Assembly: GCA_016872635.1 (NCBI GenBank)
Contig: VGZN01000006.1
Coordinates: 1-34,081, forward strand
DNA length: 34,081 bases
DNA from: Planctomycetota bacterium
Lineage (GTDB): Bacteria > Planctomycetota > Planctomycetia > Pirellulales > Pirellulaceae
Reading direction: 5' to 3'
This document shows positions 1-34,081 of this stretch, piece by piece. The notes under the pieces were generated by a model, which had not been told where the DNA came from, searched no databases, and saw only the letters and a program-made list of their open reading frames with translations. Each line of letters starts with the position of its first letter. Positions within the stretch are counted from its first letter, which is position 1. Position numbers and translations under genes: made by a program.

Positions 1-585
1 AACGGTGGTCAATGTTCCGGGGTATCCTTCATCGCCATCCGGGCTGACCAATGTGAACTTGAGACCGACGCTTCCATCGGCTGAGAGTTCAGAGACTTGC
101 CACATCTTCTTGTCGAATCCGACTTCGCCTCCATGGAGATGGTTCGGCCCGTTGTTGATCGCTAGCGAGTAAGTCTTTCCGTCGAGTGTAAATTTCCCTT
201 TGGCGATACGATTGCAAAATCGACCGACCGTGGAACCGAAGTAAGGATGCCGTTGCAAGTAACCATCGATCGAGTCGAAGCCTGCCGTAACATTGACCCG
301 TTTTCCGGTTTTATCCGGAACATTGATCGACACTACGATCGCTCCGTAGTCGATCATTTGAACGGTGTTACCTGAAGCGTTGGTCAGCGTGTAGAGAGTA
401 ACTTCTTTTCCCTCTGCTATTTTACCGAAGGGTTTCTTTTCAATCGTCATCGTGTTATTACTCGAAAACTCCGCAGCCGACATGGTCCTGGTCGAATGCA
501 GACCTTGGAAGGACAAACAAGAAACAACGGCGGTTGCTGCAACCGCCATCTTGGCCAGACGGGAAAAGGTAAGCATCATTTGCAT
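1..585 (-). CDS. galM: Galactose mutarotase (aldose 1-epimerase), secreted; 3' end lies outside the window
   Basis: Own translation of the minus strand from ATG at 585: MQMMLTFSRLAKMAVAATAVVSCLSFQGLHS... (signal-peptide-like) then MTIEKKPFGKIAEGKEVTLYTLTNASGNTVQMIDYGAIVVSINVPDKTGKRVNVTAGFDSIDGYLQRHPYFGSTVGRFCNRIAKGKFTLDGKTYSLAINNGPNHLHGGEVGFDKKMW, with the mutarotase signatures YFGSTVGRFCNRIAKGKF and NNGPNHLHGG. Open to the window edge. Confidence 0.9.
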   Translation of the reverse strand, partial: MQMMLTFSRLAKMAVAATAVVSCLSFQGLHSTRTMSAAEFSSNNTMTIEKKPFGKIAEGKEVTLYTLTNASGNTVQMIDYGAIVVSINVPDKTGKRVNVTAGFDSIDGYLQRHPYFGSTVGRFCNRIAKGKFTLDGKTYSLAINNGPNHLHGGEVGFDKKMWQVSELSADGSVGLKFTLVSPDGDEGYPGTLTTV

Positions 586-684
586 GGTTGTCGATACGGA
601 ATACGAATGGGGACAGAAGGATCGAGGCGGGGGAAAACGAATGTGAAGTAGGCTGAACTCCGGGTGGAGATTACTTAGGCCATT

Positions 685-1239
685 CTACTTCGACTCGGCC
701 GGTTTGGTATCCGCTGGTTCCACACGCCCAAACAAATGCCCGCCGACATTGTCGTGTTTCCACGTTCCGGCGTACTTTCGGTCGTGAAAAACGACCCGTG
801 CCGAGAATGTGCCGAGGCCGGGGATGGAAATGTTGTCGAGGACGATCATTGGTGTTCGACCAACCCAGTCGATATTGACGAATACGGGGACCGTCAAGTC
901 CTTATCGCCGTACTTAATTCGGGTCGTGATTTCCCAGAGGTTCTCCTCCCCCTCGACCTTTTTCGCACTCTTGATCTCGTACCTCTCCTCCTCGAGTTTA
1001 TTGAGGGGGCGGCCATCGATCGTGAAGACGCCGGTCAATGTAGAATTGCTGAGGTACTTTTCAAACTCAGCGACAGGGGGCTGGCCCCCTGTTTTTTTGG
1101 CGGCAGGTGAGTCCTGTGCGACAACGTGTACCGATGGCTCAACGAGCATGAATCCGTAAATGGCTGCGACGATGCATGGCATCCCAAGCAAAGTGAATCG
1201 TGCATACCAATTTCTAAGAATGCCACTTGAGATCGACAT
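685..1239 (-). CDS. Secreted/membrane-anchored protein of unknown function (184 aa)
   Basis: ORF with N-terminal hydrophobic segment (FTLLGMPCIVAAIYGFMLV); C-terminal part is beta-rich (GVFTIDGRPLNKLEEERYEIKSAKKVEGEENLWEITTRIKYGDKDLTVPVFVNIDWVGRTPMIVLDN). Confidence 0.65.
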   Translation of the reverse strand: MSISSGILRNWYARFTLLGMPCIVAAIYGFMLVEPSVHVVAQDSPAAKKTGGQPPVAEFEKYLSNSTLTGVFTIDGRPLNKLEEERYEIKSAKKVEGEENLWEITTRIKYGDKDLTVPVFVNIDWVGRTPMIVLDNISIPGLGTFSARVVFHDRKYAGTWKHDNVGGHLFGRVEPADTKPAESK

Positions 1240-1284
1240 AAGACGTGTACTCCAATAAGTGGTTAATACCGATGGGTTGGGGGA

Positions 1285-2076
1285 CTAAATGTTTTTTAAA
1301 AACGTGACTGCTGTCCGGAACTCCTGGATGGGGTCGGTTGCGAGATCGCGCTCGATGACGAAATAGCCTCGGTAGGCATGTTCTTCAAGCGTCGCGACGA
1401 TGGACGGAAACTCTGCCAATCCATATCCGAGTGGAACCTGGGTACCTCTCCCTCGGGCCCGATCTGGAACCCCGTCTTTGGCGTGCACCAGCATGATGTG
1501 CTTGGCAATGCTATTCAGACCATCGAGGCTGAAGCCGTTGACGAGCAAATTGCCGGGATTCAATGTAACACCGACACTTCCTTCCGGAAGCGACTCGACA
1601 AGTCCGTTCAGTTTTTCGAGAGGTTCTGCTCCAGTCTCGATACCGAGGAATGCGCCGATGCGTTGAGAGTACTTGCCAAGATCCGCTAGTACGCTTTGAA
1701 GGGTCTGCCGGGAGGTAGAGTCCGGCGAATCATCGATCGCCCCGCAACTATTGATGACGACATTGGCACCCAGGTCGTATGCCATCTTCATGGCTTGCTT
1801 GGTACCCTCGATCCTGCGATCCAATTCTTCGGTGCATTCGTACCCACGGCGGGTGGGGTATCTAACCGATGCAACGCGTAAATTCAGATCTTCCAGCATT
1901 TTGCGAACTTGTCGCAAACCGGTGCCGACAAGTTCCGAAGGCCTCATCTCATTACGGGCGTCGATTTCGACCGATTCGACCCCCAACCGGGCGGCTGCAT
2001 GCAAAGCTTGCTTAAACGGTAGCCTCAATCCTGATAGTTGAATGCCGATTCGAATGCCTGGCAAAATACTCTCCAT
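1285..2076 (-). CDS. Sugar phosphate isomerase/epimerase (xylose isomerase-like TIM barrel)
   Basis: 263-aa ORF: IRIGIQLSGLRLPFKQALHAAARLGVESVEIDARNE..., ...LGIETGAEPLEKLNGLV..., VGVTLNPGNLL..., IMLVHAKDGVP..., QVPLGYGLAEFPSIVATLEEHAYRGYFVIERD; typical AP-endonuclease-2/xylose isomerase-like barrel strands. Confidence 0.85.
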   Translation of the reverse strand: MESILPGIRIGIQLSGLRLPFKQALHAAARLGVESVEIDARNEMRPSELVGTGLRQVRKMLEDLNLRVASVRYPTRRGYECTEELDRRIEGTKQAMKMAYDLGANVVINSCGAIDDSPDSTSRQTLQSVLADLGKYSQRIGAFLGIETGAEPLEKLNGLVESLPEGSVGVTLNPGNLLVNGFSLDGLNSIAKHIMLVHAKDGVPDRARGRGTQVPLGYGLAEFPSIVATLEEHAYRGYFVIERDLATDPIQEFRTAVTFLKNI

Positions 2077-5014
2077 TTTCCGTCGACGCAGAACTCTCCA
2101 TCAAGCTCTCGGCTTGGTCGTGTGCATTGTATCCGCCTGGCATTCCCCGTCCACGCTTTCCGACGAGCACAACGGATTCGAGACCATTTCCCAGTGGGAT
2201 TTTGGAACCAAGGAAGATCCCCAGCAGGATGGGTGGCCCGACGGTTGGGTCCGTAGAAAAGACGTGAAACATCCGGGTTTTATCCCTATTCAGATCCGAA
2301 AAAAGTCCACCAGCGACTTGGAAGTCGCGGAAGTTGAGAGGCTTCGAAGATCGTTGGGGCAACTGGTGTTGGCTTGGGAAACCAACAAGCGGCCTTGGGA
2401 GGTCATCCCGGAATCGATACCAAACGGGGTCAACCGATTCATTGAGCGAACGTTTCTCGACCCGTTCCTCTCGATCGAAATGGATGGCGGTTCGGTCGAA
2501 ATATATTCACCGAAGGTTCCCGTTGGTCAGCATTCTCTATACGGTTTGCAGGTCGATATACGATCCGAGGCTGAGTACTTCAACGCGTTCGGGCAACTCC
2601 GATTTCTCGATTCCAACGGACAACTCTTGTTCACTACTAAAACCAACGCCATTTCGGGGATCAAGGAGTGGACTCGGGTGCGCGCGACGGGCGCGTATCA
2701 AGATGATCCGCGGATCGCGTACGTGCAAGTCGCATTGACCATTGAACCGGACTCGCCGCAGGCATTTCGCGGATCAATCGGATTTGATCGCGTTCGCATC
2801 GTTCAAATGCCAAAGATCGACTTGCAACTCAATCGCACGAATCGGATGTACAGCACACGTGAAACCGTAGATCTGAAGTGCCTCGCGTCGGGATTGAAAA
2901 GTGGGCCGATGAGAGTGGAAATGAAATTGATCGATCACAACGGAGATGTCGTCGATCGTACCACGCGAGAACTTCAACGTGTGGATAGCTCGAAACCGTT
3001 AATGGTACAAACACCCATAGCTACCCCCAAATCCCAAAGCTCAAACGCTGGCGGAGAGGTTCATTGGAAAGGAGAGTGCGAATGGTCTTTTGATCCACTC
3101 CAACCTGGATATTATCAACTCGTCACACAACTCAAGCAGCTATCAACAGTGTTTTTCGAGCAAAGTGAATCGTTTGTGGTGCTTCCTAGACTCTCTTCGA
3201 TCGAACCCGATTTGCGTTTTGGCTGGACGCTCAACGAAACAGCTTATCGATGGAAGATCGAGCACTTCTTGGAATTGCTGAGGGAGGGACGCACCGGCCG
3301 AGTCAAATTGCCAATATGGTTTGACAGTAAATCGCTTGAGACGCAGAAGTTGTTGTGCGACACCATCGACAAATTACAAAATGCGGAAATCTCCTGCGTG
3401 GGAATTATTCACTCACCTTTAGGTTCGCAATCGGTTAAGAAAGATACCGTGCAATCGTATTCACAAACGGCAGCACTGGAAGATCCTGCGGTATGGCAAC
3501 CTATGCTCGAACCGGTTTTTAGAGCCATGTGCCTTCGCGTACTCGATTTTCAAATTGGTTATGATGATGACGTGCAGTTCGCCAATAACCCGCGATATGC
3601 AAGTTCGATCAACGGACTGCGGACACTGATTCGCAGGTATGCACCTGAAGCCTCGATCGTCGCGCCAAGAACACCATGGCTCGCACCACCACCCAATCGA
3701 AACATCGACCGTTGGCAAATCTCTGACGAATTTGGTATCACCGAGAGCGAATGGGATCTCAGCGTGTCGGAAAGAGGCGAAACACTCGTTCCCTGGACCA
3801 GTATCACTCCGGTATCTTTGGAGAAGTATTCGCTCGGGGTACGCACGCGAGATTTAGCTGCGCGCATGATCGCTTCGCTCCGAAAACCGGACGGCCGTTC
3901 GGTCGCCTGGATCTCAGATCCACTCTCTGAAGAGTCAGGATTTCTTTCGCCCGAAGGTACGCCTCGCGAAATGTTCGTGCCCTACCGAACGATGATCGAT
4001 GCGCTATTGCACAAGTCCTACATTGGGAAACTGGATTTGAAAAGTGGCTCGGAGAACGCATTGCTCTCAGACGAGCAAAACAGCTGCTTTGTGGTTTGGT
4101 CCACAAAGCCTACAGAGGAACAACTTTTTCTGGGGGCAAATGCAACAGCATCGGATATTTGGGGAAGACCCGTACCGATACAAACCATACAAACTCCGTA
4201 TGGACCCGAGCATCGATTCGCAATCGATCAGTGGCCTGTAATCATTAAAGGGGTCGATACTCAAGTCGCACTATGGCGGATGGGGCTCAATCTTGACGCG
4301 AAGCGCATCGATTCTCTAGTAGGTCTTAGCCAAGAAGTACAAGTCATTTTCAAGAATCCATTTTCTTACCCTGCGTCTGGACGAATCGAACTCGTTGCAC
4401 CGGATGTTTTCGCGAACGAAGTGGAATCATCTCTTTTTGAATTGGGACCGAAGTCCACCGGGACGATACCTGTCAAGGTTTTATTGAGATCCGACATCAG
4501 TGCGCTCGATACACCAGTCCATATCATCGCCTACATGAATGGTGTTCCTTCGGTTCAGTTCGCGGTCGAGAAAATATTGCGAATCGGTAATGATGAGGTC
4601 GACATTGAGACCCGTTACCGTATCAGTGATGCAGATGAACTTTGGATCGATATCGATGTTACCAATTACCTAGATAAGCCTGTTGGCTTTGATTGCATGC
4701 TGTTGATTCCAGATCGGCGACGGGAGCGTGTGATCATTCCTCGCGTGGTGGACAGGACGACCAAAACTCTTGTCTTGGCAAAGGCTTCTGAGTTGCTAAA
4801 CCAAACTTTATGGCTGCGATGTGAACAAATTAGTACGCGCCGCGTGTTGAACTATCGAATCAAAATCGAACCTGAAGCTGAAAATGCCGAGGATCAGAAC
4901 GCAATGTCGGAAGACGACGATGGGGCTTTGTCGGTGAATCCCACCTCATCCTCCAATTCACGGCTAACGTCTCCCAACCTTAATCTCAACCGACTTGAAT
5001 CCAACCGCCGATAA
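2042..5014 (+). CDS. Large secreted protein of unknown function (990 aa); possible CBM-like, barrel-like and beta-sandwich regions
   Basis: Long ORF with signal-peptide-like N-terminus (RRRRTLHQALGLVVCIVSAWHSPSTLSDE); beta-rich N-terminal region (SIEMDGGSVEIYSPKVPVGQHSLYGLQVDIRSEAEY...IGFDRVRIVQMP), middle region with FGWTLNETAYRWKIEHFLELLREG. Start may be 2042 or 2054. No family confidently recognised. Confidence 0.75.
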   Translation: MPIRMPGKILSIFRRRRTLHQALGLVVCIVSAWHSPSTLSDEHNGFETISQWDFGTKEDPQQDGWPDGWVRRKDVKHPGFIPIQIRKKSTSDLEVAEVERLRRSLGQLVLAWETNKRPWEVIPESIPNGVNRFIERTFLDPFLSIEMDGGSVEIYSPKVPVGQHSLYGLQVDIRSEAEYFNAFGQLRFLDSNGQLLFTTKTNAISGIKEWTRVRATGAYQDDPRIAYVQVALTIEPDSPQAFRGSIGFDRVRIVQMPKIDLQLNRTNRMYSTRETVDLKCLASGLKSGPMRVEMKLIDHNGDVVDRTTRELQRVDSSKPLMVQTPIATPKSQSSNAGGEVHWKGECEWSFDPLQPGYYQLVTQLKQLSTVFFEQSESFVVLPRLSSIEPDLRFGWTLNETAYRWKIEHFLELLREGRTGRVKLPIWFDSKSLETQKLLCDTIDKLQNAEISCVGIIHSPLGSQSVKKDTVQSYSQTAALEDPAVWQPMLEPVFRAMCLRVLDFQIGYDDDVQFANNPRYASSINGLRTLIRRYAPEASIVAPRTPWLAPPPNRNIDRWQISDEFGITESEWDLSVSERGETLVPWTSITPVSLEKYSLGVRTRDLAARMIASLRKPDGRSVAWISDPLSEESGFLSPEGTPREMFVPYRTMIDALLHKSYIGKLDLKSGSENALLSDEQNSCFVVWSTKPTEEQLFLGANATASDIWGRPVPIQTIQTPYGPEHRFAIDQWPVIIKGVDTQVALWRMGLNLDAKRIDSLVGLSQEVQVIFKNPFSYPASGRIELVAPDVFANEVESSLFELGPKSTGTIPVKVLLRSDISALDTPVHIIAYMNGVPSVQFAVEKILRIGNDEVDIETRYRISDADELWIDIDVTNYLDKPVGFDCMLLIPDRRRERVIIPRVVDRTTKTLVLAKASELLNQTLWLRCEQISTRRVLNYRIKIEPEAENAEDQNAMSEDDDGALSVNPTSSSNSRLTSPNLNLNRLESNRR

Positions 5015-5802
5015 TGCTGATCCGTGAATTGTGCCAAATACTTAATGAAATTGCCCCCATTCGGTTGGCGGAACCGTGGGATAACGTTGGGTTGCTCGCC
5101 GGCGAAGAATCTTCGCCCGTCGAGCGGGTGATGACATGCTTGACCATCACGGACGCTAGCCTCGACGAAGCGATTGCTGAGCGGGCAGACTTAGTGATTT
5201 CTCACCATCCGATTCCGTTCAAACCGCTAAACAGGATAACCTCTCATACCACGACCGGGCGTTTGTTGCTCAAGGCCATCCGTGCGAATGTTGCGATCTA
5301 CTCTCCGCATACCGCGTGGGATAACGCATCTCATGGAATCAATAGGCAGTTGGCGACGATGCTTGCCGTGCAGTCGCCCGTACCTTTGACGCTCGCTGCA
5401 GACCCAGAATTGGCGAAACAAGGGCTCGGTACTGGAATCCAAGGCAAGCTGAGTCGACGTTTCACTCTCGAGGAATTGGTTCAAAAGCTAGAACTCTCGC
5501 TTCCAAGCATTCGGCCTCGCTCAACGCATCCACTTCAGCAAACAATCTCGAACATCGGTATCGTTTGCGGCAGTGGAGGAAGCATGATAGGGCTCGCTGC
5601 GCAACGTGGATGCGACGCATTCTTCACCGGTGAGGCGACTTACCATCAATGCCTCGAGGCTGAGGCGCTCGGCGTTGCGATGGTAATGATCGGTCACTTT
5701 GCGAGCGAGTTCTTCGCCATGCGTCAGCTTGCCGGTATGCTTTCTCGCCGAGCGCCAGAGATTCATTTTTGGGCGTCGGTGAAGGATGACTCCCAATTTT
5801 AA
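5014..5802 (+). CDS. Nif3-like dinuclear metal centre protein (GTP cyclohydrolase I type 2 / NIF3 family)
   Basis: EIAPIRLAEPWDNVGLLAGEESSPVERVMTCLTITDASLDEAIAERADLVISHHPIPFKPLNRI... and GIVCGSGGSMIGLAAQRGCDAFFTGEATYHQCLEAEALGVAMVMIGHFASE; start overlaps the upstream stop (TAATG). Confidence 0.9.
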   Translation: MLIRELCQILNEIAPIRLAEPWDNVGLLAGEESSPVERVMTCLTITDASLDEAIAERADLVISHHPIPFKPLNRITSHTTTGRLLLKAIRANVAIYSPHTAWDNASHGINRQLATMLAVQSPVPLTLAADPELAKQGLGTGIQGKLSRRFTLEELVQKLELSLPSIRPRSTHPLQQTISNIGIVCGSGGSMIGLAAQRGCDAFFTGEATYHQCLEAEALGVAMVMIGHFASEFFAMRQLAGMLSRRAPEIHFWASVKDDSQF

Positions 5803-5820
5803 AACTAAGATGCCTGCTGC

Positions 5821-7287
5821 TCACACGCCGAAGTCGCTCTTGATTTTTTTCACAGCCTCGGCCGTTTCGGTGCCTTTGTAATAATCGTCCAGAGGATAGC
5901 AGCCTGATGGCAATCCATTGCGGGGAGCGGTGGTGCAGTCGGAAAACGTCCGACAAATAAGTTTGCGCTGGCTTTTTCGCTGGAGGATTGTGTCCATCAG
6001 CACCTGTGGGTAGGAGAGTACGGTGCGGCCTAATCCCACGAAGTCGGTCCAACCCTCGCGGACATTATGCTGCGCTGCGTGAGGCAAGTACTCTTGCAAG
6101 TAGGAATAGCCCGATCCAACCACGATGAGGTTGGGGAAGGCTTGCTTGATTTGACGCGTTGCCGAGAAATGCTTGGATACAGATATCAGTGGGTCTTCGT
6201 GCGGTTGGTAACCATCCGATGGCGGGAACGCAGCCGGCCGCAGCAGGTGAGGCGTGTAATAAGGACTCCCGGCGGTAACATTGAGAAGTCGCACCCCTGC
6301 ATTCTGTAGCCAGCCTATCAGCACGAGAGTCTCGGTTAGGTCCATGGAGAGTGGGTCGGATTCAGACAATCCGAATCCAAATGCATAGGGGAGTAGCTTC
6401 GAATAATCGCGTGGTCGTCCTTGGCCAAGCCTTCCCTCGGCTGCGGTGTCTGGATTTGGTTCGAATGGGACCATGTCGAACGCACTGAGTCGAACGCCAA
6501 TTCCGAGTTCAGGAATCTGCTCACGTACCGCACCAATTATCTCAAGGAGCAGCCTTGCTCGATTGGCGAGCGGCCCACCGTATTCGTCGTGGCGGTTTCT
6601 AGCCGAGAGGAATTCGTGCAATAAGTAGCCGTGGCAGCACTTGATGTCGACGAAATCCGCGCCTGCCCAATGAGCGATTTCAGCTGCACGGACGTAGTCG
6701 CGAACCAACCGCTTTAATTCCGATTCGTTTAAAATCGCGGAATCGTTGGTGACGCTGAACTTAGGGTCGAGCAACGGGTGCCGATGAGCAACCCTCGGTT
6801 CCCAACGATGGTGGTCGGTCGGTCTGCAAAACCTGCCGGAATGAGTTAACTGAAATCCGACAACCAAGTCTGAAATGTCGCCATAGGTCTGTAGGTGCGA
6901 TTGTCGCAATGAATCGGACAATAGCTTGATGTCTTCGCGATTGCTCTCTTGAATCACCAATTGATTTGGGTTCGCACGACCATCCGGACGAACGGCCATC
7001 GCCTCGCCACCCCAAATCAGCTTGGCACCTGATTCTCCGAACCGCTCCCAGCGTCTCTTCATGGGGGCTGTTATCCCACCCGTCAATGTTCCATCCCAAC
7101 CTTCCATCGGTTGCACAGCGATCCGATTCCCGATCCTGCGATCGTTCCATGAAACGCTGTTGGATAATGGCGATGCATCTCCGACGTCGAGTGAATCGTC
7201 GATCGGTAGTTCAATGCCCAACGATTTCGTGTGTTGTCGAAACGCTTCAGGCGTTTTCAGAGATGCGATTTTCGTCAGTTGGTACAT
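5821..7287 (-). CDS. NADH:flavin oxidoreductase / Old Yellow Enzyme family
   Basis: VGFQLTHSGRF, YVRAAEIAHWAGADFVDIKCCHGYLLHEFLSARNRHDEYGGPLANRARLLLEIIGAVREQIP, VGLGRTVLSYPQVLMD. The ORF track extends to 7392, but ATG at 7287 (MYQLTKIASLKTPEAFRQH) avoids the overlap with lgt and is preferred. Confidence 0.9.
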   Translation of the reverse strand: MYQLTKIASLKTPEAFRQHTKSLGIELPIDDSLDVGDASPLSNSVSWNDRRIGNRIAVQPMEGWDGTLTGGITAPMKRRWERFGESGAKLIWGGEAMAVRPDGRANPNQLVIQESNREDIKLLSDSLRQSHLQTYGDISDLVVGFQLTHSGRFCRPTDHHRWEPRVAHRHPLLDPKFSVTNDSAILNESELKRLVRDYVRAAEIAHWAGADFVDIKCCHGYLLHEFLSARNRHDEYGGPLANRARLLLEIIGAVREQIPELGIGVRLSAFDMVPFEPNPDTAAEGRLGQGRPRDYSKLLPYAFGFGLSESDPLSMDLTETLVLIGWLQNAGVRLLNVTAGSPYYTPHLLRPAAFPPSDGYQPHEDPLISVSKHFSATRQIKQAFPNLIVVGSGYSYLQEYLPHAAQHNVREGWTDFVGLGRTVLSYPQVLMDTILQRKSQRKLICRTFSDCTTAPRNGLPSGCYPLDDYYKGTETAEAVKKIKSDFGV

Positions 7288-7295
7288 GATCTCGC

Positions 7296-8579
7296 CTAGT
7301 GAGCGATGGTGGGAGTGGCAACTCTGCTCGATCTTCGAAATGCCATGGTGATCAGTATAATCCCGCTGATGATGCCGAGCAGACTGATCCATTGCGCAAT
7401 GCTCAGTTGGGTTCCAAACTGGCCGGCTTCATCGACTCGGATGATTTCTTCAAGAACGCGCAAGATCCCGTATGCGATCAAGCCAGAGCCGAAGACCAAT
7501 CCGGATCGGAGATGCCAATTGGGGATGGAGGATGACCATAGGAATAGCAGGAACGCGCTGATGGATGCATAGATCTGGGCAGGGTGAACCCGTAGGCTGG
7601 TGCGAGGAAAATCTTCTGGTGGCAAGCGAACCACCTTGCGATCGATTTCGACCGATCCCTCGAGTTCCGGTAATGCAAGCATGTCCGAGATAGACCGTGG
7701 TGGTAGGGTATGAAATTCGAGGGAGTTCATAGACTGGCCCTGACGTATCGAATGCCCTTCGGCCCAACTCTTTGGATCGACCCGTTCAATGCGTGCGTTT
7801 TGGTCGGAATCGCCTGTGGTGTGTATGCCGAGCAGTGAACCGCGATGAAGCTGGTCGACGTAAGCTGGCGCTCCCCGTGGAAATGCGATGGTTGGCAAGT
7901 CGGATTCACAGATCCCGCCATAGCAACAACCATTCAGAAGGCAGCCGACCCGACCAAACGCGAGCCCAATGAAAAACGCTGGCACGATCGCATCGATCAA
8001 GGGAATTGGGGGAATCCGATTTCGATAGGTCCAAATCAGGATACCGATCAGTCCACCAATTGCACTGCCATAAACAACCAATCCACCTTCGGTGAATTGA
8101 AACGCAACCCAGAGCTTCGACATGAGATTGTCCCCTCCGAGCTCGTTCCATTTTTGAACGATGTAAAAAAGTCTAGCTCCGATCAGACCACTGACGACAG
8201 TCCATAGCGCCAATGCCATGAAGGCATCGATAGTAACTCCAATCTGTCCCGTCCGCCTTTTAGCGACCCACACCGCGCAAGCTACCCCGAGCATCATCAT
8301 CACTCCGTAGCCTCGAACCGGAACGCCGACGACCATTTCCATTCCAGCGTCGGTGGGGATGCGGGTTTCCATCGCGGGTAGCAAGAGCCCAAAAATCACC
8401 GCCCCGATCCCCCAGTTCACCACTCCTTCTCGAAACACGTCTTGAATGTTGCCGTGCTTCCTGGACAGAAGGATCAATGTGCCGATGTAGATTAGCAATC
8501 CAATCACGGACCAACTAACCAAGCCGAACATAGGCAACGGGCCGATCGAGTGAGGTAGGTAGAACAACGTCTGCCGCAT
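7296..8579 (-). CDS. lgt: Prolipoprotein diacylglyceryl transferase with N-terminal extension and periplasmic-loop insertion
   Basis: GYGVMMMLGVACAVWVAKRR, GARLFYIVQKW, GGLVVYGSAIGGLIGI, FGRVGCLLNGCCYGG, VHPAQIYASISAFLLFLW, GLIAYGILRVLEEIIRVDE: core Lgt motifs in a 427-aa protein. Confidence 0.93.
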   Translation of the reverse strand: MRQTLFYLPHSIGPLPMFGLVSWSVIGLLIYIGTLILLSRKHGNIQDVFREGVVNWGIGAVIFGLLLPAMETRIPTDAGMEMVVGVPVRGYGVMMMLGVACAVWVAKRRTGQIGVTIDAFMALALWTVVSGLIGARLFYIVQKWNELGGDNLMSKLWVAFQFTEGGLVVYGSAIGGLIGILIWTYRNRIPPIPLIDAIVPAFFIGLAFGRVGCLLNGCCYGGICESDLPTIAFPRGAPAYVDQLHRGSLLGIHTTGDSDQNARIERVDPKSWAEGHSIRQGQSMNSLEFHTLPPRSISDMLALPELEGSVEIDRKVVRLPPEDFPRTSLRVHPAQIYASISAFLLFLWSSSIPNWHLRSGLVFGSGLIAYGILRVLEEIIRVDEAGQFGTQLSIAQWISLLGIISGIILITMAFRRSSRVATPTIAH

Positions 8580-8625
8580 GCTGAAATCTCCCTAATGGCA
8601 AGCGGAAAGGAAACGATCCGACGTT

Positions 8626-9474
8626 TCATTGTATCCGAAGTAGGCTGTTGTCGATCAAACGCGTTGTCCCGACTCGAGCCGCGATGATGGCTACGACGGG
8701 GCTATCTAAATCTGTCCGTGGTTCCATCGATTCGGGATCTACAATGGCTGCATAGTCGATCGAATCGACAGGAACCTTGTTCAAAATCTCGCGCATTGCT
8801 GATTCGATTTGTGCAACATTGCGAAAGCCGTCGTCGATCATGGATTGAGCTTTGGACAACGCGTGCCATAAACCGATCGCTCGCACCCTATCGGCTGCGG
8901 AAAGGTACCGGTTGCGGCTGCTCATCGCCAATCCATCGGGTTCCCGAACAGTTTCGCACGGCTGGATAAGGATCGGAACGTTTAGATCACGCACCATAGC
9001 GCTGATCACGGCGACTTGTTGATAGTCCTTGCGGCCAAAGTAAGCGACCCTGGCGGGAAGCATATTAAAAAGCTTCAAGACGATAGTAGCTACGCCGCGA
9101 AAATGACCAGGTCTAATCTTGCCTTCCCAGTTCGCTGCAACTGCGGGTGGTTCGATGAAAGTCGTATGCCCGGGTGGGTATATATGATCGTTGCTCGGTA
9201 CGAAGACAAAATCACAACCGATCGCGGAGAGCTGCTCAAGGTCCGAATCGAGGGTTCGGGGGTATTTAGCAAAATCCTCATTCGGACCGAATTGCGATGG
9301 ATTCACGAAGATGGTGGTGACCGCGATATCGCATTCTCGTTTTGCTTCGCGTACCAACGAGAGATGCCCATCGTGCAATGCTCCCATCGTGGGAACAAGC
9401 CCAATCCTATTCCCTTGGCGTCTCAAGAAATCCAATTGGGCGTAAATTTCTTCCGGACTCGAGAGAACCTTCAT
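8626..9474 (-). CDS. panC: Pantothenate synthetase (pantoate--beta-alanine ligase)
   Basis: GLVPTMGALHDGHLSLVREAKRECDIAVTTIFVNPSQFGPNEDFAKYPRTLDSDL, RPGHFRGVATIVLKLFNMLPARVAYFGRKDYQQVAVI, LAMSSRNRYLS. Confidence 0.97.
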   Translation of the reverse strand: MKVLSSPEEIYAQLDFLRRQGNRIGLVPTMGALHDGHLSLVREAKRECDIAVTTIFVNPSQFGPNEDFAKYPRTLDSDLEQLSAIGCDFVFVPSNDHIYPPGHTTFIEPPAVAANWEGKIRPGHFRGVATIVLKLFNMLPARVAYFGRKDYQQVAVISAMVRDLNVPILIQPCETVREPDGLAMSSRNRYLSAADRVRAIGLWHALSKAQSMIDDGFRNVAQIESAMREILNKVPVDSIDYAAIVDPESMEPRTDLDSPVVAIIAARVGTTRLIDNSLLRIQ

Positions 9475-9477
9475 GTG

Positions 9478-10263
9478 TTATCCGAAGTAGGCAACTGCAT
9501 TCTCGAAAATCTTGAGCCCTTCGCCGTGAGTAGGCCGCGGATTCAATCGCGTCCACGATGGATGATTGGTCGGGAATAGAAATCGTTCGGGGTGAGGCAT
9601 CAGACCAAAAATTCGTCCGGAGGGATCGCAAATGCCTGCAACATTCCACTCGGCCCCGTTCGGATTGCCGGGAAATGCCAAACCAGCGTCGCTTGTTTGC
9701 CCGTCGGCGGTACAGTAGCGAACCGCAATTTGCTTGCGGTCCAGTAGCATTGTTCGGGCCTGCTCATCGCGTGTTAAGAATCGGCCCTCGGCGTGGGCCA
9801 TGGGCAAGTAAATCTTTTCGATGCCCCTCAAAAAGACGCAGTGGCCTGACTCCGGCTTGAGATGCACCCACCTAGACTCAAATCGTCCTTGCAAGTTCCA
9901 TGTCAAGGTCGCAGGTGGATTCGTCGATCCCGAATCGAAAAAGATTCCTAAACGCATCATGATTTGGAACCCGTTGCAGATGCCGAGAACCAATCGGTCC
10001 TCTTCCCGAAACATTTCAAGTGTTTCCGCCAAACGGGTCTGCCATTGAACCGCCGCGATCCTCCCTGCGGCGATGTCGTCTCCGTAACTGAAACCACCTG
10101 GGAAGCACAGGATTTGGTAACCGCGTGCCAAGTCTGGATGCTCGATCAACTGGTTCACATGCAGGCGATGGGGCTCGGCTCCCGCAAGTTCGAATGCGTA
10201 GGCGGTTTCAACATCGCAATTGGTTCCCGGTGCACGGACTACGAGCACTTTCGGCTTGGCCAT
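9478..10263 (-). CDS. purQ: Phosphoribosylformylglycinamidine synthase subunit I (glutamine amidotransferase)
   Basis: VLVVRAPGTNCDVETAYAFELAGAEPHRLHVNQL, LCFPGGFSYGDDIAAGRIAA, VLGICNGFQIMMRLG, LPMAHAEGRF, GLMPHPERFLFP. Confidence 0.96.
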   Translation of the reverse strand: MAKPKVLVVRAPGTNCDVETAYAFELAGAEPHRLHVNQLIEHPDLARGYQILCFPGGFSYGDDIAAGRIAAVQWQTRLAETLEMFREEDRLVLGICNGFQIMMRLGIFFDSGSTNPPATLTWNLQGRFESRWVHLKPESGHCVFLRGIEKIYLPMAHAEGRFLTRDEQARTMLLDRKQIAVRYCTADGQTSDAGLAFPGNPNGAEWNVAGICDPSGRIFGLMPHPERFLFPTNHPSWTRLNPRPTHGEGLKIFENAVAYFG

Positions 10264-10689
10264 CCTCGGTGATTTCCTCTAGCAAATAGAACTGTTATGT
10301 TCATGGATTCCATCGTTGCTCTGAACATCTTTGGGATCGAAAACGCTTACCGCGACTGCGAATCCAACGACGTCCTCTTGTGGGCCAGTTCGAATGGGCC
10401 ATATCACTCGCGCATTTTAGCCGAGCATCCTACCCGCAGAACCCCAATCACGGCAATCCAGGGAGCGAAACCGGGGTGAGAAAAGTGGGGGGGCCGAGGA
10501 TTTGAAGGCTTCTTGCCGCACAAAAGGTGCCTGGCATCGAGCGGAGCGTCCGCAAAAATGGGAAAGCGGGGCCAAGCTGTAGCGGTTGTTGTCCTAAAAC
10601 ACCCGAAGATTTCTCTTGGATTCCAAGCCATCTGCCCAAAGACATCAGCGGTCGAATCAATCAACCTAATAGCGCCGAGTTCTCGAACG

Positions 10690-10732
10690 CTTTTTTCCAA
10701 AATGTCTTGAAGCGGCGGATCGCAGGACGGAT
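10690..10732. repeat. Degenerate direct repeat, copy 1
   Basis: gcttttttccaaaatgtcttgaagcggcggatcg here resembles ctttttccggaatgtcttgcagcggcggatgg near 11093-11124. Seen by eye. Confidence 0.5.
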
Positions 10733-10761
10733 CTACTGCTCTACATTGCGGGCCAAAGTGG

Positions 10762-10780
10762 CACGACAGTCTCTGTCGTG
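10762..10780. repeat. Perfect 7-bp inverted repeat CACGACA-gtctc-TGTCGTG
   Basis: Direct reading of 10761-10780: gcacgacagtctctgtcgtg. Confidence 0.8.
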
Positions 10781-10837
10781 AAGGGCTTTATGCTCGTTGG
10801 TCTAAACCCCTGGAGCATTTGAAGCCGAACAGTCTTT

Positions 10838-10876
10838 GGGGAATACGACGGCGGAGCGTCGTACCACTAATTCCCC
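10838..10876. repeat. Nested inverted repeat GGGGAAT-ACGACG-gcggag-CGTCGT-accacta-ATTCCCC
   Basis: Outer 7-bp arms GGGGAAT/ATTCCCC enclose an inner arm pair ACGACG/CGTCGT, with an unpaired 3' segment. Direct reading. Confidence 0.75.
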
Positions 10877-11092
10877 GATCAACCTTGCGCGAAGCCGCAA
10901 AGGAGTGCAGTGGATCCTTGCGAAAGATCCTGGCTGTGATGGGGCTTGGGCGAAGGGAACAACCGCGCGGTAACATGTGCGCGATGCAAAGTTGTGGATG
11001 CTACCGCAGCAATGGTGACGATTGGATCCAACACGAGTTAAGCCATCAGCTACGGTGTCAAGAGTCCAACAAAAGTGACGACCGAGGACTCG

Positions 11093-11124
11093 ACTTTTTC
11101 CGGAATGTCTTGCAGCGGCGGATG
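11093..11124. repeat. Degenerate direct repeat, copy 2
   Basis: ctttttccggaatgtcttgcagcggcggatgg, similar to copy 1 about 400 bp upstream. Confidence 0.5.
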
Positions 11125-11125
11125 G

Positions 11126-11821
11126 CTAATGTTCGCCCCCTTCATCGCTCAGTACCGCTTGCAGTTCTCGCATGGCAGCGACATTCCGAGAGCTTCCAGA
11201 ATGGATCAGGAGCGACCGCAAGTTATTGAGAATCCGATGCAACCATTGGTGCTCGTCACAAACAGGGAACCATTCATCTCCGGGTTGTCTCGATTGCCCC
11301 ACAATGCGCTCGACCATGTGGGTTGCTTCGCCTTCGGAAAGTAGCCGACCACCGTGGAACGGGTCGACTAGCATAAGGTCGTTCCCTGCGTGAACGCGGG
11401 CAAGAAAATGCCCAGGGCTGTTGATTCCCTCCACGATTAGACCAACACGTTCTGCGACAGCTTTGTAGATAAGAGTCAACGTTATCGGTAATCCACGCTT
11501 GGTCTCGAGCACACGAGGAATCAAGCTGTTGTCGACTTCGAAGTAATGTTGAGGATCGCCTCGAAATCCCATTTCGTCGAAGAGCACTTCATGGAGTTGT
11601 GCTACCAATGCGTCCGGGGACGGATGATGCACTCTCCGCTTGACCGTCGACGCCAGTTCTTCGATCGCTTCGAGGGACACAACGGGAGATTGGTTTGGCA
11701 AGAAGTGGAGCGAGATGCCCAAGGCCCCACACAACAATCGCTCCGAAGAGGTCGGTGCCTTCAGCGCCAGTTCGAAAAAATCGAAGGCGCTTTCGTGACA
11801 GTATTTTGGCCTTCGACGCAT
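11126..11821 (-). CDS. SirB1-type transglutaminase-like domain protein
   Basis: 231-aa ORF: LHEVLFDEMGFRGDPQHYFEVDNSLIPRVLETKRGLPITLTLIYKAVAERVGLIVEGINSPGHFLARVHAGNDLMLVDPFHGGRLLS; matches the SirB1/transglutaminase-like core (RGLPITLTLIY, GINSPGHFLAR, LVDPFHGG). Confidence 0.85.
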   Translation of the reverse strand: MRRRPKYCHESAFDFFELALKAPTSSERLLCGALGISLHFLPNQSPVVSLEAIEELASTVKRRVHHPSPDALVAQLHEVLFDEMGFRGDPQHYFEVDNSLIPRVLETKRGLPITLTLIYKAVAERVGLIVEGINSPGHFLARVHAGNDLMLVDPFHGGRLLSEGEATHMVERIVGQSRQPGDEWFPVCDEHQWLHRILNNLRSLLIHSGSSRNVAAMRELQAVLSDEGGEH

Positions 11822-11963
11822 GTACGTTCGACTTCGTTAGCTTTTACTTCCTGGCTGCGAACGCGCCCCATCGCTTCACAACCCAAACCATGGAAATAGC
11901 TTACCCTGAACCCATCTACTGTCCAATGGTCCGTTCGAATCGGACGGCGCAGCCAGAATAGCC

Positions 11964-14130
11964 TTAGGACTGATACTCGACACCGATCGACTCGACCTTG
12001 TTCTCACTCAGCAGAATCAATGTCGATTGGACGAGATCGGGATGGAGCGAGAACTGCCTGCAGAGGACTCGGCGGTATGCATTTAGCTGGGGAGCATGAA
12101 TCGTTTTGCGGCTTTCAATCCAGGGCTCAAGCTTCTCTCCTTCGTCCCGTTGATCGGTTTTGAAGTCGAGGATCTCAGCGCGAACCACTCGATCACCATC
12201 GAGCCCCAGCACGCATCGATCAATGACCCCTCGTATCAATGCCCCATCGAGCAATTGGAGCAATCGTCTTTCTGTGCTTACTTGGAGTCTTAGCAATTGG
12301 GGCTGGTTCCACGCCGAATAGCGTTCACGGCTCAACGCATTACGAATCTCTGGGGATTCGCAATAAGCCATGAACTTATCGATCCAGATATTCAATCGCA
12401 ATTGCGTCATTTCCTCCTGGGTCAGGGTTGCCGATGCGATGTTTGTCAGCAACTTCTTCGTCGGGTGGAAGTCCTCGATCCATCCTCTCACTTCTTCGAA
12501 CCAGCGGTGTACCAATTTACCGACGACGGTCCCTGCCACTTCTTCAGGCTTCCATAGGGTAGCGATCTCGGAATTGGTTCGCTCGTTGAGTTGGCTCGGA
12601 GCAACCCAGTCTGCTTTTTCTGTTCCTGGTTTTCCAGGAGCCAAAGCAACCCGCACCCTGCGTGGTTCGACTATCTCTGCTTTCTCGAGCTTCTCAGCTT
12701 TCTCGAGCTTCTCCGTAGCTGTTCCGTTCATGGCCGCCGTGTACCATTGCGGGGATCCTTGATGGAGAATAACAACCCCAGGTTGCTCCCAAGTGGTCGG
12801 ATCCGATGCATAAATGGAGTGAAGTACGGAACCCCATCGTTTTTTTGCCGTTTTGGATGGGGATGTGTACATGTACAACGCTTGTCGTGCGCGGGTCAGT
12901 GCGACGTAGAACAAGCACATGGCTTCTCCGAGCTTTTGCCGTTGCATTTCTGCGTAGGCCACCTGCCACGCCTCGCCCATATACTTTAGCAACTGATGAT
13001 TCATCGAACGCATGATCCCGATCGGTGCTGACATCCGGTCGGGACGCATGACGATGTAGTCGTTGGTCGTGCGTGTGATCGCTTGATCGAGCGTCGGCAA
13101 AAAGACCGCGTCGAACTCCAATCCTTTGGATTGGTGGATCGTCATGACTCGAACTTTGCTTTCGCCTGGCAAGGCCATCCGATGACGTTCGATAAAGTCT
13201 AGAAACTCATGGATCTGAGACTGGCTAAACGTATCGAACCGGTACGCCTCCTCGATCAACTGTTGCATTCGCTGTTGATCCCGTACCGTGCATTCCTCCG
13301 CGATCCCACGGACCAGCCAGCTTACCAATCCACCAAATCCGAAGGATGCGATTTTCTCTCGAAGATTCGCTGAGAGTCGATTGGGATCGCTCCGCAGCGA
13401 CTCGTCCCACAATCGAATCATCGGAGAATGCTTGAGATGGAAATAGGCCAACGAATCTCCCGGATGGTCGGCCAATTGCAGGGCGCTCATTACCAGTAGG
13501 ATCGGTGCGGTATCTGTGAGTGGATTTCCACCTTCCTGACTCGCCTCGACCCCAAGCTCTCGAAGCCTGGAGATGATGGTTGCAATATCGCGGTTCGCCC
13601 GCGTCAGTACTCCAATCGTAACTTGTGGTGCTTCGCGGTGCAGTTCTGCGATGCGTTCCGCAACTTCTTTGAACAAGTCAGGGCTGCTCCTCACCCCCTC
13701 ATTATCCTTGTTCTCTTGCACATTCGCGTTTCGGAACTCGATGTACCCTGCCAGTTCGGATTTAGCGGTTTTGTGATCGACGAAATATCGCTCTATCCAC
13801 TGTTGCACCAATGCATGGCGACTGCCGTCTTCTTTCTTCTTACCATCTTCACCGATGAAATTATCGTGCTCCGGCAAGCGGCGAAACGTTTCATTGACAA
13901 AATCGATGACTGCAGTGGAACTGCGACGGCTCTCCGTGAGTTTCTGATCCTTGACGTTTTTAATTTGCTGGCCGACCGACTCGAAAATCTCGGAGACGCC
14001 TCCTCGCCAAGAGTAAATCGCTTGCTTGGTATCCCCGACGCAAAAAAAGGACGTTGCACCGTCTGTGGGACTTGCATTATCGACGATCGCCTCTGCGAAG
14101 GGTTTGACGATTCCCCATTGCACAGTCGAG
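11964..14130 (-). pseudogene. addA: AddA C-terminal part (UvrD/RecB-type helicase motifs III-VI plus PD-(D/E)XK nuclease), out of frame with the upstream ORF
   Basis: ORF from GTG 14123: VQWGIVKPFAEAIV..., FFCVGDTKQAIYSWRGG (III), VRVMTIHQSKGLEFDAVFLP (V), LFYVALTRARQALYMY (VI), C-terminal nuclease GVIDRC...AEILDFKTDQ...HAPQLNAYRR. The Walker B motif is absent at the frame junction. Confidence 0.8.
12679..12714 (-). repeat. 18-bp tandem duplication encoding EKLEKA-EKLEKA in the AddA C-terminal region
   Basis: gctttctcgagcttctca / gctttctcgagcttctcc on the + strand; protein ATEKLEKAEKLEKAEIVEP. Confidence 0.8.
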
Positions 14131-17100
14131 CAGCAAATGGTCGACAGAACAGTCCATGCGGTGCGAGATGCTTCGCATATCGGGCTTGTTGTCGCTCGAT
14201 GGTTGCTCGTTGTTTTGATCCTCCTTGGAGCGGTTCGCTTCTACTGTTGCTCGCATCCATTGCGACAATCGTTCAGCCACATCGCTAAACGTGACCATCC
14301 GCCGGGCTTGTTTGATTTCCTTCAAGCAGCGATCGAACTCGACGAGGACTTGGTAAGCCGCTTCGTTTTGCAGTCGTCTATAGGTCAACGCCGAGGTGAG
14401 GGCGTACCCTGACAGGACTCGGACTGCGTCACGCATGGGGGCACTGACTGGTTTGTTATAGTATGTCGCTTCATCTTCTAGGCAAGCGAGCGCCAGCGTT
14501 GATGTGAGGAAGCCTTCCCAGTCACTCTCGAGGAATTGGATTCGGAGTTTGTCTTTCCCTTTTGTCTGCTGATTATTCACCATGGGGGTACATTCAAGCA
14601 CTTGCAAGGCTGCGTTGACGCGTTCCTCGGATGGCGCCGATGGAACATGCATTCGCGTCCATGCTTCCTGTGGAGCTTGTCGGTAGAGTTCGTATGCGTC
14701 TGCGACTACCGATTCGATTTCCGCGCGGACACCTCGAACCGCTTCTCCTTTGGAAAGTTGTGAGATCAGCGATCTCAAGTGTCGGTATTCGATGGAGTCG
14801 AACATGCGCGTGATCGCTTCGCGGTTAATCTGTTCCTCTTGAACCGGATCGATCAGCGTCCAGCCTGGTGGCAATTTCAATTCGAGTGCAAATGATTTTG
14901 CGAGCTGGGAGTAGAAACTATCGAGGGTGCTGACTCGAAACCGATGGAGATGCGAGCATAACCGAGACAGTTGGTACCGTGCTGTGTCATGGGTTATCGT
15001 CATCGGTTCCAAAATTTCACAAAGCCGTCGGAAGCCTTCCTCGGTTTCGCATCCATCTGCCAACCAACTCAATACGCGGTGCAAGATCTCTCCTGCCGCT
15101 TTCCGCGTAAACGTCGTGGCTAAAATGGAATCGAGCGGCTGATCGGTGAAAAGGAGTCGGATCGCCCGAGACGCGAGTTGGTAGGTTTTTCCGGTCCCCG
15201 CCGATGCCAAGATCATCGAGGGATGGAACCACTCCGCAGGCGGAATACCTTCGGCGAGTACTGGTTCAACCGAGCTGCGCTTGAGCACTGGACAGATCCT
15301 CGGCAAGTGAGGTCGCTCGGTCGGTTGATGCGGGACGTCGATTCTTGAATCCTGGCAACTCTCGATCGCGGGAGTATCGCTCTCCGTTTGCTCTCCTAAC
15401 TCCGCATTCAATTTTTCCTCGAGATCCCAACTCCACGGACGTACGACGGTCCTTTGGACGATCCCTTTGTAGTCATCCCAATCCAAGAGAATCTTGTTGC
15501 TCGGTGGCCAAAACGCCCCTTCCAAAACACGGCTGGCAATTGCTTCGGCCGATTGGATTGCTGCTGCATGTTCCTCCAGTGTGAAATCGGCAGTGATGAA
15601 TCGCGTTTGCTTCGCGTTTTTTGGGAGCAATATGTAACCGAATCGAACTTTGCTCAGGTCCTCGATCTGCAGCGTCGATATCAGTTTTCCATAAAGTGGC
15701 AGCTGCCAGTCCTGCCATGTGCCATCCGAGGCGAGATGGTTCTTGCGAGGCTCGTCGGTGGTGTCTCCAGTTTTATAATCCCAGACAGCGTATTCACCTG
15801 TTTCTTTTTTGTAGTCGATCCGGTCGATCCGACCATGGATTTCCATGATTCCCGCGGGCAAATCCCACTTAATTCCCTGTCCTCGCTCGACCGTATGCTC
15901 GATGTATTTGATTTCCCACCCATCGCGAGCGTGGTTCGCTTGATGGATCGCGAACTCTTCGAACCTCAATTTGGCCTGTTCGATTTGAATCACCAACGCA
16001 GGTGGTTGTAGCGAACCAAACATCCTTCGAGCTACACGAACCAATTCCTCATTTAGCCAATCGGAGATTACCTTTGGATCGATGGATGTGGCGACATCGG
16101 ACGCGATCAATCCTTCGAGCACCTTGTGGACCAAATCGCCGAAACCCCCTCCATCGAGTTCCAATGGTAGGTGGTTGGTGGTGGTGGCCCGTTCGATCTT
16201 TCTCAAATAGAACCGGTATGGGCATTCGCTATATTTTTTGAAGTCGGTGACTGCCATATCGTGAATACGGCGTGCCGGATCGGGTTTAGGGATCGGCACG
16301 TTGGATTGCCCGCGTCTCGATTTCCAACCTTCGACAATCACGCTGCTCGGCTCGGGATCGGAAATCAACATCGAAACGCGTCGCGCTAATTTTTCCGTCG
16401 GAACGGTCATCATCAATCGGCTTGGAGTCAATGAGTCGCCATCGCTGCTCAAACGATTCATGATGAACTCAAGATGCTCTCGGGTGTGGAGCAAGGTGAG
16501 CATCACATAGGCATCCCGAGCATAACGCCTGGCGTTATCGATCAAGCCGAGTTCGCTCCGAAGTCGATTGGGTAGAAACGCGTCTGAGTTCACGCTTTCG
16601 GGAAGAACGCCATCGTGCATGCCTGTGAGCATCAGCACCGGCCGATCGTCGAGCGACAATTCCAACCAACCGATCATTTCGATCGCACGGTCGTCTACCA
16701 GAGGTGGGATTTGAACCGAGTGCAATTGCTGATGGATCCATCCTAAGCATTCAGCGAGATCGATCTCGGTATCGAGGGCGGAGGGAACAGCGGCTAAACG
16801 ATCGAGTACTTCATTGATGGCTCGGCACCCGCGGAAGACGAGATTCCCATCAGGTTGATCGCGATCTACCGTGGAATGCCCGTACAATTCGATAAAAATC
16901 TGTCGCCAAGGTTCCGCCCATTGGCTCAATCGACGTTTCCCGTCCCGAAGCGGCTTGAGCCACGCATCGAGCGCTTCGACTGTTGCTACAAATTCGGCCC
17001 GTCCTCGGGCTTGAGGCCACTCAGGCACATTGACCGACCGCAGCAAGGTCGCCGCTAAGTACCCATCGATTGCGGCAAGGAATCTCGGCGGCATCGGCTG

Positions 17101-18435
17101 AGTGATCGATTCAACTCTCTCGTTTGGTGATGCCACCAATCCGTTGCTTGAAGGATTTTTCGAAGGTTCAGCCTCGGCCGTGATCCGTCCGTGTTCCAAT
17201 AGCCAATCATGGACCGCAGAGGTGCGGATCAAATTGGTAAATGCCTCCACGGTTTCGTCGATCAAATACTCTTCGATCGATTTCAAAACCTTCATCGGAG
17301 GTGTATTTCGGACCGGGATTCCTGGGCCATACCGCAACGGAACTCCGGAACGGGCTAGGGACTCTTGCAACGATGGAACCAAACTTACATCAGGGACACC
17401 TACCGTGATATCGGCAGGGCTGCGCGTCGACCCCAGTGCTGCGAGTTGGATGGCTAATTCGTCCGCTGCATCGCTTATGGTCGTACGTACGTGAATCTGT
17501 TCTTCGGAGATCGGGATCTCAAGATTCTGCCAACACTCCGACCGCAAGGTTCCGTCCCGATCGAACCCCTCTGCATACGACTCCGGCGCTCCGACCAACG
17601 CTTTAACATTCGGAGCTATCGCTGCCAAAAAACGCCGTTGTGCTTGGTTCAAATCAACCGTACCGATCAATACAACCTCATGATCAATCCCGGTGACTTC
17701 GCCGTGAGCGAGCGCGTATCGGCGTGCCGATTGAACATCCCATAGCCCTGCTTCGTGAAGCACATCGAGATAGCGTCGCTGCAACCTGGAGAGGACTTGC
17801 CAACGCGATTCCTCGGCCGTTCCCGCGAGAGCGATTGAGACATCATGGAAATCGACCAGGTCCGAGGCCAACTCGCGATGCAACCCCGATAGTAGTCTCG
17901 CCAAATCCATCCACGTGGCCAAATGATCATTGGCTGGTACTTCGAAGAGCAGCGGTTGCAGTTCGGAGGCTGGTGTCGCTCGCAGCACACGCACCCAAGC
18001 CATGGTCTGAGTCAATTCCGAGGCAAAAGGCAATTTCGCTTGATACAACTCCTCGGGGAGTTTTCCCAGAGTAAGAAATCGAGGTGGCCGCAGGACAACG
18101 CATTCTTGCGACCCTTTCTCAGCCAACAAAACCTGTAATCGTCTGCCGGCCAAAGAGCCAGGGAGGACGACCAGCATTCGATCGAGATCCCAATTCGTCC
18201 CTCGCCGATAGTGCTTGAACAAATACTCCACGGCGGCGTGCAGGATCGGTTGGTCCCAACCTAAAAATTCGAGCTGGATCGATTTTTGCAAATCGAAGAG
18301 CGGGCGTTGATCTCGGAGTGTTTTCTTGCCAGTGGACATCAATGAATCCGGTGCGTGATTGTCGAAAATGGTTGCTCGGTCTGAGATCTCCCCAACGTAC
18401 ACCTCTTGGTTGACACGTTTGGTCAACCGCCCCAT
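14077..18435 (-). CDS. addB: AddB-like inactivated-helicase/PD-(D/E)XK nuclease continuous in frame with the AddA N-terminal helicase part; ends in an out-of-frame tail
   Basis: AddB region: LGWDQPILHAAVEYLFKHY..., nuclease TDFKKYSECPYRFYLRKIE...GDLVHKVLEGL...IHGRIDRIDYKKETGEYAVWDYKTGDT...WQDWQLPLYGKLI. Then the AddA region: MILASAGTGKTYQLASRAIRLL (Walker A), ILATTFTRKAAGEILHRVL (Ia), STLDSFYSQLAKSFA. Ends HLLLDCAMGNRQTLRRGDRR*. Confidence 0.8.
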   Translation of the reverse strand: MGRLTKRVNQEVYVGEISDRATIFDNHAPDSLMSTGKKTLRDQRPLFDLQKSIQLEFLGWDQPILHAAVEYLFKHYRRGTNWDLDRMLVVLPGSLAGRRLQVLLAEKGSQECVVLRPPRFLTLGKLPEELYQAKLPFASELTQTMAWVRVLRATPASELQPLLFEVPANDHLATWMDLARLLSGLHRELASDLVDFHDVSIALAGTAEESRWQVLSRLQRRYLDVLHEAGLWDVQSARRYALAHGEVTGIDHEVVLIGTVDLNQAQRRFLAAIAPNVKALVGAPESYAEGFDRDGTLRSECWQNLEIPISEEQIHVRTTISDAADELAIQLAALGSTRSPADITVGVPDVSLVPSLQESLARSGVPLRYGPGIPVRNTPPMKVLKSIEEYLIDETVEAFTNLIRTSAVHDWLLEHGRITAEAEPSKNPSSNGLVASPNERVESITQPMPPRFLAAIDGYLAATLLRSVNVPEWPQARGRAEFVATVEALDAWLKPLRDGKRRLSQWAEPWRQIFIELYGHSTVDRDQPDGNLVFRGCRAINEVLDRLAAVPSALDTEIDLAECLGWIHQQLHSVQIPPLVDDRAIEMIGWLELSLDDRPVLMLTGMHDGVLPESVNSDAFLPNRLRSELGLIDNARRYARDAYVMLTLLHTREHLEFIMNRLSSDGDSLTPSRLMMTVPTEKLARRVSMLISDPEPSSVIVEGWKSRRGQSNVPIPKPDPARRIHDMAVTDFKKYSECPYRFYLRKIERATTTNHLPLELDGGGFGDLVHKVLEGLIASDVATSIDPKVISDWLNEELVRVARRMFGSLQPPALVIQIEQAKLRFEEFAIHQANHARDGWEIKYIEHTVERGQGIKWDLPAGIMEIHGRIDRIDYKKETGEYAVWDYKTGDTTDEPRKNHLASDGTWQDWQLPLYGKLISTLQIEDLSKVRFGYILLPKNAKQTRFITADFTLEEHAAAIQSAEAIASRVLEGAFWPPSNKILLDWDDYKGIVQRTVVRPWSWDLEEKLNAELGEQTESDTPAIESCQDSRIDVPHQPTERPHLPRICPVLKRSSVEPVLAEGIPPAEWFHPSMILASAGTGKTYQLASRAIRLLFTDQPLDSILATTFTRKAAGEILHRVLSWLADGCETEEGFRRLCEILEPMTITHDTARYQLSRLCSHLHRFRVSTLDSFYSQLAKSFALELKLPPGWTLIDPVQEEQINREAITRMFDSIEYRHLRSLISQLSKGEAVRGVRAEIESVVADAYELYRQAPQEAWTRMHVPSAPSEERVNAALQVLECTPMVNNQQTKGKDKLRIQFLESDWEGFLTSTLALACLEDEATYYNKPVSAPMRDAVRVLSGYALTSALTYRRLQNEAAYQVLVEFDRCLKEIKQARRMVTFSDVAERLSQWMRATVEANRSKEDQNNEQPSSDNKPDMRSISHRMDCSVDHLLLDCAMGNRQTLRRGDRR

Positions 18436-20327
18436 TCCCAGATGGAATGGTAGGCTCCGATCGCTTCAAAATAGGCGATCAGGCTGGCATAAAATTCGTG
18501 TCGAGCCAGCGTCGCTCCGTCACCGATCATGACCAGCTTTCGTTTGGCTCGGGTCATCGCGACGTTCATCCGTCGCTCGTCCCCGAGGAAGCCGATTTCC
18601 CCGACGTCATTGGAACGGACCAGGGTGATCAAAACGGCCTCTTTTTCACGACCTTGGAACCCATCTACGGTATCTATTTCCACGTCTCGGTGCCGACAAC
18701 GATCGCGTAGCCATCGGACTTGTGCCGAGTACGGAGCGATCACCGCGATCGCGTCAGGCGAGATGCCTTGTTCGATGAAGCCTTCGACCTGTTCGAGGAC
18801 CCACATCCCCTCTTTGGGATTGAATTTGCTTTCCCCTTCAGGATCGATTGCTTCATCCCAACTAGCGCCTGCGGTGTCGACAAACGTGATGGGAGTTTCT
18901 GGGAACAGGATAGAGATTCCGGGCGAGAGGTCGGTCAGCATATGGGACGCAACGCTATCGTGAGCGCTCAAACGATCCTTGTAGAATCGAGTGGACGGGA
19001 ATCGCATGATTTGTTCGTGCATGCGGTACTGCACCTGCAATCCTGCGGTGACCAAATCTCCTCGCGATTGGACCAAACGTTCCATCATGCTCGTTGCAAA
19101 TCCCAACTGGGCAGCTTGATGGGAGAGTACGGTTGGTGGGAGTTGGCAATGATCACCGGCGAGGATCAGCCGTTCGGTCCGTAGCACAACAGGCCAATAT
19201 CCAGGTTCGGTGCTTTGGCATGCTTCGTCGATCACTCCTAGTGAGAAGGTACGATCTCCGAGGACTTCGGGGTCGTAATTGGTAGTCGCGCAGATCACGT
19301 CGGCCCGATCGAGGATGGAAGCGACGATCTGTTTCTCGTAAGCCTTCGCATCCTCTCTCAATCGCCTCGCTTCATACCGCAGCTCCTCGCGAGCACCAGC
19401 AGCTGGTTTCCCTCGGGTCCATTTGCCGGATTTCGCCATCAAGGTTTCCGCCTCCTTGTGCATTTGTCGCACGAGCTTCATGGCGGGATCGGAATCGGCG
19501 AGCGAATCCAGGGTATGGTGTTGCAGCAATTCATGCACGCGAGCCGGGTGCCCGATGCGGACAGCGTGGACTCCTAAGCCGATCAGTTTCTCGAGCAAAT
19601 TATCAACACCGGTGTTGCTCGGCGCACAAGCGAGCACGCGCTCATCTCGCAAGACGGCTTGTCGGATCAATTCTGCGACCGTGGTGGTTTTGCCGGTCCC
19701 AGGTGGCCCATGGATGATCGCGAAATCCCTTGCGGAGAGACCGAATTGGACTGCATGGATCTGCGAGGCATTCAGATGCTCGACGCCTTGGATCGGTTTT
19801 TGCGGATCGAATTGGGGGAGTCGTTCGCCGAGCAATAGATCGCGCCAATGCGACATGCGTCCTCGCGCTTGTTGGGCTGCAGCCATGGCCGCCAACAGCC
19901 TCGCTCGTGTGACTTCATCGGCGGACAATTCCAGCCGGAAAAAGGTTCCTTCGGGAAGGTCGTCAAAAACCACATCGATGGTTTGAGCATTGCGTGCGGA
20001 AACAATTCCGTTTCCGACATCATCGAGCGAAACTTCATCCGAAGCGACGACAGGTGCCCCTACGCGAAATCGGTTCCATGGTAGGCCCTGGTTCGGATTC
20101 CGTTTCCCAAAGGTGACGATCGCACGTCCACCTAGTCCAGTTCGGTGATCGATGACCACGAGATGCGTCAACGTATCCCCTCGCGATTCCAACGATTGGG
20201 TGTTGGAACCTGCTGAATGTGCGCGTCGGGAACGGCGCAGCGCCATCCTTGCACGTTCCGCGTCTGATTCGAGCGCTAACGCCTCGCGCATACGCTCGAA
20301 GTAAGCCTCGGGGTCGCTCCTAGTCAT
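18423..20327 (-). CDS. SF1 superfamily DNA/RNA helicase, IGHMBP2/UPF1-like (AAA_11/AAA_12 type)
   Basis: LNASQIHAVQFGLSARDFAIIHGPPGTGKTTTVAELIRQAV, VLACAPSNTGVDNLLEKL, FSLGVIDEACQSTEPGYWPVVLRTERLILAGDHCQLPPTVLS, LQVQYRMHEQIMRFPSTRFYKDRL, IDTVDGFQGREKEAVLITLVRSND, RRMNVAMTRAKRKLVMIGD. Confidence 0.93.
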   Translation of the reverse strand: MTRSDPEAYFERMREALALESDAERARMALRRSRRAHSAGSNTQSLESRGDTLTHLVVIDHRTGLGGRAIVTFGKRNPNQGLPWNRFRVGAPVVASDEVSLDDVGNGIVSARNAQTIDVVFDDLPEGTFFRLELSADEVTRARLLAAMAAAQQARGRMSHWRDLLLGERLPQFDPQKPIQGVEHLNASQIHAVQFGLSARDFAIIHGPPGTGKTTTVAELIRQAVLRDERVLACAPSNTGVDNLLEKLIGLGVHAVRIGHPARVHELLQHHTLDSLADSDPAMKLVRQMHKEAETLMAKSGKWTRGKPAAGAREELRYEARRLREDAKAYEKQIVASILDRADVICATTNYDPEVLGDRTFSLGVIDEACQSTEPGYWPVVLRTERLILAGDHCQLPPTVLSHQAAQLGFATSMMERLVQSRGDLVTAGLQVQYRMHEQIMRFPSTRFYKDRLSAHDSVASHMLTDLSPGISILFPETPITFVDTAGASWDEAIDPEGESKFNPKEGMWVLEQVEGFIEQGISPDAIAVIAPYSAQVRWLRDRCRHRDVEIDTVDGFQGREKEAVLITLVRSNDVGEIGFLGDERRMNVAMTRAKRKLVMIGDGATLARHEFYASLIAYFEAIGAYHSIWEWGG

Positions 20328-21708
20328 TCGGCAACCGATAAAACAGGACCAGTGGCAACAGGAGCAGCGACATCATCCAGAACACCGAGGAAACAGGCCA
20401 TCCCAGTCCTGAGGAAATCTCGACAAACAACTGGTACAGAGGACCAGCTAGGAGGATACCAACAAAGTTGGCGAAGTTCATGGTCGCGATCATTCGGCCT
20501 TTGATCTCTGCGGGCGGGCGTTGCTGCAGGAAAACCTGGAGGGGGATTACAAATACGGCAGCACCTATCCCAGCGAGGATCAGGAATAGCAACGTACCGA
20601 CATAGCCGAGCATCGGCTTCCCGCCAGGAAGCCAGAGTCCCAGGATAATCATGGATGCGATCATGATGAGTAGTCCTAATCGCACTTGCGTGGCCGCCTT
20701 CATTTGCTTGAGCACAAGATTGGCGCACACCGCTCCGATGATGATTCCTATCGCCAAACCGCCGGTCAATACGCTCACCGCACCATCGGATTCCAATTTC
20801 ATTTGAAGCTTTCCCATCGCGTTGACGACGGGCATCACGATGCCTCCGGTGAGCCAGAATACGCTCGACACGACGATTGCAATCAGCAACGGTGTGTCTC
20901 GCTTGAACAACTTGCGAACTTCGTCCGAAGCGACGAAGTCGGCCATCGCGAGCTTGGCGTTAGGCTGAGCGGGAGGCGTTTTCCGAATCATCATCGAAAA
21001 AATAGTCCCGATCACGGCAACTCCGGTGCACACCAACGAGCCGATCCATAAACGACTGAAGTCTTCGGTCCCATCGGGATTCTTGATGACCAACAGATCC
21101 TTGATGACTCCGGCGAGAACCACTCCGAGGATGATCGCGAGGAAGGTCGACATGAGGATCAAGCCGTTGGCTCGCGGTGCATCTTCTTTCTTGAAAAGTT
21201 CCGGAAGCACTCCGTACTTGCCAGGCCCGAAAAATGTGCTGTGTACTCCCATCAGGAAGAGTACACTCCAAGTACCCCAATCACCAAGATCCCCATAAAA
21301 GAGGAAAGCAAGGACCGCTAAGAGTGTGATTCCAATCTCGGCGAACTTGCAAATGACGATGATGGAGCTTTTGCTGTATCGGTCCGATAAGAATCCAGCA
21401 TAACTGCTAAGGAGCACGAACGGCAGACTAAAGAGTGCCGTAGCCCAGCCTTGACGATCACCCCCTTTTACGGCCACCGCCACTCCTGGAAGGGCCATCA
21501 ACAGCATCATTTGCTTGTACAGGTTGTCATTGAAGGCACCCAGGAATTGGGTGATTGCCAATCCCCAAAACGATTTGTCCTTCAGCAATTGGCTTTTCTT
21601 GGATTCGCCAGGATTCCCGTGGTAATCGTCTTCGTTGCGGTTAAGGCTATCCGGCGTTTGATTGGAATCCATGAATGTTTCCTGTGCCTGTCCTGTCGAT
21701 CCTAGCAA
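20320..21708 (-). CDS. MFS transporter, LplT-like (lysophospholipid transporter type)
   Basis: FWGLAITQFLGAFNDNLYKQMMLLMAL, FVLLSSYAGFLSDRYSKSSIIVICKFAEIGITLLAVLAF, LMGVHSTFFGPGKYGVLPELFKKEDAPRANGLILMSTFLAIILG; the GPxKYGxLPEL motif is typical of LplT. Start may be Met at 21672. Confidence 0.85.
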   Translation of the reverse strand: MLGSTGQAQETFMDSNQTPDSLNRNEDDYHGNPGESKKSQLLKDKSFWGLAITQFLGAFNDNLYKQMMLLMALPGVAVAVKGGDRQGWATALFSLPFVLLSSYAGFLSDRYSKSSIIVICKFAEIGITLLAVLAFLFYGDLGDWGTWSVLFLMGVHSTFFGPGKYGVLPELFKKEDAPRANGLILMSTFLAIILGVVLAGVIKDLLVIKNPDGTEDFSRLWIGSLVCTGVAVIGTIFSMMIRKTPPAQPNAKLAMADFVASDEVRKLFKRDTPLLIAIVVSSVFWLTGGIVMPVVNAMGKLQMKLESDGAVSVLTGGLAIGIIIGAVCANLVLKQMKAATQVRLGLLIMIASMIILGLWLPGGKPMLGYVGTLLFLILAGIGAAVFVIPLQVFLQQRPPAEIKGRMIATMNFANFVGILLAGPLYQLFVEISSGLGWPVSSVFWMMSLLLLPLVLFYRLPND

Positions 21709-21722
21709 GATCCTAGCGTGGA

Positions 21723-23477
21723 CTATTGAAGTCCGGTTTTCTCGAGCGCGAGTTTCTTGAGTCCGCGTAAATCCAATTTGCCGGTCCCAAGGATCGGAAT
21801 TGCGTCGACTTGGATGAAGCTGTCTGCGGATGGAATGTAAATCGCCGGATGGCCGGCGGCGATCAAGCGTTTGACCAAGTCCGCCGGTTCGATGCCATTG
21901 AGATTGGTGTAGAGAACGATCAGACGCTCCCCTTTTTTCTCGTCGGGGACACCGCTCACCGCAACGGTCATTGTTTCTTCGTTACCACCTACGAGCGCCG
22001 TAATTTCCTCTTCGACTTGGATGTGTGGAACCATCTCACCGCCGATCTTCGAGAACCGGCTTTCCCGACCCGTGATGTAAATGAATCCATCGGAATCGAC
22101 ATGCCCGACATCGCCCGAGATGTACCACTCGCCGTTCATAACTTTAGCGGTAAGTTCTGGCTGGTTGAGGTAACCATGCATGACGTTAGGACCTGCGAAC
22201 TCAAGCATACCTGTTTCGTCAGGGCCCAGTACGTGCCCATCTTCGAGCGAGACGGTACGGACACGGACGCCCGGAATTGGACGGCCTACAGATCCTTCGC
22301 GCGTCCCTTTTTTGGCTTCAGGGGTAAGGGCTCGGTTCGGGGGAACATTCACCGCGACGACAGGACTTAATTCGGTAGCACCGTATCCTTCGATCGGTCG
22401 AACGCCGAATCGTTCTTGGAATGCATCGGCGAGTGGAATCGGCATCTTTTCGGCGCCGACCACCACAACTTCGACGGTCTTGAATTGCTCCGGCTCGATC
22501 CGTTTGAGGAATCCTCGCAAGAAGGTCGGTGTCCCGAGGACCACCGTCGATTTGCTAGCCTCGATCAACTTAGCGATCTGCTTAGGTTCGAGTGGGTTGT
22601 AATGGAAAGCTCCCGATGCTGGAGTGGTTGCGGCTCCCCAAAGGGTTACGGTAAAGCCAAAAGAATGGAAGAACGGGAGGATACCGAGGAAGCAATCCGA
22701 GTCCTTGACCCCGATGATCGTGTCAAAGCCTTGGACATTTGACGCAATGTTGTTGAGGGTCAATGGAACACCTTTGGGAACTCCAGTTGAACCCGAAGTG
22801 AAGATGATGGTCAAGCAATCATCGGGCTTGTTTTTACTCAACTTAAACGTCGAAGCCAAGAAGGACTCCGGCAGGAACTTGGTCTGAAGGTAGGCCAGGA
22901 TTTTGTCGGAGTTTCTCGCTTTACTTGCCAAGTCCTCCATGTACACGATCTCTGCATCGAGTTTCATGGAGAGCTTGTCCATCACTTTGCGGCTAGTGAG
23001 AACGTGCTTGATTCTCGCTTGTTCTATGCAGCGATTCACGATCGACTCAGAGACCGTGTAGTTCAGGTTCACGGCGACTTTGCGAGACAATGCGAGGGCC
23101 ATGTTCACGACAAATGCGGCTGCGGTCGGCGGAAGCAAGACACCGACATTCGTTTCGTTCGCAGATAGGACTTCTCGGTCTAAGATTCGCTTGAGAGCCA
23201 GTGTGCGAAGCAACAAATCGTTGCCGCTCATCCGCGTACCCGCAGAGTCGTAGATTTTGATACCGCTTCCTTTTTCACGGCAGCGGCGGATAAACAATCG
23301 AGGCAGGTTCCAATCCCATTGAATTGGAGTTTGGCTAGAATTGGCTTGAGCGGTCATAGTCGTCGAGGCAAGGGGAGAAGGGGACTTCATTCTCCAGCAT
23401 TCTAACGAAACCGATCGCTTTCGGGTTATCGCCGAGCCATTTTGAGGGAACTGACCGCGATAATACCCGACTGGCAC
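21723..23477 (-). CDS. AMP-dependent synthetase/ligase (acyl-CoA / acyl-ACP synthetase-like, Aas C-terminal type)
   Basis: CLTIIFTSGSTGVPKGVPLTLNNIASNVQ, LPFFHSFGFTVTLWG, EGYGATELSPVVAVN, GPNVMHGYLNQPELTAKV, WYISGDVGHVDSDGFIYITGRESRFSKIGGEMV. Start probably Met at 23390 or 23357. Confidence 0.9.
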   Translation of the reverse strand: MPVGYYRGQFPQNGSAITRKRSVSLECWRMKSPSPLASTTMTAQANSSQTPIQWDWNLPRLFIRRCREKGSGIKIYDSAGTRMSGNDLLLRTLALKRILDREVLSANETNVGVLLPPTAAAFVVNMALALSRKVAVNLNYTVSESIVNRCIEQARIKHVLTSRKVMDKLSMKLDAEIVYMEDLASKARNSDKILAYLQTKFLPESFLASTFKLSKNKPDDCLTIIFTSGSTGVPKGVPLTLNNIASNVQGFDTIIGVKDSDCFLGILPFFHSFGFTVTLWGAATTPASGAFHYNPLEPKQIAKLIEASKSTVVLGTPTFLRGFLKRIEPEQFKTVEVVVVGAEKMPIPLADAFQERFGVRPIEGYGATELSPVVAVNVPPNRALTPEAKKGTREGSVGRPIPGVRVRTVSLEDGHVLGPDETGMLEFAGPNVMHGYLNQPELTAKVMNGEWYISGDVGHVDSDGFIYITGRESRFSKIGGEMVPHIQVEEEITALVGGNEETMTVAVSGVPDEKKGERLIVLYTNLNGIEPADLVKRLIAAGHPAIYIPSADSFIQVDAIPILGTGKLDLRGLKKLALEKTGLQ

Positions 23478-23511
23478 CGATTCACTCGCGCCGAATCCAT
23501 GGGGACGGTTG

Positions 23512-24882
23512 CTATTTCTTCCTTTTGAACTCTTCGGTTAGTTCCGGTACAGGAATCCCTAAAACGCCTCGACCTTCTTGCAGACGGAAGCTGACGTCTT
23601 CGCGGATGTCGTCGTTATCAATTTCCCAGAAGAGTTTCAAATCCTCGGGGGATTTGGGGACATGGGATCGTATCAGCCGCATTCCAACCATGCGGGCTGG
23701 GTCGGTCGTATACCACCACGGGCTCAGGGGCACGTTTGGGTCTTCTTCCTTCCAATCTTCATCGGCCGAACCCATACGAGCTGCTGAGCGCAGTCGTTCC
23801 GGTGGATCTTGCCATCCGCCTCCGCGAACACACCTCATATCTCGAGTTGTCGGTTTATTGATCGCGTCGAGCACGCTGAGCAATTTGCCTTGCTTGTCTC
23901 CAAAACCATCCGAGGTGTATTGATCGACGGTCCATTCCCAGACACTTCCGTGCATGTCGTGCAATCCGAACGCGTTCGGTTTCTTACTACCGACCTTAGG
24001 AGCCCCCTTGGGGGAATTTTCCGAAAAGGCGGCGTGATCACCTAACTGCGATGGATCATCACCGAACGAGTAAGCGGTCTTACTGCCGGCGCGGGCGGCA
24101 TACTCCCATTCGGCTTCCGTGGGAAGGCGATACTGGACCGCAGTAATCCCGCTGAGCCACTTTGTGTATTGCTTGGCGGCGTATTGAGTCATGGTCACTG
24201 CGGGTTGCTGAGGATCATCGCCATACTCGTAGGTGTGGCTAGGCTCGTACAAAGGAGTCGGCACTGTGATTGCATCGCTTTGTGCCAAGTTCTTTGCCTT
24301 GCGGACTCCTTGTCGCGACAGTCGCTTGAAAATGTCATAAGACTTCATGAACGTTTTGTACTCGGCCCAAGTCAGCTCGGTCTTTGCCATCCAGAATGGT
24401 TCCATCTTTACGGTAAACTGGGGGCCTTCGTCCTCAGTCCGTCCCGCTTCCTCAGCAGGGGAGCCCATAACAAACTCCCCAGCGGGGATCGGGATCATCT
24501 CGAAGCGGATATCGGTTGATTCCACGGTCTGGGTGTATGGGACCATGAATGTCCCGTCGGCAAGTTTGACGAACGGACCGTTGGCAGGTTGCTCCCTGCT
24601 GATTCCTAATGGAAGTGAAGCGTTGTTTTCTTGGGCGGCTTCGCTTTGCGACGACGGTTCTCCCGCGTCGGAGGATGTGCTGATCCGCGGTTCACTCGCA
24701 GGGACCCATTGGGATGGAATAAAACCAGAAACGATGGATCCCAATACCACCAATCCTACTTGGTGCAGTTTTGCAAGTTTCGAAATGGTGAAAGGCCCGC
24801 AGTTCCTCGCGCGACATAGTGCAGGAGAGTGGCTGGCAGTGATATCGAGAGGCGACGAGATGCCGGAGGGACTACTTTTCAT
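23512..24882 (-). CDS. Formylglycine-generating-enzyme/sulfatase-modifying-factor (SUMF1) domain protein, with N-terminal hydrophobic segment
   Basis: FEMIPIPAGEFVMGSPAEEAGRTEDEGPQFTVKMEPFWMAKTELTWAEYKTF, YRLPTEAEWEYAARAGSKTAYSFGDD, NAFGLHDMHGSVWEWTVDQY, CVRGGGWQDPPERLRSAAR. Confidence 0.9.
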   Translation of the reverse strand: MKSSPSGISSPLDITASHSPALCRARNCGPFTISKLAKLHQVGLVVLGSIVSGFIPSQWVPASEPRISTSSDAGEPSSQSEAAQENNASLPLGISREQPANGPFVKLADGTFMVPYTQTVESTDIRFEMIPIPAGEFVMGSPAEEAGRTEDEGPQFTVKMEPFWMAKTELTWAEYKTFMKSYDIFKRLSRQGVRKAKNLAQSDAITVPTPLYEPSHTYEYGDDPQQPAVTMTQYAAKQYTKWLSGITAVQYRLPTEAEWEYAARAGSKTAYSFGDDPSQLGDHAAFSENSPKGAPKVGSKKPNAFGLHDMHGSVWEWTVDQYTSDGFGDKQGKLLSVLDAINKPTTRDMRCVRGGGWQDPPERLRSAARMGSADEDWKEEDPNVPLSPWWYTTDPARMVGMRLIRSHVPKSPEDLKLFWEIDNDDIREDVSFRLQEGRGVLGIPVPELTEEFKRKK

Positions 24883-25110
24883 GGGTTGTTTGGTCGTTGC
24901 CCGGAGAACTGACTGTGAGTCACAATATGTACAACGCTATTCAGAGTAACTGGAAACACGACAACATACCAGGGTCGTAAACCTGTAGTGCGGCACCTTG
25001 GGAGGCACGATTCTTTGTGGAGTGTTTTGGTTGCTATGGTTCGGCGTTGAGATTACGGCTTGTGATTCAACGGGTATTTGATAAATAAAGATCGAGTCGA
25101 CGCCCTTATT

Positions 25111-25135
25111 CGGGGATAGCTCTATAACATCCCCG
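25111..25135. promoter_or_regulatory. Perfect 7-bp inverted repeat upstream of the phosphoglycerate mutase gene
   Basis: CGGGGAT-agctctataac-ATCCCCG, ending 55 nt before ATG 25191. Function unknown. Confidence 0.55.
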
Positions 25136-25190
25136 CGCGTGTTTTAACGCTGCTGGTTTTTCTACTTTGCAACTGGAGACGTGTTGCCCC

Positions 25191-26396
25191 ATGGACATTC
25201 ATACTTTGACCCGTGAGCTGCAATTGGACAACGGCAGCAAAATTGTCATGCTCGTCGCGGATGGTCTCGGAGGATTGCCGATGAGTCCGGGTGGATTGAC
25301 CGAATTGGAAACGGCGAAAACGCCCAATTTGGATGCCCTCGCTGCGCTCGGCGTTCAAGGAGCCAGCATTCCGGTAAAGCCGGGGATCGCTCCTGGTAGT
25401 GGACCAGGTCACTTGGGGTTGTTCGGCTACGATCCGCTGCACTATCAAATCGGACGAGGTGCCTTGGAAGCAACCGGGATCGGTTTTGAGTTGAAAGAGG
25501 GTGATGTTGCAATCCGTTGCAATTTTTGCACGATCGATGCAGCTGGAAAAATCACCGATCGGCGCGCAGGTCGAATCAGCAGCGAAGAAAGCGCACCCCT
25601 CGCAATCTCACTTCGCCAAATCAAAATACCGGGCGTCGAGATATTTGTAGAACCGGTCAAAGAGCACCGATTCGTTGTTGTTTTTCGCGAACCTGGACTG
25701 GGTGGCAACGTCGCTGATACCGATCCGCAAAAGACCGGAGTGGCTCCGCTCGATCCTGTCGCACAAAATCCACAAAGCCAACGGACAGCTGAAATCGCCA
25801 AAGAGTTTCTGGCCCAAGCGAAGAAGATCCTCGCGGGGCATCCCAAGGCGAATTTTCATACCATGCGAGGCTTTGCGAACAAGCCGTCATTGCCCAGCTA
25901 CAAAGAGGTTTATGGGCTACGAGCTGCGGCAATTGCCGTTTACCCGATGTACAAAGGCCTGGCGCGACTGGTAGGGATGGATATTGTTGGCCAAGCTCAA
26001 ACGCTGCAAGAACAGATCGATGTCCTGAAACAGAATTGGGACAAATACGACTTCTTCTTCATCCACTTCAAGTACACCGATAGCACCGGCGAAGATGGTA
26101 ACTTCGCAGAAAAGGTTGCTCGGATTGAAGAACTCGATTCGATCATGCCTCAAATCAATGCGCTCAAGCCGGAAGTGATGATCGTTACCGGGGACCACAG
26201 CACCCCGAGTTACCTCAAGAGTCACTCGTGGCACCCGGTACCCACCCTGTTAGTTTCGGATTGCTGCCGCCCAGATCCGCACAAGGCCTTCAATGAGTCA
26301 ACCTCGATAACCGGTGGTTTGGGGCATTTCGAAGCTCAGTACCTCATGGCATTGGCCCTTTCCAATGCAGGACGCATGGGCAAATACGGGGCGTAG
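25191..26396 (+). CDS. apgM: 2,3-bisphosphoglycerate-independent phosphoglycerate mutase, archaeal-type (ApgM-like)
   Basis: KIVMLVADGLGGLP, AKTPNLDALAALGVQGASIPVKPGIAPGSGPGHLGLFGYDP, GRGALEATGIGFELKEGDVAIRCNF, DFFFIHFKYTDSTGEDGNFAEKVARIEELD, VMIVTGDHSTPSYLKSHSWHPVPTLL. ATG 25191 preferred over track start 25167. Confidence 0.92.
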   Translation: MDIHTLTRELQLDNGSKIVMLVADGLGGLPMSPGGLTELETAKTPNLDALAALGVQGASIPVKPGIAPGSGPGHLGLFGYDPLHYQIGRGALEATGIGFELKEGDVAIRCNFCTIDAAGKITDRRAGRISSEESAPLAISLRQIKIPGVEIFVEPVKEHRFVVVFREPGLGGNVADTDPQKTGVAPLDPVAQNPQSQRTAEIAKEFLAQAKKILAGHPKANFHTMRGFANKPSLPSYKEVYGLRAAAIAVYPMYKGLARLVGMDIVGQAQTLQEQIDVLKQNWDKYDFFFIHFKYTDSTGEDGNFAEKVARIEELDSIMPQINALKPEVMIVTGDHSTPSYLKSHSWHPVPTLLVSDCCRPDPHKAFNESTSITGGLGHFEAQYLMALALSNAGRMGKYGA

Positions 26397-26422
26397 ACAC
26401 GGTCAGCCGGCACCATTAAACG

Positions 26423-26466
26423 AAAAAACCTCGCGTGAAGATCAGCGGATCTTTGCGAGGTTTTTT
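26423..26466. terminator. Rho-independent (probably bidirectional) terminator after apgM
   Basis: AAAAAACCTCGC-gtg-AAGATC-agcg-GATCTT-t-GCGAGGTTTTTT: GC-rich stem with inner stem, A-tract 5' and T-tract 3'. Confidence 0.9.
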
Positions 26467-26648
26467 GTAATTTGCGTTCGATCGCGGGTGCTCGTGCAGC
26501 GAGAAATGCAGCGGATACACTGCACGGCGTGCACCTCTTGGCGTGTACCGTGCGCTAGAAGGATAGGAGATCGCCCGTTTCTGCTTGCTAGCAATTCCCG
26601 ATTGTGTGCGGGAGAGCTCGCAGCGATTAACGTTGGGCTTTGGCTTCT

Positions 26649-26855
26649 TCACGGTCGGCCTTTGAGCTCTGCGGTCTCATTCGCGAGCTTGTTCTCAGAT
26701 CCGGCAGGGAAATACTGGATATCGTCGATCAAGTAGTAAGGGCTTGGCAACGTTTGACCGGCAACATGCACTTGGCAACCACTGCTCATAGAGATTCCGC
26801 AAAGTGCGATTGCTGCGATCATCCACCATCCCGACGTCGATTTGCTGGCTTTCAT
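26649..26855 (-). CDS. Small putative lipoprotein
   Basis: From Met at 26855: MKASKSTSGWWMIAAIALCGISMSSGCQVHVAGQTLPSPYYLIDDIQYFPAGSENKLANETAELKGRP; signal peptide followed by a lipobox-like SSGC. Converges on the terminator at 26423-26466. Confidence 0.7.
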   Translation of the reverse strand: MKASKSTSGWWMIAAIALCGISMSSGCQVHVAGQTLPSPYYLIDDIQYFPAGSENKLANETAELKGRP

Positions 26856-27250
26856 TGTTCCATTCCATCCCTGGACTAGTCGTTGAGCGCCTGGCACATG
26901 TGATGCCACGTCACGCCATGGAGGTGGGTATCGGAATTTCCGAATGTTTGCTTGAGTGAAACTTTGCCGAATGAATCGCAAAATCGGTCAGGTGCCCCGA
27001 GGCGATAGCTATCGCGTTGCGAATCACCATGCCAGTATCGCATTGCGATCCGAGCCACGCGTGTGAGCAAGTGGCGACTGGCTGCTGGAAGCCGGATCCC
27101 CCAGCGCTAGTCATGATCATGCCCCAGAAAGGGTACTGATCGACATTGTGTAACGAGCAATACTAGGCGTGCCTCCACCCGGCGCTCACGCTGAGGGCTC
27201 GGAAGTCGTTCGCTTTGCGAATGGTATCTAGCTAACGCGTGTACGGAATC

Positions 27251-27287
27251 GGTGGCAGGACGTTAGAGCCTGAACTCCGTCCACCAC
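27251..27287. terminator. Imperfect inverted repeat downstream (minus strand) of the phosphatase gene, possible terminator or structured 3' end
   Basis: GGTGGcAGGACG...CGTCCaCCAC arms; no clear T-tract. Confidence 0.35.
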
Positions 27288-27302
27288 ATGTTCGTGACAA
27301 CT

Positions 27303-28991
27303 CTATCGCTTTCTTCCGACGATCACCAAGCACATGTCGTCTTCTTGCTCGCATCCGACAATGTGCTGCTTGACGCGGCTGATCAGTTCCTCACCTGCTT
27401 TTGTGACGTCTCCCTTTGCGAGTTCGATATGCTGTCGCACTCTTTCGATGGAGAACTGTTCGTGCCGTGTGTTGGGAGCTTCGAAGATACCATCGGTGTA
27501 CATGGTCAAACTTTCACCGGGGTGCAGTTCGATTTCGAATGAATCAAACTCAATGTCGGACATGATCCCCAGGGGTGGACCGCCGATCTCGGACCCTGGT
27601 TCGGTGACGATTCCATCTTTGGTGTACATGATCGGGGGCATATGCCCTGCGATCACGATCGTGGCTTTGTGGGATGTTTTGTCCAAAACGATTACCGACA
27701 TAGTGATAAAGCGTTCGGCTTCGAGAGCGGTGATGCGATCATTCAGCTGTGCCATGGCTTTTCGAGGGTCATCGATCGATGCAAATGCAAAGCGTGTTTC
27801 TGCGGAGAGTTTTGCCATGAACATCGCTGCCGCGACTCCGTGTCCGACGACGTCAGCCAATGCGATCACGATTCGATTTTCATCGAGTTCGAGGTAGTCG
27901 AAATAATCGCCCCCGATCTGCTGAGCTGGATTGTAGTACTGGTAAAACGAATACTCGGCGATTTCTGGAAAGCGGCGCGGCAAAAAGGCCATCTGCACTT
28001 GTTTGGCCAATTCGAGGTCTTGTTCGACAAGCTTTTGGGCCACCATCCGTTCATGGAGCTGTGCGTTTTCGATCGCAATACCGGCTTGGTTCGCGACTCC
28101 AACGAGGATCTCAAGATCTTTGGCTTCGAAGCCGCCTTTTTGCTGCACAGTATCGATCTGAATGGCGCCGATCGATTCCCCTTCGCTGTCGAGGAGCGGG
28201 GCGACGATCATCGAGCGAATCTTGAAATCAGCCACGCTCTGGCTGCCGTCGAATCGCGAGTCGCTACCAGCATCGAGGGAAATGATTGCTTCTTTGGTTT
28301 GCATTACTTCCCGAAGAACTGTCCTCGAGATACGCAGCTTCTCCTCTTGGTCAGGACGACGTGCCTTGCTCCAACGGGGGGTGATGTTTCCGGTTTCGTC
28401 CTTCAGGACGATAAACCCGCGGTCGGCTTGGATAAAAATCGCAAAGAGAGAATCCAAAACTTTCGGAAGCACTTCCTCAAGCGAGACCGCTTTGCCCAGG
28501 CTCTTCATGATCTCTAAAATAGCTGCAAGCCGAGCCTCTGCGGATGCAGCGAGTTGGACACCGAACTGACTGCCACGAACATCGATCTTTCCAGTGACAG
28601 ACCGAGCCCCTACGTCGCTGTCATCGTCTTCGACAAACTCGATCCCGAGGTTCGAGTTGGTCGTAGCTCTCGTTGCAGAAACCGTCAAACCGCTGGCTTC
28701 TGCTTCTTCGCAGTACTCTAGCTCGACGTCGCAGATCCTGATGGTGTCCCCATTTTGGAGAGCTGTAGCGCCCGAGATGAGCTTGCCATTGACGAACGTG
28801 CCATTACGGCTGGCGAGATCCTCAATCAAATAACCATCCGGGGACTGAATCGCCTTGGCATGCTGACGCGACACGGCGCCGCTTTCTAAGACGATGTCGC
28901 ATTCAGGGTGGCGACCCATGATGTACTCGGGCCTATCCAATTGGATGCGTCGTCCGAGTGCTGGTCCGGAAATAGTATCGAAGTAGGGCAT
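27303..28991 (-). CDS. FHA-GAF-PP2C/SpoIIE serine phosphatase (RsbU-like)
   Basis: FHA: YIMGRHPECDIVLESGAVSRQHAKAIQSPDGYLIEDLASRNGTFVNGK; GAF: ...DRGFIVLKDETGNITPRWSKARR...GVANQAGIAIENAQLHERMV; SpoIIE: QQIGGDYFDYLELDENRIVIALADVVGHGVAAAMFMAKL...LTMYTDGIFEAPN. Met at 28991 (MPYFDTISGPALGRR) preferred over 29213. Confidence 0.93.
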   Translation of the reverse strand: MPYFDTISGPALGRRIQLDRPEYIMGRHPECDIVLESGAVSRQHAKAIQSPDGYLIEDLASRNGTFVNGKLISGATALQNGDTIRICDVELEYCEEAEASGLTVSATRATTNSNLGIEFVEDDDSDVGARSVTGKIDVRGSQFGVQLAASAEARLAAILEIMKSLGKAVSLEEVLPKVLDSLFAIFIQADRGFIVLKDETGNITPRWSKARRPDQEEKLRISRTVLREVMQTKEAIISLDAGSDSRFDGSQSVADFKIRSMIVAPLLDSEGESIGAIQIDTVQQKGGFEAKDLEILVGVANQAGIAIENAQLHERMVAQKLVEQDLELAKQVQMAFLPRRFPEIAEYSFYQYYNPAQQIGGDYFDYLELDENRIVIALADVVGHGVAAAMFMAKLSAETRFAFASIDDPRKAMAQLNDRITALEAERFITMSVIVLDKTSHKATIVIAGHMPPIMYTKDGIVTEPGSEIGGPPLGIMSDIEFDSFEIELHPGESLTMYTDGIFEAPNTRHEQFSIERVRQHIELAKGDVTKAGEELISRVKQHIVGCEQEDDMCLVIVGRKR

Positions 28992-29459
28992 GGGAGAGCT
29001 CAAAAAAGTACGTTGGACGGGATCGGAAGGGAGGTGCACTCCTTTTTGTAATGATACCCGTAACCACTTAAAACCGGGAGGAGCAGATTCACGAAGTAGA
29101 GGTGATGTGGTCCGACGTGAATCGCCTCCGAAATGAACTAGTTTTCGCACCCGAGGGTGAGATAAATCGCTTTTACAATCCTTGGATTTCGTTGTTTTCG
29201 AACGGGACGGCAATTTGTCGCGATCGGTTGGAACTGCCTGGATTGGGTTGAGGTTCCGAAGGTTTAAGGCGATATTGGATACAGGCAGAACTCTACTTCG
29301 GTGGCTTACTGCGGCAGGGAAGATACGTAGAAATGAAGTTATCGCGATTCTACTTTACCGACCCTGATGCAGGGCAATGTTGTTGGGATTTTGCTGCTTA
29401 GATTAGAGTAGGTACGCAACACCCGGGCCAAATTCTTTCGGCCACCCCACACGGGAACT

Positions 29460-29963
29460 ATGTCCACAGCTTCGAAAAATACAGAACGACGTGCTGCCCG
29501 ATTCTGGACCGTCTTCATCCTCGGATTGATGGGGATCAATTTGGGAGTGGCAGCGATGGCCATTTGGATGGCCGCGGGCGATCCGTCGTTTCGACCTATG
29601 CCTGAGTATGGGGAGCACGCGATCGACTGGCAATCTCGAAAGAATCTGCAGGCGAAATCGGATGGGTTGCGTTGGAAATCGAGTATTGAGCGTTCTCAGG
29701 TTCCGCAAGGAATTGTGATTCAGCTTGCCGACGCAAGCGGTGCCCCTGTCGTTGGCTGCACCGGTTCGATCCACGCATATCACTTCACTAGTGCTAATGC
29801 GCATCAAAAAGTGAGAATTACCCCAATTGCGGATCAGCCTGGGTGCTATCTTGCTCCGCTAGATGTTTCTTTGGATGGTCGGTGGCAAGTCACCGTCGAG
29901 TTGGAGCGTGGACCCGACGAGAAGTTCTTTTTCGATTCAACGATGAATTGGAACAAAACATGA
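29460..29963 (+). CDS. ccoH: FixH/CcoH family protein (cbb3 oxidase assembly)
   Basis: N-terminal TM (FWTVFILGLMGINLGVAAMAIWMA) followed by a FixH-like beta domain: VVGCTGSIHAYHFTSANAHQKVRITPIADQPGCYLAPLDVSLDGRWQVTVELERGPDEKFFF; sits upstream of ccoI/ccoS. Confidence 0.8.
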   Translation: MSTASKNTERRAARFWTVFILGLMGINLGVAAMAIWMAAGDPSFRPMPEYGEHAIDWQSRKNLQAKSDGLRWKSSIERSQVPQGIVIQLADASGAPVVGCTGSIHAYHFTSANAHQKVRITPIADQPGCYLAPLDVSLDGRWQVTVELERGPDEKFFFDSTMNWNKT

Positions 29964-30934
29964 CACAGTTGCTCGTCGCTGTTTTCGTCGCATCCATTTT
30001 GGGGTCGGCGCACTGTGTAGGTATGTGCGGACCATTCGTTTTAATAGCGACGGGAGTGTCTAAGTCTCGCAGGGAGTCTTTAAGCCCAGCCAAAGATTCG
30101 CATGCTGCAGTCTCCGATCCAAGCGTTGGAGGGCTGGGGGAAACGCATGCCGCTTCGAAGTCCGAAAAGAGATTTTTGGGTGAATCTTCACAGCGAGCGG
30201 TTCGGGTCTGTTGCTACCACGCAGGTCGGCTCACGACGTATCTGATCCTCGGAGTGGTGATGGGAGCGATCGGCGCGGCGACCAACGGATTGGCCGGTTA
30301 CTGGGGATACGCGAACGTCGCCGCTCGGGTGGTTGGAGCGGTCATGATTGTACTCGGTGTTGTACGATTGACGCATTGGCTGCAAGCCAGTCAACGGACC
30401 GTTCAGCATAGCGTTTTGTGGATCCGATGGAGTCAGCTGGTGGCTTCGATTCGGAAGCGAATGCCGATGCAATCCCCTTACAGCGCTGCCTACTCGTGGG
30501 GATTGGTAAGCACCTGGCTACCGTGCGGCTGGCTTGCCATTTTCGCCATCGCAGCTGCCGGTGCTGGTGGTATTCCTCAGAGCATGGCGATGATGGCGGC
30601 GTTTTGGGTTGGGACTCTCCCCTTGCTGTCCTTGGTCGCCCTAGGCGTTGACATGCTCGGCCCTGCGGTACATCGTTGGATCCAGCCTTCCGTTGCCTGC
30701 GTATTGATCGCCTTTGGCATCTACACTGCGACGTGCCGTGCAAGCATCGATTTGGGATCGCTCCGAGGCGTGGCGAGAGTCGATCGATCAGACGTGAGGG
30801 AACCGTCAACGCATGGTGAATCGATGATCGATGTCGAGTCGCTCAAGGTGCTCTCATCGCAGGAACTCCCCTGTTGCGAAGCGAACGGCGAGGCTGACTC
30901 CGAAGAGTTGGCTCTCGAATCCAGTGGGAAGTGA
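29960..30934 (+). CDS. Sulfite exporter TauE/SafE-type (UreH-like TM domain) protein
   Basis: From ATG 29960 (ATGA overlap with ccoH): MTQLLVAVFVASILGSAHCVGMCGPFVLIATG..., CCYHAGRLTTYLILGVVMGAIG, WGLVSTWLPCGWLAIFAIAAAGAGGIPQSMAMMAAFWVGTLPLL. Confidence 0.88.
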   Translation: MTQLLVAVFVASILGSAHCVGMCGPFVLIATGVSKSRRESLSPAKDSHAAVSDPSVGGLGETHAASKSEKRFLGESSQRAVRVCCYHAGRLTTYLILGVVMGAIGAATNGLAGYWGYANVAARVVGAVMIVLGVVRLTHWLQASQRTVQHSVLWIRWSQLVASIRKRMPMQSPYSAAYSWGLVSTWLPCGWLAIFAIAAAGAGGIPQSMAMMAAFWVGTLPLLSLVALGVDMLGPAVHRWIQPSVACVLIAFGIYTATCRASIDLGSLRGVARVDRSDVREPSTHGESMIDVESLKVLSSQELPCCEANGEADSEELALESSGK

Positions 30935-30937
30935 GTC

Positions 30938-33685
30938 ATGAGTATTGACGACTGTGTCAAATCTCTGCATGCACCGGAGTCAGAGGCATGCTTGCCGCGC
31001 GCGGCTCGCTGCACGCACTGCGGGTTAGAAACCAATCTCCATGACCCTGCGACGTGGTTCTCGGAGCCGCGAGGGAAAATCGAGGACGTTGCGAGTCACC
31101 ATGTCGCCAGCGACCCTAGCGTTACCGAAGACCCGCTTGCCTTCTGCTGCCATGGGTGTATGGGGGCATACGCACTGATCCATGAGATGGGGCTTGAGGC
31201 GTTCTACTCGCTTCGCGATCAAAGGGCGAGCGAAGTTGTACCGGTGCATCCCGACAAGCAATCCACCGTCCTTGCAGATCTCGATGCTGCGGGCGTGCCG
31301 GTCGAGCATCTCGCCGATGGTTCATGCCGAGTTCGACTGGCCGTCGACGGGTTGCATTGCGCAGCATGCTCGTGGCTAATCGAGAGGATGCAGCCGAATG
31401 TTCCTGGTTGGAGATCAGCTCGCGTGCGTATGAGCGATGCTTCGCTCGAATTGATCTATGACCCGCGAGCCACGAGCCCGATGAAGATCGCGGATCGACT
31501 GTCTCAAGTCGGTTACTCGCTATCACCCCTCGATTCCTGGGAGGACGAGGACTCCTCGGATGCGCTCGTTCGTCGCGAGCATTGGGTTGGGATGGCGGTT
31601 GCGTTCTTCCTCGCAGCGAATTCGATGTGGATAGCGATCTCGCTTTACGCGGGCGAATCGACTGGGATGGCCCCTTCGCACGAGCAGTTTCTTCGTATTG
31701 TGGGTGCGTTGCTCGGGTTTTTTGCTGCGATCTTTCCTGGTCGGATTTTCTTTCGAACTGCATGGGAGTCGATTCGAGCAGGGGTCCCGCATGTCGACAT
31801 TCCCGTCGCTCTAGGGTTGGCTGTCGGAACCATCGGTAGTCTGGTCGGCGCACTCAGCGGACATGGGCATATCTATTTCGATTCGCTGGCATCCCTTGTT
31901 TTCTTGCTGCGGATCGGACGATATATCCAATTTCGGGCCCAATATCGAACCGGTGTCTCCCTGTCGAAACTGATGCGGATGAACTCCGTGGTTGCGAGTC
32001 GTATTGGTCCGGATGGTGCGCGGTCGAGCGTTCCGTCGCACCGACTCCAAAACGAGGATGTTGTCGAAGTACTGCCGGGTCAGATCGTTCCGGCAGATGG
32101 CGTGGTGATCGAAGGAGCAACAACGATTCAAACCGCTTTCATTACTGGAGAAAGTCGTCCTGTTCCATTGAGGGTTGGTCAAGAGGTCGTAGGTGGTTCG
32201 CTCAATGACCAAGCTCCTATTCGCGTGCGTGTCACAGCGGCTGGTAATGATAGTCGCATCGGTAAATTGTCGGAGTTGGTGAGGGATGCAAGTACACAAA
32301 GGACACCACTTATTCAGCTTGCAGATCGCATTGGCGGAGTGTTTGTTTGGGTCGTGATTGGCTTGTCGATCGTCACCTTTATCGGCTGGACGTTGTTCAC
32401 TGGACTGGGCAACGGTGTCGATCGCACGGTCTCGCTTCTCACAATCGCTTGTCCCTGTGCGTTGGCTTTGGCCGCGCCGCTGGTCATCACGGTTACGCTA
32501 GGCCGCGCGGCCCGCGAACAGATTTGGATACGGGATGGGAATTGCTTAGAACGACTTGCCCAGCCCGGGATCATTTGGTTCGATAAAACAGGGACACTAA
32601 CGTACGGCGATCTGCGAGTGATCGATTGGAATGGGCCAACGGATTTACTCCCTCACATCGCGGCGCTCGAGTCGCATTCGGAACACCCCACGGCGCGAGC
32701 GATACGGAATTTTGTTTTCGAGAGACTACCGAAGATCGATGTCAAAAAGTTCCAAGTTGATACCGTCAAGCAGACGTTTGGCAAAGGGATCGCCGGGCGT
32801 GTGAATGAAAGCCACCTTCGAATCGGCGTGATGGAACTCACCGCGGGAAATGGCGTTGCGGGATCGTTGAACAGCACCATCTCAACGGATCCATCGCGCG
32901 CCATCGAGATATCCGATTCTGTTTGCCAGACGATCGACGTATGGGTCGACGAGGCGCATGTCGGTCGATTTAACATTGGAGATCGGTTGCGTCCGGAGGC
33001 GCGCCAGACACTCGGGTATCTTCAGTCGTGTGGTTGGAAGCTCGCACTCCTGTCTGGGGATCGTCAGGATGTCGCCGACCAAGTCGCCGGACAACTTCGA
33101 GGGGGGCGTTTGCATAGTGTCGATGACATTCATGCTGGGAATGCTATTCCTGCGGGAGTCGAATGGGTGGAGTGTCGAGGGGGATGCAGCCCTGAAGAAA
33201 AACTAGCCATCATCCGAGAATCGCGACAACACTACCCGACGACGGTGATGGTTGGCGATGGGATCAATGATACAGCTGCTTTGGCGCGTGCCGATGTCGG
33301 GATTGCAGTGCGGGGATCCGGAGAAAACTGCCTGCGGCATGCTCCGATCTACATTCCGAGCAACCAACTCGATGCTATTGCGAAGCTAGTCGACGCATCG
33401 CGAAACACGGTCCGCGGTATCCATCGGTGTTTTACTGCCTCGCTGATTTACAATACGATCACGATTTCGTTAGCCATCAGCGGATGGATTCATCCCTTGA
33501 TCGCTGCAATCTTCATGCCGATCAGTGGACTGACAGTGCTAGCCATGGCTTTGTCCGCAAATACATTCTCAAAGGCGACGCTTCCATCGCGAACGCATCT
33601 CGAGGAACACGGACCAACGGGGAGCAGACGGCGCAGTCACCATTCGATGCGTAGTCGTGAGATACGCAGTGGAGGTGTTCTATGA
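30938..33685 (+). CDS. ccoI: Heavy-metal translocating P-type ATPase, CcoI/FixI-like (copper)
   Basis: N-terminal Cys motif (FCCHGCMGAYALIHEMGLEAFY), HMA GLHCAACSWLIE, TITGE-like FITGESRPVPL, CPC motif TIACPCALALAAPL, DKTGTLT, VGDGINDTAALARADVGIAV. Confidence 0.95.
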   Translation: MSIDDCVKSLHAPESEACLPRAARCTHCGLETNLHDPATWFSEPRGKIEDVASHHVASDPSVTEDPLAFCCHGCMGAYALIHEMGLEAFYSLRDQRASEVVPVHPDKQSTVLADLDAAGVPVEHLADGSCRVRLAVDGLHCAACSWLIERMQPNVPGWRSARVRMSDASLELIYDPRATSPMKIADRLSQVGYSLSPLDSWEDEDSSDALVRREHWVGMAVAFFLAANSMWIAISLYAGESTGMAPSHEQFLRIVGALLGFFAAIFPGRIFFRTAWESIRAGVPHVDIPVALGLAVGTIGSLVGALSGHGHIYFDSLASLVFLLRIGRYIQFRAQYRTGVSLSKLMRMNSVVASRIGPDGARSSVPSHRLQNEDVVEVLPGQIVPADGVVIEGATTIQTAFITGESRPVPLRVGQEVVGGSLNDQAPIRVRVTAAGNDSRIGKLSELVRDASTQRTPLIQLADRIGGVFVWVVIGLSIVTFIGWTLFTGLGNGVDRTVSLLTIACPCALALAAPLVITVTLGRAAREQIWIRDGNCLERLAQPGIIWFDKTGTLTYGDLRVIDWNGPTDLLPHIAALESHSEHPTARAIRNFVFERLPKIDVKKFQVDTVKQTFGKGIAGRVNESHLRIGVMELTAGNGVAGSLNSTISTDPSRAIEISDSVCQTIDVWVDEAHVGRFNIGDRLRPEARQTLGYLQSCGWKLALLSGDRQDVADQVAGQLRGGRLHSVDDIHAGNAIPAGVEWVECRGGCSPEEKLAIIRESRQHYPTTVMVGDGINDTAALARADVGIAVRGSGENCLRHAPIYIPSNQLDAIAKLVDASRNTVRGIHRCFTASLIYNTITISLAISGWIHPLIAAIFMPISGLTVLAMALSANTFSKATLPSRTHLEEHGPTGSRRRSHHSMRSREIRSGGVL

Positions 33686-33864
33686 GTGTTCTCTATATCG
33701 CACTTCCCATAGCAATCTTACTCGGTGGAGCGGGACTATTGGCGTGCTTGTATTGCATTCGATCTGGGCAATACGATGATCTTGAGTCACCCTCGGTAAG
33801 GGTGTTGATCGATGATGTTCCCGTGAACACACAGGCCGGCAGCGACGACCCTTGCGGTCCCTGA
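33682..33864 (+). CDS. ccoS: CcoS/FixS cbb3-type oxidase assembly protein
   Basis: MSVLYIALPIAILLGGAGLLACLYCIRSGQYDDLESPSVRVLIDD: single TM followed by the GQYDDLESP signature; ATGA overlap with ccoI. Confidence 0.92.
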   Translation: MSVLYIALPIAILLGGAGLLACLYCIRSGQYDDLESPSVRVLIDDVPVNTQAGSDDPCGP

Positions 33865-33954
33865 TTAAGACCGCTTTGGAGTCGCAGTTTGGAGAAATCA
33901 TGAGATGGTGTATTCGATCGTGGGCTGGAGCGATCGATGATCGCTATCGGCCGG

Positions 33955-34081
33955 CTAGAGTGGTCTTCTGAGTTCCACCGTCAGTTCGCCACTGTTGTCA
34001 AAGAGCTTACCGGCAGGTTCGTTGATTTTCAGCAACAGCACGCCGTCCTCGGTGGCTTGGATGGTGGTCAAATCTCCAACC
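33955..34081 (-). CDS. C-terminal end of a protein extending beyond the window; possibly a lectin-like (LecA/PA-IL type) domain
   Basis: Own translation: VGDLTTIQATEDGVLLLKINEPAGKLFDNSGELTVELRRPL*; the LKINEPAGKLFDNSGELTVEL pattern resembles the end of PA-IL-like domains. Confidence 0.45.
   Translation of the reverse strand, partial: VGDLTTIQATEDGVLLLKINEPAGKLFDNSGELTVELRRPL

Follow-up and report, generated by a model that had tools for sequence, protein, structure and literature searches.

Why does an AddA helicase gene lose its reading frame exactly at motif II (Walker B), and does the break belong to living cells or to their assembly? The question is raised by a Pirellulaceae contig (hereafter the window, i.e. 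the whole stretch of 34,081 nt that was analysed, contig C6) taken from an assembly of 6.08 Mb in 1143 contigs (93.7% complete). We consider it probable that a recent 20-nt loss-of-function deletion has struck a normal, single-copy, fused AddB-AddA gene, and we favour this reading over an assembly or library artefact. The explanation of the lesion is in this sense an ordinary one.

Gene organization and domain content

The minus strand of the window carries one long fused AddB-AddA gene, here split into two ORFs that overlap by 47 nt (Table 1). ORF1 closes with ...CSVDHLLLD followed by an out-of-frame tail, and ORF2 (read from position 14123, minus strand) starts with VQWGIVKPFAEAIV. The preliminary description of this DNA made no mention of the fusion between AddB and AddA. 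By means of profile searches we recovered the AddA N-terminal helicase domain (PF00580, ORF1 residues 1072-1234) at 56.8 bits (cut-off 23), the UvrD C-terminal helicase domain (PF13361, in ORF2) at 82 bits, the AddA C-terminal nuclease (PF12705, in ORF2) at 34.7 bits (cut-off 22) and, in the AddB part that lies beside AddA, a PD-(D/E)XK nuclease domain (PF12705, in ORF1) at 90.7 bits. This bears out the earlier statement that the helicase and nuclease parts outside the lesion are intact. The addB_alphas model matched ORF1 at 4e-20 (under its curated cut-off), and the NCBIfam addA equivalog models (TIGR02784/TIGR02785) yielded 48.9-98.1 bits against cut-offs of 707-861, scores that are depressed by the splitting of the ORFs and by the divergence of the lineage. 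Motif II itself (Walker B, DExQDT) is absent from the window copy.

Table 1. Features of the fused AddB-AddA locus (positions in the window)
Feature	Position	Strand	Remarks
ORF1	14077..18435	-	1452 aa; whole AddB and AddA up to the residue preceding the motif II glutamate
AddB PD-(D/E)XK nuclease domain (PF12705)	15511..16254	-	intact; ORF1 residues 728-975
AddA UvrD-type N-terminal helicase domain (PF00580), first part	14734..15222	-	Walker A ASAGTGKT just upstream
CTCGAC, the hexamer that survives from the near-repeat pair CTCGAC ... CTCGCC	14125..14130	-	from the comparison with L032 and L033
Imperfect inverted repeat CCATTGC / GCAAATGG	14115..14140	.	chance level
Deletion junction	14124..14125	-	20 nt for the EFQDTS part of motif II missing in comparison with the sisters; frame shifts
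Out-of-frame tail CAMGNRQTLRRGDRR*	14077..14124	-	last 15 codons of ORF1; product of the deletion
ORF2	11964..14123	-	719 aa; remainder of AddA, starting just past motif II and including motifs III, V and VI and the C-terminal nuclease
UvrD_C helicase domain (PF13361)	12864..13271	-	intact; ORF2 residues 285-420
AddA C-terminal PD-(D/E)XK nuclease domain (PF12705)	12018..12548	-	intact; ORF2 residues 526-702

Among solved structures, the top match to the intact sister protein was AddA of Bacillus subtilis (PDB 3u44/3u4q; E 2.5e-18). As in the B. subtilis AddAB system, a UvrD-type helicase is combined with a C-terminal PD-(D/E)XK nuclease in AddA, and AddB bears a PD-(D/E)XK nuclease of its own; unlike it, AddB and AddA form one polypeptide in the window's genus, and the window copy is frame-broken and devoid of motif II.

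A private 20-nt lesion at motif II

As comparator we used the nearest genome (G018, the uncultured Pirellula MAG Loclat_bin-07289; 89% protein identity), in which the gene (locus L032) is a single uninterrupted ORF of 2223 aa reading LLLDEFQDTSPVQWG. The two genes align at the DNA level with 84% identity across 6454 nt, with gaps of 6, 84, 108 and 20 nt in the window and with extra bases (4+8, i.e. 12, and 6) relative to the L032 ORF. The other length differences add up to multiples of three, which leaves the 20-nt gap at 14125 as the sole net frame change in 6.5 kb; its junction runs from C 14125 to T 14124, with an ambiguity of 1 nt. The alignment thus confirms two early suggestions, namely that the AddA frame breaks exactly at motif II and that the net loss is 20 nt (exactly 20 nt are missing, at 14124/14125).

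The 108-nt gap (window position ~14221) marks a tandem repeat that the window lacks: inside the AddA helicase of L032 (7788-7894), ~70 nt upstream of motif II, lie 5.9 copies of an 18-nt unit (VAVGD-type). In the second close relative (G005, locus L033) the contig begins at the edge of this repeat.

When the 85-aa region around the motif was searched for across the genus, 25 of the 27 genus genomes returned a match. The frame is open through the motif in 24 of them, the match in the window's genome alone beginning after it. The preliminary description had proposed that orthologues be inspected for the motif, and at the DNA level DEFQDTS was present in every genus locus that covers the site, the window excepted; L033, whose contig begins a little upstream of the motif, is among those that have it. 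Given the 24 other genus genomes that are open across the site, the lesion is private to the window and no family trait. Genus members with a complete gene carry the two halves as one ORF, which disposes of the possibility that these are invariably separate genes. A 600-nt search of the window's own genome found no second, intact copy on another contig, and the gene is present in single copy. What emerges is the pattern of a recent pseudogene: a single disabling lesion, a frame that is otherwise conserved, and restriction to one lineage.

Origin of the deletion

In L032 and L033 alike, CTCGAC is followed at a distance of 20 nt by CTCGCC (a 5/6 match), and hexamer pairs that match this well at a spacing of 20 occur at 0.5% of the positions in L032. 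From this comparison we infer that slippage between the two hexamers was the probable cause of the deletion: during replication, a strand would copy CTCGAC, re-pair at CTCGCC, drop 20 nt and retain the first copy. The sequence predicted by such an event (CTCGAC, then the base preceding GTG) is identical to that of the window. Slippage on a direct repeat had been proposed earlier and stands in this imperfect form, but the perfect repeat then invoked, which required an ancestral Thr codon (ACT), does not, as the codon at that position is Pro (CCN) in all genus relatives. The ancestral Thr codon is also unnecessary for the slippage account. The flanking inverted repeat was placed correctly, but a causal role is not borne out by its frequency, repeats of similar quality being found once per ~63 nt of the window.

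Selection and age of the lesion

Substitution rates (simple Nei-Gojobori counts, and hence approximate at such dS) were compared between the two sides of the break. For the downstream half, the window branch since its split from the two sisters has accumulated a dS of 0.76 and a dN of 0.048 (omega 0.063; bootstrap 0.044-0.086), against an omega of 0.119 between the sisters themselves, and for the upstream half the comparison of the window with L032 yields an omega of 0.066. Both halves thus still bear the mark of strong purifying selection (omega about 0.06-0.07), and at most ~2.5% of the window branch (97.5th percentile), i.e. a dS of ~0.017, can have passed without constraint. Since neither half shows relaxed selection, the lesion either arose very recently or does not exist in the cells; with no decay in either half and no relative with the lesion, this agrees with the preliminary description, which had called it recent or an assembly error.

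Constraint on both halves would also be expected if the two ORFs were functional, as a split gene, through a programmed frameshift or by reinitiation at GTG 14123 (a possible ORF2 start that overlaps the end of ORF1), together making up a selected helicase-off, nuclease-only allele. We hold this to be extremely improbable. In superfamily 1 helicases, motif II contributes the catalytic Asp-Glu pair. Because the motif itself is missing, the motor is beyond rescue by frameshift, bypass or restart, and the EFQDTS residues would still be lacking after any of these. Neither a recoding signal nor an unusual RNA structure could be upheld at the junction (structure at the site is unremarkable, z = -0.52), and no Shine-Dalgarno-like sequence is visible just 5' of GTG 14123. 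The selected helicase-off allele that had been put forward earlier is found in no relative, nor are there traces of an older allele; other genera, moreover, retain the motif even where the AddA nuclease domain has been dropped, which is the opposite direction of loss. We give very little credence to a natural population that has given up the helicase activity of AddAB through the deletion, with repair passed on to RecFOR and perhaps a greater uptake of foreign DNA, and with the allele maintained by selection.

Null mutation or artefact

We stress that an undecayed lesion, in one fragmented assembly, is also precisely what an artefact would be expected to look like. The cells would then carry an intact gene, and the deletion would stem from assembly, library preparation (polymerase slippage) or amplification, or from a consensus that took up a rare read. 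We see this as a real but clearly less likely account. It is consistent with the fragmentation of the assembly, with the absence of decay in either half and of the lesion in any relative, and with an adjoining stretch that is prone to indels (the tandem repeat of L032, at whose edge the L033 contig starts). Against it, the tandem repeat is absent from the window itself, no intact version was found on a second contig, and a k-mer assembler should not be confused by a 6-nt near-repeat. As a short-read assembler is unlikely to drop 20 nt between 6-nt repeats, at least some molecules probably did carry the deletion, which may be a minority haplotype.

The general soundness of the assembly was assessed by a frame-break survey in which 40 of its contigs (799 kb) were compared with 1.15 Mb of the sister genome, yielding 65 orthologous ORFs at >=75% identity (92.8 kb). 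On inspection, the nine frame breaks flagged at this threshold turned out to be over-extended starts, one terminal-stop read-through and one ORF that appears to be in the wrong frame; none of these 65 other orthologous ORFs was convincingly broken. It follows that the assembly is not frame-broken in general, which argues against an artefact, although zero breaks in 93 kb are still compatible with one error.

Under the favoured recent deletion, the locus would produce a 1452-aa protein that retains AddB (nuclease included) and the Walker A of AddA but lacks the Walker B glutamate, the second half of the helicase and the AddA nuclease. Such a truncated product should fail to unwind or resect DNA ends, and the cell would then depend on RecFOR/RecJ. 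Genes for RecJ and RecO were found in the same genome, which makes an AddAB null plausible. Elsewhere in this genome the UvrD helicase domain occurs in one gene only (contig C220, a full-strength UvrD-type match), and neither RecB nor a second AddA was found in the 94% complete assembly.

In Thermus thermophilus, spontaneous addA frameshift nulls arose in ppol mutants and were viable, and without addAB transformation was some three orders of magnitude higher (PMC9751324). The window resembles strain HB27 of that study in having a frameshift within AddA, which in HB27 was a spontaneous, viable null with raised transformation and damage sensitivity (PMC9751324); it differs in that those were laboratory ppol mutants, whereas the window comes from an environmental assembly. 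If real, the deletion would add another central recombination gene lost in nature through a short slippage event, here in the enzyme's catalytic core; otherwise it would serve as a warning against taking frame breaks in single assemblies as biology.

AddAB layouts in the family

A more lasting by-product is the family-wide survey of AddAB layouts (split, fused, and AddA without nuclease), in which an AddA match was obtained in 142 of 149 genomes. In the literature searched we found nothing specific on fused AddAB or on AddAB in Planctomycetes. The majority of the other genera have AddB and AddA as separate genes, and in the first layout the separate AddA bears a nuclease. The fused AddB-AddA (about 2060-2230 aa) is shared by the window's genus with two further genera of the sample (window 11964-18435, L032:3471-10142, L168, L169, L173 and L174), and within the window's genus it was seen in all members with a complete gene, one single-contig genome included. 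In a third layout, found in several genera (L159-L165 and L171, with a fused form in L166), AddA measures about 850-980 aa and stops a short way past motif VI. Pfam scans of two such proteins (L159, L160) gave no nuclease domain, and the adjacent AddB of L159 keeps its PD-(D/E)XK domain, so that this layout is apparently a single-nuclease AddAB.
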